Source: an uncultured Acidobacteriota bacterium (GTDB lineage Bacteria > Acidobacteriota > Vicinamibacteria > Vicinamibacterales > CAVVIG01). Taken from it: a DNA stretch of 64,000 nt. The position numbers were made by a program, and so were the translations under genes. Below are positions 1-64,000 of this stretch, piece after piece (the stretch's first letter is position 1; every line of letters starts with the position of its first letter). A model generated the notes under the pieces. It ran no database searches. It was not told where the DNA came from and saw nothing but the letters and a program-made list of their open reading frames with translations. The stretch lies in assembly GCA_902825985.1 (NCBI GenBank), contig CADEDC010000002.1, forward strand, positions 87,226 through 151,225. The letters run 5' to 3'.

Positions 1-790
1 CCTCGGCGAGGTTGGCGTCCTCGAGATCGGAAACCCGCTTCTCGCCGGCCAGGTGCAGCGACTGCAGGTGCCGGCCGCTGTCCTCGACGCTGACCTCGTC
101 GGTGCCGACCAGGCTCAGCGCCCGCGAGACCCGTTCGAACGCCCGCTGGAGCGCGTCGATGCCGGTGTTGATACCCGGGGTGTCGCCGGTCTGGACGGCG
201 GTGACGAGGGTGTCGATGGTCGTCAGCAGGTCCGTGGCGTCGCTGCCGCGGAGGATCGACTGCCCGTCCAGTGTCATGGTCACCCGGCGGCCGCTGTCGA
301 CCTCGGTCGACACCGGGGTGGCGTCGCCCTGATAGGTCCAGCCGGTGCCGCCCGCCACGTAGGGTGGCCGATCGGTGATGGTGCCGCCAAACAGGTAGAC
401 GCCCTGCGTCTCGGTATTGATGTCGGCGGCGATCGAGTCGCGGATGCCGGCGAGCGTCGTCGCGGCGGCGGCCCGCGTCGTCGGGTTGGCGGTGTCCGGG
501 TGACCGCTCGAGGCGGCCACCTGGGCGCGCGTGATCTGATCGACCAGGTCGCTGAGCGTCTGATCGAGCGTCGCGAGCCGCGACGAGGCGGTCGAACCGG
601 CGGCCTGATAGGAGTCGATGTTGGCCAGCGCCGATCGCTCGACCACCGACCGCTGCGAGGCGGCCGGATCGGTGCTCAGCGTGCGCAAACGCTTGCCGGT
701 GGCGACCTGGAACTGCGCCTCGATGAACTGGTCGGCGGCCGTGTTGATCGCGTCGAGGCCGTTGTTGAGCGCGTTGAACGTGACTCTCAT
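1..790 (-). CDS. flgL: Flagellar hook-filament junction protein FlgL (HAP3), 3' end outside window
   Basis: About 263 N-terminal residues are present; the stop lies beyond position 1. The start is the ATG at 788-790, seven bases downstream of the flgK stop. The opening (MRVTFNALNNGLDAINTA) and the helical heptads that follow are typical of the flagellin N-terminal D0/D1 region. The later stretch with LFGGTITDRPPYV matches the conserved LFGG(T/N) segment of FlgL. FlgL joins the FlgK ring to the filament and is exported by the flagellar type III system. It is the last gene of the long leftward flagellar run in this window. Roughly 40 C-terminal residues are expected to be missing, judging from the usual size of about 300 residues. 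Confidence 0.9.
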   Translation of the reverse strand, partial: MRVTFNALNNGLDAINTAADQFIEAQFQVATGKRLRTLSTDPAASQRSVVERSALANIDSYQAAGSTASSRLATLDQTLSDLVDQITRAQVAASSGHPDTANPTTRAAAATTLAGIRDSIAADINTETQGVYLFGGTITDRPPYVAGGTGWTYQGDATPVSTEVDSGRRVTMTLDGQSILRGSDATDLLTTIDTLVTAVQTGDTPGINTGIDALQRAFERVSRALSLVGTDEVSVEDSGRHLQSLHLAGEKRVSDLEDANLAE

Positions 791-797
791 GCGGTCC

Positions 798-2159
798 TCA
801 CACGATCTGGAGCAGGGTGTCGAGTGTGTCGCCGATCACCGAGAAGAACCGGGCATTGGCTTCGTAGGCCCGTTGATACTTGATCATCGCCGCCGCTTCC
901 TCGTCGAGCGAGACGCCCGACACCGAATCGCGCAGACGGGACACCGACTCGACGATGTTCTCGCGGCTGGTCCGATCGGCCTGCGCCGAGGCCGAGTCGT
1001 TGCCGACCCGGTAGACGATCTGGCTCCACGACTCGGCGAACGTCATGGTCCCGCCGCTGGCGACCCGATTGGTCCTGAGCTGCGCCAGACTCTCGGCCAC
1101 CTGGTTGTCGCCGATGGTTCCGGTCTGCGAGGCGGCGACGAGCGACGGGTCGCCGGCGACGCCGGCGTCCACCGCCATCGCCGACGCGGCACCGGCCGCG
1201 GCACCAATCGGGGCGAAGAAGTTGTGCCCGGTCGTGCCGTCGAGGGCGAAGCCGGCGGCGTGACGCGTGTTCACCTGCTGCGCGACGTCGTAGGCCAGCT
1301 GATCGAGCTGCGTCTGGTAGCCGGGGATCAAGGTGTCGCGGACGTCCAGGTAGCCGGCAATCGTGCCGCTGCCCAGTTCGGCGGTGATGTCGGTGGAACC
1401 GTTGATGTTGACGCTGGCCAGACCGGTGCCGGGATCGTTGGTCACCGTCAACGCATACTGATTCTCGCCGACGACGATCGCGCGGCCGGCGCCGAGCGAG
1501 ACGTTGGCCGTGCCGTCCGCGTTGCGCAGGACCGAGATGCCGGTGATCTCGGCGAGGCTGTCGAGCTCCTGGCCGAGTTGGTCCTGCAGGGCCTCGGCAT
1601 CGGCGCCGTTGGCGCGGGCGATCGAGGCGTTCAGCGACGCGATGTTGCGGGCCTTGTCGTTGATGGCGCCCACCGTGCCGCGGACCTCGACGTCCGCTTC
1701 ACGGCGTGCGTCGCTCAGCCGGGTGGCGGTTTCGTTGAACGATCGGGCGAGCAGACGCCCCTGCTGGACGACGTTGTCGCGAGCGATCGGCGACGTCGGG
1801 TTCTGCGCCAGCGCGCGCCAGGCGTCGAAATACGAGGTGAGGTTCGCGTCGAGCGACTGGCCGCTGGCGCCGAGCGCCGTCTCGACCACCGACAGCGACT
1901 CGGCCGCCGCGCGCTCCTGGCCGGCGAGCGGCAGTTCGCGCCGCAGCCGGGCCTCGATGAGTGCGTCGCGTTGCGCCGGCGCGCCGACGATGCGCACGCC
2001 ACCGCCGTGCCCCGGCGGGACTTCGGCCAGCTGCACGATCCGGCGGGCATAGCCGGGAGTGTTGAGGTTGGCCATGTTCTGGCCGACCATCTCGAGGCCG
2101 TAGCTCTGCGCCTGCATGGCGCGGGCCGCCATCGAGAGGCTTTCGGTCAGACCCGACAT
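798..2159 (-). CDS. flgK: Flagellar hook-associated protein FlgK (HAP1)
   Basis: 453 residues, starting MSGLTESLSMAARAMQAQ at the ATG 2157-2159; a longer frame upstream is not used because it lies inside flgN. Residues about 20-42 carry the basal-body/rod signature (VGQNMANLNTPGYARRIV). The C-terminus ends with a YQRAYEANARFF helix, the Flg_bbr_C motif. FlgK forms the first junction ring between hook and filament. It is shorter than the enterobacterial protein (about 550), so the variable middle domain is reduced. The start overlaps the end of flgN by 13 bases, which fits chaperone and substrate being translated together. Confidence 0.95.
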   Translation of the reverse strand: MSGLTESLSMAARAMQAQSYGLEMVGQNMANLNTPGYARRIVQLAEVPPGHGGGVRIVGAPAQRDALIEARLRRELPLAGQERAAAESLSVVETALGASGQSLDANLTSYFDAWRALAQNPTSPIARDNVVQQGRLLARSFNETATRLSDARREADVEVRGTVGAINDKARNIASLNASIARANGADAEALQDQLGQELDSLAEITGISVLRNADGTANVSLGAGRAIVVGENQYALTVTNDPGTGLASVNINGSTDITAELGSGTIAGYLDVRDTLIPGYQTQLDQLAYDVAQQVNTRHAAGFALDGTTGHNFFAPIGAAAGAASAMAVDAGVAGDPSLVAASQTGTIGDNQVAESLAQLRTNRVASGGTMTFAESWSQIVYRVGNDSASAQADRTSRENIVESVSRLRDSVSGVSLDEEAAAMIKYQRAYEANARFFSVIGDTLDTLLQIV

Positions 2160-2512
2160 GAGACCCTCGATTCGTTGCGGGGTTGCAGGGCATCGGCCGC
2201 CAGGCTGCCCTGGCGTGTGTAATCGGCGTCGGAGCCGGTGAGAAAGTCCTCGATGACCTTGAGCAGGACGTGATTGGTCCGCCGGCACCCGTTGAGGGTG
2301 GCCCGCGCCCGACGCAGCGCCGTACGCAGTTCCGCCCGCGCCTCATCCGTCCAGCCACGCAACGTGCCGGACGGAATCTGTGCGGCGAGCAGCGCCTCCT
2401 GGGCCGCCAGCAGCTGGCTCAGGTCACCGGACGCGAGCGCCGCCGCCATCCCTTCGAGGGCCTGACGGAGCCGCTCCACGGCCAGCGTCACTTCCTGCGG
2501 CCGCGCCTGCAT
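2147..2512 (-). CDS. flgN: FlgN-like export chaperone
   Basis: 121 residues, all-helical in appearance with a heptad pattern (VERLRQALEGMAAAL, then LRTALRRARATLNGCRRTN). FlgN family proteins are cytoplasmic export chaperones for FlgK and FlgL, and this gene sits directly upstream of flgK with overlapping ends. The conserved FlgN middle segment (AQEALLAAQIPSG, followed by a long helix with N-H at the end) is recognisable but the family is weakly conserved. The assignment rests as much on position between flgM and flgK as on sequence. Confidence 0.75.
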   Translation of the reverse strand: MQARPQEVTLAVERLRQALEGMAAALASGDLSQLLAAQEALLAAQIPSGTLRGWTDEARAELRTALRRARATLNGCRRTNHVLLKVIEDFLTGSDADYTRQGSLAADALQPRNESRVSCRV

Positions 2513-2516
2513 GCCG

Positions 2517-2804
2517 TCACTTCTCCAGCGACGACGTGATCAGGGCATCGGCGATCGCCGCCGCGTCATTGCCCACGAGACCGGCGTCGAGCAGCTTCCG
2601 CGCGCGCTCCACGACCTCCGGCCGGACGTCGGACGACTGCGAGGCCTGCTTGACCGCCTCGTTCGCGAGCTGGGCCTCCGCAGACACACGGATCTGATCG
2701 CCCGACTTCCTCGACGCGTCAGCCGCGGCGGCGTCCGCCGCCTTCTTCTGGTCGACGCGATCGAGCGACGGGTCGAAGCTTGGCCGGTTGCTCTCGATTT
2801 TCAT
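2517..2804 (-). CDS. flgM: Anti-sigma-28 factor FlgM
   Basis: 95 residues. The N-terminal half is disordered and polar; the middle reads SGDQIRVSAEAQLANEA, and the C-terminal helices (VRPEVVERARKLLDAG...NDAAAIADALI) form the sigma-binding half, as in the FlgM family. FlgM holds FliA (encoded at 10343-11089) inactive until the hook is complete, then is exported through the flagellum. A clear AGGAG ribosome site lies 8 bases before the ATG at 2802-2804. I see no convincing sigma-28 promoter in the 47-bp gap upstream, so it may be read only from the long operon. Confidence 0.92.
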   Translation of the reverse strand: MKIESNRPSFDPSLDRVDQKKAADAAAADASRKSGDQIRVSAEAQLANEAVKQASQSSDVRPEVVERARKLLDAGLVGNDAAAIADALITSSLEK

Positions 2805-2851
2805 ACGGTCACTCCTGAGTCTTCCGTCAATTCAGGGGCCTGCGCCGTTGC

Positions 2852-3802
2852 CTAATCCTGCCCCCGGTTCGAGGGAGACCGATATGCCTCCCAATCGGCA
2901 CTGCCCGCCAACCCCTTTAACAGCCCGGCCGGATCGACCGATCGGCCATGTCGCAGGACTTCGACGTGCAGATGCGGGCCGGTCGATCGCCCGCTGCTGC
3001 CGGCACGGGCAATCGCTTGCCCGCCTCGCACCTCGTCACCGGCCTGCACGTCGCTGCCGGACAGATGCGCGTAGCGCGTCTGCAGTCCGTCACCATGGTC
3101 GACGATCACGGTGAGGCCATAGCTGCCCTGGACGCCCGAAAAGCTGACACGCCCTGACGCCACGCTGGACACCTCCTGGCCGTATGCCATGCGGACGTCG
3201 ACCCCGGCATGGAACTTCGACCGGCCGGTGAACGGGTCCGGCCGCCAGCCATACGGCGACGTCACGGTGCCGCCGACCGCTTCGGCGCCCCGCGTGACGG
3301 CGGGCCTCGCGTCGCGCGCCATCTCGACGACCGACGGCGTGCCCATGGCTGCCTGCCCGGTGACACCGCTGCGCGCCACCGTCACGGCCGCCGACGCCGC
3401 CTGGCCTGGGACTGCGCCACCGTGCGCATGCCGTCCCTCTATCGGCCCGGGAGCGCCCGCGGGTGAATCGGCCGCCGCCGACTGCTGCCGCTCGAAGGCA
3501 CGCTCCAGCACCGCAGCAATACCGAGGCCACCGGAGCGGCTGAGGGCGCGTCCGAGCTCGCTGCCCGCCATGTCGGTCATGCTGCCGAGACCGCCGCCCT
3601 CGGCCTCGTCGTCGACCAACGATCGGCGCCAGGCGCCGAGCATCTCGTTCATCAGCATCGCCTCGAACTCCTGCGCGAGCTGTTTGAGCTTGCCCCGCTC
3701 CGCCTCGCGGTCGCGCGCACTGATGGCGCCGGCGGCGTCGCTGCGGGCCGCCGAGTCCGGGATGGCCGGCGGGACGCCGCCGGTGGCGAAGGTGTCGGCC
3801 AT
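2852..3802 (-). CDS. flgJ: FlgJ-type rod-binding protein fused to an M23 metallopeptidase
   Basis: 316 residues in three parts. Residues about 37-110 are the FlgJ rod-binding domain (LKQLAQEFEAMLMNEMLGAWR, then a GLGSMTDM segment). Residues 111-185 are an Ala/Gly/Pro-rich linker. Residues about 186-305 are a LytM/M23 peptidase with both zinc motifs: HxxxD at 198-202 (HAGVD) and HLH at 277-279. In enterobacteria FlgJ carries a C-terminal GH73 muramidase instead; here an endopeptidase fold takes that place, so the enzyme should open the wall for the rod by cutting peptide cross-links. No signal peptide is visible, in line with FlgJ export through the flagellar apparatus. It lies between flgI and flgM. 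Confidence 0.9.
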   Translation of the reverse strand: MADTFATGGVPPAIPDSAARSDAAGAISARDREAERGKLKQLAQEFEAMLMNEMLGAWRRSLVDDEAEGGGLGSMTDMAGSELGRALSRSGGLGIAAVLERAFERQQSAAADSPAGAPGPIEGRHAHGGAVPGQAASAAVTVARSGVTGQAAMGTPSVVEMARDARPAVTRGAEAVGGTVTSPYGWRPDPFTGRSKFHAGVDVRMAYGQEVSSVASGRVSFSGVQGSYGLTVIVDHGDGLQTRYAHLSGSDVQAGDEVRGGQAIARAGSSGRSTGPHLHVEVLRHGRSVDPAGLLKGLAGSADWEAYRSPSNRGQD

Positions 3803-3804
3803 GG

Positions 3805-4932
3805 CTACATCACCACGATCTTCGCCTTCAGGGCACCGGCCGCCGACAGCGCCTGCATGATGGCGATGATGTCGCGCGGCGTGGCGCCAAGGGCGTTCAG
3901 CGCCCGCACGACCGAATCGAGTGTCGTTCCCTGCTCGAGTTCGACGAGCTGTTGCGTCCCTTCTTCGACCTCGACCTGTTCGTTGGCGATGACCTTCGTC
4001 TCGCCGGTCCGCGACAGCGGCGGCGGCTGCGACACGTCGAGCCGCGTCGAGATCCGGACCGAGAGGTTGCCGTGCGCGACCGCCGCCGGGCCGATGCGCA
4101 CCTGCCCGCCGACGACGACGGTACCGGTCCGTTCGTTGATCACGACGCGCGCCTCGGCATCGGTCTCGATCGGCAGCACGTCGACTCGCGCCATGAACTC
4201 GGCAACCGAGGCGCGATACTCGCCGGGCACGCGCAGCGTGACGTTGCCCGGATCGGTCGCCTTCGCGGTGTCGTGTCCGAACGTCTGATTGATGACCTGG
4301 GCGACGCGCGACGCCGTCACGAAGTCGGGTTCCCGCAACGACAGGGTGACGGCGTCGGCGGGCCCGATCTGCGTCCCCGCTCCGATCTGCACCAGCGCGC
4401 CGGAGGGGACGCGGCCAACGGTCAGATGGTTCACCTGGACGCTGTTGCCGCCGGTGCCGCCGCCGAAGCCGCCCAGCGTCAGCGAGCCCTGGGCGAGGGC
4501 GTAGATCTCACCGTTGCCGCCGCGCAGCGGCGTCGCCAGCAGCGTGCCGCCCTGCAGGCTCTTGGCATCGCCGATCGACGAGGCGGTGACGTCGATGCGC
4601 GTCCCCGGCCGGGCGTAGGCTGGCAGTTCGGCGGTGACGAGCACGGCCGCGACATTCTCGATCTTGATCTGATCGGCCGGCACCGCGACGCCGAACCGCT
4701 GCAGCATGTTCGCCAGGGTCTGGGCGGAGAAGATCGTCTGCCGCTTGTCGCCCGTCTTGTTCAGCCCGATGACGAGGCCGTAGCCGAGCAGTGGCGTCGA
4801 CGACGTGCCGGCCATGGACGCCACGTCCTTGAGTCGGGTCTCGGCGCCGGCGCCGGCCGGCCAGCCGCCCAGCGCAAGGGCGGCGACGAACGCGACGATC
4901 CACGAACCGGAATGCTCCACACGCGAATGCAT
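3805..4932 (-). CDS. flgI: Flagellar P-ring protein FlgI
   Basis: 375 residues with a Sec signal peptide of about 30 residues ending near PAGAGAETRLKDV. The conserved FlgI opening (RLKDVASMAG...LLGYGLVIGLNKTGD) and the C-terminal block (LVELEQGTTLDSVVRALNALG) are both present. Length matches the family (about 365-380). FlgI polymerises in the periplasm around the rod at the peptidoglycan layer, with FlgA as its assembly chaperone. Presence of flgI and flgH implies an outer membrane. Confidence 0.97.
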   Translation of the reverse strand: MHSRVEHSGSWIVAFVAALALGGWPAGAGAETRLKDVASMAGTSSTPLLGYGLVIGLNKTGDKRQTIFSAQTLANMLQRFGVAVPADQIKIENVAAVLVTAELPAYARPGTRIDVTASSIGDAKSLQGGTLLATPLRGGNGEIYALAQGSLTLGGFGGGTGGNSVQVNHLTVGRVPSGALVQIGAGTQIGPADAVTLSLREPDFVTASRVAQVINQTFGHDTAKATDPGNVTLRVPGEYRASVAEFMARVDVLPIETDAEARVVINERTGTVVVGGQVRIGPAAVAHGNLSVRISTRLDVSQPPPLSRTGETKVIANEQVEVEEGTQQLVELEQGTTLDSVVRALNALGATPRDIIAIMQALSAAGALKAKIVVM

Positions 4933-4939
4933 GATGACC

Positions 4940-5653
4940 TCAGAAAATCTTGTTCAGGATGCGGATGACCCAGCCGGGCTGCAGGCTGTCTTTCATGAGA
5001 CCGCGACCGAAGTAGCGAATCCGCAGCTGACCGAGCGCACTCGACTCGACGACGTTGCCCGGGGCGATATCGGCGACACGGGCGATGCCGGTGAGGACGA
5101 CGATCTGGCGATCGCCGTTGATGTCGATCTCGCGAACGCCCTCGATGACCAGGTCGCCATTCGGCAGCACCTCGGCCACCCGCGCCGTCAGCGTCGCCGT
5201 CAGCGCGCCGGCCCGGGTCGTCGATCCGGCGCCCTTGAAATCGCTGTTGCTGTTCACCCCCGCGAGGTTCGTCGGGTCGATGAATCCCGGCAGCTTGCCT
5301 TCGAGACCGAAGAAGCCGGGTAGTGCCGCCGAGGCGCCGCTGTCCTTGGACAGGTTCGAATCCGCGGTGCCGGTGCCGACGATGCTCTCGATGACCCGCA
5401 CCGTGACGATGTCGTTGACGTTGCGCGCCCGCAGGTCCTGCATCAGTCCGTTGAACCAGAGGTTGGCATCGGCGGGACGAGGCGGCGGCGTGCTGCGGGC
5501 GACGGCGAGATAGCGGGCGAACAGTTCGTCGTAGCTGTCCGTCGCCTTGACGGTCTGCTGCTTCTTGTCGGCGGCGTCGGCCGGCGGCGGGCCGCCGACC
5601 ACCGCCATCGTCGTCGCGAGAACTACGGCTGCGGCGCGTCGCATCTGCTGCAT
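4940..5653 (-). CDS. flgH: Flagellar L-ring protein FlgH, without lipobox
   Basis: 237 residues. The start is the ATG at 5651-5653 (MQQMRR); its first base is shared with the flgA TGA (TGATG junction), and a second ATG lies three codons on. Conserved FlgH features are present: NLWFNGLMQDLRARNVNDIVTV in the N-terminal part and the GDLVIEG and GxVRxxDI-type blocks near the C-terminus. FlgH forms the outer-membrane bushing around the rod. The signal peptide (VVLATTMAVVGGPPPADA) contains no cysteine and the whole protein has none, so it cannot be a lipoprotein, unlike the enterobacterial FlgH. Confidence 0.95.
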   Translation of the reverse strand: MQQMRRAAAVVLATTMAVVGGPPPADAADKKQQTVKATDSYDELFARYLAVARSTPPPRPADANLWFNGLMQDLRARNVNDIVTVRVIESIVGTGTADSNLSKDSGASAALPGFFGLEGKLPGFIDPTNLAGVNSNSDFKGAGSTTRAGALTATLTARVAEVLPNGDLVIEGVREIDINGDRQIVVLTGIARVADIAPGNVVESSALGQLRIRYFGRGLMKDSLQPGWVIRILNKIF

Positions 5654-6387
5654 CACGGGATCACCTCGACCACGCCCGGACCGACGACCCGGGCCCGCAG
5701 TTCCCTGCGGCTGTCCTTGTTGACGACGCGAATGATGGCGCCCGGCGTGCCGTCCTGCACGGCGACGAGGGCAGCGACGACGGTCAGGCCGCCAACCCGC
5801 GCGGTGGCGCGCACGCGTTGTCCGCTCTTGACCGCCGGACGCACGGTCACGGCCGAGTGGGCAACGATCTCCCCCGGCGCCAGGTTGACCAGGGTTCGCG
5901 TCCCGGCCACCTCGTCCAGGCGCGGCAGTCGGCGCAGCGGCACGTCGACGAGCCGATCGCGCGACGCTTCGATATCGCCATCGCCCAGCTGGCGGCCGCG
6001 CGGTACCAGCGCCCGCACGCGGACGTGTTCCACGTCGACCGTGATCAGCGCCGAGGCCGAGCCCACGACACGGGCGGCGTCGCCCCGACCGTCGGCGCCG
6101 AGGAGACGGAAGTGCACGCGGCCGCCCAGGCGGGCGTTGGGGGCGGGCACCGCCTGCAGGAACGGCGACGCCGGCTCGCCGGTGACCTGCATCTGCTCGA
6201 CGCTCACCTCGGCTTCGTCGCCCATCCGGGTGCGGACCGCCTCGGTGACGGCGGCGCGCACCCGTGCGTCGAGTGCCGCGACCGGTGTCGCCGCCGGCCC
6301 GCCGGGACCGGCAAACAGCGGCGACGACACGCACAGCGTGCTGACTGCCGCGGCGACGGCCATCCGTGAACGCGTGAAGACACCCAT
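5653..6387 (-). CDS. flgA: P-ring assembly chaperone FlgA
   Basis: 244 residues with a signal peptide (about 1-27). The C-terminal half holds an SAF-like domain: a VPRGRQLGDGDIE entry, then LAPGEIVAHSAVTVRPAVKSGQRVRATARVGGL, ending with RVVNKDSRRELRARVVGPGVVEV. This is the usual FlgA C-terminus. FlgA is a periplasmic chaperone for FlgI polymerisation. It sits between flgG and flgH and its stop overlaps the flgH start by one base. Confidence 0.93.
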   Translation of the reverse strand: MGVFTRSRMAVAAAVSTLCVSSPLFAGPGGPAATPVAALDARVRAAVTEAVRTRMGDEAEVSVEQMQVTGEPASPFLQAVPAPNARLGGRVHFRLLGADGRGDAARVVGSASALITVDVEHVRVRALVPRGRQLGDGDIEASRDRLVDVPLRRLPRLDEVAGTRTLVNLAPGEIVAHSAVTVRPAVKSGQRVRATARVGGLTVVAALVAVQDGTPGAIIRVVNKDSRRELRARVVGPGVVEVIP

Positions 6388-7176
6388 CTACCGCACCAGG
6401 TTGTTGACGGTGGACAGCATCTCGTCGGCCGCCCGTAACACCTTCGAGTTCGCCTCGTAGGCCCGCTGGCCGAGGATCATCGCGACCATCTCCTCGACGA
6501 CGCTGACATTGGAATCCTCGAGGGTGCCCTGCAGGATCGTGCCGCGGGACTCGGTACCCGGCGTGCCGGTCTGGGCATCGCCGGATGCGGTCGTCACCGA
6601 GAACAGGTTGCCGCCGATCGGCCGCAGTCCAGCCGGGTTCTGGAAGCTCGCGAGCTCGATGGTGCCGAGCTGCTGCGATGCCTCCTGGCCGGCGATCGTC
6701 GCCGTGACGATGCCCTCGCGCGAGATCGACACGGTGGTCGCCTCGGCCGGAATGGTAATCGCCGGTTCGAGGGGATAGCCCTCGGCCGTCACCATCAGGC
6801 CCTGCGCATCGCGATGGAACGCCCCGGCACGGGTGTAGCCGGTGGTGCCGTCGGGCAGGCTGATCTGGAAGAAGCCGGCGCCCTCGAGCGCGATGTCGAG
6901 CGGCGCGTTCGTCAGGCGCAGGTTGCCGGTGCTGAAGTCACGCGCCGTACCGACCGGCCGCGTGCCGAGGCCGAACTCGAGTCCGATCGGCGCCTCACCG
7001 TTGGCCGACGTCGCCGCCCCGGCGACCCGCAGTTCCTGGTAGACGAGGTCCTCGAACTCCACCCGGCTCTTCTTGAATCCGGCGGTGTTGACGTTGGCGA
7101 GGTTGTGCGCGACGTTGTCCATGTTGGACTGCTGCGCGCTCATGCCGCTGGCCGCTGTGTACAGTGCGCGAATCAT
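6388..7176 (-). CDS. flgG: Flagellar distal rod protein FlgG
   Basis: 262 residues, matching the family length. N-terminal rod motif (MIRALYTAASGMSAQQSNMD, then HNLANVNTAGFKKSR) and C-terminal Flg_bbr_C motif (LGQRAYEANSKVLRAADEML) are both intact. The central loop LTNAPLDIALEGAGFFQI is the rod/hook signature. A GAGGCTGAG ribosome site precedes the ATG. The 80-bp gap upstream separates it from flgF and holds no promoter I can defend. Confidence 0.97.
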   Translation of the reverse strand: MIRALYTAASGMSAQQSNMDNVAHNLANVNTAGFKKSRVEFEDLVYQELRVAGAATSANGEAPIGLEFGLGTRPVGTARDFSTGNLRLTNAPLDIALEGAGFFQISLPDGTTGYTRAGAFHRDAQGLMVTAEGYPLEPAITIPAEATTVSISREGIVTATIAGQEASQQLGTIELASFQNPAGLRPIGGNLFSVTTASGDAQTGTPGTESRGTILQGTLEDSNVSVVEEMVAMILGQRAYEANSKVLRAADEMLSTVNNLVR

Positions 7177-7256
7177 CTCAGCCTCATTGACCGTTCGAAT
7201 TGCAGATTGCAGTGTGCCCGGCGGCGGCCGATTGACCGATCGCCGGACCTCCGGCC

Positions 7257-7982
7257 TCAGCCACGCCGTCCGAGCTGGTCGACGGCCCGGCCGTCGACAT
7301 CGTTCATCATCAGGCTCAACGCCTTCTGGAGGGCCTCGAACGACCGGGTGACGTTCGTCAGTTCGGCGACCCGTTCCACGACCGAGACGTTGGACTCCTC
7401 GAGCGCACCGCCCTTCACGGTGACGTCCGTCGCCGGCGCCGCCGGCTGCGCGTCGCTGCGGAAGAGCACGCCGGTCTCGCGCGTCAACTGCGACGGGTCG
7501 GCGAACTGCACCACCGTCAGCCGGCCGGCGACCGTCTGGCCATCGCGGATCGAGCCGTCGGCATCGACCCGGACGTCGCCGCTGCGAGTGAGCTTGATCG
7601 GCCCGTCGTTGCCCAGCACTGCCGCGCCGTCGTCGGTAACCAGCGTGCCGTCGCCGGTCACGGAGAAGCGGCCGTTGCGGGTGTAGCGGGTGCCGGCGGC
7701 CGTCTGCACGACGAAGAAGCCGCCGCCCTCGATGGCGACGTCGAGGGCGCGACCGGTGGTGTTGATCGGTCCGCCGGTGAGATTCAGCTTCCGGCCGCCG
7801 GGGGCCACGTCGATGGCGGTCCGCAGGGCGGCCGCGAACTGCGGCCGGTCGGCTTGCGCGTCGGTGGTGCGTTCCGTCTTGTAGCCGGCGGTGCCGGCGT
7901 TGGCGATGTCGGACGACAGGCGGTCGAGCTCGTCGAGACGGGCCCGCATGCCACTCAGCGCGATGTAGTGACCACCGGCCAT
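7257..7982 (-). CDS. flgF: Flagellar proximal rod protein FlgF
   Basis: 241 residues. N-terminal rod motif (SSDIANAGTAGYKTERT), central RALDVAIEGGGFFVV, and C-terminal VERVAELTNVTRSFEALQKALSLM as in FlgF. The family is related to FlgG but shorter, and the gene lies immediately upstream of flgG in the common flgF-flgG order. It is a component of the rod in the periplasm, exported by the flagellar system. Confidence 0.95.
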   Translation of the reverse strand: MAGGHYIALSGMRARLDELDRLSSDIANAGTAGYKTERTTDAQADRPQFAAALRTAIDVAPGGRKLNLTGGPINTTGRALDVAIEGGGFFVVQTAAGTRYTRNGRFSVTGDGTLVTDDGAAVLGNDGPIKLTRSGDVRVDADGSIRDGQTVAGRLTVVQFADPSQLTRETGVLFRSDAQPAAPATDVTVKGGALEESNVSVVERVAELTNVTRSFEALQKALSLMMNDVDGRAVDQLGRRG

Positions 7983-7984
7983 GA

Positions 7985-8551
7985 TCAGGCTCCGAGGTCC
8001 AGCACGTTGCCGCGCCGACGATGGGAGCTCTTGCGCCGCGCGGCGTCGTGAACCACCGCGGCGGCGGCTGGCGAGGTGGCGGGCGGCCCGGCTTTGGCGA
8101 CGGCTACCACCGGCTTCGGCGTCGTGGTCGCGGCCGGCCGGCGGACCGCGGCCGCGGCGCGAGCCGGCGTCCTGGCGACCGGCTTGGCCGGCGCTGCCGC
8201 CTCGTCGATCAGGCCGAGGTGCAGGCGGACCTCGCTCTCGGAGACCTCCTCATCCGACGCGATGTCCTGGATCGAGCGGCCGGTCTTCACGGCCGAGACG
8301 ATTCGCCTGGCAGTGGCGACGCGGCCGGCCGCCGGCGCGCGGCGTTTGCCGCCGCGCTCCATCTCGGCCGCCACCGTCGCGAAGCCGCTCTGCGTCGTGT
8401 CGGTCAGCAGCGCCACCGCCTCACCGAGGTGCGTGAGCCGCGCCTCGAGGCGCGTCAGATCGAGATCGCGCCGGCGTTTCACGAGAACCGCGAGACCGAC
8501 GCACTGCAGCACGGCCACTCCACACACGGCATAGATCAAATAGGTCGTCAC
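7985..8551 (-). CDS. Single-pass membrane protein of the DUF2802/DUF6115 type in flagellar operon
   Basis: 188 residues from a GTG start at 8549-8551 that overlaps the upstream stop in a GTGA junction; a longer frame exists but runs into the fliN-like gene. One N-terminal membrane segment (residues about 4-22, YLIYAVCGVAVLQCVGLAVL) is followed by a basic stretch, a helix with LTHLGEAVALLTDT, and a helix-turn-helix-like block (ARRIVSAVKTGRSIQDIASDEEVSESEVRLHLGL). The last 60 residues are Ala/Pro/Thr rich. Small membrane proteins with this C-terminal block recur in flagellar operons of many phyla (DUF2802, DUF6115); their role is not established. Confidence 0.75.
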   Translation of the reverse strand: MTTYLIYAVCGVAVLQCVGLAVLVKRRRDLDLTRLEARLTHLGEAVALLTDTTQSGFATVAAEMERGGKRRAPAAGRVATARRIVSAVKTGRSIQDIASDEEVSESEVRLHLGLIDEAAAPAKPVARTPARAAAAVRRPAATTTPKPVVAVAKAGPPATSPAAAAVVHDAARRKSSHRRRGNVLDLGA

Positions 8552-9342
8552 AGCTGTCCCTCCATGGCGCGGATGCGCTCCATCGGGCTGGTCAAATCGG
8601 TGATCCGGACCCCGTAGTTGCCGGCGACGATCACGACTTCGGCCTTTGCGATCGGCCGGCCGCACACCAGGACCTCGACCGGATCGTCCGGCGACCGGCC
8701 CATGTCGACGATCGAGCCCGGGCCGATCGACGACAGTGCCCGGATGCTCATCACGGTGCTGCCGAAGCGCACGCTGAGCGGCAGTTCGATGTCGAGGACG
8801 ACCTCGAGATTGCTGGTCGGCACCTCGGTCGTCGGGCCGCCGGCGGCGGCGCGGCGGGCCGGCGGCCGGCTCGCCGACGCGACTGCCGGTGCCTCGCTGC
8901 CCGCCTCCAGCGACGCGGTCGCCGCGGCCTGCAGCGTGTGGTCGCCGAACGTCAGCGCGAACAACGTCGTCTGTTCAGGCGCGACGGCCGTCGACTCGAT
9001 GGCCCCCGGTGACAGGGTGAGGCCGGCAAAGGCCGGCTTGAGGCACAGCGAGCTCAGCGCCTGGTTGGTCAGTTCGGTGAGCAGGTCGCGGGCGGCGCTG
9101 TCGCTGGTGTCGGCATCGGCGCCGAGCACGGTGTGCAGCAGCGCGGTCACGCCCTCGGGATCGAGCGTCAGCCGGGCCGTGCCGCGCAGCGCGCCGGTCG
9201 CGACGAGCGACAGCGTCCAGCCCTGGCCGGCGACCCCGCCGCCCTCCGCCACCGTGATCGTCGTGCCGCCGATCGCATCGATTGCGGCGGCCAGTTCGCC
9301 GATCAGCGCCGGCAGGAAATCGGGTGCGTTCGCACTCGCCAT
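8548..9342 (-). CDS. FliN/FliY-like C-ring protein with an extra N-terminal CheC/CheX-like domain
   Basis: 264 residues. Residues 177-250 form a SpoA/FliN domain (SNLEVVLDIELPLSVRFG, then GPGSIVDMGRSPDDPVEVLVCGRPI). Residues 1-145 look like a CheC/CheX-type alpha/beta domain (DLLTELTNQALSSL at the position of the family helix), though the strict GE-xx-N phosphatase signature is not kept. This is the FliY-like arrangement; a second, short FliN is encoded at 18198-18515. The protein should sit in the cytoplasmic C-ring with FliM, which is the adjacent gene. Whether the N-domain has any CheY-P phosphatase activity is unclear. Confidence 0.85.
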   Translation of the reverse strand: MASANAPDFLPALIGELAAAIDAIGGTTITVAEGGGVAGQGWTLSLVATGALRGTARLTLDPEGVTALLHTVLGADADTSDSAARDLLTELTNQALSSLCLKPAFAGLTLSPGAIESTAVAPEQTTLFALTFGDHTLQAAATASLEAGSEAPAVASASRPPARRAAAGGPTTEVPTSNLEVVLDIELPLSVRFGSTVMSIRALSSIGPGSIVDMGRSPDDPVEVLVCGRPIAKAEVVIVAGNYGVRITDLTSPMERIRAMEGQL

Positions 9343-10332
9343 CTATCCCTCCACCACGTCACCGAGCGGATTGCAGCGGTGCTCGACGTGCACGCCGATC
9401 TGGCGGCCGACCGCCGTCAACCGGCCCTTGAACTTCTGGGTGTCGCCGACGAAGATGTCGACCGGCGTCTCGATTGGCATGCCGAGCGACAGCACCGCGC
9501 CCGGCGTCAGTTCCAGCAGTTCGCGCGTCGTCAGCCGCGACTCGAGCGACGCCGTGAGGTTCATGCGCACGCGCGCCAGGTTCTCGCGCAACCAGGCCCG
9601 TTCGGCGGCCGTCGGCTCGCGGCGCTGCTGGTGCCACGCCTGCACGAAGTGACCACCGGCCGACTCGACGATGCTGGCCGGGAAGCAGAGATTAATCATC
9701 CCGCGGGCGTCGCCGATTCTGGCATCGAGGACGACCATGATGACGATCTCGTTGGGCGCCGCGACCTGCAGCATCTGCGGGCGGGTCTCCCGGCCGCGGA
9801 TGCCGAACGCGAGGTTCACGATCGGCCGCCATGTCTCGGCCAGCGCCTCGAGCAGCAGTTTCACCAGCGTGTCGATGACGTTCTGTTCGATCTCGGTCAG
9901 CGCCCGCGACAGCGGCGGCGCCGAGCCGGAGCCGCCCAGCATGCGATCGACGAGCGCGAAGGCGACGGCCGGATTGATCTCGAGCGCGCCCAGCTCGTCG
10001 TAGGGCGGAATCGCCAGCGCATAGAACGCCGTCGGGTCGCTCAACGACATCAGGAACTCGGAGTACGAGAACTGTTCGACCGAGACCACGGTCATCTCGG
10101 TCACCGTCCGCAAGTAGGCGGACAGCGACGTCGCGACGTTCCGGGCGAAGCGGTCGTGGAGGAAGTAGAGCGAGTGAATCTGCTCCTTCGACACGCGGTC
10201 CGGACGACGGAAGTTGTAGCGGATGACGTTGCCGAGCGCGCTGGCATCGGTCGTCTGCGTGTCGGCGCTGGCGATGTCGGTCGCCGCCGACAGCAGCGCG
10301 TCGATCTCGTCCTGGCTGAGAATCCGGCTCAT
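9343..10332 (-). CDS. fliM: Flagellar motor switch protein FliM
   Basis: 329 residues. The N-terminus starts MSRILSQDEIDALLSA, the classical FliM motif; the CheY-P binding role is assigned to this tip in the family. The middle domain contains RNVATSLSAYLRT and the GGSG segment (DRMLGGSGSAPPLSR), and the C-terminal SpoA domain contains VDIFVGDTQKFKGRL. Length is as expected. FliM links FliG to FliN in the rotor and sets rotation direction. Confidence 0.97.
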   Translation of the reverse strand: MSRILSQDEIDALLSAATDIASADTQTTDASALGNVIRYNFRRPDRVSKEQIHSLYFLHDRFARNVATSLSAYLRTVTEMTVVSVEQFSYSEFLMSLSDPTAFYALAIPPYDELGALEINPAVAFALVDRMLGGSGSAPPLSRALTEIEQNVIDTLVKLLLEALAETWRPIVNLAFGIRGRETRPQMLQVAAPNEIVIMVVLDARIGDARGMINLCFPASIVESAGGHFVQAWHQQRREPTAAERAWLRENLARVRMNLTASLESRLTTRELLELTPGAVLSLGMPIETPVDIFVGDTQKFKGRLTAVGRQIGVHVEHRCNPLGDVVEG

Positions 10333-10342
10333 CGGCGGCCTC

Positions 10343-11089
10343 TCAATGCGCCTTGTCGCGGCGCCGCTTCAGCGTCACGCCGAGGCTGGCACGCAGGCGG
10401 GTAATCGCCTGGGTCCGCAACTGCGACACCCGCGATTCGCCGACGCCGATGACCTGGCCGATTTCCGCCAGGGTCAGCTCCTCGTGATAGTAGAGCGCCA
10501 GAATCTGGCGCTCGCGCTCCGGCAGCTCGGTGATCGCCTCGGCCAGCATCGCCCGCAGCTCCGAGCGTTCGAGGTGGGCATGCGGGCCCTCGTCGGGATC
10601 GACGGCGACCTCGAGTTCGTCGCGGCCATCGCTGCTCGCCCGCTTGATGACGGCGAGGTCGGCGGAGCGCAGCTGGTCGAGCACGCGCTCGTACTCGCTT
10701 TCCGAAATCGCCAGGGCCGACGCGATCTCGACCTCCTTCGGCTCGCGCTGCAGGTCGTGCCGCAGCTGGGCGACCGTCGAGTCGACGCGCCGCCGCATCT
10801 TGCGCAGCGAGCGCGGCGCCCAGTCGAGTTCGCGCAGCGCATCGAGCATCGCCCCGTGAATCCGGCGGCGTGCGAAGGCGTCGAACGGCACGCCGAGCGA
10901 CGGCCGGTACCGCCCGGCCGCGTCGATCAGGCCGAGGACGCCGACGCTGATGAGTTCGGACAGCTCGACCTGTGCGGGGATGCGGTGCGCGAGGCGGCTG
11001 GCCAGCGCCTTGACCAGCCCCACGTGGTCCATGACGAGTTTGTCGCGCGTCTCGATGTCGACGGTCTCGAGTGCGGCTCTCGCGCTCAT
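10343..11089 (-). CDS. fliA: Flagellar sigma factor FliA (sigma-28)
   Basis: 248 residues. The chosen start is the ATG at 11087-11089, in an ATGA overlap with the flhG stop; another ATG lies two codons upstream. Sigma region 2 (HVGLVKALASRLAHRIPAQ, then DLI-type helix SVGVLGLIDAAGRY, and FDAFARRRIHGAMLDALRELDW) and region 4 (LPERERQILALYYHEELTLAEIG, then GVGESRVSQLRTQAI) are diagnostic of the FliA/WhiG group. It should transcribe late flagellar genes from TAAAGTTT-N11-GCCGATAA promoters; matches lie at 29544-29570 and 31792-31818. FlgM (2517-2804) is its expected inhibitor. Confidence 0.95.
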   Translation of the reverse strand: MSARAALETVDIETRDKLVMDHVGLVKALASRLAHRIPAQVELSELISVGVLGLIDAAGRYRPSLGVPFDAFARRRIHGAMLDALRELDWAPRSLRKMRRRVDSTVAQLRHDLQREPKEVEIASALAISESEYERVLDQLRSADLAVIKRASSDGRDELEVAVDPDEGPHAHLERSELRAMLAEAITELPERERQILALYYHEELTLAEIGQVIGVGESRVSQLRTQAITRLRASLGVTLKRRRDKAH

Positions 11090-11946
11090 GCGCATCGCGG
11101 CGCCTCCAATCGGGCAAAATCTTCCGGGGAAAAGGGCGTCATCGGCGCCGGCAGGCTCGGACGCGGCGGCGTCGGTCGACGGCTCCAGTTGGCCACCCGC
11201 AGCGCCAGGCGGCGAAAGCACCGGCTCGCCGGCGCATCGGGGGTGCGCGAGACGACCGGCCGCTGCTCGAGCACCGAGTCGCCCACCGCGCTGTCGCGAA
11301 TCACGAATCCGTAGTAGCGCAGCTTGACACCCAGGAACCGGGTGGCAGCGGCCGACAACTGTCGAAACACCAGCTCACCCTGCTCGGCGTCGCGGACGGC
11401 GTTCACGACGACGCCGACCTCGCGGTCCGGTCCGGCCGACATCAGCAGCTTGATGACCGCGTAGGCGTCGACAATCGCGGTCGGCTCGTAGGAGGTCACG
11501 ACGACGACGCGATCGGCGAGCGCCGTCAGGCCGATGACGTTGTCGGACACGCCGGGCGCCGTGTCGAGCAGCAGGAAGTCGAGCGCACTGCTCGCTTCGT
11601 CGATCACCTCGGCCAGCCGCTGCCATTGCGGGCTGGACAGCGACGTCAGGGCGCGGATGCCGTTGCCGGCCGGGATGACGATGATGCCGTCGGGCCCCGG
11701 CACGAGGACGTCCGACAGCGTCTTCTCGCCGCCCAGCACATCGCCGAGGTGCGCGCCCGGCGTCAGGCCGAGCATCACATCGACGTTGCCGAGTCCGAGA
11801 TCGGCGTCGAGCACGCCGACACGGTGGCCGGCCCGGCCGAGCGCCGCGGCGACGTTCACCGTCAGGCTGGTCTTGCCGACGCCGCCTTTGCCACTGGTGA
11901 TGGCCAGAATGGCGGCCCGTCTCGGGACGCCAGCGGTCGCTGTCAT
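11086..11946 (-). CDS. flhG: MinD-like ATPase FlhG (FleN/YlxH)
   Basis: 286 residues. Deviant Walker A at 19-26 (GKGGVGKT), LLLDTAPGVSDNV as Walker B region, and the MinD-type opening ILAITSGKGG. FlhG controls flagellar number and works with the GTPase FlhF, whose gene overlaps it (ATGA junction). In some bacteria FlhG also antagonises the sigma-54 activator (FleN-FleQ). The last 60 residues are Pro/Arg-rich and may not be conserved. Confidence 0.93.
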   Translation of the reverse strand: MTATAGVPRRAAILAITSGKGGVGKTSLTVNVAAALGRAGHRVGVLDADLGLGNVDVMLGLTPGAHLGDVLGGEKTLSDVLVPGPDGIIVIPAGNGIRALTSLSSPQWQRLAEVIDEASSALDFLLLDTAPGVSDNVIGLTALADRVVVVTSYEPTAIVDAYAVIKLLMSAGPDREVGVVVNAVRDAEQGELVFRQLSAAATRFLGVKLRYYGFVIRDSAVGDSVLEQRPVVSRTPDAPASRCFRRLALRVANWSRRPTPPRPSLPAPMTPFSPEDFARLEAPRCA

Positions 11947-12929
11947 GAAAGAGTCTCCATGGATGACGAGGATTCGCGCAGCACGGCGCTCGCCAGCAAC
12001 GACGGTGTCGCGCGGGCGACGTCCTCCGGCACGCGCTGGCCGTTGGTGACGAACGAAATCGGCAGGCCGCGCTCCCGAACGACCGACAGCAGCGGCATCA
12101 CCGAGTCGGCTTCGTCCACCTTGGTGATGACCAGGCGCTCGGGACGCGCGGCGTCGTAGGCGGCGAGGATGCGGCGGGCCGAGGCGGCGCTGGTGTCGGC
12201 GGCCATCACGAGGTGCGTCCGGATGCCGCGGCGGCCGCCGAGCACCTGCAGGACGTCGGCCACCGCGCGATCGTCCGGCGAGCGACCGGCCGTGTCCACC
12301 AGCATCGGCCGGCGGCCGCGGGCGAGCACGCGATCCAGGTCGCCCGGCGTGCGGGCGACCGTGAACGGCGCCCCGATGATGGTCGCGTAGACGCGCAACT
12401 GCTCGACCGCGCCGGCCCGGAAGCCGTCGGCGGCGACCATGCCGACGGTGCGGCCGTGTCCGGCCCGCTCGCGCGCCGCGAGCTTGGCGATGGTCGTCGT
12501 CTTGCCCACCCCGGGCGGACCGACGAACACCTCGACGCGGGCGAATGCGTCGTCCTCGGCGGCCAGACCGGCGAGGATGGCGCCGAGCACGTCGCGGAGG
12601 CGCCGATCCGACACCGAGCGGCGCTCGCCCGACGGGATCGCCGCCACCACGGCTTCGGCGAGCATGCGGTCGACGCCTGCCGCCAGCAGCCGGGCGACCA
12701 GGGGGTCGGCCGCCGCGGCGGGTCGGGCCGACGACAGCGTCGGACGGGCGGCCGACACCTCACGGTCCACCGCCGCAGTGATCTGCACGTCGCGCGCCCC
12801 GACGACGCCGCGCCAGCCGCCGGCGGCGACGAGCTCGGTGGACAGCACGAGCGCCTCGGGCCCGAGTTCGCGTTTCACGGCGGCCAGAGCCTCACGGACG
12901 GTCGGTTTGCAGAAGCGCTTCAGATACAT
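11943..12929 (-). CDS. flhF: SRP-like GTPase FlhF
   Basis: 328 residues, starting MYLKRFCKPTVREALAAVK at the ATG 12927-12929, one base after the flhA stop. Residues 1-60 are the FlhF B domain (ALAAVKRELGPEALVLSTE). The NG GTPase domain follows with P-loop GPPGVGKTT at 137-145, DTAGRSPDD as G3, and TKVDEADS as G4. FlhF places the flagellum, usually at the pole, and with FlhG sets its number. Gene order flhA-flhF-flhG-fliA is the widespread one. Confidence 0.95.
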   Translation of the reverse strand: MYLKRFCKPTVREALAAVKRELGPEALVLSTELVAAGGWRGVVGARDVQITAAVDREVSAARPTLSSARPAAAADPLVARLLAAGVDRMLAEAVVAAIPSGERRSVSDRRLRDVLGAILAGLAAEDDAFARVEVFVGPPGVGKTTTIAKLAARERAGHGRTVGMVAADGFRAGAVEQLRVYATIIGAPFTVARTPGDLDRVLARGRRPMLVDTAGRSPDDRAVADVLQVLGGRRGIRTHLVMAADTSAASARRILAAYDAARPERLVITKVDEADSVMPLLSVVRERGLPISFVTNGQRVPEDVARATPSLLASAVLRESSSSMETLS

Positions 12930-12930
12930 G

Positions 12931-14976
12931 TCAATCCAGGGTGGCGACGGCGGCGACCTGCAGCTGCGGCGGAATCTCGTTGTGCGACAGCACCCCGAGG
13001 TGCGGCAGCACGCGCGCAAACAGTCGCCACAGATGCGGTCGCAGCGCTGGCGTGCACAGAAGCACGGGCTGTGCCACGGCACTGGCGAGCACTTCCGCGA
13101 TCCGGTTGGCGAGCCGCTGCGCCTGCGCCGGGTCGATCGCGAGCACGGCACCCTGCTCGGTCCGCACGATGGCGCCAATCAGCCGTTCCTCGAGTTGCGG
13201 CGCCAGCGCAATCGCGGGCACCTCGCCCTTCTCGTTCTGATACGGCTTGCAGATCGAACGGCCAATCGCGGCGCGCACCTGCTCGGCCACCGCCTCGGTG
13301 TCCTTGGTCGTCGCCGCGGCATCGGCCATCGCCTCGAGGATGGTCGTCAGGTCGCGGATCGACACGCGTTCGCGCAGCAGCTGGCGCAGCACCCGCTGCA
13401 CGTCGCCAATCGACGCCAGCTTCGGCACCAGCTCTTCGACCAGCTTCGGCGACGTCTCGGCAACCCGATCCACGAGCTCCTTCGTATGCTGCCGGCTGAG
13501 CAGGTCCGGCAGGAACGTCCGGATCGTCTCCGAGAGGTGCGTCGACAGCGCCGTGGTCGGATCGACGACGGTGTAGCCGGCGTTGGTCGCCCGGTCGCGC
13601 TGCTCCGGCGTGATCCAGACGGCCGGCAGACCGAACGCCGGCTCGCGGGCCGGCGTACCCTGGAGAGTGGTGTCCGCGGTGCCGGGGTTGATCGCCAGCA
13701 GACGATCGGCGAACAGCTCGCCGCGTGCCACCTCGACGCCCTTGACGAGAATCGCGTAGGCGCGCGGCGCCAGCTGCAGGTTGTCGGCGACATGGACCGG
13801 CGGCACGACGACGCCGGTCTCGAGGCCGATCTGCCGGCGGATGGCGCGCACGCGATTCAGCAGCGTGCCGCCCTGCTTCTCGTCGACCAACGAGACCAGC
13901 GCGTAGCCGACTTCGACGGCCAGCGGATCGACGGTATAGCTCGGCTCCAGCGACTCGCTCTGGGGGGCCGGTGTGTCGGCGGTCGCCCCGCCGACCTGCG
14001 ACGGATCCGGCTCGCGGTTGAAGTACGCCGCGAGGCCGAGCAGTCCGCCGATGCTGATGAACGCCATCTTCGGCAGGCCGGGGATGGCCGCCAGGCCGAA
14101 CAGCACGCCCGCCGCAATCGCCAGCGGCTTGCTGCGGGTCAGCAACTGCGCCGCGACCTCTTCGCCGAGGTTCGACTCCGACGCGGCGCGGGTCGTGATC
14201 AGGCCGCCTGACATCGAGACCAGCAGCGCCGGAATCGCCGTCACGAGCCCCTCACCCACCGTCAGGATGGTGTACGTCTGTGCCGCGGTCGCCAGATCGA
14301 GATCGTGCTGGAAGACGCCGATGATCAGGCCGGCGACGATGTTGACGCCGGTGATCAGGACGGCAGCCAGGGCATCGCGCTGGGTGAAGCGGATGGCGCC
14401 ATCCATCGAGCCGTAGAAGTCGGCCTCCCGCCGCACCCGCTCGCGCCGCACCCGCGCTTCCTTGTCGTCGATGACGCCGGCGTTCAGATCGGCGTCAATC
14501 GCCATCTGCCGACCCGGCATCGCGTCCAACGTGAACCGCGCCGTCACCTCCGAGATGCGGACGGCGCCGTGGTTGATGACGATGAACTGGATGGCGATGA
14601 GGACGAGGAAGACGACGATCCCGACGACGAAGTTGCCGCCGACCACGAACTGGCCGAACGACATGATCACGTGCCCGGCCGCCTCGACGCCGTCCTGGCC
14701 GTGCATCAGGATGAGCCGCGTCGATGCGACGTTGAGCGACAGCCGGATCAGCGTGAGCAGCAGGAGCAGCGACGGGAAGACGGAGAACTCCACCGGCGTC
14801 TTGACGTACAGCACGGTCAGCAGCAGGACCACCGACAGGCCGATATCCACCGACAGCAGCATGTCGAGCAGCAGCGGCGGCAGCGGCACCACCATCAGCA
14901 GCACCACCGACATGACGGCCACCGGTGCGAGGAGCAGCGACGCGCGCTGCGGAATCGACGTCTGTGGGTCAACCAT
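12931..14976 (-). CDS. flhA: Flagellar export gate protein FlhA
   Basis: 681 residues, close to the family norm. The N-terminal half is hydrophobic with eight expected membrane segments (PLPPLLLDMLLSVDIGLSVV and following), with the conserved cytoplasmic FHIPEP-type loop region containing RFTLDAMPGRQMAIDADLN and the DGAIRFTQRDALAAVLI block. The C-terminal cytoplasmic domain holds LDPAQ-type and HTKELVDRV motifs. FlhA is the central export gate subunit that uses the proton gradient and docks chaperone-substrate complexes. Confidence 0.97.
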   Translation of the reverse strand: MVDPQTSIPQRASLLLAPVAVMSVVLLMVVPLPPLLLDMLLSVDIGLSVVLLLTVLYVKTPVEFSVFPSLLLLLTLIRLSLNVASTRLILMHGQDGVEAAGHVIMSFGQFVVGGNFVVGIVVFLVLIAIQFIVINHGAVRISEVTARFTLDAMPGRQMAIDADLNAGVIDDKEARVRRERVRREADFYGSMDGAIRFTQRDALAAVLITGVNIVAGLIIGVFQHDLDLATAAQTYTILTVGEGLVTAIPALLVSMSGGLITTRAASESNLGEEVAAQLLTRSKPLAIAAGVLFGLAAIPGLPKMAFISIGGLLGLAAYFNREPDPSQVGGATADTPAPQSESLEPSYTVDPLAVEVGYALVSLVDEKQGGTLLNRVRAIRRQIGLETGVVVPPVHVADNLQLAPRAYAILVKGVEVARGELFADRLLAINPGTADTTLQGTPAREPAFGLPAVWITPEQRDRATNAGYTVVDPTTALSTHLSETIRTFLPDLLSRQHTKELVDRVAETSPKLVEELVPKLASIGDVQRVLRQLLRERVSIRDLTTILEAMADAAATTKDTEAVAEQVRAAIGRSICKPYQNEKGEVPAIALAPQLEERLIGAIVRTEQGAVLAIDPAQAQRLANRIAEVLASAVAQPVLLCTPALRPHLWRLFARVLPHLGVLSHNEIPPQLQVAAVATLD

Positions 14977-14985
14977 GGTCAGGAC

Positions 14986-16065
14986 TCAGAGCATCAGCTG
15001 CTTGATCCGCACGAGGTAGGCCAATACCTCGGCGACGGCGCCGAACAGCTCGGCCGGGATCGTGTCGCCCACCTCGGCGCCTTTGTAGAGCGCCTGCGCC
15101 AGCGAGACGTTCTCGATGATCGGGACGCCGGCATCGCGCGCCGCGGCGCGGATCTTCGCCGCGACGTGATCCTTGCCCTTGGCGACGACGCGCGGCGCCG
15201 GCGACACGTCGCGGCGGTATTCGAGGGCGACGGCGTAGTGCGTCGGGTTGGTGATGACGACGGTCGCGGTCTTGACCGCCTTCAGCATGCGGCGCCGGTT
15301 CATGTCGCGCTGCACGCGGCGGATGCGGGCCTTCATCTCGGGGCTGCCGCCCTCGCCCTTCGCCTCGTCGCGGACCTCCTGCTTGGTCATCTTCAGGTTG
15401 GTCCAGTGACGCCAGCGCTGCACCCCGTAGTCGGCCGCCGCGATCGCCAGGAGCGCGAATCCGGCCCGCCACAGCAGCGCGATGACGCGCTGCCAGCCCG
15501 AGGTCGCCGCATCCACCGGCGACAGCCAGATCAGCCGTGGACTGTCGAGGATGAGCTCCCGGGCAACCCCGTACGAGAGGGTCGACAGCGCAACCGCGCC
15601 GACGACGGTCTTCACGAGATCGACGCCCGACTGCGACGGCGCCAGCCGGCGGAAGCCATTGACCGGGTTCAGCCGCGTCCAGTCGACGTGGATCGGCGTC
15701 GACGAGACGACCCAGCCGCCTTGCGCCAGGGTCGTGCCGACGCCGACGAGCGCCGCGGTGCCGATGAGCGGCGCGACCACGATCGCCAGCCCGCTGGCGT
15801 CGGCGATGAGTCCGCTCGTCATCTCGATCTCGGTCAACGTTCGCAGCGGCCGGTCGCCGACCGTCGCGAGCCCGAGCGCCAGCCGTCCGGTGAGCTTCTC
15901 GAGCAGCGCGCCGCCGAAGTAGTCGAACGCCATGGTCACCGCCAACGACGCCGCCGCCACCGACAGGTCGCGGCTGCGCGGCACCTGGCCCCTGTCGCGG
16001 GCGTCCTTGAGCTTTTTGGGAGAGGGCTTCTCCGTGCGCTCCGATGCCGGGGTTTCGTCGGCCAT
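14986..16065 (-). CDS. flhB: Flagellar export switch protein FlhB
   Basis: 359 residues. Starts with the FlhB signature (ERTEKPSPKKLKDARDRGQV). Four hydrophobic segments follow, then the autocleavage site NPTH at 273-276 (VVITNPTHYAVALEYRRD) and the C-terminal domain ending in VRIKQLML. FlhB cleaves itself after the Asn to switch export from rod/hook to filament substrates, together with FliK. It is directly upstream of flhA. Confidence 0.97.
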   Translation of the reverse strand: MADETPASERTEKPSPKKLKDARDRGQVPRSRDLSVAAASLAVTMAFDYFGGALLEKLTGRLALGLATVGDRPLRTLTEIEMTSGLIADASGLAIVVAPLIGTAALVGVGTTLAQGGWVVSSTPIHVDWTRLNPVNGFRRLAPSQSGVDLVKTVVGAVALSTLSYGVARELILDSPRLIWLSPVDAATSGWQRVIALLWRAGFALLAIAAADYGVQRWRHWTNLKMTKQEVRDEAKGEGGSPEMKARIRRVQRDMNRRRMLKAVKTATVVITNPTHYAVALEYRRDVSPAPRVVAKGKDHVAAKIRAAARDAGVPIIENVSLAQALYKGAEVGDTIPAELFGAVAEVLAYLVRIKQLML

Positions 16066-16068
16066 GGG

Positions 16069-16824
16069 CTACCGGAATGCCCCCGCCATGGTCACGCCGA
16101 GTTCGAGCAGGACGGTCGAGAAGCGGCGGATGACGCCGGGCGCCGCCGGCAGCACCGCCGCCACGACCGTGAGGCCGACCAGCACGCGGATCGGCGCGGC
16201 GACAACCAGCAGGTTCAGCATCGGGGCGCTGCGCGAGATGAGGCCCATCGCCAGCTCCACCACCAGCAGGACGATGATGACCGGCATGGCGAAGCGGACC
16301 CCCATCACGAAGATCACCCCGAGCATCTGCATCACCGACCGGACCAGCGACTCGTCGACCGCGCCGACGCCGATCGGCATCCGCTGATACGACGCCGCGA
16401 GGGCGCGGATCAATGCATGATGTCCGTCGATGGCGAAGAAGGTGACGAGTGCCAGGTTGCCGTAGAGCGCCGCGATGATGTTGTTGCGGACGCCGCTGAG
16501 CGGATCGACGACCGCACCGTAGGTGAACCCCACCTGGGTGGCGGTCAGGTGCCCGGCCATCTCGGCGCCGGCGACCAGCGCCCGGATGGCGAGACCGATC
16601 GCCAGGCCAATCGCCATCTCGCGCGCGATGATCAGCACGATGGCGACGCTCGAGCCGATCTCGGGCACGCGGGTGTTGGCGGTCATCGCCAGGGCCAGCA
16701 GGACCGCCAGCCCGATACGCACCTGCGGCGGCGCGAAGCTGCCGCCGAACGGCGGCGCCGTCGCGATGAGCATCGCCGGACGGGCGATCATCACGCCGAG
16801 CGCCGCCGCGGGTACGAAGTCCAT
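16069..16824 (-). CDS. fliR: Flagellar export apparatus protein FliR
   Basis: 251 residues from the ATG at 16822-16824, which shares a base with the fliQ stop (TGATG). Six membrane segments are apparent. FliR landmarks include LARPAML-like (MIARPAMLIATAPPFGGSFAP), the PQVRIGLAVLLAL helix, and GHLTATQVGF. It forms the export pore with FliP and FliQ. An in-frame upstream extension is discarded because it lies inside fliQ. Confidence 0.93.
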   Translation of the reverse strand: MDFVPAAALGVMIARPAMLIATAPPFGGSFAPPQVRIGLAVLLALAMTANTRVPEIGSSVAIVLIIAREMAIGLAIGLAIRALVAGAEMAGHLTATQVGFTYGAVVDPLSGVRNNIIAALYGNLALVTFFAIDGHHALIRALAASYQRMPIGVGAVDESLVRSVMQMLGVIFVMGVRFAMPVIIVLLVVELAMGLISRSAPMLNLLVVAAPIRVLVGLTVVAAVLPAAPGVIRRFSTVLLELGVTMAGAFR

Positions 16825-17093
16825 CACCGCACCAGATCCGGCAACCGCCGAATCAGCGCTTCGGCGAAGCCGCTGACCAGCCGCAGCATCCACGGGAATG
16901 TCAGCGCGAAGGCGACAAAGATGGCTGCAGCTCGCGGGATGAAGGCGAGGACGTTGTCCTGGATCGACGTCACCGTCTGGAAGACGCTGACGGCGACGCC
17001 GGCGATGAGGCCGGCGGCGAGCATCGGCGCCGAGACGAGCACCGCCATCTCGAGTGCCTGCCTGACGATGCCGACGATAAGCGCTTCCGACAT
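16824..17093 (-). CDS. fliQ: Flagellar export apparatus protein FliQ
   Basis: 89 residues with two membrane segments (AVLVSAPMLAAGLIAGVAVSVFQ and AAIFVAFALTFPWMLRLV). The motif FQTVTSIQDNVLAFIPR matches the FliQ signature FQA-T-IqE-tL-F-PK. It lies in the conserved order fliP-fliQ-fliR. Confidence 0.96.
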   Translation of the reverse strand: MSEALIVGIVRQALEMAVLVSAPMLAAGLIAGVAVSVFQTVTSIQDNVLAFIPRAAAIFVAFALTFPWMLRLVSGFAEALIRRLPDLVR

Positions 17094-17104
17094 GTCCGGG
17101 GCCC

Positions 17105-17851
17105 TCAGAGAAAGCTGCGCACGAGCGACGCCACCAGCAGGTTCCAGCCGTCGATCATCACGAACAGCAGGATCTTGAACGGCAGCGAGATCATCGCCGG
17201 CGGCAACTGGAGCATGCCCATCGACAACAGCGTCGTCGACACGACGAGGTCGATGAGCAGGAACGGCACGAAGAGGAAGAAGCCCATCTGGAAGCCGGTC
17301 TTCAGCTCCGAGATGGCGAAGGCCGGGATCACCGCGCGCATCGGCAGATCGTCGGCGCGCTCGGGACGGGGCAGCCGGGCGAGCTCGACGAACAGGGCGA
17401 GGTCGCGTTCGCGTGTCTGTTTGAGCATGAATTCGCGCAGCGGCGGCGTCCCGAGCTCGAGAGCCTGCGGGATGTCGATCCGCCCGGCCAGCGCCGGCTG
17501 CACCGCCGCGTCGTTGATGCGGCCGGCGACCGGCGCCATGATGAACGCGGTGAGGAACAGGGTCAGGCCGACCAGCATCTGGTTGGACGGCATCTCCTGG
17601 CTGCCCATCGCCTGCCTCAAGAAGTGGAAGACGATGGCGATTCTCGTGAACGAGGTCATGATCACGAGCGCCGCCGGAATGAAGGTGATGAGCGTCAGCA
17701 GGACGACGATCTGGAGCGGCGCCGACACGTTGCCGATCCCGTCCACGTTCAGGTTCACCGCCTCCGGCGGCTGCGCCGCCAGCACCGGGGCCGCCACCAG
17801 CAGCCCGATGGCGGCGGCGAGCGCCAGCCGCACCACCCGCCTGCGACTCAC
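17105..17851 (-). CDS. fliP: Flagellar export apparatus protein FliP
   Basis: 248 residues, using the GTG at 17849-17851 in a GTGA overlap with fliO. An N-terminal signal sequence (residues about 1-27) is followed by the FliP core: LLTLITFIPAALVIMTSFTRI, then FHFLRQAMGSQEMPSNQMLVGL and KTGFQMGFFLFVPFLLIDLVV. FliP forms the export channel with FliQ and FliR. Confidence 0.96.
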   Translation of the reverse strand: MSRRRVVRLALAAAIGLLVAAPVLAAQPPEAVNLNVDGIGNVSAPLQIVVLLTLITFIPAALVIMTSFTRIAIVFHFLRQAMGSQEMPSNQMLVGLTLFLTAFIMAPVAGRINDAAVQPALAGRIDIPQALELGTPPLREFMLKQTRERDLALFVELARLPRPERADDLPMRAVIPAFAISELKTGFQMGFFLFVPFLLIDLVVSTTLLSMGMLQLPPAMISLPFKILLFVMIDGWNLLVASLVRSFL

Positions 17852-18201
17852 GGTTGTCCTCCGGCGTCGAGGGACGCCTGCAATTGCGACTGGAACGCCG
17901 CGCCGTCCGGCGGTCCGAGCTCCGCGATGAGCGCGATCTGCTGCTGGGTCATGCCGAGCAGCAGGCGCCGGTTCTCCACCGACACGACGACCAGCGACCG
18001 CCGGTCGCCGAGCGACACCGCCGTCTCCACGGTGATGGTCTGGCGCAGTCGCGACGCCGGCAGACCGCGCCGCAGGTAGTAGGCGAGCAGCGCCAGCAGG
18101 CCGACGACGATGCCGGCGGTCAGCATCGCCCGCCCGCCGATCGGCACCGGGTCGGCCGCGAACGCGATCCCGTCCTGCAGCGCCAATACGAGTCCGATCA
18201 T
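17848..18201 (-). CDS. fliO: Flagellar biosynthesis protein FliO
   Basis: 117 residues. One membrane segment (AMLTAGIVVGLLALLAYYLRR) is followed by a small cytoplasmic domain with the FliO pattern of ITVETAVSLGDRRSLVVVSVENRRLLLGMT. FliO is a scaffold for assembling the FliP ring and is poorly conserved; its position just before fliP supports the call. Confidence 0.9.
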   Translation of the reverse strand: MIGLVLALQDGIAFAADPVPIGGRAMLTAGIVVGLLALLAYYLRRGLPASRLRQTITVETAVSLGDRRSLVVVSVENRRLLLGMTQQQIALIAELGPPDGAAFQSQLQASLDAGGQP

Positions 18202-18515
18202 GAATCGACTTCCACGCCCGCCGGCGGCGACACGCGGTTGATTCGCAGCGCCGTGGTGTCATCGGCGATGGCGACTTCGCCGGTGGCGATGTTCACGCTG
18301 TGGACCCGGACGATGAGATCGCCGCCCGCCGACTGCGCGAGCCGGATGATGCTGTGCGGCTCGAGGCGCAGGCACTCGCGGATCGTGATCGTGCCGGTGC
18401 CGAGGATGAACTCGACGAGGCAGCGGACGTCGAACATCGGCGCCAGGCTGGCCGGCAGCCCCTCGTGCCCGGTCGCCAGGTCAGTACTGGATGACGAAGT
18501 CGCTGAAGAGGACAT
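18198..18515 (-). CDS. fliN: Flagellar motor switch protein FliN
   Basis: 105 residues, essentially one SpoA domain (DVRCLVEFILGTGTITIRECLRLEPHSIIRL, ending TTALRINRVSP). The start ATG 18513-18515 has GAGGTGG just before it even though this lies inside the fliL end (35-base overlap), so I keep it. This is the compact FliN; a larger FliN/FliY-like protein is encoded at 8548-9342. FliN forms the base of the C-ring. It overlaps fliO by four bases. Confidence 0.9.
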   Translation of the reverse strand: MSSSATSSSSTDLATGHEGLPASLAPMFDVRCLVEFILGTGTITIRECLRLEPHSIIRLAQSAGGDLIVRVHSVNIATGEVAIADDTTALRINRVSPPAGVEVDS

Positions 18516-19098
18516 CTTCCACCTCGATCTCCGCCTCCTCGAGCACCTCTTCCGAGCGTTCGAGGATATGCGCCTTGAGCTCGTCCTTGCCCTCCGGCGT
18601 CGTCAGCCGGTCTGACGTCTCGGCTGACAACAGCTCCAGGATCGCGGAGCGGACACGCATTTCTTCGACCGTCGGTCCCTTGGCGCCGCCGTGACCGCCG
18701 CCCTCGTCGCCGCCAGAGACGACCAGCTGCACGTTGGTGCGGAGGAAGCGCGCGGCGCCCGGATCGGCGAGGTTGACGACGAAGGGCTCGAAGGCCATCA
18801 ACCGCGCGTGGTGGTCCTCGTCCTCGGCTTTCTTCTTTTTTTTCTTCTTCTTCTTTTTCGTCACCGCGTTGCCATGCTCGTCCTTGGCCGCTGCATGACC
18901 GTCGTCGACGTCTTCGTCTTCGTCGTCGGCCTCGTCCTCGGCTTCGGCCGCGGCAGCAGCGGCCGCCGCCTTCTGCGAGTACCAGTAGTAGCCGCCGCCG
19001 GCGCCGGCCAGCAGGACGACGGCGGCGATGATGATCGGCAGCTTGGATTTCGAACCGTTGGCTTTGTCAGGCGCCGGGGCCGCCGCTTTTTCGCTCAT
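18481..19098 (-). CDS. fliL: Flagellar basal-body protein FliL with acidic and poly-lysine linker
   Basis: 205 residues. A membrane segment at about 20-36 is followed by an unusual linker: Ala run, an acidic tract at 53-66, and ten consecutive Lys at 81-90. The conserved FliL periplasmic domain follows (MAFEPFVVNLADPGAARFLRTNVQL, ending EVEDVLFSDFVIQY). FliL surrounds or supports the stator units in the inner membrane. It is the first gene after the 166-bp gap, behind a sigma-54 promoter match, with GAGGT as ribosome site. Confidence 0.93.
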   Translation of the reverse strand: MSEKAAAPAPDKANGSKSKLPIIIAAVVLLAGAGGGYYWYSQKAAAAAAAAEAEDEADDEDEDVDDGHAAAKDEHGNAVTKKKKKKKKKKAEDEDHHARLMAFEPFVVNLADPGAARFLRTNVQLVVSGGDEGGGHGGAKGPTVEEMRVRSAILELLSAETSDRLTTPEGKDELKAHILERSEEVLEEAEIEVEDVLFSDFVIQY

Positions 19099-19134
19099 GT
19101 CGAAGTGACCTCGCGTGGTGAAGGGACTGTCGTG

Positions 19135-19161
19135 ATGGTCAATCGAGCAAGGCCGGTGCCG
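19135..19161 (-). promoter_or_regulatory. Sigma-54 promoter for fliL
   Basis: On the minus strand the sequence reads CGGCAC-CGGCC-TTGCT, a near-perfect -24/-12 element (consensus TGGCAC-N5-TTGCW) with the required 10-base spacing between GG and GC. The -24 box is at 19156-19161 and the -12 box at 19146-19150. Predicted start of transcription is near 19135, about 37 bases before the fliL ATG. It lies in the largest gap inside the flagellar run. The regulator at 29673-31067 is the natural activator. Confidence 0.7.
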
Positions 19162-19264
19162 GTGACACCGTGTGCAGACAGGACGGATTGCCGGTGTTTT
19201 GCGCGCCGCGCATCACGCCGCCCGGTCGCCGGACCGGACGGCGTGACGGCGAGACGACACGTCG

Positions 19265-20776
19265 TCAGACGACGACTTCGAAGGTGGCGTCCGTCTCGGC
19301 GCGACGGCGGCGCGGCCGCGGCTGCTGCTGCGCCTCGTGACCGGCGGTGTCCGGCTCGTCGCCGGATCCGGCGGCCGGTTCGTCGTCTGCGACGACCAGC
19401 CGCTCGAGCTTCAGGTCGTGTTGCGCGAGCCCCTGGCGGAGTGTCGCCTCGTTCGCCTCGATCCACTGCCGGACGTCGGGGGCCGAGGCCGTGAGATGCG
19501 CGATCACGGCTCCATGCTCCACCTTGAGGGAGATCGTCAGCTCACCGAGATAGTGCGGCTGCAGCCGGATGCGGGCATCGCCGCCGGTGCCCGTCCACTG
19601 GACCCGCATCGCCTGGACGATTTGACTCTCCAGGTCGGCGCCGCCGCCGGCCTCCATCGGGACCCCGCCGGACGGGGCGGCAACCGCCAGCGGCCGGCCG
19701 ACCGCCCCGAGCGGACCCGGCATCGGCGCCACCACCGTCACCGGCAGCGCGACCGGCGTTTCGCGCGGGCCGCGACCGCCGGGTCGAGGCGTGTCGACGA
19801 CGTCGGGCAGCGCCCGCGGTGGGGCCGCCACCGCCATCTCTGCCGGCTCGTTCGCCTTGAATCGTGCGGCCACGGTGCGCGCGAAGCCGCTCTGCAACCG
19901 GGCGGCCTTCGTGGGCTTGTCGTCCACGTCCTGGCGCCCTTCGCTCGCACCCGCCGGCGGAGCATCGATGACGGCGTGCGCCGGCAGCCGGTGCGGGCCG
20001 TCGGCCGGACGTTCAGGCGCCGGCGTTGCCGCCGCTGCTTCGGACGGTCGCAGCTCTGGCGGTGGTGCGGCCGGTGCAGGTGTCTGCGGCTGCTGACCGT
20101 GCGCTGACGCCGTGACGACGCCCGGGCCGGACGTCGCCGCTTCCGGCAGGCCGGGCGTCACCGGTGTCGTCACGACGTCCTCGGGCTCCAGCGGCGGCTC
20201 AGGCCAGGAGCTGTGAATCGTCTGCACGGCGTTGCCCAACTCGGCCCCGGACGGGTCATCCGGCGGGACCGGCTTCATCCCATCGGCGGCGCCCGAGACC
20301 CCGCCACCGGGACGATCATCCGGCTCCGGGCCGGTCGGGGCGGGACCGGTGATTGTCAGCGTGAGCATGCCAGCGGCCAGCACCGGGAGCACCGGCATCT
20401 GGCCCGACGAGCCCGGCTCGTCGGACGCCGGCGTCGCCTCGGTCGCCGGCACGGGCGTGTCCAGCGGCGGCATCCGCAACGGAGGCCATCCTGCCGGCAG
20501 CGCGTGAAGCACGGCCGCCTCGCCGGTGGCGAGCTGCGGTGCCAGTCGGCTGAGGGCCAGCCATCGTGTCAGCCGGACGTCGCCCTTGGTGCCACGCGGC
20601 CCACCAGGTTCCACCGGCTCCGGCTCGACGTCGGCGGCCGTTCCGCCGTCACCGGTCGCGGTCTGGGCGTCGGCAAGCGCGTCGGCGAAGCCGGCCGCGA
20701 CGGGCGGCCGGCCGTCGACGACCGTCGGCGGCGTCGCCGCGCCGACCGGCGCGGCAGCGAGGTCAATGTGCGGCAC
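19265..20776 (-). CDS. fliK: Flagellar hook-length control protein FliK
   Basis: 503 residues from a GTG start. The first 350 residues are Pro/Ala/Gly-rich and disordered, as expected for the ruler part. Residues about 385-460 form the Flg_hook (FliK C-terminal) domain: LQPHYLGELTISLKVEHGAVIAHLTASAPDVRQWIEAN, then LRQGLAQHDLKLERLVV. FliK measures the hook and triggers the FlhB specificity switch. Here it lies after flgE rather than before flgD, a less usual order. Confidence 0.92.
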   Translation of the reverse strand: MPHIDLAAAPVGAATPPTVVDGRPPVAAGFADALADAQTATGDGGTAADVEPEPVEPGGPRGTKGDVRLTRWLALSRLAPQLATGEAAVLHALPAGWPPLRMPPLDTPVPATEATPASDEPGSSGQMPVLPVLAAGMLTLTITGPAPTGPEPDDRPGGGVSGAADGMKPVPPDDPSGAELGNAVQTIHSSWPEPPLEPEDVVTTPVTPGLPEAATSGPGVVTASAHGQQPQTPAPAAPPPELRPSEAAAATPAPERPADGPHRLPAHAVIDAPPAGASEGRQDVDDKPTKAARLQSGFARTVAARFKANEPAEMAVAAPPRALPDVVDTPRPGGRGPRETPVALPVTVVAPMPGPLGAVGRPLAVAAPSGGVPMEAGGGADLESQIVQAMRVQWTGTGGDARIRLQPHYLGELTISLKVEHGAVIAHLTASAPDVRQWIEANEATLRQGLAQHDLKLERLVVADDEPAAGSGDEPDTAGHEAQQQPRPRRRRAETDATFEVVV

Positions 20777-20779
20777 GGC

Positions 20780-22033
20780 TTATCGCTTCAGATTCAGGGT
20801 TTCGAGGAGAATCTCGTCGGCCACCGTGATGCTCTTCGAGCACGCCTGGTAACCGCGTTGCGCGAGAATCATCTGCGTGAACTCGGTCGCGATATCGACG
20901 TTCGACTGCTCCAGCGACTTGCCGATGAGCGTGCCCCGTCCGCCGGTGCCGGCGATACCGACGTTGGGCAAGCCGGCCGCGACGCTGCCGCCGAACAGGT
21001 TCGAGCCCAGCTTGACGAGCCCTTGCGGGTTGTTGAAGTTGGCCATCGCCAGCTGGGCGATGATGACCGCGTTGCCGGCGCCGAGCGTCGCCACCAGCTG
21101 TCCGGCCGAATTGATGTCGATGCCGTCGATGGTGGCGGCTGGCGCGCCGTTCTGGGTATAGGAGGAGTTCGCCGATTCGGCGGCAAACCCGGTCAACAGC
21201 CCGCCACCGTTCGGATCGACGAGGTCCCAGACGAACGCCGTCGGTGCCGCACCGTTCGCCCATGCCGGGCCGGGAATCGTCACGTCGGCCGCCGCCGCGC
21301 CGTTCACCTGGTTCAGCTGACCGGTTGCGGTGAACGAGACGGTGCCGTTGGCAATCGAGAATGGCGTGCCCGCCGTGCCACCGGTGATCTCGTCACCCGG
21401 CACCGTGATGTCGTAGTCCCAGGCGCCCGGGGCGGTGTTCGTGTAGGTGATGGTCATGACGTGCGCGGCCCCGAGGGAGTCGTACGACTGGACCGACGCG
21501 GTCCAGGTGTCGCCGACCACCGCCTCGGCGCTCAGATTCGACAGCGCGCTGAACTGCGTCGTCGTGACCGGGTCGCGCAGCACGCCCGGCGTGACGATGA
21601 TGCTCGTCGGGGCCCCGGTGGTGATGATGTTGCCGTTGGCGTCGGTCGCCGTGTATCCCATGACGGGACGGCCCTCCGGCGACACCAGCACGCCGTCCTT
21701 GTCGAACGAGAAATTGCCGGCCCGCGTGTACGCCTGGCCGCCGTCCATGCCAATCACGAAGAACCCGTTGCCCTGCACCGCGACGTTGGTCGGCACGCCG
21801 GTGTTCTCGATGCCGCCCTGCTTGAAGTTCGGCGAAATCGAACCGGTCGTGACGCCGAGGCCGATCTGCGCCGGATTGGCGCTCGCCCCGCCGACCGACT
21901 GACTCACCAGGTCGGCGAAATCGACCGTGCTCGACTTGAAGGCGACGGTATTCAGGTTCGCGAGATTGTTGCCGATCACCTTCAGCTTCTGCTGATTGGC
22001 GTTGAGACCCGAGAGACTCGCTGAGAAGGACAT
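20780..22033 (-). CDS. flgE: Flagellar hook protein FlgE
   Basis: 417 residues, near the usual size. N-terminal rod/hook motif (LKVIGNNLANLNTVAFKSS), central QGNGFFVI-type motif (NVAVQGNGFFVIGMD), FlgE D2 domain in the middle, and C-terminal QRGYQACSKSITVADEILLETLNLKR. FlgE builds the hook, capped by FlgD during growth. A cysteine replaces the usual Asn in the C-terminal YQANS motif (YQACS), which looks tolerable. Confidence 0.97.
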   Translation of the reverse strand: MSFSASLSGLNANQQKLKVIGNNLANLNTVAFKSSTVDFADLVSQSVGGASANPAQIGLGVTTGSISPNFKQGGIENTGVPTNVAVQGNGFFVIGMDGGQAYTRAGNFSFDKDGVLVSPEGRPVMGYTATDANGNIITTGAPTSIIVTPGVLRDPVTTTQFSALSNLSAEAVVGDTWTASVQSYDSLGAAHVMTITYTNTAPGAWDYDITVPGDEITGGTAGTPFSIANGTVSFTATGQLNQVNGAAAADVTIPGPAWANGAAPTAFVWDLVDPNGGGLLTGFAAESANSSYTQNGAPAATIDGIDINSAGQLVATLGAGNAVIIAQLAMANFNNPQGLVKLGSNLFGGSVAAGLPNVGIAGTGGRGTLIGKSLEQSNVDIATEFTQMILAQRGYQACSKSITVADEILLETLNLKR

Positions 22034-22369
22034 CTACCTGCTCCCTGCAGCCGGCGCCGTCGCGGCGGTGCGGCTCGTCGCGGTGGTCGACGACTCCGTC
22101 GTCGCGGTGGGTGGATCCACCAGAGAGAAGACGGTCGCGATCGCGTCCAGCTTCTTGTTCATTTCCTGCAGCTGCTCCAGCTGGCTGAACTGCGCGAGCT
22201 GCGCCAGGAATTCGCCGTCGGCCTGTGGCGACGTCGGATCCTGGTTCTGCAACTGCGCCAGCAGCAGCCGCATGAACGCATCCTGGCCCAAGGCGGCCTG
22301 GTCCGTGGACTTCTCATCGACGCGCTTCACGTCGACCGCCGAACTCGCCGTCAGTGGACTGATGTTCAT
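22034..22369 (-). CDS. flgD: Hook-capping protein FlgD, minimal form
   Basis: 111 residues. The N-terminal FlgD motif is intact (LGQDAFMRLLLAQLQNQDP, then FLAQLAQFSQLEQL), but the protein ends soon afterwards in a Thr/Ala-rich tail. The C-terminal FlgD tudor/Ig-like domains of the usual 220-residue protein are missing, with no trace in the downstream frame because flgE starts at once. It overlaps the fliJ stop by four bases (ATGA). Truncated FlgD forms are known in several phyla. Confidence 0.92.
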   Translation of the reverse strand: MNISPLTASSAVDVKRVDEKSTDQAALGQDAFMRLLLAQLQNQDPTSPQADGEFLAQLAQFSQLEQLQEMNKKLDAIATVFSLVDPPTATTESSTTATSRTAATAPAAGSR

Positions 22370-22830
22370 AGCTGCTCCTTCCGCTCGCCGTGTGCGATGT
22401 GATATCGCATCGTGGCGAGCTCGTTCATTTGTGCCAGTTCCTGCCGGTCCGCTTCACGCGCGTGCCGCGCCTGCAGGCGTTCACGTAGCCGTTCGAGGAC
22501 GCGGCGCTTCCGGTGCGCCTCGTGCAGCGCGGCGCTGGCCCTGGCGGCGGTCGCGTGTGCGGTCGCCGCCTGCAGGCGGCAGTCGGCCACCTCGCGTGAC
22601 TGCTTGAGAATCCAACTTCGATGCCAGTCGATCAGCCAGATCGGCGCGCCGTGCGACTGCACGTCGATCAGGTGGGCACCGGCCTGGTCCGCCTGCGCCT
22701 GTGCCGCCGCGAGCCTCTCGTCGGCCATGGCTGCAGCGTTCTGCGCATGCGTCGCCTGCCGCCGCGCTTCATCCTCGTGCTTCCGCCGGAGTTCGAGGGC
22801 GCTCTCGGCCCTGAAGCGGAACGGCCGCAT
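22366..22830 (-). CDS. fliJ: Flagellar export protein FliJ
   Basis: 154 residues, almost entirely one long coiled coil rich in Ala, Arg, Gln and Glu. The start MRPFRFRAESALELRRKHEDEA resembles the FliJ opening (F-F-LE-vL-lR). FliJ is the stalk of the FliI ATPase and helps couple it to FlhA. It follows fliI after five bases; the ATG is at 22828-22830. Confidence 0.9.
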   Translation of the reverse strand: MRPFRFRAESALELRRKHEDEARRQATHAQNAAAMADERLAAAQAQADQAGAHLIDVQSHGAPIWLIDWHRSWILKQSREVADCRLQAATAHATAARASAALHEAHRKRRVLERLRERLQARHAREADRQELAQMNELATMRYHIAHGERKEQL

Positions 22831-22835
22831 GTCGA

Positions 22836-24152
22836 TTACAGTGCCTGGAGGGCGGTCACGGCGTCGGCCAGCCCACACGAGGTGTCGGCGGGCTGACACA
22901 GGAACGACTCGATCGCCTGGCGCCGCGCCAGCGCGGTATCGATGCGGGGGTTGCTGCCGGTGACGTACGCCCCGACGTTGATCAGGTCTTCGCTGTCCCT
23001 CAGGAGCGCCAGCCACTCGCGTACCTGCCCGGCCTTGTCGCGATGCTCGGACGTCGTGACGTCGGGCATGGTGCGCGAGACGCTCTGCAGAATGTCGATA
23101 GCCGGATAGTGATTGCGCGCCGCCAGATCCCGCGACAGCACGATGTGGCCGTCGAGGATGCCGCGCACCGCATCGGCGATTGGTTCGTTGGTGTCGTCGC
23201 CTTCGACCAGTACCGAATAGAAGGCCGTGATACTGCCGCCGGCGCGCAGGTTGCCGGCCCGCTCCAGCAGGCCCGGCAACAGCGCGAACACGGACGGTGG
23301 ATAGCCCTTGGCGGTCGGCGGTTCACCGGCGGCGAGGCCGACTTCACGCTGCGCCATCGCGAAACGGGTCACCGAATCCATCATCAGCAGGACGTTCAGT
23401 CCGCGGGCCCGGAAGTGCTCGGCGATCGTCGTGGCGCCGTAGGCGGCGCGCAGCCGAACGAGCGGCGGGCTGTCCGATGTCGATACGACGACGACCGAGC
23501 GGTCCAGGCCGTCCTGTCCGAGATCGTGTTCGAGGAAGCTGCGAACCTCACGCCCGCGTTCGCCGACCAGCGCCAGGACGACGACATCGGCTTCGGTGCC
23601 GCGCGCCATCATGCCGAGCAACGTGCTCTTGCCGATGCCGCTGCCGCCGAACAGACCGATCCGCTGTCCCCGTCCGCAGGTCAGCATGCCGTCGATGGCG
23701 CGCACGCCGGTGCTGATCGGGACGGAGATCGGGTCGCGGGCCAGCGGATTCAGCGCGGCCGGCTTCAACGGCGCCGCGCCGGCCATCGCAATCGGGCCCT
23801 TGCCGTCGATCGGCACCCCCATTCCATCGATGACCCGCCCGAGCACGCCGTCGCCGACCGGCATCAGTGACGCGCCCGGACGCAGCACGACGCGGTGGCC
23901 GGGCCGGATGCCGGCCGTGTCGCCGAGCGGCACCGACAGCAGCCGGCCGTCGCGGAAGCCGACCACCTCCATCGGCAGGCGATGGTCGCGATCGTCACGC
24001 AGTTCACAGACGTCGCCGACCTTGGCGGGCGGCCCGATCGACTCGACGATCAGCCCGACGACCCGCACGACCTGGCCGGTGATCGGCGCGGTGTCGGCGG
24101 CCCGCACCCGCTGGAGATAGGGCGTCAGCGAGAGGACACCCGACGCGCTCAT
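22836..24152 (-). CDS. fliI: Flagellum-specific ATPase FliI
   Basis: 438 residues, starting MSASGVLSLTPYLQRV at ATG 24150-24152 in an ATGA overlap with fliH. Walker A at 169-177 (GGSGIGKST), the FliI/FliI-like GERGREVRSFLEHDL segment, and the DSVTRFAMAQREVGLAAGEPP block identify it among F1-beta-like ATPases. It forms a hexamer under the export gate and releases substrates from chaperones. Length matches the family. Confidence 0.97.
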   Translation of the reverse strand: MSASGVLSLTPYLQRVRAADTAPITGQVVRVVGLIVESIGPPAKVGDVCELRDDRDHRLPMEVVGFRDGRLLSVPLGDTAGIRPGHRVVLRPGASLMPVGDGVLGRVIDGMGVPIDGKGPIAMAGAAPLKPAALNPLARDPISVPISTGVRAIDGMLTCGRGQRIGLFGGSGIGKSTLLGMMARGTEADVVVLALVGERGREVRSFLEHDLGQDGLDRSVVVVSTSDSPPLVRLRAAYGATTIAEHFRARGLNVLLMMDSVTRFAMAQREVGLAAGEPPTAKGYPPSVFALLPGLLERAGNLRAGGSITAFYSVLVEGDDTNEPIADAVRGILDGHIVLSRDLAARNHYPAIDILQSVSRTMPDVTTSEHRDKAGQVREWLALLRDSEDLINVGAYVTGSNPRIDTALARRQAIESFLCQPADTSCGLADAVTALQAL

Positions 24153-24883
24153 TTCGCGGCCACCGGCGACGGCAGCGCGAGATCGCCGAGCAGCGCCGTC
24201 GCCAGTTCCCTGACCTGCGCGTCGACGCCGATCTCGATTTGCCCCTGATCGGTCTGGACGACGCAACCGCCGGGTCGAATCGAGGCGTCGGCGACGACGA
24301 CGACGGAGCCGCCCGGCCAGCTCTCCCGGGCGCCGCGGGCCGCCGCCTCGTCGTCGGGATGCAGCTTGATCGTCGCCGCCCTCACGTCGCCCATGCGGTC
24401 GAGGGCGATGCGGGCCATGACCAGCAGCAGTTCGCGGTCCAACGACACCTCGCGATGGAGGATGCGCGCCGCCATGGCCAGCGCCAATTCGACTACCTGG
24501 CGCTCGGTGCGGTAGGTCAGCTCCTCACGCAGTGTCTGCAGCTGATCGAGCGTCTGTCCCAGCCGCTGGTGCACCGCCTGCAGCTGACGGGCGGCGACCT
24601 CGATGCCGGCGCGCTCGCCCTGGCTGTAGCCCTGCGCGAAAGCCGCCTGGGCGCCGACGTCGTCGTGGCCGCCATCCGGCGCCGGCGGCGGGTCGTGCGG
24701 GTAGGTCGCGCCTGGCGCGTGCGCGGTGAGGCCGCCGTGCAGCGATCCGGATGCGGCGACCACCTGCACCGGCCGCGGCCGGGCTCCCGAGACGACGTGC
24801 GCGGCGGATGCGGCGTCGCCTTCGCCGTAGGGGAAGCGCGCGACGCGAGCGGTTTCGGCGATCCGAACGGCCCTAGGTGACAT
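24149..24883 (-). CDS. fliH: Flagellar assembly protein FliH
   Basis: 244 residues. A variable N-terminal half is followed by the long helix with FAQGYSQGERAGIEVAARQLQ and a V-type ATPase E-subunit-like C-terminus (VELALAMAARILHREVSLDRELLLVMARIALDRM). FliH is the stator-like partner and regulator of FliI. It overlaps both fliI and fliG (by 11 bases), indicating tight coupling. Confidence 0.92.
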   Translation of the reverse strand: MSPRAVRIAETARVARFPYGEGDAASAAHVVSGARPRPVQVVAASGSLHGGLTAHAPGATYPHDPPPAPDGGHDDVGAQAAFAQGYSQGERAGIEVAARQLQAVHQRLGQTLDQLQTLREELTYRTERQVVELALAMAARILHREVSLDRELLLVMARIALDRMGDVRAATIKLHPDDEAAARGARESWPGGSVVVVADASIRPGGCVVQTDQGQIEIGVDAQVRELATALLGDLALPSPVAAK

Positions 24884-25889
24884 ACGGCTCCCCCGCTCCG
24901 GCGCCCGTGCTGATCAGCCCCTCTTCCTCGAGCTTGCGGGCGATGGCGACGACCTCCTGCTGCGCCTTCTCGACGTCGCGCAGGCGCACGGCGCCCATCA
25001 TTTCCATCTCCTCACGCAGCAGATCGGCGGCGCGTTTCGACATGTTGCCGAAGAAGCGTCCGCGGATCTCCTCGCTGGCGCCCTTGAGCGCCACCGTCAG
25101 GGTCTTCTTGGCGGCGCGGTTGACGATTTCGCGGATGCCGTTGTCCTCGATCCCCTTGAGATCGTCGAAGACGAACATCAGGTTGCGGATCGACACCGCC
25201 ATCTCGGGCGACTGCGTCTCGATGCGCTCGAGCGCCGACTGGCTGATGCTGCGGTCGAGGCGGTTGAACAGTTCGGCCACCGCGCGCACGCCGCCGTGCT
25301 GTTCGCGTTTCGGTCCGCCGAGCGTCTTCAAGCGCTGGTCGATGACCGTCGAGATGCGGCTGATGACGTCCGGTGAGATCTCCTCGATGCTCGCCATGCG
25401 CATCAGCACGTCGGCCCTGAGCTCGTCGGGCAGCTGCTGGACGATCTGCGCCGCGCTGCCGGCGTTCAGGTGCGCCAGGATGAGGGCAATGGTCTGCGGA
25501 TGCTCGGAGAGGATGAACTTCGAGAGCTGCTGCGGATTGGCCTTCTCGAGCGTCGCAAAACCGGCGCTGGTGCTGAACGACTTCACCACCCGTTCGATGA
25601 TCCGCCGGGAGACGTCCGGGCCGAGCGACTTCGACAGCAGCCGGCGGGCGTGATCGACGCCGCCGGACGTCACGTACTCGGTGGCCTCGGCGAGCTGCTG
25701 GAACTCGTCGAGGACGGCCAGATTGGTGTCGGCCGGCACGGTTCCGAGGACGGCGACCTCGCGGGCCAGGCGCTCGATTTCGTCCTCCTGCAGGAACTTG
25801 AACACCTTGGCGGTTCCCTCTTCGCCGAGAGCCATCGCCAGGATCGCGGCCTTGCGGATGCCGGTCATGCCGGCGGGCGGCGCCGTCAC
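24873..25889 (-). CDS. fliG: Flagellar motor switch protein FliG
   Basis: 338 residues from a GTG start with GGAG upstream; an ATG seven codons later is an alternative. The N-terminal FliF-binding domain (GIRKAAILAMALGEEGTAKVFKFL), middle domain with the EHPQTIALILAHL motif, and C-terminal torque helix (FVFDDLKGIEDNGIREIVNRA) are all present. FliG sits between MS ring and C-ring and meets the stator. Confidence 0.97.
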   Translation of the reverse strand: MTAPPAGMTGIRKAAILAMALGEEGTAKVFKFLQEDEIERLAREVAVLGTVPADTNLAVLDEFQQLAEATEYVTSGGVDHARRLLSKSLGPDVSRRIIERVVKSFSTSAGFATLEKANPQQLSKFILSEHPQTIALILAHLNAGSAAQIVQQLPDELRADVLMRMASIEEISPDVISRISTVIDQRLKTLGGPKREQHGGVRAVAELFNRLDRSISQSALERIETQSPEMAVSIRNLMFVFDDLKGIEDNGIREIVNRAAKKTLTVALKGASEEIRGRFFGNMSKRAADLLREEMEMMGAVRLRDVEKAQQEVVAIARKLEEEGLISTGAGAGEPYVT

Positions 25890-25890
25890 G

Positions 25891-27543
25891 CTACTGTTCT
25901 CCTTCGGTCAGCCAGGCGCGCATCAGTTTGGCGACCTGCTCAGGCTCCTGATCGGCGTGGTTGGCGAGCTTCCGCGACAGCGTCGGCAGCCGTCCCTCGG
26001 TCCGGTTCGGCAGCATGGTCTCCTTCGACTGGGCGCCGAGCGCGTGCAGTTCGCTCTCGATATCTGAGACGGTGCGCGGCTGGCCGGCCGGGCCGGGCTG
26101 CGCCATGGCGGCGGGCAGCGACTGCGTGAACGCCTTCTGCATCATCGGACGGACGACGAACAGCAGGGCGACCAGTCCGAGCACCAGGACGCCGACGGTG
26201 CGGACGAGATCGCCGGTCCCCTGCCCGGTGGGAAGGGCCCGCTTCCACCACGGCAGCGGTATCTCCGGCTCGGTCACCGTCTCGTTGAAGGCGATGTTCT
26301 CGACCGTGATCTGGTCACCTCGTTCGGTATCGAGGCCGACCGAGGCGGCGACCAGCTGCTGGAGGCGCTGCAGGTCCTCGGCGCTGCGCGGCTTGCTCTT
26401 CGCCTCGGTCTTCCCGGCCGCGTCGGTCTCGACGACATGGTCGTCGTCGACGATGACGGCGACCGACAGCCGGGCGATCTGTCCGGGCGGCGCCAGCTTG
26501 TGTCGCGTCAGCTTGCTGACTTCGAAGTTGGTCGTCTCCGACATCCGTCCCGCCTGCTGCTCCTGCTGCGTCGTCTGCGTCGTGTCGACGGTGGCGGTGG
26601 ACGCGCCGGCCGGGGCATTCGCCCGCGCGCCGGCCACGCCCGAATTGACGGTGTTCGATCCGGTGTCGCTCGACACCTGTCGGCTACGGATCACGGTTTC
26701 GGGGTCGAACTTCTCTTCCGTCTCCTCGTGGGTCTCGGCGCTGAGGCGCGCCGACACGTTGACCCGCACGCGTTCGGCGCCGACCACCGGCTCGAGCAGG
26801 GCGACGACCTTCTGCGCCAGCTCCTGCTCCATCCGGCGCTGTCGATCGAGCTGCAGGCCATCGGTGTCGCCGGTCTCGTCGCCGGGGCCAGACAGCCGCC
26901 GGCCGAACGTGTCGACAATGACCACCGACTCCGGCCGCAGCGACTCGACGCTGGCGGACACCATCCCGGCGATGCCGGTGATCGTGCCGGGCGACAGCGG
27001 CTTGTTGTTCTTCAGCTTGAGGACGACCGACGCCTTGGCCGGCTCGGAGCCGCTGGTGAACAGCGACTCCTTCGCCATCGCGATGTGCACCCGGGCGGTC
27101 TGGACCTGCCCGATGGTGGCGATGGTCCGCGCCAGCTCGCCCTCCAGCGCCCGCCGGTAGTTGACGTGCTCGAGGAATTCGGTGGCGCCGAACTGCGTGC
27201 GGTCGAAGATCTCGAAGCCGATGCGGCCGGAACTCGGCAGGCCCTGTGAGGCCAGCTCCAGACGCAGTTCGTCCACCCGCTCGGCCGGTACACGGACGGC
27301 GCGGCCGCCGGCGTCCAGCTGATACGGGATGTTCTCGCTCTTCAGCCGCGTCACGATGTCTGACGCCGCTTCGGCATCCATGTCCGAGTACAGCAGCGTG
27401 TAGGTCGGCGCGTTGATCCAATAGGCCGACCCGGCGACCAGCCCGACGACGGCGACGAAGACGACGCCCATGGTCGCCAGCTGTCCGCTGGACAGCCCGC
27501 CGGTCATCCGTTTGAGTTGCGCGAGCAGCTGTTCGGGGTTCAC
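25891..27543 (-). CDS. fliF: Flagellar MS-ring protein FliF
   Basis: 550 residues from GTG. Two membrane segments at about 20-42 and near 440, flanking the periplasmic YscJ/FliF ring-building domains (YTLLYSDMDAEAASDIVTRLKS, then PSSGRIGFEIFDRTQFGATEFLEHVNYRRALEGELARTI). The C-terminal cytoplasmic tail that binds FliG is present. FliF is the first structure built in the inner membrane. Confidence 0.97.
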   Translation of the reverse strand: MNPEQLLAQLKRMTGGLSSGQLATMGVVFVAVVGLVAGSAYWINAPTYTLLYSDMDAEAASDIVTRLKSENIPYQLDAGGRAVRVPAERVDELRLELASQGLPSSGRIGFEIFDRTQFGATEFLEHVNYRRALEGELARTIATIGQVQTARVHIAMAKESLFTSGSEPAKASVVLKLKNNKPLSPGTITGIAGMVSASVESLRPESVVIVDTFGRRLSGPGDETGDTDGLQLDRQRRMEQELAQKVVALLEPVVGAERVRVNVSARLSAETHEETEEKFDPETVIRSRQVSSDTGSNTVNSGVAGARANAPAGASTATVDTTQTTQQEQQAGRMSETTNFEVSKLTRHKLAPPGQIARLSVAVIVDDDHVVETDAAGKTEAKSKPRSAEDLQRLQQLVAASVGLDTERGDQITVENIAFNETVTEPEIPLPWWKRALPTGQGTGDLVRTVGVLVLGLVALLFVVRPMMQKAFTQSLPAAMAQPGPAGQPRTVSDIESELHALGAQSKETMLPNRTEGRLPTLSRKLANHADQEPEQVAKLMRAWLTEGEQ

Positions 27544-27566
27544 GGTCCGCTACACCCGGGGAACGG

Positions 27567-27857
27567 CTAGATCGGCATCCGCATCACATCCTGGTACGCG
27601 GCGACCAGTTTGTTGCGGACCTGGACGGTGAGCTGCATCGTCATCTCGGCGCGCTGCAGGGCGATCATCGCCTCGTGGACGTCGCCACTGCCGCCGATCA
27701 TGTTGGTGACCGCGGTATTGGCGGCGGCGGTCGTTCCGTCCACCGCCTGCAGCAGGTTCTTGAGCGCGTCGGCGAACCCGCCGCCGGCCGCCGGTGCGGC
27801 GGTGCCGGGTAATGACGGCGCGACGGAAGGCGAACCGGAAATCGCGGAAATGGCCAT
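27567..27857 (-). CDS. fliE: Hook-basal body protein FliE
   Basis: 96 residues. The C-terminal half carries the FliE motif (VHEAMIALQRAEMTMQLTVQVRNKLVAAYQDVMRMPI). FliE links the MS ring and the proximal rod. Located between flgC and fliF, the conserved place. Confidence 0.95.
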   Translation of the reverse strand: MAISAISGSPSVAPSLPGTAAPAAGGGFADALKNLLQAVDGTTAAANTAVTNMIGGSGDVHEAMIALQRAEMTMQLTVQVRNKLVAAYQDVMRMPI

Positions 27858-27860
27858 GGT

Positions 27861-28289
27861 TTATCGTCCGAGCTCGAGGGCTTTGGCGACCGTGTCGCGA
27901 ATCAACCCGATGGCCGACAGGTTCGCCTGATAGGCGCGCGCCGCGGCCACCATGTCGACCATCTCTTCGGGGACGTCGACGTTCGGCACCTGCACGTAAC
28001 CCTGCGCATCGGCGTCCGGGTGCGACGGCTCGTAGCGCTGCTTGAACGGCGCGGTGTCCTCGACGACGGTCGCCACCTTGACACCGACGGCGGCGGCGCG
28101 ACCCATCGCGGCGTCGAACGACTGCTCGACCGGATTGGAGCGCAGGACGATGTCGCGGCGGCGGTAGGGCTGACCGTCGGCGCCGCGGGTCGACTCGGCG
28201 TTGGCCATGTTGGACACGGCCACTTCCATACGGGCACGCTGCGCATCGAGGGCGCTGGCGCTGGCGGCGATCGCGGATGACAGTGGCAT
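27861..28289 (-). CDS. flgC: Flagellar proximal rod protein FlgC
   Basis: 142 residues. Rod motif near the N-terminus (EVAVSNMANAEST-like, here MEVAVSNMANAESTRGADG), the central DPKQRYEPSHPDAD-type segment, GYVQVPNVDVPEEMVDMVAAARAYQANLSAI and a C-terminal helix. All are FlgC hallmarks. It follows flgB after two bases. Confidence 0.97.
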   Translation of the reverse strand: MPLSSAIAASASALDAQRARMEVAVSNMANAESTRGADGQPYRRRDIVLRSNPVEQSFDAAMGRAAAVGVKVATVVEDTAPFKQRYEPSHPDADAQGYVQVPNVDVPEEMVDMVAAARAYQANLSAIGLIRDTVAKALELGR

Positions 28290-28291
28290 GA

Positions 28292-28690
28292 TTATCGGGC
28301 CTCGTTGATGGCGTAACGAACCAGCCGGAACTTCGCGGCGAGCGCGGTCTGCGCCGCGCTGAAATCTCCGGCCGCCTTCGACATCGACAGCAGCTCGCGA
28401 TCGAGCTGGACGGTGTTGCCGTCGCGCCGCATCGGCAGGCCGGCGGCGGCCCGCACGGTCCCCGGCGCGGCGCCGTCTGGCGTCGGCAGATGCATGCCGG
28501 TGGTGGTCGCCATCGGCAGCGTGGCGCCCAGTTCACGGCGGAGCGCGTCTTCGAATTCGAGCTCCTGCGCTCGGTAGCCAGGAGTGTCCACGTTGGCCAG
28601 ATTGCTGGCGGCCACGGTTTCACGCGCAACCGCCCGGGTCATATGGCGACCAAGGGCAGCGACGATGGCGGCGTCGGAGACTGTGTTCAC
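28292..28690 (-). CDS. flgB: Flagellar proximal rod protein FlgB
   Basis: 132 residues from the GTG at 28688-28690. A longer frame would begin at a TTG that is itself the -12 box of the sigma-54 promoter, so it cannot be the start if that promoter is used. The rod motif (TVAASNLANVDTPGYRAQELEFEDALRREL) and C-terminal Flg_bbr helix are present. A start at the internal ATG (28640-28642) is possible but would cut into the N-terminal helix. It is the first gene of the main basal-body run. Confidence 0.9.
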   Translation of the reverse strand: MNTVSDAAIVAALGRHMTRAVARETVAASNLANVDTPGYRAQELEFEDALRRELGATLPMATTTGMHLPTPDGAAPGTVRAAAGLPMRRDGNTVQLDRELLSMSKAAGDFSAAQTALAAKFRLVRYAINEAR

Positions 28691-28692
28691 GC

Positions 28693-28719
28693 CTGAGGCG
28701 GGGAGCAAGAGGGGTGCCC
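28693..28719 (-). promoter_or_regulatory. Sigma-54 promoter for flgB and the basal-body run
   Basis: Minus-strand sequence GGGCAC-CCCTC-TTGCT matches the sigma-54 consensus with correct spacing. The -24 box is at 28714-28719 and the -12 box at 28704-28708. Predicted transcription start is near 28693, only about three bases before the GTG start of flgB, giving a nearly leaderless message. A sigma-54 enhancer-binding regulator is encoded 1 kb away. Confidence 0.65.
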
Positions 28720-28818
28720 GGGAGGATCGGCCGGTGATTCCCTAGGAAATCGGCGCCGCCGGCCGTCGAGGTTGTCGGTGGACCGACATCCCTCGGTCGG
28801 ACGCACGGCCGAGCGATG

Positions 28819-29487
28819 TCACCGCCGGTCGCGGAGCAACGCCTCGATCCGGCCGAACGCGGCCTCCAGCAGGCCGAGCCGCTGGGCGACGTTATAGGAG
28901 GCCAGGCCCGGGTAGTGCGGCGGCGCCGCGACGATCTCGGGCGTCACAGCCGGTGGATCGACGGGCACGACGACCGGCAGCGTCGCCACCTCCGTCGGCG
29001 GCGGCTCCGGAATGGCAATCGGCGCCGCCGGGGATTTCCGCAGGACGGGTAGCGAAGGTGTCTCGACCGCCGGCGCCGGCTGCCCCAGTTGCTGCGCCCG
29101 GCGCTCACGGATGCGGGTGAGGATGATGTCGAGCTGTGCCAGCGAGAACGGCTTGGTCAGATAGTCGTAGGCACCGACCCGGACGGCGCGGATGGCCGAG
29201 TCGAGCGATGCGTAGCCGGTGATGATGACGACGAAACAGGTCGGGTTCGCCTGCCGGGCCGCTTGCAGAACCGCGAAACCGTCGGCACCGGGCAGGTTCA
29301 GATCGGTGACGACGAGGCCGAAGCGGCCGCGGCCGCGCTGCACGAGCGCAATCGCGCTGCGGCCGTCCTCGGCCCCCGTGACCCGGAATCCGAGGCCCTC
29401 GAAGTACTCCAGCAGCAGTTCCCGAACGGTCGGCTCGTCGTCGACGACCAGCACGTCGAGATCGCGGGTGAGCTCATCAAAGGGCAT
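28819..29487 (-). CDS. CheY-like receiver protein with a Pro/Ala-rich tail, upstream of flgB
   Basis: 222 residues. Residues about 8-125 form a complete receiver domain (LVVDDEPTVRELLLEYF; phosphoacceptor Asp in VVTDLNLPG; Lys in YLTKPFSLAQ). Residues 130-195 are a Pro/Ala/Val linker, and the last 25 residues form an amphipathic helix (NVAQRLGLLEAAFGRIEALLRDRR). No DNA-binding domain is present. The sigma-28 promoter upstream places it in the late flagellar class while it sits next to flgB, so a role in motility signalling is likely. Its direct target cannot be named. Confidence 0.85.
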   Translation of the reverse strand: MPFDELTRDLDVLVVDDEPTVRELLLEYFEGLGFRVTGAEDGRSAIALVQRGRGRFGLVVTDLNLPGADGFAVLQAARQANPTCFVVIITGYASLDSAIRAVRVGAYDYLTKPFSLAQLDIILTRIRERRAQQLGQPAPAVETPSLPVLRKSPAAPIAIPEPPPTEVATLPVVVPVDPPAVTPEIVAAPPHYPGLASYNVAQRLGLLEAAFGRIEALLRDRR

Positions 29488-29536
29488 ACGCGTTGCTCAG
29501 ATCTGCGCCGCGGCGACCGCGGAGACGGATCGACCT

Positions 29537-29570
29537 GTGAAGTTCATCGGCATCCCGGCCGAAAACTTTG
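29537..29570 (-). promoter_or_regulatory. Sigma-28 (FliA) promoter for the receiver gene
   Basis: Minus strand: CAAAGTTT at 29563-29570, an 11-base spacer, and GCCGATGA at 29544-29551. The FliA consensus is TAAAGTTT-N11-GCCGATAA, so 14 of 16 positions agree at exact spacing. Transcription should start near 29537, leaving a leader of about 50 bases to the ATG at 29487. Confidence 0.8.
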
Positions 29571-29672
29571 ACGGAAACAAAAAACGTCGAGAAACGACAG
29601 GCGTGTCGGGTTCCTTTTTCGCCCGCGGCCGGTTGCTGTCTGTCATTTACCTTGCGAAACGGATACCCCGGC

Positions 29673-31067
29673 ATGAGATCACAGCCCACCGTTCTGGTCG
29701 TCGACGACGACCTTGAGTTGCGCCAGCTCGTCGCCGAGGCGCTCGAGCAGCATGGCTTCGCCGTCGCCCAGGCCGGCGACGTCGCCGACGCGCTCGCCCG
29801 CCTGGAGGGCTATGCCTACGACGGACTGGTCATCGATCTGCGGCTGCCGGACGGCGACGGTATGGACGTGCTCGGGTCGGCGCTCGCCCGCTATCCGGAG
29901 ATTGTGTCGGTGGTCATGACCGGGGCGGGCGGCGTCTCGGATGCCGTGCAGGCGATCAAGCGGGGCGCCGTCGACTTCCTGATGAAACCGTTCCAGCTGT
30001 CGCGGCTGGCCGTGCTCCTGCGCGAAGCGCTGAGCGAAGACGCACCGACCGCGACCATGACGGCGCGCGACAGCGGCGTCACCTTGCAGTACGACCGCAT
30101 CATCGGCACCAGCAAGGAGATGCAGCGGATCTTCTCCACCATCGATCGGGTGGCGATGATGAACAGTACCGTGCTCATCCACGGCGAAACCGGCACCGGC
30201 AAGGAGTTGATCGCCCGGACCATCCACGAACACAGCTCGCGGCGCAACCAGCCGTTCGTGGCGTTCAACGCCGCCGCCATCCCCGAGGGGCTGGTCGAGG
30301 CCGAGCTGTTCGGCCACATCAAGGGGGCGTTCACCGGTGCGATCGCGGCGCGCATCGGGCGCTTCGAATCGGCCCACAAGGGGACGCTCTTCATCGACGA
30401 GGTCGCGTCGATGTCGCTGGCCCTGCAGGCCAAGCTGCTGCGGGCGCTGCAGGAGCGGGAAATCGAACGGGTGGGCGAATCGAAGCCGTTCAAGTTCGAC
30501 ATCCGGCTGATCGCGGCGACCAACACCGACCTGCGCAAGATGGTGAAGGATGGCAGCTTCCGCGAGGATCTCTACTACCGCCTCAACGTCGTGCCGGTGG
30601 TGCTGCCGCCGCTGCGGGCGCGCAAGGACGACATCGCGCTGCTCGCCCAGCACTTCGTGAAGCTGTCGTGCAAGTCGAACGGCCTGTCGCTGCGGACGCT
30701 CACCCAATCGGCGCTGCGCACCCTGATGGACTACTCGTGGCCCGGCAACATCCGGCAGCTCGAGAACGCCATCGAGCATGCCGTCGCGATGACCGGCGGC
30801 GATAGCGAGATCACCGCGGCCACGCTGCCGCAGGAGATCCTCAACCCCGAGCGCGGCACCCTGCTGCCGGCCGTGACCATCCCGGACGAGGGGATCAACT
30901 TCACCTCGGTCGTCTCGCAACTCGAGCGCGACCTGATTCTGCAGTGCCTGGAGAAGACCGGTGGCAACAAGCGGCAGGCCGCCAGGTTGCTGAACCTGAG
31001 CCGGACGACGCTGATCGACAAGTTGCATCGACTCGGGTCGCCGAGCGAGGACTTCACGGCCGTCTAG
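29673..31067 (+). CDS. Sigma-54-dependent flagellar response regulator (FlrC/FleR type)
   Basis: 464 residues starting MRSQPTVLVVDDD. Receiver at 1-120 with Asp55 and Lys105; AAA+ domain with Walker A GETGTGKE at 171-178 and an intact GAFTGA loop at 218-223 for contact with sigma-54; Fis-type HTH at the C-terminus (KTGGNKRQAARLLNLSRTTLIDKL). It lies among flagellar genes, divergent from the receiver gene and convergent with a histidine kinase. This fits FlrC/FleR/FlgR, which activate hook-basal-body genes. The two sigma-54 promoter matches at 28693-28719 and 19135-19161 are its likely targets. Confidence 0.92.
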   Translation: MRSQPTVLVVDDDLELRQLVAEALEQHGFAVAQAGDVADALARLEGYAYDGLVIDLRLPDGDGMDVLGSALARYPEIVSVVMTGAGGVSDAVQAIKRGAVDFLMKPFQLSRLAVLLREALSEDAPTATMTARDSGVTLQYDRIIGTSKEMQRIFSTIDRVAMMNSTVLIHGETGTGKELIARTIHEHSSRRNQPFVAFNAAAIPEGLVEAELFGHIKGAFTGAIAARIGRFESAHKGTLFIDEVASMSLALQAKLLRALQEREIERVGESKPFKFDIRLIAATNTDLRKMVKDGSFREDLYYRLNVVPVVLPPLRARKDDIALLAQHFVKLSCKSNGLSLRTLTQSALRTLMDYSWPGNIRQLENAIEHAVAMTGGDSEITAATLPQEILNPERGTLLPAVTIPDEGINFTSVVSQLERDLILQCLEKTGGNKRQAARLLNLSRTTLIDKLHRLGSPSEDFTAV

Positions 31068-31077
31068 GCGTCCGGTG

Positions 31078-31791
31078 TCACGACCCGCCGGCGGTTGGCA
31101 GCGAGATCACGACTCGGGTGCCGCCGGCCGGCGACACGCCAAGCGTCAACTCCCCTCCCATCCGTCCGACGATCTCGCGCGCCGCCCACAGCCCCAGTCC
31201 CAGGCGGTTGCCGGCGCCCAGGGTCCAGCCGTTGGCGCCCTCGTGCGGCGCTGCCGGCCCGGGCCCGTTGTCGTCGACGGTCATCGTGGAGCGCCCGTCG
31301 GCTGCCGCAATCGCAATCGCGATCCTGCCTTCACCGGGCCGGCCGGTCAGCGCCTGCTCGGCGTTCAGGATCACATTGAGCACGGCCTGCATCAGCGGCC
31401 GCGCCTCGCCCAGCACCGGCGCCGCCGCGGCGCCCTCGACCGCCGCCTGAATCCGCGCCCGGCCGAGCCCGTAGTGGCGGTACGCCAGCGCCCGCTCCGC
31501 CACGTCCCTGAGTTCGTGCACGCCCGGCTCGAGCGGCGGCCGGGTGAAAACCTGGAAACTCGCGAGCATCGTCGCCGTCCGTTCGGTGACGCCGGTGATC
31601 GTGCCGGCACGCCGCTTCGTCGTCTCGGTGACGCCCGGATCGGTCTTCAACAACTCCGCATGGCCGCCGATTGTCTGGAGAGCGTTGTTTACCTGATGGA
31701 TGACCGTGGAGAGGAGCTGCGCCACCGTCGCGTGCAGATTCGCCGCTTCCAGCCAGTCCTCCGGGGGCACCGTGTTGCTCATGTTTTGCAT
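31078..31791 (-). CDS. Cytoplasmic histidine kinase next to the flagellar regulator (FlrB/FleS/FlgS-like)
   Basis: 237 residues with no sensor or membrane segment. The dimerisation helix has the phosphoacceptor His32 (STVIHQVNNALQTIGGHAELL). The ATPase domain shows the N box (NVILNAEQAL), G1 (DDNGPG) and G2 (LGLGLWAAREIVGRMGG). Its 3' end faces the regulator gene across ten bases. A soluble kinase paired with an NtrC-family flagellar activator is the FlgS/FleS pattern, so it probably senses assembly of the export apparatus, but that input is inferred. Confidence 0.85.
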   Translation of the reverse strand: MQNMSNTVPPEDWLEAANLHATVAQLLSTVIHQVNNALQTIGGHAELLKTDPGVTETTKRRAGTITGVTERTATMLASFQVFTRPPLEPGVHELRDVAERALAYRHYGLGRARIQAAVEGAAAAPVLGEARPLMQAVLNVILNAEQALTGRPGEGRIAIAIAAADGRSTMTVDDNGPGPAAPHEGANGWTLGAGNRLGLGLWAAREIVGRMGGELTLGVSPAGGTRVVISLPTAGGS

Positions 31792-31818
31792 TCAACCGTA
31801 ACACGGAAGTGCCGATTC
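31792..31818 (+). promoter_or_regulatory. Possible sigma-28 promoter for cheY
   Basis: TCAACCGT (31792-31799), 11 bases, GCCGATTC (31811-31818). The -10 box agrees at 6 of 8 positions with GCCGATAA and the spacing is exact; the -35 is a poorer match. It lies 37 bases before the cheY ATG, in the gap between divergent genes. Confidence 0.45.
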
Positions 31819-31854
31819 TCCCGAGGTGAGTATCAGCATTCCGATGGAGCCACC

Positions 31855-32223
31855 ATGCGCATCCTGGTAGTCGACGATTCGAGCACGATGCGGCGCATCA
31901 TCATCAACACCCTCAACAAGCTTGGCTACAAGGAATGCCACGAAGCCGCCAACGGCCGCGAAGGCGTCGAGCGGCTGGCAACGATACAGGTGGACATGGT
32001 GATCACCGACTGGAACATGCCCGAGATGAGCGGCATCGAATTCATCAAGGCGGTGCGCGGCAACGAGGCCACCAAGCACCTGCCGGTGCTCATGGTCACC
32101 ACCAACGCGGCACAGGACGACATCGTCCAGGCGCTGCACGCCGGCGTGAACAACTATGTCGTCAAGCCGTTCACGCCCGACACCATCAAGGACAAGATCG
32201 AGGCGGCGCTCAAGCCGGCGTAA
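31855..32223 (+). CDS. cheY: Chemotaxis response regulator CheY
   Basis: 122 residues, a single receiver. Acidic pair Asp7-Asp8, phosphoacceptor Asp52 (MVITDWNMPEMSG), conserved TTNAA after strand 4, and Lys in NNYVVKPFTP. The W and N-M-P at the active site and the sequence MRRIIINTLNKLGY are close to motile-proteobacterial CheY. It should bind FliM when phosphorylated. No CheA is encoded in this window. Confidence 0.95.
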   Translation: MRILVVDDSSTMRRIIINTLNKLGYKECHEAANGREGVERLATIQVDMVITDWNMPEMSGIEFIKAVRGNEATKHLPVLMVTTNAAQDDIVQALHAGVNNYVVKPFTPDTIKDKIEAALKPA

Positions 32224-32238
32224 ACTCGGGACCAGACG

Positions 32239-32709
32239 ATGTCGATTCCTGAACAGCTGCTGACGCAGCTTATCTCGGCGACCGAAGAGGTGTTCGAGCG
32301 GATGGTGTTCGTGCCGGTGACGGTCGGCACCGTCGACGGCCACGTGTCAGCGGGCCCGCATCGGCATGTCGTCGCCACGGTGGCCTTCGCCGGCCACCGC
32401 AACGGCTTCGTCTCGTTCCATAGTTCGATCGACACCGCCAACGAGATCGCCGGCGCGATGCTCGGCATCCCGCACGACAGCGTCAACGGCGAGATGCCGG
32501 ACGCCATGGGCGAACTGGCCAACATGATCGCCGGCTCGCTGCGCACGCGGATGGCGGCTTTCGAACCGGCCTGGACGATCACGTGCCCGTCGGTCACCAT
32601 CGGCAGCGACTTCTCGACCCGCTATCCCAGCGAAGTGTCCGAGGCCCGCGTGCCGTTCACGATGAACGGCCGCACCGTCGAAGTCGAGATCATCCTCAGC
32701 AAGCGCTGA
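32239..32709 (+). CDS. cheX: CheX-type CheY-P phosphatase
   Basis: 156 residues. The signature helix GELANMIAGSLRTRM carries the Glu and Asn that act as catalytic residues in CheC/CheX/FliY phosphatases. Total length and the single signature fit CheX rather than CheC, which has two. It starts 15 bases after cheY, so both are probably on one message, and it would end the CheY signal. Confidence 0.88.
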   Translation: MSIPEQLLTQLISATEEVFERMVFVPVTVGTVDGHVSAGPHRHVVATVAFAGHRNGFVSFHSSIDTANEIAGAMLGIPHDSVNGEMPDAMGELANMIAGSLRTRMAAFEPAWTITCPSVTIGSDFSTRYPSEVSEARVPFTMNGRTVEVEIILSKR

Positions 32710-32718
32710 GGCCGGTCG

Positions 32719-35241
32719 TCAGCGGTCCAACGCCTCCCTCACCCGCCGCACCAGCGCTTCGATGGTGAACGGCTTCTGCAGGAAGACGATGCCGGGCTGC
32801 GCCACGGTCTCGGCGACCAGCTGGTCGTCCGCGTATCCCGACATGTACACCACCTTCATCGCCGGCCGCACCTGGACCAGCCGCTGGAACAGGTCGGCTC
32901 CGGTGCCGCCGGGCATCACGATGTCGGTGATGAGCAGCTCGAAGCCGCCGGCGCTCGACGCGAGAATGCGCTCGGCGTCGCGGGTGTTGGCCGCATCGGC
33001 GACCCGGTAGCCGGCGCGCTCCAGCACCGTCCGCACCAGCCGGCGGACCTCGGGCTCGTCCTCGACGACCAGGATGCGCTCCGAACCGCCGCGGGCCAGG
33101 GTCGCGGCCGGCAACGCGGCGGCCGCCACCGGCTCGTCGTCGACCGCGGGAAAGTACGCCACGAACGTGCTGCCGCGGCCCGGCTCGCTGACGACGTCGA
33201 CGTAGCCGCCGACCTGGCGCAGGATGCCGTACACCGTCGCCAGTCCCAGCCCGGTACCGCGTCCGCGCTCCTTGGTGGTGAAGAACGGATCGAAGATCCG
33301 GCCCTTGACGTCGTCCGGGATGCCGGAGCCGGTATCGCTGATCGACAGCACCACGTAGCGGCCGGGGACGACCGCCGCTCCCCGGAGCTGGACGTCGGCC
33401 GCCAGGGTCACGCGTGCCGTCGCGATCTCCACGCGACCGCCGCTGGGCATCGCGTCCCGGGCGTTGACGACCAGGTTCATCACGACCTGTTCGATCTGGC
33501 TGCGGTCGCCGAGCAGCCGGGGACGGGTGTCGTCGAGCGTCAGGGTGACCTGGATGTGATCGCCGATCAACCGCCGCAACATCGCGGCGAGCTCCTCGAT
33601 GATCGCATTCACATCCAGGCGCACCGGCTCCAGCAACTGCTGGCGGCTGAACGCCAGCAGCTGCCGCGTCAGCAGCGATGCACGATCCGCCGCCTTCGCA
33701 ATCTGCTGGACCTCGGCGAGAGGACTGGCGTGCTGCGCGAGCTGGTCCTCGGCCAGCCGCGCATAGCCGAGGATCGCCGTCAGCATGTTGTTGAAGTCGT
33801 GGGCGATGCCGCCGGCCAGCAGGCCGACCGTCTCGATGCGCTGCGCCTGGCGCAGTTGCGCCTCGAGCACCCGGCGATCCGTCACGTCGGTCATGACGCC
33901 GTGCATCCGCGCCGCGCGTCCGTCGCGGTCCATCGACACGCGACCGTTGGCCTGGACGACCCGCACGCTGCCATCGGCCCGCTGCATGGTGAATTCGACG
34001 TTCAGCCCGGAGAGATCGGCCGCCGACTGGCGGAACGCCTGCTCGACCCGCGGCCGGTCCTCACGGACGATGCGCGACGTGAGCATGTCCAGCGATCGGA
34101 TGTCATCCGCCGCGCCGAGGTCGAGCACCGACCGCAACGACTCCGAGCCATGCCAGTGGCCGGACGGCAAATCCCAGGTCCACACACCGGTCCGCGCCGC
34201 CTCGAGGGCGAACGTCGTGTGCGCCGCCGTGGTGTGCAGCTGCTCGGATCGCCGTTGCAGCTCCTCGATGAGCGTCGCGTTCTCGCAGGCGATGCCCGCC
34301 TGACCGGCAACGATCGTCGCTGCCTGCTCGTCGCGGTCGGTGAACGCCGGCCCGCGGCGGCGGTTGGCGACCATCAGCCAGCCGTGCACCCGTGACGGCG
34401 TCAGCAGCGGAACCGCAAGGCCCGACCGGATTTCGGCTCCCGGCGGCGAATCGAAGACCGCCACGTCGTCGCGCCCGACCTCCCAGCGGATCGCGAGACG
34501 CCGCAGCATCGAGGCGCGGAAGCCATCAGTCAGTCGCGCTGCCGCGACGCCTGCCGCGGCGTCCGACGGGACACCGGCCATCACGCGCACCCCGCCGTCG
34601 TGCCCGGCGGCATCGAACAGGCCGCCGATGGTGAACTCGGCGGTCGTCAGCTCGCACATGCCGTCCGCCAGCGCCTGCAGCAGCACCCCGGTGGCCCGCT
34701 CGCACGCCAGCCGCTGGCAGAGCGCCGCGACGGCGGTCATCTGCTGCTCCGCCGCGGCGAGCTCCTGCACCATGTCGATCAGCTGGAGCGCCGATCGGGT
34801 CGGTGCCGCGTCGAGCGCCGATTGCGGCAGCGCGCCACCGGCCTGCCGCCCGCGTGCTATCAGCGCGTGGACGCGATCGACGATGGCGGCCGGGGCGCTG
34901 GTGCGCATCAGGACGTCCTGCACGCCGCACAGCTCGGCCACCGCGCGCGCCTCACGCTCGAACCCGGCGCGCGTGAAGAAGACGATTGGCAGGTTCGCGC
35001 CACCGGCCATCGACCGCACGCGGCGGACGAACTCGAAGCCGCCGACCGGTGGCACTCGCGCGGCGCTGATGATCAGCGCGGGCGCCTGGTGCTCGATCAC
35101 GGCCAGGGCGTCCAGGGCGTCAGCCGCCTCGATGACCGTGTAACCCTGGTGGCGGAACAGCGCGCTCAGGTATTGCCGGTCGTGCGACTGGTCGTTGACG
35201 ACGAGGATCTGGGTGGGCGGGGTGACGGATTCTGGGGTCAG
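32719..35241 (-). CDS. Hybrid histidine kinase: pseudo-receiver, GAF, PAS, kinase core, receiver
   Basis: About 840 residues. Order: a receiver-like domain lacking the phosphoacceptor Asp (PALIISAARVPP), GAF (CELTTAEFTIGGLFDAAG), PAS/PAC (RTGVWTWDLPSG...GVMTDVTDRR), HisKA ([20 protein letters not shown]), ATPase (NLVVNARDAMPSGG; GTGLGLATVYGI) and a C-terminal intact receiver (LLITDIVMPGG; FLQKPF). The open frame encodes receiver sequence up to 35220 and is open to 35265, but holds no ATG, GTG or TTG until a GTG at 35098-35100, inside the first domain. I set the end at an in-frame CTG (35239-35241); translation may start at a rare codon or the 5' end may be damaged by the inverted repeat there. 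Confidence 0.8.
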   Translation of the reverse strand: MTPESVTPPTQILVVNDQSHDRQYLSALFRHQGYTVIEAADALDALAVIEHQAPALIISAARVPPVGGFEFVRRVRSMAGGANLPIVFFTRAGFEREARAVAELCGVQDVLMRTSAPAAIVDRVHALIARGRQAGGALPQSALDAAPTRSALQLIDMVQELAAAEQQMTAVAALCQRLACERATGVLLQALADGMCELTTAEFTIGGLFDAAGHDGGVRVMAGVPSDAAAGVAAARLTDGFRASMLRRLAIRWEVGRDDVAVFDSPPGAEIRSGLAVPLLTPSRVHGWLMVANRRRGPAFTDRDEQAATIVAGQAGIACENATLIEELQRRSEQLHTTAAHTTFALEAARTGVWTWDLPSGHWHGSESLRSVLDLGAADDIRSLDMLTSRIVREDRPRVEQAFRQSAADLSGLNVEFTMQRADGSVRVVQANGRVSMDRDGRAARMHGVMTDVTDRRVLEAQLRQAQRIETVGLLAGGIAHDFNNMLTAILGYARLAEDQLAQHASPLAEVQQIAKAADRASLLTRQLLAFSRQQLLEPVRLDVNAIIEELAAMLRRLIGDHIQVTLTLDDTRPRLLGDRSQIEQVVMNLVVNARDAMPSGGRVEIATARVTLAADVQLRGAAVVPGRYVVLSISDTGSGIPDDVKGRIFDPFFTTKERGRGTGLGLATVYGILRQVGGYVDVVSEPGRGSTFVAYFPAVDDEPVAAAALPAATLARGGSERILVVEDEPEVRRLVRTVLERAGYRVADAANTRDAERILASSAGGFELLITDIVMPGGTGADLFQRLVQVRPAMKVVYMSGYADDQLVAETVAQPGIVFLQKPFTIEALVRRVREALDR

Positions 35242-35261
35242 ACCTCGAACAATGCCTGACC
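35236..35261. repeat. Small inverted repeat at the 5' end of the hybrid kinase
   Basis: GGTCAG (35236-35241) and CTGACC (35256-35261) form six-base arms around a 14-base loop. The phrase ggggtcagacct at its left side occurs again at the end of the GGDEF gene (56301-56313). It resembles short dispersed palindromes, but two copies are not enough to define a family. Confidence 0.4.
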
Positions 35262-35290
35262 CTGCTCAGCTTTGCTATCGGTAGAACACC

Positions 35291-35340
35291 ACGGGCCAGG
35301 CCCGTTTTCTGCCTACAAAGGTGTCAGTGATTCACTGACA
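35291..35340. terminator. Two hairpins after the NarL-type regulator gene
   Basis: A perfect nine-base-arm palindrome, TGTCAGTGA-T-TCACTGACA (35322-35340), starts 14 bases beyond the regulator stop, and a second hairpin, ACGGGCC-A-GGCCCGT (35291-35305), follows and is flanked by TTTCT on the plus strand. Either could stop transcription between the regulator and the hybrid kinase; the first could also be an operator. Confidence 0.45.
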
Positions 35341-35353
35341 GGCCGGGAGACCG

Positions 35354-35986
35354 TCAGTCGGCGAGCCGGTTCCGAACCGCATACGAGACGAGTTCCGCGT
35401 TGGTCCGCATCTCCATCTTCTCGAGCACGCGGGCGCGATACGTCGCCACCGTCTTGACGCTGAGGGTCAGTTCGGCCGAGATTTCGCGACTCGTGCGGCC
35501 GACGGCGATCCGCCGGAAGACCTGATACTCGCGGTCGGAGAGCCGTTCGTGCTGCGCGCCGCCGCCGCCGTCGACCAGCGTCGTCGCCAGCCGGTCGCCC
35601 AGTGTCGAGCTGATGTAATGGCGGCCGCTGACCACCGTTCGAATGGCGCGCACCAACTCTTCCGGCACCGCGTCCTTGGTGAGGTAGCCGCCGGCGCCCG
35701 CCTTGAGAGCGCGAATGGCGAACTGCTCTTCCGAGTACATGGTCAGGACCAGCACCGGCAGCTGCGGCCGGCGCCGGCGCAATTCCTTGAGCAGATCGAG
35801 TCCGTCTGCGCCGGGCATGCTGAGGTCGAGCAGCACCAGATCGATGCCGTCGGCACCGGCGCGATCCAGGGTCTGCTGCGCGTCGACCGCCTCTGCCTCG
35901 ACCCGCATGTCGGGTGTGGCATCGACGATCTTCTGGATGCCCTGCCGTACGATTGGATGGTCGTCCGCGATGAGCACTCTCGTCAT
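35354..35986 (-). CDS. NarL/FixJ-family response regulator
   Basis: 210 residues. Receiver at 1-120 (LIADDHPIVRQGI; phosphoacceptor Asp in VLLDLSMPGADG; Lys in YLTKDAVPEE), then a LuxR-type HTH at about 145-205 (LSDREYQVFRRIAVGRTSREISAELTLSVKTVATYR). It starts four bases after the kinase gene at 35991-37448 and forms a two-component pair with it. Target genes are unknown. Confidence 0.93.
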   Translation of the reverse strand: MTRVLIADDHPIVRQGIQKIVDATPDMRVEAEAVDAQQTLDRAGADGIDLVLLDLSMPGADGLDLLKELRRRRPQLPVLVLTMYSEEQFAIRALKAGAGGYLTKDAVPEELVRAIRTVVSGRHYISSTLGDRLATTLVDGGGGAQHERLSDREYQVFRRIAVGRTSREISAELTLSVKTVATYRARVLEKMEMRTNAELVSYAVRNRLAD

Positions 35987-35990
35987 GTCG

Positions 35991-37448
35991 TTAGTCCGGA
36001 GCCGGTGAACGGTCGGGGCTGGTATCGGGCGCCTGGCCGACGAGACGCGGCTTCAGTGGAATCCGCACGACCACCAGCGTGCCGCGGCGTCGGCCGCGGC
36101 TGACGATCAAGGTACCGCCGAGCAGGGTCGCGCGCTCCCGCATGCCGATGAGCCCGAGCGAGTGCTCGCTGTCCACCGCGTCGAGCGGGATGCCACGGCC
36201 GTTGTCGTAGACGTGGACGGCGAACTTGCCTCGTTCCCCCTTCATGGTAATCCGCACCAGCGTCGCCTGGGCATGTCGGCTGACGTTGGTCAGGATCTCC
36301 TCGAAAATCCTGAACAGCTCGGTCGACTGCAGATGATCGAGCTCCGGCATCGGCCCGGTTGTCGACACCCGGCAGCGGACGCCGGCCCGACGTTCGAATT
36401 CGGCGGCCCGCCACTCGATGGCGGCCTGCAGTCCCAGCCGATCGAGCACGCCTGGGCGGAGATCGCCGGCGATGCGCCGGACGATTCCGATGGTCGTGTC
36501 GATGCGATCCATCATTACCGCGATCGCCGATCGCGCACTGGTCGGCTCGAAGCGGTCGCAGAGCGCCAGCAACCACGCCAGGTCCATCTTCAGTCCGCTC
36601 AGCGACTGTCCGAGCCGGTCGTGGATATCGCGCGAAAGGCGGGCGCGCTCCTCTTCGCGAAGGTTGCGCGCGTGGTCGGTCAGCCGACGATACCGATCGT
36701 TCGAACGCCGCAGCTCGCCCTCGGTCCGCATGCGCTCGCTGATGTCCTGCATCGCGAGAATCCGCAGCCCGGACGACCGGTGAACGGCGGCCCGCACGTC
36801 CACCTCGATCTGGCTGCCGTCGGCGCGCCGCAGCCGCAGCAGCCCGCTCCAGCAGCCGGCGCCCTCGAGGTTCAGTACCGCCGCCGCGCCGTCGGCATCG
36901 TCGACGATCCGGGCCAGCGGGCCACCGACGAGAATCGTCGCCGGCTCGCCGATCAAGACGCCGGCCGCCTGGTTCACCTCGAGGATCTGCCCGGAACGGC
37001 TCACGCCAAGCAGCGGAACCGGTGCGCAGTCGAATGCGTCGCGCGGACCGTCCCCGGGCGCGCCGGCGGCGTCGGCGCGAAGTGTCTCCGCCCACGCGAG
37101 GCCGGTCCCGGTGCTGCCCCGTGCCGGGGCGGCCCTGACCCACCGCAACAGGACGTCGACGACAGCGCCGTCCTTCAGCCGATGGCGCTGTTGTCCCCCT
37201 GCCGCGCCGGTCTTGACCCGTCTGAGCTGGCGCGCCAACGCCGCACGGTCGGCCTCGGGCGACAGTTGTTCGACGGTCATCGCCAGGAAGTCGTCGCGGG
37301 AGAACCCATAGGCCTGGACCGCCGCGCGATTGGCCGCGACGATCCGCAGTGTCCGATCGGCGAACATCCACGCCGGACACGGCACCGCGTCGAAGAACAG
37401 CCTGTACTGCGCACCAGCCGGCTCCGCCAGCGTCTCGGTGTCTGTCAT
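35991..37448 (-). CDS. PAS-containing HisKA_3 histidine kinase
   Basis: 485 residues without membrane segments. Two PAS domains (about 12-130 and 140-250, the second ending LRILAMQDISERMRTE), a HisKA_3 dimerisation helix with the phosphoacceptor His (ARLSRDIHDRLGQSLSGLKMDL) and a NarX-type ATPase domain (FRIFEEILTNVSRHAQAT; YDNGRGI; LGLIGMRERATLLGG). This is the NarL-partner architecture and the regulator follows directly. Confidence 0.92.
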   Translation of the reverse strand: MTDTETLAEPAGAQYRLFFDAVPCPAWMFADRTLRIVAANRAAVQAYGFSRDDFLAMTVEQLSPEADRAALARQLRRVKTGAAGGQQRHRLKDGAVVDVLLRWVRAAPARGSTGTGLAWAETLRADAAGAPGDGPRDAFDCAPVPLLGVSRSGQILEVNQAAGVLIGEPATILVGGPLARIVDDADGAAAVLNLEGAGCWSGLLRLRRADGSQIEVDVRAAVHRSSGLRILAMQDISERMRTEGELRRSNDRYRRLTDHARNLREEERARLSRDIHDRLGQSLSGLKMDLAWLLALCDRFEPTSARSAIAVMMDRIDTTIGIVRRIAGDLRPGVLDRLGLQAAIEWRAAEFERRAGVRCRVSTTGPMPELDHLQSTELFRIFEEILTNVSRHAQATLVRITMKGERGKFAVHVYDNGRGIPLDAVDSEHSLGLIGMRERATLLGGTLIVSRGRRRGTLVVVRIPLKPRLVGQAPDTSPDRSPAPD

Positions 37449-37561
37449 ACGAATGTCGCGCCAATCGTATCCAACTACCGACCGGGATCGAGGGAAATGC
37501 TTGGCTGGCGCCCGAACGCGGAGTGCGAGCCGGCGCGCACCGGCGGCGGGAGGCCATCGGC

Positions 37562-37592
37562 GGCGACAGGGGACGTTCGCCCCCCTGTCGCC
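37562..37592 (-). terminator. Strong hairpin after the quinoprotein dehydrogenase gene
   Basis: An 11-base perfect stem (ggcgacagggg at 37562-37572 pairing with cccctgtcgcc at 37582-37592, nine-base loop) lies 12 bases downstream of the stop. No T-run follows on the minus strand, so it may act as a 3' stabiliser or a factor-dependent stop rather than a classical intrinsic terminator. Confidence 0.5.
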
Positions 37593-37604
37593 TGGCCGGC
37601 GGTA

Positions 37605-39767
37605 TTACTGTTGACCGGTGGGACGGATCTCCGATTCGGGCAGCGCGAACGCGATGTACTCGCCCGAATAGCTGCCGCCGCTCACGGCGACGATGATGTA
37701 CTGCCTGCCGTTCGCCATGTACGTCATCGGCGAGCCGCTCTGCGCCGCCGGGATGTAGACGGCGCCGACTTCATTGCCGTTCGTCTTGTCGTAGGCACGC
37801 AGCATGGCGCCGCGGGGACGTCCTGGCGGCGACGTCACCTGCGGGTCGCCGACAACGACCAGCGTCTTCGTCACGACGGCGCCGACGTTGCCGCCCTGCC
37901 CGGTCTTGGGAATGGTGAGCCCCTTGAGGAGCGGATGGTTGCGGACGTTGTCGGGCGTCTCGCCGTGCGGCACCGACCAGCTGATGTCTCCCCGTTCGAG
38001 GTTGACGGCCGTCAGCACGCCGTATGGCGGTTTCAGGACCGACAGGCCCTGGACCGTGGTGGCCGCGCGTTGCGCCCCGGTTGGTCCCTGGACGGCCGCC
38101 GGCGCGGGTGGCGGCGGCGGGGCGGCCGGTGCGCCGGCCGGGCGACGCGGCGCGTCGGCAGCATCACCCTCACCACCGCCCGTGATCAACCGGACGGTGG
38201 CGCCCGCGGTGCCCATGATGTAGTCGATGTCTGACACTTCCTTCGGCGGCTTGACCAGGCCGAGCGGCGCCAGACAGGAGTTGCAGGCGGGCGCGAACAC
38301 GGTCTTCAGCTCGGGATCGTACGTCGAACCCTGCCAGTTGGTGCCGCCGGTCAACGTGCCGATGGTCAGCGCCGCGATCTTGCCTTCCAGCGTGCTGACG
38401 ATCGGCGGATTGTACGGCGACGGATTGACGACGAACCAATTCAGCTTCTCGAGGGCCTGCTTGTGCAGGTCTGGCGTGAAGTCCATCACGTCTTCGGGCA
38501 CGCGCACGAACGGCCGTGCGTACGCCGGCGGTTTGCTGGGGATCGGCTGGGTCGGCGACGTCTTCTCACCCGGCACGGTGGACTGCGGCACCGGCGTTTC
38601 CGGAATCGGCCAAATCGGCTGCCCGGTGATGCGGTCGAACACGTACAGGTAGCTCTGCTTCGAGGGCACCGCGACGATCTTGCGCGGCTTGCCGTCGATC
38701 GTGACGTCGGCGAGCAGCGGTGCCGACGACATGTCATGGTCCCAGATCGGGTGGTGCACGAACTGGAAGTGCCACTTGCGCTGACCGGTCCTCAGATCGA
38801 CCGCGACCAGCGTTTCGGCGAACAGGTTGTTGCCGGGGCGATGTCCACCGTACAGGTCCGAGGTGGGCGATTCGACCGGCAGATACACCAGGCCGGCCTC
38901 TTCGTCGACCGTGATCTGCGTCCACACGCCCGTGTTGCCGGTCGTATACCAGGAGTCGTTCTCCCAGGTGTCGTGGCCGAACTCGCCGGTCGCCGGCATC
39001 GTGTTGAAGCGCCACAGCATCTTGCCGGTGCGCACGTCGAACGCTCGAACGACGCCCTTGGTATTGTCGCGGCTCTTGACCGCCAGGCCTTCGCGGAACG
39101 ACGAGCCCACGATGATCGTATTGCCCGTGACGGTAGGCGTGGAGTGCAGACCAATTTCACCCGTCTCGAGGTCGATCTGCTGATTGTTGCCCTTGTAGGC
39201 GCCGACCTTCAGGTCGACGATACCGGCGCTGCCGAATCCGGGTGTCGGCACACCTGTCTTGGCATCGAGTGACACCAGGCGATAGCCGGTGGTGACGAAG
39301 AGCACCCGCTCGTCCTTGCCGTCGGTCCAATACGACAGGCCACGGCCGGACAACTGGCGTGGCGCCATCACCGCGCGCTGCCCTTCGCGGAGACTGTAGA
39401 CCCAGCGCAGTTCGCCGGTCGCTCCGTCGAGCGCCACCACGGCGCGCCGCGTGCCGCCCGTCGTGTAGACGGTGCCGTTCACGGCGAGCGGCGTGCCTTC
39501 GAGCTTGTACTCGGGCCGGGTGCCGAGGGCGTCGGTCTTGAACCGCCAGGCAACCTCCAGCTTGTTGAAGTTCGACCCGGTGATTTGGGCCAGCGGTGAG
39601 TAGCGACTGCCCTTCACGTCGGCCGTGTAGTGCGTCCAATCGCCCTTGGCGGTGCTCGGCATCGAACCGGCCTGACCGGCGACCGGCGTCGTGCCACCCA
39701 TCAGGTAGACGGCCCCCAGGACGACGCCGGCGGCCAGCGGCACCATGCGTACTGCTCTTCGCAACAT
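37605..39767 (-). CDS. PQQ-dependent quinoprotein dehydrogenase, secreted
   Basis: 720 residues from the ATG at 39765-39767, supported by GGGAG seven bases upstream; an ATG ten codons earlier lacks this. A signal peptide (about 1-32, ending near TTPVAGQAG) directs it to the periplasm. Repeated beta-propeller tryptophan-docking motifs of the PQQ family are present (GATGELRWVYS, DVRTGKMLWRFNTMP, DLRTGQRKWHFQFVHHPIWDHDMSS, NLERGDISWSVPHGE). A Pro-rich insert lies at about 560-585. No CxxCH haem motif is present, so electrons must go to a separate acceptor. The GDH-like HHPIWDHD segment suggests a sugar or alcohol substrate, but this cannot be settled from sequence. Confidence 0.9.
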   Translation of the reverse strand: MLRRAVRMVPLAAGVVLGAVYLMGGTTPVAGQAGSMPSTAKGDWTHYTADVKGSRYSPLAQITGSNFNKLEVAWRFKTDALGTRPEYKLEGTPLAVNGTVYTTGGTRRAVVALDGATGELRWVYSLREGQRAVMAPRQLSGRGLSYWTDGKDERVLFVTTGYRLVSLDAKTGVPTPGFGSAGIVDLKVGAYKGNNQQIDLETGEIGLHSTPTVTGNTIIVGSSFREGLAVKSRDNTKGVVRAFDVRTGKMLWRFNTMPATGEFGHDTWENDSWYTTGNTGVWTQITVDEEAGLVYLPVESPTSDLYGGHRPGNNLFAETLVAVDLRTGQRKWHFQFVHHPIWDHDMSSAPLLADVTIDGKPRKIVAVPSKQSYLYVFDRITGQPIWPIPETPVPQSTVPGEKTSPTQPIPSKPPAYARPFVRVPEDVMDFTPDLHKQALEKLNWFVVNPSPYNPPIVSTLEGKIAALTIGTLTGGTNWQGSTYDPELKTVFAPACNSCLAPLGLVKPPKEVSDIDYIMGTAGATVRLITGGGEGDAADAPRRPAGAPAAPPPPPAPAAVQGPTGAQRAATTVQGLSVLKPPYGVLTAVNLERGDISWSVPHGETPDNVRNHPLLKGLTIPKTGQGGNVGAVVTKTLVVVGDPQVTSPPGRPRGAMLRAYDKTNGNEVGAVYIPAAQSGSPMTYMANGRQYIIVAVSGGSYSGEYIAFALPESEIRPTGQQ

Positions 39768-39979
39768 GTAATGACTCCCGTCTTTCAACAGACTCACCCG
39801 GAGAGAACGGGTACACCTGCCGACGTCCGGCAGCGACCTGTCGCGATTATAGCGCGGGGGTCAGGCGGGGCGTCGCAGTGGCGGACGGCCAATCCGGCGG
39901 CGGTCGAGTCCTTGTCTTCACGGGTGACCCGCGCCGGTCCCGCGCGATACCCGCGGGGCCGGCGCCGGGCGGTGGCGCG

Positions 39980-40828
39980 CTAACGCGAGCTGCAGTTCGA
40001 GGCGATCATCCGGACCGACTGGACGTCGATCCGCGGCGCGTTGGCCGCCGACGCACCGGACGACGCGGTGCCGGATGCCGAGGTGGATCCAGCGGCGGTC
40101 GAGCCGCCGGTGGTGCCACCCGCCGTCGTTCCACCGGTCGTGGTCCGTCCGGTCGTCGTGCCGCCCGCCGTGGCGCCAGAGCTGCCCGAGTTGCCGGAGC
40201 CCGAGCTGCCAGTGCTGCCGGAGCCCGAGGCGCCCGGCATGCTGGCTCCCGACGCGAGGCGTCCCATCACCTCCACCTGATGGCCGACGTGCTGTCGCAA
40301 CTGGGCGTCCTGTCCCGACAGGACGTACATGGCACCGGTCCCCGCGCTACCGGCGGCACCGGTGGCTCCGGCGCCTCCGCCGCTCGCGGGGTTGCTACCG
40401 GCCGTGGTCCCGCCCGCCGTCGCGGTGGTGCTGCCGGTCGCGCCGCTGGCGCTGCCCGTGGTACCGCTGCCGCCCGCAGCGCCGCTCGGACTGGTGGTCG
40501 CGCCACTGGCCGCACCCGGCGTCCCGCTGGAGGTCGTGCCCGGGGCGCCCGGGGCGCTCGAGGCCATGCCCGTGCGGGCGTTCATGAGCACGAATTGCCC
40601 GGACGCCGATGAGCCCGCGGTGCCGGTCGCCGTTCCCGCTGCGCTTGTCGATCCCGAAGTGCCCACGCTGCCACTTCCCGCGGCCATCGACCCGCCCTGC
40701 TGCAGGCAACCGGTCACGGTGATGGCTCCGGGCTGGGCCGAGCCCGAGCCGCTTTGCGATTGCGCCTGAACACCGGCTGCCATGGCGAGCGTCAGTACGG
40801 TGCCACCAACGGTCCACGTCTTCTTCAT
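39980..40828 (-). CDS. Secreted Gly/Ser/Thr-rich protein with VTVTGC and HVGHxVEV motifs
   Basis: 282 residues from the ATG at 40826-40828, with AGGAGG five bases upstream. A signal peptide (about 1-23, VLTLAMAAGVQAQ) is followed by ITVTGCLQQGG, a low-complexity Gly/Ser/Thr/Ala stretch, QFVLMNARTG, another low-complexity stretch, the segment YVLSGQDAQLRQHVGHQVEVMGRL, a third low-complexity stretch and RIDVQSVRMIASNCSSR. The ordered pieces match those of the neighbour at 41351-41893, so the two are paralogues. The HVGHxVEVxG strand pair resembles an OB-like small beta fold. Function unknown. Confidence 0.8.
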   Translation of the reverse strand: MKKTWTVGGTVLTLAMAAGVQAQSQSGSGSAQPGAITVTGCLQQGGSMAAGSGSVGTSGSTSAAGTATGTAGSSASGQFVLMNARTGMASSAPGAPGTTSSGTPGAASGATTSPSGAAGGSGTTGSASGATGSTTATAGGTTAGSNPASGGGAGATGAAGSAGTGAMYVLSGQDAQLRQHVGHQVEVMGRLASGASMPGASGSGSTGSSGSGNSGSSGATAGGTTTGRTTTGGTTAGGTTGGSTAAGSTSASGTASSGASAANAPRIDVQSVRMIASNCSSR

Positions 40829-41350
40829 CACGTCCTCCTGAATAGTCCACCTGCCGTCAGGGCTGCGCGCTGGCGCGGCCCTCTTTTCCACGGTTGCCCG
40901 TCGCAAACCGCGCGCCGGGGGGAACGGTCGTGTCTGCCGTGGCTGGCGCCCGCCTTGCCTGACAGCGCTCGGGAGATCGACATGCATCGAGACAGGACGA
41001 GCAGCGCGCCAGCGGCCACCCACAGCGACGGGCTGCACCGCGACGGGCCGCATGACGAGAGCGAACCGCCGTCGCATCGGCGGGTGAGGGACGTGAGCGA
41101 TGAGGTCGGCAGTGAGGGCGGCGCGCCGGGTGATGTCGAACTCGATCGCCGGCCGGTTCCTGGAAGTGGAAGCGAGGCGACCGAACTCTGGCACCCTGAG
41201 CAATCGCGTACCGATGAGATCCGCCGCGACGACGACGGTGAGGGTCGCCGCGATCCACCGGCGGAGTGATGCGGCTGGGGCGCGGCACGCCCGCACGGGC
41301 AGGCGAGGTGAACGAGGGCGGGCACGAGCCGCGGCACGTGCCCGCGCCGA

Positions 41351-41893
41351 TCAGCGGGGACAGGTTTCCGACATGAGCGTGATGGCGTCGACGCTCAACA
41401 CCGGTGCCTGTTCAGGCGTCGGCGCTCCGGCCGCACCGCCGGCCGGCGCCGCCGGCAGGCCGGTCGATCCGGGAGCCACCGAGGGCATCACCGCGCCCGA
41501 GATCTCGACCTGATGCCCGACATGCGGATTCAGCACGGCGGTCCGGGCGCGCAGCCGATAGGTGGCGCCGAGCCCTGAGACCTCCGGTTTGCCCGGCACC
41601 GACGGTCCATGCGGCGAGCGGCCCGGCGCATCCGCTGTCCCGCCGGTGCCGACCGGTGACTCTGCGGCCCGCTTCTGCTGCGCCTTGATCAGCACGAAGT
41701 CGAGGCTGTCGACCGGGTCGTTGCCGCGTTGCACGATCTGATCGGCTCGTTCGATGCAGCCGGTGACGGTCACCCGTGGCGGCGTGGCGGACGCGCCACC
41801 CGCTTGTGCGGCGGACGGCGTCTGCGCCGCAGCCGCGGTCGACACCACCGGCACGACGATCGCCAGCAGTCCGGTCCAGTTCATTGATCGCAT
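41351..41893 (-). CDS. Secreted paralogue with VTVTGC and HVGHxVEI motifs
   Basis: 180 residues from ATG 41891-41893 with a GGAGGGGG ribosome site directly before it; the ATG three codons on (41884) is an alternative. Signal peptide (about 1-24, ending AAAAQ), then RVTVTGCIERADQ, a segment with DFVLIKAQQK, a Pro/Gly linker, TYRLRARTAVLNPHVGHQVEISGAV, another linker and VLSVDAITLMSETCPR. The order of conserved pieces and the two Cys positions equal those of the neighbour at 39980-40828, but the linkers are much shorter. Function unknown. Confidence 0.8.
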   Translation of the reverse strand: MRSMNWTGLLAIVVPVVSTAAAAQTPSAAQAGGASATPPRVTVTGCIERADQIVQRGNDPVDSLDFVLIKAQQKRAAESPVGTGGTADAPGRSPHGPSVPGKPEVSGLGATYRLRARTAVLNPHVGHQVEISGAVMPSVAPGSTGLPAAPAGGAAGAPTPEQAPVLSVDAITLMSETCPR

Positions 41894-42269
41894 GCCCCCT
41901 CCTGCGTTCACGGCCCACCGGTGAGGACTGCAACCGTGACGCCACCGCAGGTAGTCGAGCCGCGTCGCTTCCCGATGGGCCTGCGCAAGTCCGGCGGCGG
42001 GGAGCGCCACGGCCGAAGCACTCCGGTTGCAGGAACGCCGGGAAAAAAAGAAACGGCCGGCCTTTCGGCCGGCCGCTCCCACGCATCTGGGAGTGTCTAT
42101 TGACGACTCCCGGTGGTGTCTGCCATGCATGCACCTCCCGGCCGCGACCGTATGGTTGTGCCCGCCCCGAGGCGAGCGTGGTCGCTTGAAGCCTTTTCTG
42201 ATCGCCGCGCTCGACGCGAATGCGACGGTGAACTCAGACTACCACACCCGGCAAGAGCCGGGCCTCGGC
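41894..42269. other. Intergenic region of 376 bp with terminator and a nine-codon frame
   Basis: No normal-sized gene. On the minus strand it holds a hairpin just after the M50 protease stop (cccggc-aaga-gccggg near 42247-42262), then GGGAGG followed by an ATG and nine codons ending in TAG (42097-42126), then two adjacent hairpins (42076-42093 and 42054-42075) and a T-run. The frame is too short to be called a gene with confidence; it could be a leader peptide or chance. Confidence 0.5.
42043..42075 (-). terminator. Intrinsic terminator after the M50 protease transcript
   Basis: Perfect nine-base stem (cggccggcc at 42054-42062 and ggccggccg at 42067-42075) with a four-base loop, followed on the minus strand by a T-rich tract (complement of aaaaaaagaaa at 42043-42053). 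This is a classical rho-independent terminator reading leftwards. Confidence 0.85.
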
Positions 42270-42980
42270 TCACCCATAGTGGCGGCCCCAGTGCAGGATG
42301 TTGATCGCCGTCACGAAGATGGGGTTGAAGATGACATCGAAGATGCGCCACGCGACCAGCATCCCCACGAAGGCGAACGTCTGACCGTTCTGCAGCAGGA
42401 ACCGCTGGTAGGCGGCGGCGGCGCTGTCGTGGAGGAACACCGGGATCGCCGCGCTGCCGTCGAGCGGCGGGAACGGGATGAGGTTGAAGAACGCGAGCAG
42501 CAGATTCATCGAGAAGAGGACGGACAGGAAGAAGGCGACGCCGCTCCAGACACTTCCCTCGTCCACCGCGACGACGTGATCGAAGCCGACCGACGACGGC
42601 GCGGCGAACGCCCCCACCAGCATCGCCAGCTTCATCGCCACGCCGGCCAGCACCACGAGCGTCAGATTCGCGGCCGGCCCCGCCAGCGCCATCCAGCCGG
42701 CGCGCCTGGGATGCCGCATCGCCCAGTAGGGATCGAACGGGGCACTCGCGAACCCCATCGGCCATCCCGACAGCAGAACGGTGAGCAGTGGCAGGACGAC
42801 CATGCCGAACGGCTCACGAGCGATGTGGGGACGCGGATCCAGCGAGACCTGGCCACCGTGATACGCCGTCAGATCGCCGCCAAGCTTGGCCGCCCAGGCG
42901 TGCCCGGCCTCATGCAGCGTTGTCGAGAACAGGAAGACGACGTAGTACACGAACGCCGACGCAAGGTCGAAGTCTGGCAT
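42270..42980 (-). CDS. Site-2 protease family (M50) membrane metalloprotease
   Basis: 236 residues. Zinc motif HEAGH at 23-27 in the first membrane segment and the second motif NLIPFPPLDG (third ligand Asp) in a later one. About six hydrophobic segments. The size and the compact fold match the rhomboid-like-sized M50B proteins of the FtsH/RIP-independent group with no PDZ or CBS domain. Substrate unknown. Divergent from the peptidase gene at 43033. Confidence 0.9.
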   Translation of the reverse strand: MPDFDLASAFVYYVVFLFSTTLHEAGHAWAAKLGGDLTAYHGGQVSLDPRPHIAREPFGMVVLPLLTVLLSGWPMGFASAPFDPYWAMRHPRRAGWMALAGPAANLTLVVLAGVAMKLAMLVGAFAAPSSVGFDHVVAVDEGSVWSGVAFFLSVLFSMNLLLAFFNLIPFPPLDGSAAIPVFLHDSAAAAYQRFLLQNGQTFAFVGMLVAWRIFDVIFNPIFVTAINILHWGRHYG

Positions 42981-43032
42981 GGCTCTCGGCCATTGTAGAA
43001 TGGGACCTCGCGCTCACGCCGGGAGTTCTTGC

Positions 43033-43560
43033 ATGCACGTGGTGTCCCGCCGCCGCTTTCTTGCCTCGCTTGCCGCCGCACTTACCGCGCCGCCGCTCCT
43101 GGCGGCGGAACCGACGGTGCCCCGCACGCTGCGCTTCGCACACACGCACACGGGTGAGCGGCTGGTCATCGACTATTTTCGCGACGGCATCTACGACCCG
43201 CAGGCGATGACTACGGTGAATCACTTCCTGCGCGACTTCCGCACCAACCAGGTGCACGATATCGACGGCCGACTGCTCGATCTCCTGCACCGGCTCGCCG
43301 GTCTCACCGACACCGGCCGTCCGTTCGAGGTCATTTCCGCCTTCCGCTCGCCGCAGACGAACGCCCGGTTGCGCCGGCAGGGCGAGGGGGTCGCCGCCGG
43401 CAGTCTGCACATGGTGGGACAGGCCATCGACATCCGGCTCGCTGACGTGCCGCTGACGCGGCTGCGGGCTGCCGCCCTGGCGATGCACGGCGGCGGCGTC
43501 GGCTTCTACCCGGCGTCGAACTTCGTGCACGTCGACGTCGGTCGCGTCCGGTTCTGGTAG
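43033..43560 (+). CDS. DUF882/MepK-like murein endopeptidase with Tat-type signal
   Basis: 175 residues from ATG 43033, with GGGAG seven bases upstream. The N-terminus SRRRFLASLAAALTAPPLLA is a Tat-like leader. The M15-type zinc site is visible: HxxxxxxD at 126-133 (HMVGQAIDIR) and HVD at 166-168. E. coli MepK (YcbK) of this family cuts 3-3 cross-links made by L,D-transpeptidases. The next gene, convergent, is a YcbB-like L,D-transpeptidase, which supports that role. Confidence 0.88.
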   Translation: MHVVSRRRFLASLAAALTAPPLLAAEPTVPRTLRFAHTHTGERLVIDYFRDGIYDPQAMTTVNHFLRDFRTNQVHDIDGRLLDLLHRLAGLTDTGRPFEVISAFRSPQTNARLRRQGEGVAAGSLHMVGQAIDIRLADVPLTRLRAAALAMHGGGVGFYPASNFVHVDVGRVRFW

Positions 43561-43595
43561 TCGGGCGCGCTGCGGCGCGACGGCGGGCGTGACCC

Positions 43596-45188
43596 TCATT
43601 CGAGCATCGGGCTCGCCCGGAGTGCGCGATCGAGCCGTGTGTCGTGCCCATAGATGTCGTCGGCGAAATGCAGCGTGCCGTCGGGCCACACTGCCGCCGT
43701 CGTGTAGAACAGCAGCACCTGGATTGGCGTGTCGAGCCGGACAGGTTGCGGCCGGCCCGCCGCCATCGCGGCGGCGATTCGCTCGCGCGGCCATCCCGTC
43801 TCCTGCGACAGGACCCAGACCGCGAGCCCGACCGGATCCTGGACCCGGACGCATCCATGGCTGAAATCCCGCCGGCTGCGGTCGAAGAGCGCGGGTGCTG
43901 GCGTGCCGTGCATGTAGACCTGCTCGTCGTTCGGAAACACGAACTTGACCAGCCCCAGCGCGTTGCCGGTGCCGGGGCGCTGCCGCAGCCGCAGCTGTCC
44001 GCGCCGCAACCGCTCGAGATTCGCGGGCGACGCCTCGACAACCGGGTCGTCGTCGCGCTCGCCGGCCACCAGTTCCATGTTCTGGCGCTGCAGGTAGCCG
44101 GCATCGCGCTGCACGAGCGGCAGCACCTCGGCTCGCAGGATCGAGCGCGGAACGTTCCAGTACGGCCGGAAGATCACCTCGCGCATCTCTTTCGCCATCA
44201 CCGGCGTTGCGGTGCTCAACGCCTTGCCCACGATGACGCGGGTCGAGAACGACGGCGCCGCATCGACGCCGGGCCGCCAGCCCCAGAGGTGGAACATCGG
44301 GATGTTGAGCACGAGAACGCGCGGGCGATTCAGGTGTGGCAGCCAGCGCAGGCGCTCCAGCGCGAGTTCGATCTGCCGGGTGCGCCACGACACCGGGACG
44401 TTCAGCGCCGCAATGGTGGCATTCCCCAGGACACCATCGGCCTCCAGGCCATGCCGCTCCTGGAAACGGCGGATGGCGTCGGCCACGGTCGCATCGTAGA
44501 CCGTCCCGGCCCGAGAGGTGTCGCGGTCGGCCGTCCCCGGGCTCCCTTCTTCGATGAGGTCGCCGAGGCGGGCGAGCCGGCGCGCGAGGGGGGTGACGTC
44601 GGCGTAGAACTCGCCGGGATGCACCGACCGCTCGACCGGCGGCAACAGCACGGCGTCGTCTCGCAGTCCACGATAGCGGCGCAACTCCCGACGCAGCGCC
44701 CCGTACTGCGGCGGCGACGGCCGATAGGCCTCCACCAGTGTGGACACCCGGTTCGCCGCCGCCGCCTCGCGGACGAGCGCCGCGAAGTCATGGCCGTCGT
44801 CCGGCACCTCGAGGCGCAGACCGATGTCGCGCGGATCGAGGCGTCCCCGATGCAGGTCGCGGAGGTACGCGGCGACCGCGAGCGTGAGCCCGGCATCCAG
44901 CGCGGCCGCACCACCGTGAGCGCCGTGTGCCGCCGCCGTGGCGTCGGCCAGAAGGGTCAGCGCATCGGCGGCGTAGTCCTCGGGCCGCAGCCCCTCCTCG
45001 GCGCTGGAGCGCAACAACTGCAGCGCCTCGAGGGCCGCCGCGCTCGGCTGCCCCGCGACCGTCCAGAGCCGGTGCTCGACGACCGGTGGCGGCTGGTTCG
45101 CGAACGGCGGATACTGGTCGACGCAGGCGACGGCACACAGGGCACCACCGGCGACCACGCACCATGAGGAGAGCTGTCCAACTCGCAT
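43596..45188 (-). CDS. YcbB-like L,D-transpeptidase, probable lipoprotein
   Basis: 530 residues from ATG 45186-45188 (MRVGQLSSWCVV). The leader ends in a lipobox-like LCAVAC, giving a lipidated Cys. A peptidoglycan-binding-like helix bundle follows (AIRRFQERHGLEADGVLGNATIAALN). The catalytic YkuD domain holds the active site SHGCVRV at 443-449 with Cys446, preceded by HGT at the conserved position. The YcbB-specific RPYWNVPRSI segment is present. It makes 3-3 cross-links in peptidoglycan; the MepK-like hydrolase gene ends 35 bases away, tail to tail. Confidence 0.92.
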   Translation of the reverse strand: MRVGQLSSWCVVAGGALCAVACVDQYPPFANQPPPVVEHRLWTVAGQPSAAALEALQLLRSSAEEGLRPEDYAADALTLLADATAAAHGAHGGAAALDAGLTLAVAAYLRDLHRGRLDPRDIGLRLEVPDDGHDFAALVREAAAANRVSTLVEAYRPSPPQYGALRRELRRYRGLRDDAVLLPPVERSVHPGEFYADVTPLARRLARLGDLIEEGSPGTADRDTSRAGTVYDATVADAIRRFQERHGLEADGVLGNATIAALNVPVSWRTRQIELALERLRWLPHLNRPRVLVLNIPMFHLWGWRPGVDAAPSFSTRVIVGKALSTATPVMAKEMREVIFRPYWNVPRSILRAEVLPLVQRDAGYLQRQNMELVAGERDDDPVVEASPANLERLRRGQLRLRQRPGTGNALGLVKFVFPNDEQVYMHGTPAPALFDRSRRDFSHGCVRVQDPVGLAVWVLSQETGWPRERIAAAMAAGRPQPVRLDTPIQVLLFYTTAAVWPDGTLHFADDIYGHDTRLDRALRASPMLE

Positions 45189-45827
45189 TGCGCGCGCGCC
45201 GGTCCGGCACGTCCTCCGCGTGGGCATGTTGCAAGAGACGGCCCGCCGCCGATCGCCACGATCGGCAGCGCCGACGGCATCCCGGCCGCCTGGTGCCGTG
45301 AACGAGCCGGGATCTCGTCAGCGTTGACGGTGGTGCGGCACGAGCGGGCCGGGCCGCGGTCAGCCGATCCGGCGGCCCGCGCGGCGAAGACGCCGGTCGG
45401 GCACTGGCGGCGGCGGGCACGGCGCTTGCCGATCCCAGGCTGCATCTGGTCTGGCCGCCGGCAAGCCGCCGGCGGCGCGGGAGGAGCCACCATGCCGCAC
45501 CCACCGGTGAAACAGGCCGCCGCCACCTGCCACCAGGCGACGCCGACCATCTTCATGCCGACGCCGATGTGGCTTCGAGCCGAGGAGGCGCCGTGGACCT
45601 GCGTTCGCACGGCACCGCCCCGCCTGCTCCATTCGACCGATGCCTGCGAGACCTGTCCGAAGTGGCAGCCACATCGCGCCGGAGGCAACAGACAGCGGAG
45701 CGCCTGACCGTGAGGGGCCGCTGAACCGGTTGTGTCGGTGCGCCCGATGCCGGCGTGGATGCGGCGGCGTCACTCCTGATAGGATGCGCAGGGCATTCGT
45801 ACCCTAACCCATTCAGGAGGCGCAGAC
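45189..45827. other. Intergenic region of 639 bp without a firm gene
   Basis: Between the divergent transpeptidase and NTF2-like genes. Frames on both strands are Arg/Pro-rich shadows without family features. The only frame with a plausible ribosome site is the 43-codon one at 45593-45724, listed separately. No repeats, RNA genes or strong hairpins are seen; part of the stretch nearest 45827 must carry the promoter of the NTF2-like gene. Confidence 0.5.
45593..45724 (+). CDS. Possible small protein, 43 residues
   Basis: GTG start preceded by GAGGAGG at close distance. The product would be a basic helical peptide (LRDLSEVAATSRRRQQTAERL). No family is recognised and the codon pattern is no better than chance for this GC content. 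It is listed only because the ribosome site is good and the gap is otherwise empty. Confidence 0.25.
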   Translation: MDLRSHGTAPPAPFDRCLRDLSEVAATSRRRQQTAERLTVRGR

Positions 45828-46307
45828 ATGATTCGGACCGTGCTGGCTCTGCTCGTCGCCGTCGTCCTCGGCGGCTCGTCGTCGGCGTTCGCGCAAGGCG
45901 GACAATTGACGCCCCAGGATCTCGTCGAGATCCAGCAGCTTTACGCGAAGTACAACTGGGCCCTAGACGCCGGCGACTCCCAGGCCTACGCAGCGACCTT
46001 CACGCCGGATGGCGTCTTCAATACGACGAACGTCGGCAAGGACGGCCTGGCGAAATTCGCCGATACGTTCCACGCCGGTCTCGGCTCGCACGTGAAGCAC
46101 TGGAATACGAACCTGCTGGTGACGCCGACCGCGACCGGGGCCGCCGGTCAGGTGTACCTCATCCTCGTCGACTTCGCGACCAAGCCGGCGTCGATCGTGA
46201 CCTCCGCCGCGTATACCGACGAACTGGTGAAGACCGCGCAGGGCTGGCGCTTCCAGAAGCGGCAGACGAAGGGCGACGTCGCACCGGCGCCGGCGACGAA
46301 ACCATAG
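45828..46307 (+). CDS. Secreted NTF2-like (SnoaL-type) protein
   Basis: 159 residues with AGGAGG seven bases before the ATG. A signal peptide (about 1-22, ending SAFAQG) precedes an NTF2-like cone fold: DLVEIQQLYAKYNWALDAGDSQAYAATFTPDGVFNT is the family opening, and a final strand WRFQKRQTK closes it. The family includes enzymes and binding proteins, so the ligand is unknown. Stand-alone gene. Confidence 0.85.
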   Translation: MIRTVLALLVAVVLGGSSSAFAQGGQLTPQDLVEIQQLYAKYNWALDAGDSQAYAATFTPDGVFNTTNVGKDGLAKFADTFHAGLGSHVKHWNTNLLVTPTATGAAGQVYLILVDFATKPASIVTSAAYTDELVKTAQGWRFQKRQTKGDVAPAPATKP

Positions 46308-46543
46308 ACGGGCCGGGCAGCCGGCAGCGGCCGCCTGGCCTGCCGTGTCATCCGTCGATCCGCCCTCGGCGACTCCGACCCGGCTGCCGCCGGTCGGAGT
46401 CGCTCCGGTCAGGCACGCACCCTCCGCCATCGTTTCTGCATCCGCATCAAGGCCCGGCACAAGCGAGGCTGGGTGAACCGGTCGGGCGAGTTGCGGACCA
46501 CGGCGGCCGCGGCCGACCCCCACGTGGCTTCCGGCTGGCGTAC

Positions 46544-46572
46544 AAAAAGAAAGGCCTGCATGATGCAGGCCT
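46544..46572 (-). terminator. Intrinsic terminator of tRNA-Pro
   Basis: Nine-base perfect stem (aggcctgca at 46552-46560 and tgcaggcct at 46564-46572) with a three-base loop, followed on the minus strand by TTCTTTTT. It begins 15 bases after the tRNA 3' end. Confidence 0.88.
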
Positions 46573-46587
46573 CGGACGCAATGTGAA

Positions 46588-46664
<77 letters not shown>

Positions 46665-46727
46665 ACAGGCGAATCGCGCTGGGCCGTTGCGCCGCGCCCC
46701 GGGGAGGCCGCGCGCCCAAGCAACGAC

Positions 46728-47483
46728 TCATCTTACCCCAGCTTCGTTCCAAAGCGGAAACGATTCCACCGCCGCGAGCGCACCGTGCGCCGTCAGGTCG
46801 GGCTGCAGCGGTGTGATCGACACGTAGCCAGCGCGCACCGCCTCGTAGTCCGAACGGTCGTGCGGATGCCAGCTGTCCTGCCCTTCCTCGATCCAGAAGT
46901 ACGGCCGCCCCTTCGGATCGTGCCGTTCGGCCACCGACGTGATGTGGTTGCGCGACGCCTGCACCGTGACCTTGAAGCCCTTCGGCTGGCCCTTGGGAAC
47001 GTTCACGTTGAGGAACGTCCGCGACGGCAGCGGCCGCTGCACCATCGCACCAGCCACCGTCACCGCGGCCTGCGCGGCGAAGCTGAAGTCGTAGACGCCG
47101 CGCGTCATGCGGAGCGACACGGCCAGGCTCGGCACGCCGAGCAGTGCCGCCTCGAGGGCGCCGGCGACGGTGCCGGAGTACGTCACATCGTCACCGAGGT
47201 TGTAGCCCTTGTTGATGCCCGACAGCACGAGGTCCGGCAGGCGCTTGAACACCTGCGTGACGGCGATGTTGACGCAGTCGGTGGGCGTGCCGTCCACCGC
47301 GTAGACGCCGGTCGCGATCGGTTCGAGCCGCAACGGACGCTTGAGCGTCAGCGCATGGCCGATGGCGCTGGCTTCGTCGACCGGCGCCACGATCACCACG
47401 TCGCCCAGTGTCTTCGCGGCATCGGCGAGCGCCGTCAGGCCCTCGGAGCGATACCCGTCGTCGTTGGTGACCAGTATGAGCAT
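46728..47483 (-). CDS. surE: 5'/3'-nucleotidase SurE
   Basis: 251 residues. The N-terminal metal site NDDGY (Asp8-Asp9), the GTPTDCVNIA segment and SGINKGYNLGDDVTYSGTVAGA loop are diagnostic of SurE. It removes phosphate from nucleoside monophosphates and is a stationary-phase survival protein in other bacteria. It is usually cytoplasmic, and no signal peptide is seen here. The gene stands between tRNA-Pro and an unknown secreted protein. Confidence 0.96.
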   Translation of the reverse strand: MLILVTNDDGYRSEGLTALADAAKTLGDVVIVAPVDEASAIGHALTLKRPLRLEPIATGVYAVDGTPTDCVNIAVTQVFKRLPDLVLSGINKGYNLGDDVTYSGTVAGALEAALLGVPSLAVSLRMTRGVYDFSFAAQAAVTVAGAMVQRPLPSRTFLNVNVPKGQPKGFKVTVQASRNHITSVAERHDPKGRPYFWIEEGQDSWHPHDRSDYEAVRAGYVSITPLQPDLTAHGALAAVESFPLWNEAGVR

Positions 47484-47533
47484 GAACCAACGATTATAGC
47501 CGCGATGCGGTCGGCCATCGACGGCCGCGCCTC

Positions 47534-48307
47534 CTACCGCCGCGTGTACGGTGCGAGCGGTCCACCCGGCACGGCTTCGACGTAGATCGTCCTCGCATCA
47601 CCCCGCACTTCGCGATAGACGACGGCGCCGCGCGACTCGCCGGCACGGGCGAAGCGGTCGGCGTTCGGCACGACCGCCCGCCCCGACGAATAGTGGCGCG
47701 CGCCGTCGAACACGAGATAGGCGCCGGCATTCGTCGTCTCACGCCGGGGCACGTCGCGAATCACGCCTTGCGGCACGACGGACTCGCCGCGGCCGGGCAC
47801 CGCGGTCAGGGCCGGCGGGGTGACGACTTCGACCGGCCGCGGCCAGTCCCACTGCGCGCGGCCGCTCGCCAGACGAGCCGAATACGGCTCCCGGTCCTCT
47901 GCCATGGCGGGACCGGAGAAGCGCGGCTGGACGGCAAACGACGGCAGGCGCGAGCCGGTCGTGCCGGCCCGCCACCCGTCGCGCTTCCGTTCGTAGGGGC
48001 GCATCTGCTTGCCGCCCACCGGAACGTAGACGATCTCGAACGGCAGCAGCGTCGCGTTCTCGTAGAGCGGCACGCCGTCGTGCGTGCCGGTCCGCTGCAT
48101 CACGCGGGGATCGAAGAATTCCGTCGGGCCCGTCGGGTAGTAGAACTCGCCCTTGTAGAAGATCGCCTCGCCGGTGATCTGCCACTGCTCGCGCGCCGCG
48201 GTGACGGTCGGCGCCGGTGTGGGTTCGAGATGCAGGTACGACTGCGCGCGGCTCGGATGCGGTGTCAACAGCGCGAGGAGCGTGAGCCCGAGGATGTGCG
48301 AACGCAT
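47534..48307 (-). CDS. Secreted protein of unknown function
   Basis: 257 residues from ATG 48305-48307 with GGAGG six bases before it; a longer frame upstream has no ribosome site. Signal peptide about 1-21 (ILGLTLLALLTPHPSRAQ). The mature part is beta-rich with many Tyr and Arg (WQITGEAIFYKGEFYYPTGP, LLPFEIVYVPVGGKQMRPYERKRDGW) and no Cys. I do not recognise a family. It may be in one transcript with surE, 50 bases downstream. Confidence 0.75.
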   Translation of the reverse strand: MRSHILGLTLLALLTPHPSRAQSYLHLEPTPAPTVTAAREQWQITGEAIFYKGEFYYPTGPTEFFDPRVMQRTGTHDGVPLYENATLLPFEIVYVPVGGKQMRPYERKRDGWRAGTTGSRLPSFAVQPRFSGPAMAEDREPYSARLASGRAQWDWPRPVEVVTPPALTAVPGRGESVVPQGVIRDVPRRETTNAGAYLVFDGARHYSSGRAVVPNADRFARAGESRGAVVYREVRGDARTIYVEAVPGGPLAPYTRR

Positions 48308-48581
48308 GTGCGGCCTCCGTGGAAGGCTCGACTGGGGAGCCCAAACACCGCGACTGTATCGCCGCGATTGCAGCCTCCACAAGACCCGATTGTGTAATCA
48401 CGAATGGTCGCCGCAGCACATGAGACAAGTCGCCATGCCGCGCGACAACGACGGCGCCACCATGGACAAGGTCGCACTTCAGCAGAGATAAGACGGCCTG
48501 CCGGCCAGAACCCGGCGCGCCCTACGGCCGAGGTCGGCCGCCGCCGTACAATGCGGCGAGGCGCGGACGAGGGCGCCGGTC

Positions 48582-49688
48582 ATGTCGACGTCGTCAATGG
48601 CGGAGCTGCTGGCGCGCGAAACCCGCGACGGCGAACTCTACGAGACGCTGGCCGACGGACGACTCCGCTGTCTGGCGTGCGGGCACCGTTGTCCGCTTCC
48701 CGATGGGGCGGCAGGCGTCTGCAAGGTCCGCTTCAACGAACACGGCCGGCTGCGCGTACCCCACGGCTATGTCGGCGGCGTGCACTGCGATCCGATCGAG
48801 AAGAAGCCGTTCTTCCACGCCTATCCCGGATCACTGGCCTACAGCTTCGGCATGCTCGGTTGCGATCTCCATTGCGGCTACTGCCAGAACTGGGTCACGT
48901 CGCAGGTCCTTCGCGATCCGCAGGCGGTCGCCGGCTTCCGCCGGGCCGCGCCGGAGGCGATCGTCGAGGACGCGCTGCAGCATGGCGCCCGCGTCATCGT
49001 CAGCACGTACAACGAGCCGCTGATCACGAGCGAATGGGCGGTCGACATCTTCAGGGCGGCGAAGGCCGCCGGGCTGGTGACCGGCTTCGTCTCGAATGGC
49101 AACGGCACGCCGCAGGCGCTCGAGTTCCTCCGTCCGTGGGTCGACCTCTACAAGGTCGATCTCAAGAGCTTCGACGATCGCCGCTACCGTCAGCTGGGCG
49201 GCCGGCTGCAGCCGATTCTCGACACCATCCAGCAGCTCTTCGCGGCCGGTTTCTGGCTCGAAGTCGTGACGCTGCTCGTCCCCGGGTTCAATGACGGCGC
49301 CGACGAACTGGCGCAGCTCACGGGCTTTCTTGCCGGCGTGTCGCCCGACGTCCCGTGGCACGTCACCGCCTTTCACGGCGACTACAAGCTGACCACCCCC
49401 CGCGACACGACGCCCGAGATGCTGCTACGGGCCGCCGCGATCGGCCGGGCCGCCGGCCTCCGCCACGTCTACGCCGGCAACCTGCCGGGACGGGTCGGCG
49501 ACCTCGAGCACACCCGGTGCGGCATCTGCGACGCAACCCTCGTCGAACGCCACGGCTACCTGGTCACTGCCTACCACGTCACCGACGACGGGTGCTGCCC
49601 GGCGTGCCGATCGGTCGTCCCGGGACGCTGGGCGGCGCCGGCCGCCAAACCGGCTCGACGTCGGCCGGTGCGCCTTCCGATGTCATAA
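48582..49688 (+). CDS. amrS: AmmeMemoRadiSam-type radical SAM enzyme (AmrS)
   Basis: 368 residues; an ATG five codons on is an alternative start. Zinc-type Cys set near the N-terminus ([20 protein letters not shown]), radical SAM cluster motif C94-x3-C98-x2-C101 ([12 protein letters not shown]), and C-terminal Cys pairs ([25 protein letters not shown]) are all characteristic of AmrS. The family works with Memo and AMMECR1 proteins in an unresolved modification system. Those two genes are not in this window. The stop overlaps the moaA start (TAATG). Confidence 0.9.
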
Positions 49689-50716
49689 TGCCAGGCATGT
49701 CCTTGCTGGACGCCTGTGGACGGCCGCTCCGCAACCTGCGCCTCTCGGTGACAGACCGCTGCAACCTGCGTTGCGAGTACTGCATGCCGGAGGAGAACTA
49801 CGTCTGGCTGCCGCGCGAGGATCTCCTGCACTTCGAGGAAATCAGCCTGCTGGTCGATGTCTTCATCGGCCTGGGGGTCGACAAGCTGCGGATCACCGGC
49901 GGCGAACCGCTGCTGCGTCGCGACCTGCCGACGCTCGTCAAGATGGTCGCCGACAAGCCGGGCCTCGCCGATCTGGCGATGACCACCAACGGCATCCTGC
50001 TGGCGGACTCCGTCGACGCGCTGAAGGCGGCCGGCATCCGACGCGTCACCGTGAGCCTGGACACGCTGCGCCCGGAGCGCTTCGTCGCTCTCGCGCGCTT
50101 CAACGAACTCGAACGCGTGCGGAAGGGGATCGCGGCGGCAAGCCGGGCATTCGGCGAATTGAAGATCGACACGGTGGTGATTCGGGGCGTCAACGACGAC
50201 GAACTGGTCGATCTGATCGACTACGGGCGGAGCGTCAACGCCGAGGTCCGGTTCATCGAATACATGGACGTGGGTGGCGCCACCCACTGGTCGCCTGAAC
50301 GGGTGTTGTCGCGCCAGGAGATGGTGGCGCGGCTGGCGGCCCACTACGGCGGCGTCGAGGCGGTGCCGGCGACCAGTTCGGCCCCCGCCGACCGCTACCG
50401 GCTGGCCGATGGCACCGTCTTCGGCATCATCTCGTCGACGACCGAACCGTTCTGCCGCGATTGCGATCGCAGTCGCCTGACGGCCGATGGCATGTGGTAC
50501 TTGTGCCTGTACGCGGTTCGCGGCACCGACTTGCGGGCGGCCCTGCGTGATGGTGCCTCGCGGACGGAACTCGAACGCATCGTCACCGACGCGTGGCAGG
50601 CGCGAACCGACCGCGGCGCGGAGATCCGCCTGGCGTTGGGCGATCGGCGCGCCTTCGTGCCGCTGCGATCGCTGCGCCAGGATCCGCATCTGGAGATGCA
50701 CACGCGCGGCGGGTAA
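49688..50716 (+). CDS. moaA: GTP 3',8-cyclase MoaA
   Basis: 342 residues from the ATG that shares its A with the amrS stop; a second ATG three codons on (49697) is also possible. N-terminal radical SAM cluster C25-x3-C29-x2-C32 ([13 protein letters not shown]), [20 protein letters not shown], the C-terminal second cluster ([20 protein letters not shown]) and the terminal Gly-Gly needed for activity are all present. It starts molybdenum cofactor synthesis from GTP. No other moa gene lies here. Confidence 0.96.
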
Positions 50717-50756
50717 CGGCGCCCGGCGCGGCTCGCGCGCCGGCACCGCCGGCGTG

Positions 50757-51200
50757 CTAGTTCGTCGTGACCGCTGGCGCCGCCTGGCCGCAGAATTTGT
50801 CGAAGGCCGCCGCGAGCTCCGTGGCGATCTGCTCGGCCGTCCGGTTCTCGATATTGTGGCGCTCGAGCATGTAGACCAGCTTGCCGTCGCGCAGCAATGC
50901 CACCGCGGGTGACGATGGCCGCACCCCGGTGAAGTACTCGCGCGCACGATTCGTCGCCTCGACGTCGGCGCCGGCGAACACCGTCGCGACCCGATCCGGC
51001 TTGGTCGCATGCTGCAGCGCCATGGCGATGCCCGGACGCGCCCTGCCGGCCGCACAGCCGCAGACCGAGTTGACGACGATCATCAACGTGCCGCTGGTGG
51101 AGGTGACGGCGTCATCCACCTGCTCGGCCGTCCGCAGTTCGTCGACACCGAATCGCGTGAGTTCGGCGCGCATCGGCGCCACGAAAAATTCAGGGTACAT
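50757..51200 (-). CDS. Bacilliredoxin BrxA/BrxB (YphP/YqiW) family
   Basis: 147 residues from ATG 51198-51200 (MYPEFFVAPMRAELTRFG). The CGC active site at 47-49 (VNSVCGCAAGRARPG) and thioredoxin-like fold (VATVFAGADVEATNRAREYFTG, SSPAVALLRDGKLVYMLERHNIENR) define the family, which removes bacillithiol from proteins. Length equals the usual 140-150. The presence suggests that bacillithiol or a related thiol is used, which is compatible with Acidobacteriota. Confidence 0.93.
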   Translation of the reverse strand: MYPEFFVAPMRAELTRFGVDELRTAEQVDDAVTSTSGTLMIVVNSVCGCAAGRARPGIAMALQHATKPDRVATVFAGADVEATNRAREYFTGVRPSSPAVALLRDGKLVYMLERHNIENRTAEQIATELAAAFDKFCGQAAPAVTTN

Positions 51201-51237
51201 GCGGGCTATTGTACACGGCTGCCGGACGGACGGGGCG

Positions 51238-51747
51238 TCAGAGCGGGGCGGCATCCGGCCCCGGAGCGAGGGGCGCCACGGCCGGCTTCTGACCCGGCAG
51301 GGCCAGCCGGCCGCACGACAGCAGGGCGATCGCCTGCAGGAGGCCGGTGGCGCTGCACGGTTTGTCCAGGTACGCCTCGTCTTCCCAGAGCGACGGCCGC
51401 TCCCTGAAGAGCTCGTCGGTGTAGCTGGTCACGTACAGCACCTTGACCGTCGGTTCGATCTTGCGCAGACGGCGGGCCAGTTCGTCACCGTTCATTCCAG
51501 GCATCATCAGGTCGGTCAGGATGAGGTCCAGCGGGCTGTCGTCCTGCACCCGTGCGATGGCCTCGAGTCCGTCCGCCGCCACGATCGTCTCGAAACCGGC
51601 CTCGCGCAGCACCCGGTCGACAAACTTGCGCGTCGCGTCATCGTCATCGACCACCAGGACGCGGAGCGGCCGGCCGGCCGGACGCCCGGCCAGGTGAGCC
51701 GTGTACTCGCGGATACAGTCGAAAAGTGACGAATGGCTTTCGAACAC
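51238..51747 (-). CDS. Single-domain response regulator
   Basis: 169 residues from GTG 51745-51747, chosen because GGGGAGGAG lies just upstream; the longer frame from a TTG would contain this ribosome site inside the gene. N-terminal 27 residues precede a receiver (LVVDDDDATRKFVDRVL; phosphoacceptor Asp in ILTDLMMPGMNG; Lys in AYLDKPCSATGLL). No output domain. It follows the PAS hybrid kinase operon and may be its target. Confidence 0.85.
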   Translation of the reverse strand: MFESHSSLFDCIREYTAHLAGRPAGRPLRVLVVDDDDATRKFVDRVLREAGFETIVAADGLEAIARVQDDSPLDLILTDLMMPGMNGDELARRLRKIEPTVKVLYVTSYTDELFRERPSLWEDEAYLDKPCSATGLLQAIALLSCGRLALPGQKPAVAPLAPGPDAAPL

Positions 51748-51808
51748 CGTGGGCGCTCCTCCCCTGCCCAATCGGCCGGCGGCGGGAGCACTTCAGCGTG
51801 GCGCCGGG

Positions 51809-53725
51809 TCAGCGCAGGAACGCCGGCCGGGCGAGGATCTCCCGGACCTTGGCGACGAGCACGGCCGCCTGGAACGGCTTGCTGAGGAAGCTCACGTTCG
51901 GGTTGGTGCCGTCGACCGGCGACCCGCCGTCGGCATAGCCCGAGATGAACAGCACGCGCAGCCCGGGCCGCACCGCGACCAGCCGTTGCGCCAGCGCCGG
52001 ACCGTTCATCTCCGGCATCACCACGTCGGTGAGCAGCAGGCTGACATCGGGGCCGTGGGCGGCGAACAGGTCGCAGGCGGCGCGCGGCGTCGCCGCCTCG
52101 AGCACCCGATAACCGTGCCGGCGCAGCACCGCCCCGACGATGACGCGGACCGAGTCCTCGTCCTCGACCAGCAGAATCGTCTCGCCCGCATCGCCCGGCG
52201 ACGCCGTCGGCACCGTCGTTCCGCCGGCACGGTCGCCCGCCAGCGCCGGGAAGTGCATGGTGAAGGTCGTGCCGCGGCCCGGCTCGCTGTCGACGCTGAT
52301 GAAGCCGTTGCTCTGGCGGACGATGCCGTAGACCGACGCGAGTCCGAGCCCGGTTCCCTTGCCCAGTTCCTTGGTGGTGAAGAACGGCTCGAACAGGTGG
52401 GCCCGGGCCTCTGGCGGAATGCCGACGCCGTCATCGGCGACGCTGACGCGGATGTACTCGGCGGCCCGCGTCGGTTGATCGATCGGAACCTCCACCTGCG
52501 AGAGCCGGACGCGCGCGACTGCCAGCCTGATGTGACCGCCGGCCGGGAGGGCATCCCGGGAGTTCAGCACCAGGTTGGTCACCACCTGCTCGAACTGCGT
52601 CGGATCGATCTTGACCAGCGCCGGTCCGTCGCAGGGGATCGCCGTCAGCGCGATGTCGGCACGGATGACGCGCGACAGGATGCTCCGCAGGTTGACGATC
52701 GCGACGTTGAGGTCCACCTCCTTCGGCACGAGCACCTGCTTGCGGCTGTAGGCCAGCAGGCGTTGCGTCAGGGCGGCGGCGCGCTGCCCGGCCTTCTGGA
52801 TCTCCTCGAGGTCCTGGCGGTCGGCATCGTCCGGGCCGCGCTGGTTCAGCAGCAGCTCGGTGTAGCCGAGGATGGCGGTCAGCAGGTTGTTGAAGTCGTG
52901 GGCGATACCGCCGGCGAGCCGGCCGATGCTCTCGATCCGCTCGGACTGGACGAGGCGCTCCTCGAGCTGTCGGCGATCGGTGATGTCACGGGCGATGCAC
53001 AGGTGGCGCTCGCCGTGCACCGACGCGCGATAGCTGCATTCGACGAGGCGCTCCGGCTGCCGGCGCGACCGCACGTGATGCTCGCGTTTGGCCTCCCCGA
53101 ACGCCAGCAGCTCGCGCCAGCCCGCCTCCAGCTGCTCGCGGTCGGCAATCACGATGTAGTCGTCGAACGGTTGCCCGAGCAGGTCGTCCGGCGCCTCGCC
53201 AAGCAACAGTCCGGCGGCGCGATTGGCGTCCCGGATCATGCGGTGGTCGTCGAGAATCACCATCGCATCGGCGGCGTCGACGAAGACGGCGCGGAAGCGG
53301 CGCTCGCGATCCTTGAGCTGCTCCTCCGCCTCGGTGGTCGTCGTGACGTCGACGGTGAAGCCACGGATTTCGCTGAGGGCCCCGGATCGCTCGAACACCC
53401 CGACCGCCGAGCACATGACGCGGACGCGGCGTCCGTCGCCGCCGATCATCGTGCCGCGGTGCTGTTCGACGCGGCCGTGCTCGCGGACCATCGCCAGCCA
53501 CGCCGCGTGCGCGTCGCCGCCCCGCATGGCCGCCAGGTCCTGGCCGATGACCTCGGCCGGCGTGGTGTAGCCGAGCATCCGGGCGAACGCCGGGTTGCAG
53601 TCGACGACCGTCCCGTCGGGCAGGGACACGTGGATGCCGATCGACGCGTCTTCGAACAGTGCGCGATAACGCTGATCGTCAGGAACGGCCAGGCTCACCC
53701 GTCGTCCGGGGGCCGGGTCACTCAT
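51809..53725 (-). CDS. PAS hybrid histidine kinase with C-terminal receiver
   Basis: 638 residues starting [14 protein letters not shown] at ATG 53723-53725. Two PAS domains (about 18-135 and 140-255), HisKA with phosphoacceptor His ([23 protein letters not shown]), ATPase ([36 protein letters not shown]) and a C-terminal receiver ([19 protein letters not shown]). No membrane segment. Its start overlaps the stop of the sigma-54 regulator by eight bases, so the two are translated together. Confidence 0.92.
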
Positions 53726-55259
53726 AGTCGGGATTGCCCTCTCGTCGGCGCGCCGGCACGGCGTGCAGCGTCTCGGCGCCAATCTGGTGCCGGGCCAGGC
53801 GGCGGTACAGCGCCCGCCGGCTGATGCCGAGGACGCGGGCGGCGGCGACGCGGTTGCCGCGGACGTCACGCAGCACGGACAGGATGTGCTGCTTCTCCAC
53901 ATCCTCGAGCGGCTGCCGTGCGCTACCGCAGCGCACCACGTGCAGGCCGCCGGCCCGCACCGCCGGGGACGGTGCGTCCTCCTGCAGCGATGCGAGCACG
54001 TCCTCGAGCGTGACCACGGCGTCGCCGGCATTGGCGCATGCACGCTCGACGCAGGCATGCAGTTCGCGGACGTTACCGGCCCACCGGCCCTCGCGCAGCA
54101 CCGCCATGGCCGGCTCGGAGAAGCCGGTCAGCAGCTTGCCGCGGCCGGCGGCGCATTCGTGCAGGAATGCCGTTGCCAGCATCGGGATATCGTCCCGACG
54201 CTCGCGCAGCGGCGGCAGCACGATGCCGACGACGCTGAGGCGATAGTAGAGGTCGGCGCGAAATCGTCCGGCAGCGACGTCGGCCCGCAGGTCGCGCTGC
54301 GTCGCGGCGACGATCGCGACGTCGAACGGTCGGCCACGCTGCGCCCCGACCCGGCGGATCTCACCGCTGTCGAGCGTCTGCTGCAGCGTCGCCTGCACCG
54401 ATAGCGGCAGCTCCGCGACATCGTCGAGGAACACGGTGCCGCCGTGCGCCGCCTCGAACAGGCCCGGCTTGGCCTCGTCGGCGCCGGAGAATGCGCCCTT
54501 CTCGTGGCCGAAGAGTTCGCGGTCGAACCAGGTGTCGACGAGCGCCGAACAGTTGATGGTGACGAACGGTCGCTCGCGACGCGGGCTTCCCTCGTGCAGC
54601 GCCCGCGCCACCAGTTCCTTGCCGGTACCGCGCTCGCCCGTGAGCAGGACGACGCGGGCGGACGGTGCCAGCGACCGGACCAGGTCGGACACCTCCGTCA
54701 TGATCGGTGTGTCGCCGAGGATGTCGCGGAGGTCGACGGCGGTGCCGGGACGCGCCGGGCCGGCCGCCGCCGTCAGGTGGCGGTGCGCGATCTCCTCGCG
54801 GACGTCGGTCAACAACTGGCGGAGCTGCGGGAAGTCGAAGGGCTTCGTGATGTACTCACGGGCGCCGAGCTTCATGGCCTCGACGGCCGAGTCGATCGCG
54901 CCGTAGGCGGTCATGATGACGACGGCGCAGGATGGCGCCTCGCTGCGGACCTGGCGCAGGACGTCCATGCCGCTCACGTCCGGCATGCGGAGATCGACGA
55001 GCGCGAGGTCGGCCGGCCGCTCCTGCATGGCCCGCAGGGCGGCGTGCCCGCCATCGCAGGTCACCACGTCGTAGCCCAGCCGCTCGCCCAGCCGCTCCAG
55101 CATCTGCAGCACCGGCTGCTCGTCGTCGACGACGAGCAACAGCGGCTTCTGACCGCCCGAACCGGCCGGTTCGCCCCAGGGCGTCCCCGCCCGATCCGGC
55201 GACGGACCGGACCCGCCGTCTCCGAGCCAGTGGTGCCGCGCCAGTGCCCCTTCTGTCAT
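53718..55259 (-). CDS. NtrC-family response regulator with GAFSGA loop
   Basis: 513 residues from ATG 55257-55259. Receiver at 38-155 with Asp89 and Lys139; AAA+ domain with GERGTGKE at 208-215; sigma-54 loop GAFSGA at 255-260 in place of GAFTGA; Fis-type HTH near the C-terminus (GNRVAAARVLGISRRALYRRL). Walker B is ...GTVFLDDVAEL. The Thr-to-Ser change is mild, but the Thr makes the contact with sigma-54, so the strength or even the use of sigma-54 is uncertain. It forms an operon with the PAS hybrid kinase. Confidence 0.9.
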   Translation of the reverse strand: MTEGALARHHWLGDGGSGPSPDRAGTPWGEPAGSGGQKPLLLVVDDEQPVLQMLERLGERLGYDVVTCDGGHAALRAMQERPADLALVDLRMPDVSGMDVLRQVRSEAPSCAVVIMTAYGAIDSAVEAMKLGAREYITKPFDFPQLRQLLTDVREEIAHRHLTAAAGPARPGTAVDLRDILGDTPIMTEVSDLVRSLAPSARVVLLTGERGTGKELVARALHEGSPRRERPFVTINCSALVDTWFDRELFGHEKGAFSGADEAKPGLFEAAHGGTVFLDDVAELPLSVQATLQQTLDSGEIRRVGAQRGRPFDVAIVAATQRDLRADVAAGRFRADLYYRLSVVGIVLPPLRERRDDIPMLATAFLHECAAGRGKLLTGFSEPAMAVLREGRWAGNVRELHACVERACANAGDAVVTLEDVLASLQEDAPSPAVRAGGLHVVRCGSARQPLEDVEKQHILSVLRDVRGNRVAAARVLGISRRALYRRLARHQIGAETLHAVPARRREGNPDYE

Positions 55260-55501
55260 GGCTGAAGCCTCAACGCACAGGTTCCAAGTCCCACCTCGGT
55301 CGGGTAGCGCACAGGCGCGCCCACCGGCCAGTTTCCTGCTATGTCTGGATATCGGCCGGTGCGGCGACGCCAACACCCGCTGAGACGCACTCCCGGCACC
55401 AAAGCGTGCAAACGTGATCACCGCGGCGTACGCGGCTGCCTGCTGCTGCAGCGATGCGGTGGCGGGCCGGCGCCGACGGATGGTGTCGTCGCGGCGATCG
55501 G

Positions 55502-55732
55502 TCAGCCGGCCAGCGGCGGGCGGGGCGACATCGCGAGCACGCGCGACGGCGTGTGGGTCAGCGGGAACAGCCGCGGATCCAGGAACACGTGGCCGTCGCG
55601 CTCGAGCGCGAGCAGCAACTGATGAAATTGACGGCGGGTCCGTTCCTCGGCCGGCGAGTCGCCGAGGTCGTTCAGCGCCCGTTCCAGCGAGGCGACCGCC
55701 CAGGCGACGGTGACCTTGGGATGCTGCAGCAT
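55502..55732 (-). CDS. Small protein of unknown function, 76 residues
   Basis: Starts at ATG 55730-55732, 14 bases after the 133-residue gene. Sequence is mostly helical (VAWAVASLERALNDLGDSPAEERTRRQFHQLLLALERDG) with a Leu/Pro tail. No family is recognised. Its neighbours on both sides are signalling genes on the same strand, and it probably shares a transcript with 55747-56148. Confidence 0.55.
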   Translation of the reverse strand: MLQHPKVTVAWAVASLERALNDLGDSPAEERTRRQFHQLLLALERDGHVFLDPRLFPLTHTPSRVLAMSPRPPLAG

Positions 55733-55746
55733 GTCGTGTGGCGGCC

Positions 55747-56148
55747 TCACGCCGTCTTGCGCAGCGCCGGCTCGACGCCGGCGACGCGTGCCTGGGCGAA
55801 GAAGTCCTCGCCCGCGACCCAGTTGCGGATGCGGCGGGCCGCCTGCCGCTCGGCCGTCAGTTCGCCGCGGCCGTCGGAGCAGACGAAGTCGAGACGCTCG
55901 CCGCCACGGCACATGCGCACCACCAGGATGCGCTGACGGGGATCGCGACTCAACACGCCGGTCGGCTCGTCGGTGCCGACGATGTTGACGATCTCCACCT
56001 CCAGATCGGCGGCCCGCGGCGTCGCCGACACCTGCACGCCGGCGTAAGCGGACAGTTCATCACGCAGGGCGCGAAGCGCATTCAACCGGACCAGGGTCTG
56101 ACGCTCCCCGGCGTGATCGAGCGGATGCATGTACAGGTAGACGGTCAT
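55747..56148 (-). CDS. Protein of unknown function, 133 residues
   Basis: Starts at ATG 56146-56148 (MTVYLYMHPLDHAGERQTLV). An alternating hydrophobic pattern suggests a small alpha/beta protein (VQVSATPRAADLEVEIVNIVG, RILVVRMCRGGERLDFVCSDGRG) with a basic helix at the end. No signal peptide or membrane segment. Family not recognised. It precedes the 76-residue gene and is downstream of the diguanylate cyclase gene. Confidence 0.6.
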   Translation of the reverse strand: MTVYLYMHPLDHAGERQTLVRLNALRALRDELSAYAGVQVSATPRAADLEVEIVNIVGTDEPTGVLSRDPRQRILVVRMCRGGERLDFVCSDGRGELTAERQAARRIRNWVAGEDFFAQARVAGVEPALRKTA

Positions 56149-56304
56149 GGCACTGATGTCTGGACGCGCGATCAGACAGCAATGCGGGTACCGTCGAGGT
56201 GAGACGGTCAACCGTGTGCAGCATCTGGCAGCCGCGACCCGCCGCCCGTCGACGCGGTGACACTCCGCGACAGTCCGGTGACACCGATTGTCAGCCGGCC
56301 GGGG

Positions 56305-57783
56305 TCAGACCTCCGGATGCGGCGCGTACGGCCGCACGCGGTTCTTGCCCGCCCGCTTGGCCACGTACAACGCTTCGTCGGCGCGGTGAATCAGATCGCG
56401 GGCGCTCATGCCCGGTTCCGACAGCGCCAGTCCGACGCTCACCGACACCCGGAGTTCCTCCAACGGCCGGTCGGTCGATCGATACGCGGCGACGCGCGCT
56501 CGGATCCGCTCGGCGACGGCCAGCGCGCTGTCTTCGCTGCTCGCCGGCATGATGACGGCGAACTCCTCGCCGCCGAAGCGCGTGCAGACATCGAACACGC
56601 GGACCGCGCGGCGGACGATCTCGGCGGTCTCCTTGATCACCAGGTCGCCGGTCAGGTGGCCGAACATGTCGTTGACCGCCTTGAAATCGTCGATGTCCAG
56701 CATCAGCAGCGCGAGCGGGATTTCATGGCGACGCGACCGCTGCAATTCCTCCTCGAGCCGGACGTGGAAGTAGCGGCGGTTGAACAGCCCGCTCAACGGA
56801 TCGATCGCGGCGGCGTGGGCATAGGCCTCGGCGCGCGCCGCCGCGCGCTCCCGCGCCAGCGCCAGAACCGCCGGCGCCGCCAGCGCCCGCATGGCCGACA
56901 GATCGGAACGGGTGAACGCCCGGTCGTCGACGCGATCGGCGACGCAGACGACCGCGAGCACGTCCTCACCGGCCTGGATCGGCAGTGCGATGAACGAATC
57001 GGTGCGATAGCGCGACCGCCGGCGCGCCGGCCGCGCCGCGGCCGCGCCGCCCGGCATCCGGATGACCCGTGCACTCTCGAACGCCTGACCGAAGATGCCT
57101 TCCCCGGCTTCAATCTGCATGTGCTCGACGAGAATCAGCGGGTAGCCGAACGTCGCCTTGATCGACAGACGGCGGTCCGCTGGATCGACGATCGCAATCG
57201 CGGCAAGCCGGGCGCGCACCGCGGTCGCCATGGCGTCGACGATGGCGGCGCAGACGGGCGAAACGCCGTGCGTCTTCGACAGGCGCTGGGCCAGGCGGTG
57301 GCTGGCACGCCGCAAACCGCCGGCCGAGGGCCGCGGGCTGCGAAACGCCGCCGTGATCTGATCGCCGAGCGACGACAGCGCCTGTCCGGCGAGCCGCCAG
57401 TCACCGGCCAGCAGCAGCGCGGCGCGCCGGGTGCCCGACAGCGAGATCGGCACGGCCGTCCAGCGCCCGTCGCGGCGCGTCGTCGCCGTGCGCACCTCGC
57501 CGGTGGCCGACGCCTGCTCCACCACCCGCCACAGGCTGTCGTCCGGCTGCGGCTGCGGCCGCTGCACCATGTGGCTCGCCACGAGGCGCCACTGCTGGTC
57601 GCTGCGCTCGGCGAGCACCACGGTCTCCTGCACCACGTCGGCAACCCGCCGGACCACGGTGCTCAAGCGACGCGTCCCCGATTCGCTGAACACGAGCGCC
57701 GGCACTCCTCCCAGTTCCGTAATCTGGGATTCTGTGAGCTGGCGGATCCCCTGTTCATCGACGCTGTTGTTCACTATTCTCAC
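56305..57783 (-). CDS. GAF-GGDEF diguanylate cyclase
   Basis: About 492 residues; start uncertain (GTG at 57781-57783 or GTG at 57772-57774). An N-terminal region of unclear fold, a GAF domain (about 200-330, FGYPLILVEHMQIEAGEGIFGQAFES, FIALPIQAGEDVLAVVCVAD), then a GGDEF domain with active site GGEEF and an intact inhibitory RxxD site (RVFD) five residues before it. It should make cyclic di-GMP and be feedback inhibited. Cyclic di-GMP usually opposes motility, which links it to the flagellar genes at a general level. Confidence 0.92.
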   Translation of the reverse strand: MRIVNNSVDEQGIRQLTESQITELGGVPALVFSESGTRRLSTVVRRVADVVQETVVLAERSDQQWRLVASHMVQRPQPQPDDSLWRVVEQASATGEVRTATTRRDGRWTAVPISLSGTRRAALLLAGDWRLAGQALSSLGDQITAAFRSPRPSAGGLRRASHRLAQRLSKTHGVSPVCAAIVDAMATAVRARLAAIAIVDPADRRLSIKATFGYPLILVEHMQIEAGEGIFGQAFESARVIRMPGGAAAARPARRRSRYRTDSFIALPIQAGEDVLAVVCVADRVDDRAFTRSDLSAMRALAAPAVLALARERAAARAEAYAHAAAIDPLSGLFNRRYFHVRLEEELQRSRRHEIPLALLMLDIDDFKAVNDMFGHLTGDLVIKETAEIVRRAVRVFDVCTRFGGEEFAVIMPASSEDSALAVAERIRARVAAYRSTDRPLEELRVSVSVGLALSEPGMSARDLIHRADEALYVAKRAGKNRVRPYAPHPEV

Positions 57784-58091
57784 GCTTGGCAGACAATCCC
57801 CTCGCCGAGCTAGACAATCCGGGAATCGGATGTGTGTCTCGATGATGATGGCCTTGCCAGCAACCGATCCGCAATCCTGACGACCTGCGCGCCATCCCGG
57901 ATCGCCGGGGCCCACCCTGATGCGCAACGCCGCTCGGTTGATGGCTGTCTACGCGCCGGGAATTCGCAACAGCCATGCCGCCTGATGACGGGAAGGCATG
58001 ACAGAATCGTTACTGGCCGCGGCCTTGCACCCGCGGCACCTGACGCCTGACATGCGACTGCAGCGCGCCGTCCAGAGAGAACTGCTCCACC
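57784..58091. other. Intergenic region of 308 bp between divergent signalling genes
   Basis: Promoters for both the diguanylate cyclase gene and the 58092 gene must lie here, but no sigma-28 or sigma-54 match is seen. It contains gatggctgt...acagccatg, an imperfect inverted repeat around 57940-57975, and a 33-codon frame at 57998-58099 that overlaps the next gene. Confidence 0.5.
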
Positions 58092-58099
58092 GTGTCTGA
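57998..58099 (+). CDS. Possible small upstream protein, 33 residues
   Basis: ATG preceded by GGGAAGG, and the stop lies eight bases inside the start of the next gene, as in translationally coupled pairs. The peptide (MTESLLAAALHPRHLTPDM...) resembles no family. It might serve only to load ribosomes for the GTG start at 58092, which has a weak ribosome site of its own. Confidence 0.3.
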   Translation: MTESLLAAALHPRHLTPDMRLQRAVQRELLHRV

Positions 58100-59672
58100 G
58101 TTCACGGACGCGGCTGCCACGGCCACACCGAATCGGTGGCGATGGCTCATCGATCTCCGCGACCACCTGTTGCCGGGCATCGAGGTCGTCGATGCGAACG
58201 CCATGTCGGTGCTGCCACCCGTCCGCGGCGACATCGCCGATCGTCTGCGCCGGCTGCTCCGGACCCCGACCTCGCCGATCGTGGCCGCCCTGCTCCGCGA
58301 CGCCACCGCCGGTGGCCCGATGGTCTTCGCGCGCGCCGACGGTCTGCGCATCGGCGTCCTCGGGCTGGCGGATCCGCCGCGGGCACCCGTCACATTGTGG
58401 CTCGCCGAGCGGGCCGACGTCGGGCGAGAGACGACCCGTCGTGCCGACCTGTCGCGGATGGCATCCTGGCTGGCGCGCGCGCTCGGCTCGACGTCCGAGA
58501 CCCCGGTGCGCGACTGGCGCGAGATCTCCGTGCTGCACCAAGTGCTGCAGAAGGCGGTCGCCCGCGGGTCGGTCGAGGCCGTCCTCTCCGCCTACATCGA
58601 GGCGCTGGCGATTTGGGCCGATACCGATTCGCGTGCCTATCTCGGGAACCGTGCCGGACAGTTCGCCCTGACCGTGTCGCTCGCCGGTGCCGCGGCCGGC
58701 GATGCGCCGCCGGTGCTGTCGGAGGACGGGACCGTGCCGGACGGGGCCAGGCGCCGACTGTCGGCAACCGACGCCCACCGGCTCGGGTTCTCGACGACGC
58801 GCGACACCGTGCTGTCCTCGGTGCGCATGGCCGATCATGCGCCATGGGTGATCGCGTACGCCGGTCAGATCAGCGCGGCGGACGCGGATCGCCTGGCGAT
58901 CTTCGAGGACATGCTGCGTCCCGCACTCCTGGCCACCGCCGAAGTCGAGGCGTCGCGGCTGACGTGGGTGATGATGCAGCATCTCGTCGACGGGCCGCTG
59001 TCGCGGCGCGAGGCGGCCGGCCTCGCCCTGGCAGAATTGGAGCGCGCCGCCCTGTGCACGGCGGCGATGCAGATCACGGACGGCGCCGGCGAGATGATTC
59101 TGCAGGTGGGACCACCGGCGCCGGCGGCTGCCCACGCCGGGGCCTGGCCGGGGTTCGCCGTCCAGGGCTACGTGCTCGACGTGGCGCCGCCCTGCCGGGC
59201 GACCCTGACGCTGTGGCGGCCGCCGAATCGTCCGTTCACCCTGCGGGAATCGCGGCTCGGCGGCATCGGGGCGACGGTGCTCGGTCGCTGGACTGCCAAC
59301 GCGCTGGATCGCGGCGATCTCTCCGCCGGCCCGGCCGGCGCACCGGCGGCGGATCGGCGGCGCATCCGCGCCGCGTCTGATGATGTCTCGCTCCTGGTCA
59401 TCCTGCCCGATCCCTCCGACACCGCGGCGGCGGTTCGCGAGACCTGGGTGCGCGACATCCGTGTCCGGCTCCGGCCCGACGACATCATCGGCGCGCTCGC
59501 CAGCGGCGACATCAGCGTCCTGCTGCCGGCGACGAACCGCGGCGACGCGCAGGCCGTCGCGAGTCGACTGACCCGCCTGTTCGCGCAGCATGCGCCGCTG
59601 GCGCTGCTCGACGGCGCACCTATCGGCGTGGCGAGCATCGCCGGCGCGCCGGCGCCGCCCCGTCCCGCCTGA
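58092..59672 (+). CDS. Large protein with degenerate GGDEF-like C-terminus
   Basis: 526 residues from GTG. No membrane segments or signal peptide. The middle looks like two sensory-type alpha/beta domains (ISVLHQVLQKAVARGSVEAVLSAYIEALAIW, VQGYVLDVAPPCRATLTLWRP). The last 110 residues follow the GGDEF pattern of secondary elements (SLLVILPDPSD, RVRLRPDDIIGALASGDISVLLPATNRGDAQAVASRLTRLF), where the R-x-x-D-x-x-G-x-L-x-x-G-D-x-x-x-L-L-P layout of a cyclase is kept but the GGDEF signature itself is not. I infer a catalytically dead relative; it is divergent from an active-looking cyclase. Confidence 0.65.
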   Translation: MSEFTDAAATATPNRWRWLIDLRDHLLPGIEVVDANAMSVLPPVRGDIADRLRRLLRTPTSPIVAALLRDATAGGPMVFARADGLRIGVLGLADPPRAPVTLWLAERADVGRETTRRADLSRMASWLARALGSTSETPVRDWREISVLHQVLQKAVARGSVEAVLSAYIEALAIWADTDSRAYLGNRAGQFALTVSLAGAAAGDAPPVLSEDGTVPDGARRRLSATDAHRLGFSTTRDTVLSSVRMADHAPWVIAYAGQISAADADRLAIFEDMLRPALLATAEVEASRLTWVMMQHLVDGPLSRREAAGLALAELERAALCTAAMQITDGAGEMILQVGPPAPAAAHAGAWPGFAVQGYVLDVAPPCRATLTLWRPPNRPFTLRESRLGGIGATVLGRWTANALDRGDLSAGPAGAPAADRRRIRAASDDVSLLVILPDPSDTAAAVRETWVRDIRVRLRPDDIIGALASGDISVLLPATNRGDAQAVASRLTRLFAQHAPLALLDGAPIGVASIAGAPAPPRPA

Positions 59673-59746
59673 GCCGCCGGACTGGCGTGCCGCGCCGCAT
59701 GCCGTCGGCATGCGCCTTGATAGCGGATTGGCCGTCGGCTCGGTTT

Positions 59747-60184
59747 ATGGACGCATCATCCCTCGGCACCGTGCTCATCGTCGAAGACGATCGCGCCACG
59801 CGTGACATGGTGGTCACGCTGTTGACGATGGCCGGATTTCGCGCCGTCTGGGCAGAGGATGGGCTCGAAGGGCTGCATCTGCTCCGGGCGGTCCGGCATC
59901 GAGAACCGCTCGTTCCCTGCCTGATTTTGCTGGATCTGTCGATGCCACGCCTCGGCGGGCGGGAGTTCCGGCGGGCCCAACTGGGCGACCCGGTTGTGGC
60001 CGACGTGCCGGTCGCCCTGATGACTGGCGCCGTCGACGCCGATGCCGTATCGGCCGGACTCGGGGCGGTGGCGACCTTGACCAAGCCGCTCGACGCCGAT
60101 CGTGTGATCCACACAGTCCGGCAGTTCTGCGTCGCGTTTTCAGACGCCCGGCACGACGGCACGCCGCAGCGCATCAGCCAGTAG
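59747..60184 (+). CDS. Single-domain response regulator
   Basis: 145 residues from ATG 59747 (MDASSLGTVLIVEDDRATRDM). Receiver with phosphoacceptor Asp in LILLDLSMPRLGG and Lys in ATLTKPLDADRV. No output domain. It follows the degenerate GGDEF gene by 74 bases. Its last 45 bases overlap the end of the zinc-ribbon gene on the other strand. Confidence 0.85.
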   Translation: MDASSLGTVLIVEDDRATRDMVVTLLTMAGFRAVWAEDGLEGLHLLRAVRHREPLVPCLILLDLSMPRLGGREFRRAQLGDPVVADVPVALMTGAVDADAVSAGLGAVATLTKPLDADRVIHTVRQFCVAFSDARHDGTPQRISQ

Positions 60185-60373
60185 GCCGCCGAGCAGCGCG
60201 GCGCACACCACGACCAAGGGATGCGGCCGGTCGAGCAAGCCAAAGGACGCCACCACCCCCACCAGCACACCGACCAGAATGGGCGCGGTGGTGCGGAGCA
60301 GGCGTCGCGATCGCGCTCGTGGGCAGCGATGATCGTCCGTGAGGGGCCCCATGCAGCGGGGGCAAGTTGCCAT
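60140..60373 (-). CDS. Zinc-ribbon membrane micro-protein, 77 residues
   Basis: Starts MATCPRCMGPLTDDHRCPRA: a four-Cys/His knuckle (C-x2-C...H-x-C) followed by a basic stretch and two hydrophobic segments (PILVGVLVGVVASFGLL, LVVVCAALLGGLLADAL). This layout of N-terminal zinc ribbon plus membrane hairpin is typical of small bacterial membrane proteins annotated only as hypothetical. Convergent with the receiver gene and overlapping it tail to tail by 45 bases. Confidence 0.65.
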   Translation of the reverse strand: MATCPRCMGPLTDDHRCPRARSRRLLRTTAPILVGVLVGVVASFGLLDRPHPLVVVCAALLGGLLADALRRAVVPGV

Positions 60374-60643
60374 CGTGCAATCTGGGTGTGAAAAAGCTGC
60401 CCATCGTACCACACGCGACAGCATCTGACTCTGACGTGCGCAACCGGCTCCCATGACCGCACTGCACGGTCGGTCGGCAGAATGTTCATACTCGCCCGGT
60501 GAAAACCGTCCGGAAATACTGCGGGATTGCGGTCGCTCGGTATCGCTCGGGGTCGATATGCAGCGGATCACGCGCAATTCCCGTGACTGCCGCCACGGCA
60601 CAGGCATTGCTCCGCCGAGGTGTATCCAATCACGAGGGCACCA

Positions 60644-60871
60644 ATGTCGTTCCTGTCACGCAAGACAGATGAAGGATTCGATCGTTTGCAGACGCTGCTC
60701 CTCAACATGCGCGCCGGCGATGCCTTGTGCGTCGACGAGGCGGTGCGTGCGTCGGGGCTGTCGGAAGACGTCTGCCGCACGGCGCTCGAGTCGCTGGAAA
60801 GGGTCGGCCTCATGAATCGTGAGAACGACCGGCGATTCGTGCGGCGCACCCTCGACGTCGTCGCTCGGTGA
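60644..60871 (+). CDS. Small winged-helix-like protein, 75 residues
   Basis: Starts MSFLSRKTDEGFDRLQTLLLNM. The pattern CVDEAVRASGLSEDVCRTALESLERVGLMNRENDRRFVRRTLD reads as helix-turn-helix with a short wing (recognition-like helix CRTALESLERVGL). A DNA-binding or protein-binding role is plausible. There is no obvious partner gene next to it; the PEGA gene starts 190 bases on. Confidence 0.6.
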   Translation: MSFLSRKTDEGFDRLQTLLLNMRAGDALCVDEAVRASGLSEDVCRTALESLERVGLMNRENDRRFVRRTLDVVAR

Positions 60872-61062
60872 ACGTCTCCACCCTGTACGGTCGAGCTTGG
60901 CGCCGGCTTGTGCCAACTCGGCACGCAACGCCAGCGCACGCTCCTGCACTACATGACAGCGGGCGCGGCAAATACCCGTAGCCTGCCTCGCGTTCTCTGG
61001 CACAATTACATTTTTCGCATACGTGCAGGGCCAACCCTCGACGGTTGGATTGGATCCACACC

Positions 61063-62421
61063 ATGTCACGTCAGCCTCTGGTCTTCAAGCTCGCCTCTGG
61101 AACGCCCGCTCGGCCCGACGTCGGGTCTGACGAGGTGCCGCCAGCGGATCAGGCCCCCGGCGTGGCCGCCGGCGACACGTCCGACACGGCGTCCACCACC
61201 GGCGCCACCGAGCTGTTCGCACCTGGCGACGGCGACCCTGGCGAACCGCCTGCCGCTGTCGAGGCGTTGACGCTGGATCGCCCCACGATCGCGGCGCCGC
61301 AGCAGGCGGTTGAGCCAGCGTCGGTCGAGCTCGCGGACCTCCCGCCGTCGTTGCGAGCCAGAGCGTCCGCGGGCCTCGATGCGTTCTCGAGTGAACACGA
61401 AATCCGATTCCGGACGCATCCACCGGCGGCACCGCGCGGAGGCAGCCCGCTTCTCGTCGGCGCGGCGGCAGTCGCCGCGCTCGGGCTCGCAGGTGTTCTG
61501 TACGTCACGGTCTTCCGCACCACCGCTCCGCCGCTGGCCGCCGCCAGCGCCGTCACCGGACTGGCGCAGTTCGATTCACGTCCGGGCGGCGCGGAGGTCA
61601 TCATCGACGGCACGGTCCGCGGGACCACGCCCCTCAAGCTGTCTCTCCCGGTCGGTGCTCATACGCTCGAGATTCGCGGCGAGACCGGCAGCCGCACCTT
61701 GCCGCTGGCAATCGAGGCCGGCGTGCTCGTGTCCCAGTACGTCGAATTGATGGCGACGCCAAGCGCCACAGCCGGTGCCCAGACCGGTCGGCTGGATATC
61801 ACGTCGGATCCACCAGGCGCGCAGGTGCGTCTCGACGGCGTCGTCCGCGGCCTCACACCGTTGACGATCGACGCGGTCGACGCGAGCGAGCATCGGGTGT
61901 CGCTCACCCGCGACGGCGCGACGATCTACCGAACCGTGCGCGTGGCCCCCGGCGCAACGGCATCCGTCATGGCCTCGCTCTCGGTGCCGGTGGCGACGTC
62001 AGGCGCGGTCGGTGGCTTCCTGTCGCTCGCGGTCCCGTTCGAGGTCCAGGTGCTCGAGAACGGGAGGCTGCTCGGCAGCAGCCGCAGCGATCGACTGATG
62101 ATGCCCACCGGACGCCACGAACTGGAGCTGGTCAACACTGCGCTGCAGTTCCACAGCCCGCTCGCCGTCTCGATTCAGGCCGGCAAGGTCGCGTCTCCGG
62201 CGGTGACGATTCCCGACGGGACGCTGTCGATCAACGCGATTCCGTGGGCCGAAGTGTTTCTCGACGGACAGAACGTCGGCACCACGCCGCTGGCCAATCT
62301 GGCCGTGCCCATCGGCACGCACGACGTCGTCTGGCGTCATCCCCAGCTCGGGGAGCGGCGCCAGGCGGTTGTGGTGACGGTCCAGGCACCGGCCCGCGCA
62401 GGAGTGAACTTCTCGCAATGA
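61063..62421 (+). CDS. Single-pass membrane protein with PEGA repeats
   Basis: 452 residues from ATG 61063. An acidic, Pro-rich cytoplasmic part (1-127), one membrane segment at about 129-151, and an extracytoplasmic part with PEGA repeats: residues about 167-215 (FDSRPGGAEVIIDGTVRGTTP), 238-300 (DITSDPPGAQVRLDGVVRGLTP) and 385-445 (LSINAIPWAEVFLDGQNVGTTP). PEGA domains are often surface or envelope anchors. The gene overlaps the TonB-C gene by ATGA, so the two proteins probably act together. Confidence 0.85.
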   Translation: MSRQPLVFKLASGTPARPDVGSDEVPPADQAPGVAAGDTSDTASTTGATELFAPGDGDPGEPPAAVEALTLDRPTIAAPQQAVEPASVELADLPPSLRARASAGLDAFSSEHEIRFRTHPPAAPRGGSPLLVGAAAVAALGLAGVLYVTVFRTTAPPLAAASAVTGLAQFDSRPGGAEVIIDGTVRGTTPLKLSLPVGAHTLEIRGETGSRTLPLAIEAGVLVSQYVELMATPSATAGAQTGRLDITSDPPGAQVRLDGVVRGLTPLTIDAVDASEHRVSLTRDGATIYRTVRVAPGATASVMASLSVPVATSGAVGGFLSLAVPFEVQVLENGRLLGSSRSDRLMMPTGRHELELVNTALQFHSPLAVSIQAGKVASPAVTIPDGTLSINAIPWAEVFLDGQNVGTTPLANLAVPIGTHDVVWRHPQLGERRQAVVVTVQAPARAGVNFSQ

Positions 62422-63359
62422 GGCGCGCCAAGTCGATCGCCGGTGCTGCCCTGGCGGTGCTCGTGTGGACGCTGCCGGCGGCTGGAGCCGATCTCGCCAC
62501 GGCGCGGGCGCTGTACGCGTCCGCATCGTATGAGGAAGCCCTGACGGCGCTCGCCTCCGTTGCCGACAACGACAGTCCCGAGCAGACGCATCAACTGCGG
62601 GCGCTCTGTCTGCTCGCCCTTGGGCGCACCGAGGATGCCGAGCAGGCGGTCGTTCAGCTGGTCATGCGCAACCCGGCCTACCGGATCGAACAGGCCGACG
62701 TCTCACCCAAGCTGGTCACGCTCTTCCACGACGTGCGCCGCCGGCAGCTGCCGGAGGCCGCGCGGGCCGTGTACGCGCGGGGGAAGACGCACTACGACGC
62801 GAAGCGGTGGTCCGATGCCAGGGCGGAGTTCACCGCCCTGCTGTCGCTGATGGCCGATCCCGACGCTGCCGCGCAGGCGGCGGCCCTCGCCGACCTGAAG
62901 CAGCTCGGCGAGGGGTTCCTCAAGCTCACCGACGGCGAGATCGCATCCGAGGCTCGCCGGGCCGCGGACGCGGCCGCCGCCGAAACAGCCAAGGCCGAGT
63001 CCGCCGCCCGCGCGGCGGCGGAGGCGGCGCAGAAGGCGGCGCTCGCCACCGGCCCGGTGGTCTATTCGTCCGACAACCCCGACGTCGTGCCGCCGGTCGA
63101 GATTCGTCGCGTCATGCCGCGGTGGGTGCCGCCGACGCGCTCGCCGGCCACGGCATCCCACTCCGGCCTGCTCGTCATCGTCATCGACGAAACCGGAGCG
63201 GTCGCCGAGACGAACATCGTCAAGCCGATCTGGCCGGCGTACGACCAGGCGTTGCGCGACATCGCGCGGACCTGGCGCTACCGGCCGGCGACGAGAGCCG
63301 GGCAGCCGGTGCGCTACCGGCAGGTACTCGAGATCGTCCTGCGGCCCGCCAATCCGTAG
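62418..63359 (+). CDS. Secreted TPR-like protein with C-terminal TonB domain
   Basis: 313 residues with a signal peptide (about 1-25, ending PAAGADL). TPR-like helices (DLATARALYASASYEEALTALASV, QLRALCLLALGRTEDAEQAV), a long Ala/Glu helix (about 170-205), then a TonB-C fold (VMPRWVPPTRSP, LLVIVIDETGAVAETNIVKP, YDQALRDIARTWRYRPATRAGQPVRYR). TonB-C domains without an N-terminal membrane anchor are common in Acidobacteriota. Start is coupled to the PEGA gene. Confidence 0.85.
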   Translation: MRRAKSIAGAALAVLVWTLPAAGADLATARALYASASYEEALTALASVADNDSPEQTHQLRALCLLALGRTEDAEQAVVQLVMRNPAYRIEQADVSPKLVTLFHDVRRRQLPEAARAVYARGKTHYDAKRWSDARAEFTALLSLMADPDAAAQAAALADLKQLGEGFLKLTDGEIASEARRAADAAAAETAKAESAARAAAEAAQKAALATGPVVYSSDNPDVVPPVEIRRVMPRWVPPTRSPATASHSGLLVIVIDETGAVAETNIVKPIWPAYDQALRDIARTWRYRPATRAGQPVRYRQVLEIVLRPANP

Positions 63360-63528
63360 CCGCTCCGGCCGCGGCGACGTGGCAGCCGCCCAGCCCTTCC
63401 CGCACCATATCCGGCGCCGGGTAGACGAAACCCCCGACACGCCCCGACTAGTTGCGGCATCGCGCCTCATTCAGCGGCTTTTGCAGGGCACGCATGTTGC
63501 GACGGCCCAGTCCGGCCGGCTTCACGGC

Positions 63529-63792
63529 ATGAATGGCCTCATTCGCATGAACATACGTTTTACGTCCTCGCTCACACCAGACGACGAGAACCGCCTCGCG
63601 CCCGTCGTTCTGCAAGCCATCAGCACCCTGCTGAATGCCCTGCCGATCGCCTACGTGCTCCGGATCGACACGACCGACGCGAGGGTCTACCAGGTGTCGG
63701 GCGCCGGCGTCGGCGCGTCACCACCGATGGCGGTCACGCACGACGAGTCATCGGGCCGCTGGCGGCTCGATAGTTCGGAAGTTCGGGGATAG
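63529..63792 (+). CDS. Small protein of unknown function, 81-87 residues
   Basis: Two ATGs compete (63529 and 63547), neither with a clear ribosome site. The body (IRFTSSLTPDDENRLAPVVLQAISTLLNALPIAYVLRIDTTDARVYQVSG) looks like a small alpha/beta protein. No family recognised. It ends 113 bases before the gene on the other strand. Confidence 0.55.
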   Translation: MNGLIRMNIRFTSSLTPDDENRLAPVVLQAISTLLNALPIAYVLRIDTTDARVYQVSGAGVGASPPMAVTHDESSGRWRLDSSEVRG

Positions 63793-63874
63793 TCCTCGAC
63801 CGCTGATACGCGAGCGCTGGAGAGGGGCCTCCGCGTGCCCTTCATCCAGCCGGCGTGTGACGGGATGCCATTGA

Positions 63875-63899
63875 CCGGCCGGCAGTGAACGCCGGCCGG
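63875..63899. terminator. Perfect hairpin between convergent genes
   Basis: CCGGCCGGC (63875-63883) and GCCGGCCGG (63891-63899) with a seven-base loop. It lies between the tails of two convergent genes and could end transcription from both sides, though no T-run follows. Confidence 0.5.
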
Positions 63900-63905
63900 C
63901 GACGG

Positions 63906-64000
63906 CTACTTGCGGTATTCCTTGAACGGCAGCTGGCAGTCGTGCTTCCGGAGGAAATTCAGGAAGCGCTTGTAGTCACGCGTGTCCATGTTGAAGAGGC
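63906..64000 (-). CDS. C-terminus of a gene continuing beyond the right edge
   Basis: An open frame on the minus strand enters from the window edge and stops at 63906-63908, encoding about 30 residues (ending RKHDCQLPFKEYRK). The coding character is clear (Lys/Phe-rich, unlike shadow frames here), but the fragment is too short to name. Confidence 0.55.
   Translation of the reverse strand, partial: LFNMDTRDYKRFLNFLRKHDCQLPFKEYRK

Follow-up and report, generated by a model that had tools for sequence, protein, structure and literature searches.

In beta- and gammaproteobacteria (Salmonella, E. coli; family TIGR02541), the dual-domain FlgJ joins a rod-binding N-terminal half to a wall enzyme in its C-terminal half, is encoded in a flg operon and does both jobs in one protein, as described in passages of PMC8517470. 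The protein reported here is like it in each of these respects, but the C-terminal half of the known FlgJ is a GH73 glycosidase, whereas here it has an unrelated zinc peptidase fold and is predicted to cut peptides. Single-domain FlgJ, found in Borrelia, where it is paired with BB0259, and at 79 of the 113 flgI loci that we read in the phylum of our sequence, has a homologous rod-binding half and the same place behind flgI; unlike the fusion, it has no wall enzyme in the same protein. M23B endopeptidases of the MepM, ShyA and NMB0315 types share the fold and the HxxxD / H / HxH active site, but have other N-terminal parts and no rod cap.

Passages of six PubMed Central papers (PMC8517470, PMC6403190, PMC10954123, PMC9662197, PMC3482391, PMC11442865) contain no description of a FlgJ–M23 protein, and in those of PMC9662197, a review of M23 architectures, the string 'flagell' is absent. 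More broadly, we found no description of a FlgJ with an M23 domain among the listings and passages that the PubMed Central literature returned. A 2006 study (Nambu), reportedly devoted to domain plasticity in FlgJ, may already mention M23. Pfam lists architectures that combine Rod-binding with Peptidase_M23. Desulfovibrio DVU0517 is annotated as an M23/M37 peptidase and placed behind flgI; no paper naming it was found in the PubMed Central literature.

The window, that is, the whole stretch of 64,000 nucleotides of an uncultured Acidobacteriota bacterium that was analysed, contains an extensive flagellar cluster, which shares the strand of the fusion gene (Table 1). In addition to the genes in the table, Pfam named FliM, FliN-type proteins, a sigma-70 factor, FlhA, FlhB, FliR, FliP, FliL, FliK, FlgE, FlgD, a FliI-type ATPase, FliG, FliF, FliE and two rod proteins; FlgF, FlgG, FlgH and FlgN are presumably present as well, to judge by gene order. 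No filament or stator family appeared among the part of the window's open reading frames that was scanned with Pfam. Two FliN-type proteins with a FliMN_C domain (8548-9342 and 18198-18515, both on the minus strand) are present besides FliM at 9343-10332. The fusion gene was called as a single open reading frame; the plus-strand frame across 2852-3802 has three stops and is not open.

Table 1. Features of the fusion gene and of its nearest flagellar neighbours (positions in the window)
Feature	Position	Strand	Basis or remark
flgJ-M23 fusion gene	2852..3802	-	316 aa; directly behind flgI
FlgJ-type rod-binding domain, residues 29-112, three helices	3467..3718	-	Single-domain FlgJ profile; AlphaFold2 helices; Pfam and TIGR matches below cut-off
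Linker, residues 113-176, low confidence	3275..3466	-	AlphaFold2, alignment; length varies among relatives
M23/LytM peptidase domain, residues 177-298	2909..3274	-	Pfam E 2.2e-30; StM23 9gy1 Z 21.1
HxxxD zinc motif, H198 to D202	3197..3211	-	30/30 fusion proteins of the window's phylum
Active-site H246	3065..3067	-	30/30 in the window's phylum; 50/51 with other groups
HLH motif, H277 to H279	2966..2974	-	30/30 fusion proteins of the window's phylum
flgI, P-ring protein, directly upstream of fusion gene	3805..4932	-	Pfam FlgI E 5.8e-130
Probable flgH, L-ring protein	4940..5602	-	Sequence and gene order; upstream of flgI in relatives
flgA, P-ring chaperone	5653..6387	-	Pfam ChapFlgA E 6.5e-21
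flgM-like anti-sigma factor, next downstream of fusion gene	2517..2804	-	Pfam FlgM E 4.4e-05, 24.0 bits, cut-off 25
flgK, hook-associated protein	798..2288	-	Pfam FlgK_D1 E 2.3e-55

The two halves of the protein were identified separately. A rod-domain profile built solely from 59 single-domain FlgJs of the phylum sample matches the N-terminal half at E 6.1e-15 (nominal search size 1000), and it matches all 30 fusion proteins of the phylum. The reverse profile, built from the fusions, matches 59 of 59 single-domain FlgJs. Residues 30-112 were taken for the rod profile, together with the single-domain FlgJs, since in short fusions the first 170 residues already include part of M23. The general families recognize this half weakly: Pfam Rod-binding (PF10135) gives E 0.01 and 16.8 bits, below its cut-off of 25.1, and TIGR02541 gives E 2.9e-06 and 27.4 bits over residues 30-144, below its cut-off of 193. 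Across the phylum's fusions, Pfam finds M23 in 30/30 and Rod-binding in 26/30 at E<=0.01, the window's own protein lying outside the 26. The C-terminal half yields only M23 in a Pfam scan, without GH73, and the match spans residues 196-291 (E 2.2e-30).

An AlphaFold2 model computed from a 30-row alignment (mean pLDDT 74, pTM 0.47) has helices at residues 29-63, 73-89 and 95-112 and, from residue 180 onward, the M23 beta domain; between them, residues 122-172 form a linker with pLDDT under 50. Among solved structures, StM23 (9gy1) matches best, with Z 21.1 and an rmsd of 2.1 over 128 residues. Foldseek and VIA-align both rank M23-type folds at the top, and unrelated folds appear further down the VIA list. 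H246, within YAHLSG, is the third histidine of the active site. The gene is thus confirmed to encode a FlgJ rod-binding domain, a disordered linker and an M23/LytM domain with all five active-site residues. A sequence-only reading of this DNA had proposed that the rod-binding half of FlgJ is joined to a LytM/M23 domain, with zinc motifs at residues 198-202 and 277-279; the joining holds, and the motifs lie exactly at those positions, on the minus strand, which that reading leaves unmentioned.

We then consider how far the fusion extends within the phylum. The sample comprised 396 genomes, 113 of which have FlgI, at 116 places; three flgI places truncated where their contigs end (in G258 and G306, and one of the two in G172) were left out, and 113 loci were read. 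A FlgJ–M23 fusion lies directly behind flgI at 30 of these, and a FlgJ without M23 is present at 79 (59 recognized in a first pass and 20 by profile), with no M23 profile match in either the 59 or the 20. The remaining four (L089, L096, L100, L125) end too near FlgI to be classified. The remark that FlgJ lacks a wall enzyme in some phyla is right, and it is true even inside this phylum. In the window's order, the sample has 13 genomes with flgI, counting the window's own, and the fusion is present in all of them. Behind the single-domain FlgJ of G061 (L127) lies an M23-like motif, which was dropped, having no M23 profile match.

We consider it probable, at roughly 70%, that the protein is this organism's FlgJ and represents a second dual-domain kind, a rod cap with a tethered M23 zinc endopeptidase that cuts peptide cross-links of the wall. 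Such a protein would leave the cell by way of the flagellar type III apparatus; the N-terminus has no strongly hydrophobic stretch (best 15-residue mean 0.55), which fits an export that uses no signal peptide. Once outside, the N-terminal helical domain would sit at the rod tip and cap the growing rod, while the M23 domain on its flexible tether would cut peptide cross-links where the tip meets the sacculus. The bond may be that from D-Ala to diaminopimelate, by analogy with MepM/ShyA-type enzymes. The cut, which rod assembly would need, would let construction go on to the distal rod, the P ring and the L ring. Glycan strands are what the known dual-domain FlgJ cuts to open the wall, and a conserved rod cap with a peptidase would be a natural test of which wall bonds must break to let a rod through. 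The window also encodes an L,D-transpeptidase with Scaffold, YkuD and peptidoglycan-binding domains (43599-45227, minus strand); if this enzyme makes 3-3 cross-links, this would bear on what an M23 endopeptidase can cut here.

The sequence-only reading went further, holding that a muramidase had been replaced by M23 and that the rod passes the wall by peptide cleavage instead of glycan cleavage. The window's genome (5.85 Mb, 174 contigs, 98.1% complete, 3.7% contamination) contains one rod-binding match at E<=1, a weak one that is the fusion gene itself, and no match to GH73 (PF01832). A separate GH73 FlgJ was thus not matched in this genome, which is a weak test, GH73 being rare with or without the fusion: it occurs in 2 of 50 fusion genomes (own genome 0/1; further fusion genomes 1/44, in G054 at E 9.9e-9; other fusion genomes 1/5, in G399), against 1 of 25 single-domain-FlgJ genomes (G394), the 25 having been picked from the surveyed genomes. 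None of these three GH73 loci has a rod-domain match or a tested flg gene nearby. Because of this rarity, genomes lack GH73 by default, and 'replaced' does not describe what happened. Where the phylum does not have the fusion it has a FlgJ without M23 (79/113), so that M23 appears as an independent addition, not a swap. More likely, a FlgJ that had no enzyme gained M23, paralleling the GH73 domain of beta- and gammaproteobacteria.

Nor is 'instead of glycan cleavage' established, because five SLT-domain genes lie elsewhere in the genome. These could make the hole in trans: the rod-binding half might recruit a separate lytic transglycosylase as the main hole-maker, as has been proposed for single-domain FlgJ, with M23 widening or trimming the hole or helping to seat the P-ring. 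Such a division of labour has a precedent in Borrelia, whose single-domain FlgJ works with the SLT enzyme BB0259, according to passages of PMC8517470, and most FlgJs of the phylum sample are without M23. However, within about 1.5 kb of the five SLT loci there is neither a rod-binding domain nor any of the nine flg genes tested, and the fused peptidase has been retained with an intact active site. We therefore regard a transglycosylase as the main hole-maker as unlikely.

The state of the active site also bears on whether the M23 domain is an enzyme at all. The EnvC LytM domain (4bh5, Z 20.3) is among the closest folds to the M23 domain of the model, and one might suppose that this domain is a LytM module with no enzymatic function of its own which, like EnvC, serves to recruit or activate a different wall enzyme, for example an amidase. 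EnvC-type activators have lost their active-site residues. Unlike these, the fusions of the window's phylum keep all five (H198, D202, H246, H277, H279) in 30/30, which makes an activator role highly improbable; the loss of zinc ligands for which the relatives were to be watched is thus not seen in any of the 30. With other groups included, four of the residues are invariant in 51/51 fused M23 domains and H246 in 50/51. As a control, 101 other M23 domains, most of them fetched by a motif that fixes part of the active site, keep the residues in 99 to 101 of 101. Since these keep them equally, the conservation points to an active M23 and to nothing special to the fusion. The fused M23 domain of L245 (G551), on a long branch, has Asn at the H246 position and is the only one of the set with a changed active-site residue.

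The fusion is not confined to one phylum. A scan of named genomes with one M23 motif gave at least 80 loci, most of which are ordinary M23 genes; among the matches listed, five (L148, L149, L154, L164, L206) have flg neighbours or a rod-half FlgJ match. Fusions adjoining flg genes were found in Desulfocarbo indianensis, a Desulfarculus MAG, an Aminicenantes MAG and two 'Deltaproteobacteria bacterium' MAGs, in one of which (L148) flgK is the only flg gene seen and the contig starts nearby. In Desulfocarbo's phylum, the fusion lies beside flgI in at least 17 of 247 genomes. A full-length profile match is present in 16 of the 247, with flgI adjacent in 16/16. The score gap below these (206.9 vs 181.4 bits) is not a clean border: G522, under the gap at 179.3 bits, also has a fusion beside flgI, with a long linker. 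The count of 17 is a lower bound that covers the next 14 loci below the gap. FlgI itself occurs in 141 of the 247 genomes; its best 30 loci have a rod-domain frame in 23 and none nearby in 7, and no M23 frame was found at these 30. A tblastn search against plasmids gave no single place covering 80% of the query among the matches listed (20 of 3817 records).

The fusion, sought in the phylum and beyond, is therefore a recurrent gene, and the same gene in the same place in other genomes excludes a chance joining. An assembly or gene-calling artefact, conceivable in a 174-contig assembly with 3.7% contamination, is refuted by the recurrence of the same continuous frame in 30 genomes of the phylum, including the single-contig G325, G125 and G059, and outside it. 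A likely function can also be suggested for proteins named merely 'M23 family' that sit behind flgI.

We also examined the origin of the fusion with two trees. The M23 tree, in which many forks are unresolved, had 152 rows (51 fused and 101 other domains) and 120 columns, with fusion labels assigned by flg neighbourhood and three long-branched M23 genes of the window's genome (L004, L006, L007) left out. On this tree, a branch with SH-aLRT 97 separates 50 of the 51 fused domains from the 101 others; the one outside is Aminicenantes locus L154, and the fusion label needs 2 changes. When all 51 were constrained as one clade, the likelihood was above that of the unconstrained tree (p-AU 0.78). 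These alignments thus do not reject that the fused M23 domains arose once; such an origin is compatible with the tree, though unproven. The FlgI tree had 113 rows, 48 of them labelled as fusion, and seven of its 'not' rows are loci without a FlgJ found beside FlgI; fusion or not needs at least 11 changes on it. As a result, the M23 part would have been lost, or the fused gene moved, several times. Together with the 79 of 113 loci that are without it, these changes indicate that the M23 domain is dispensable in some lineages.

A wider reading is that FlgJ–M23 forms a second class of dual-domain FlgJ, of ancient date and evolved once, which the window's phylum shares with Desulfarculaceae-type bacteria and some deltaproteobacterial MAGs. 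Here the rod would get through the wall by the cutting of peptide cross-links, without a dedicated glycan-cutting enzyme. We put this forward tentatively and at somewhat less than even odds. If true, a hole is what rod assembly needs, whatever the chemistry that makes it, and the rod cap acquired a wall enzyme on at least two occasions. The domain plan of FlgJ is in any case wider than GH73, a partner SLT enzyme, or nothing.

Several minor observations concern individual genomes. The window's genome has eight M23 domains, the fusion included, so that seven other M23 genes lie elsewhere; one M23 gene of this genome (L001) groups with L223 of a Vicinamibacterales MAG in the M23 tree, in keeping with the assignment to Acidobacteriota. 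L095 (G250) and L068 (G319) have a single-domain FlgJ, and relatives of both genomes have the M23 fusion: G319 groups with the fusion genomes G185 and G059 in the FlgI tree, and G250 has the same genus code as four fusion genomes. These two loci are probable secondary losses of the peptidase. Two genomes have two flgI loci each, followed by different single-domain FlgJs (L113 and L115 in G249, L136 and L137 in G359), which suggests that both have two flagellar systems.
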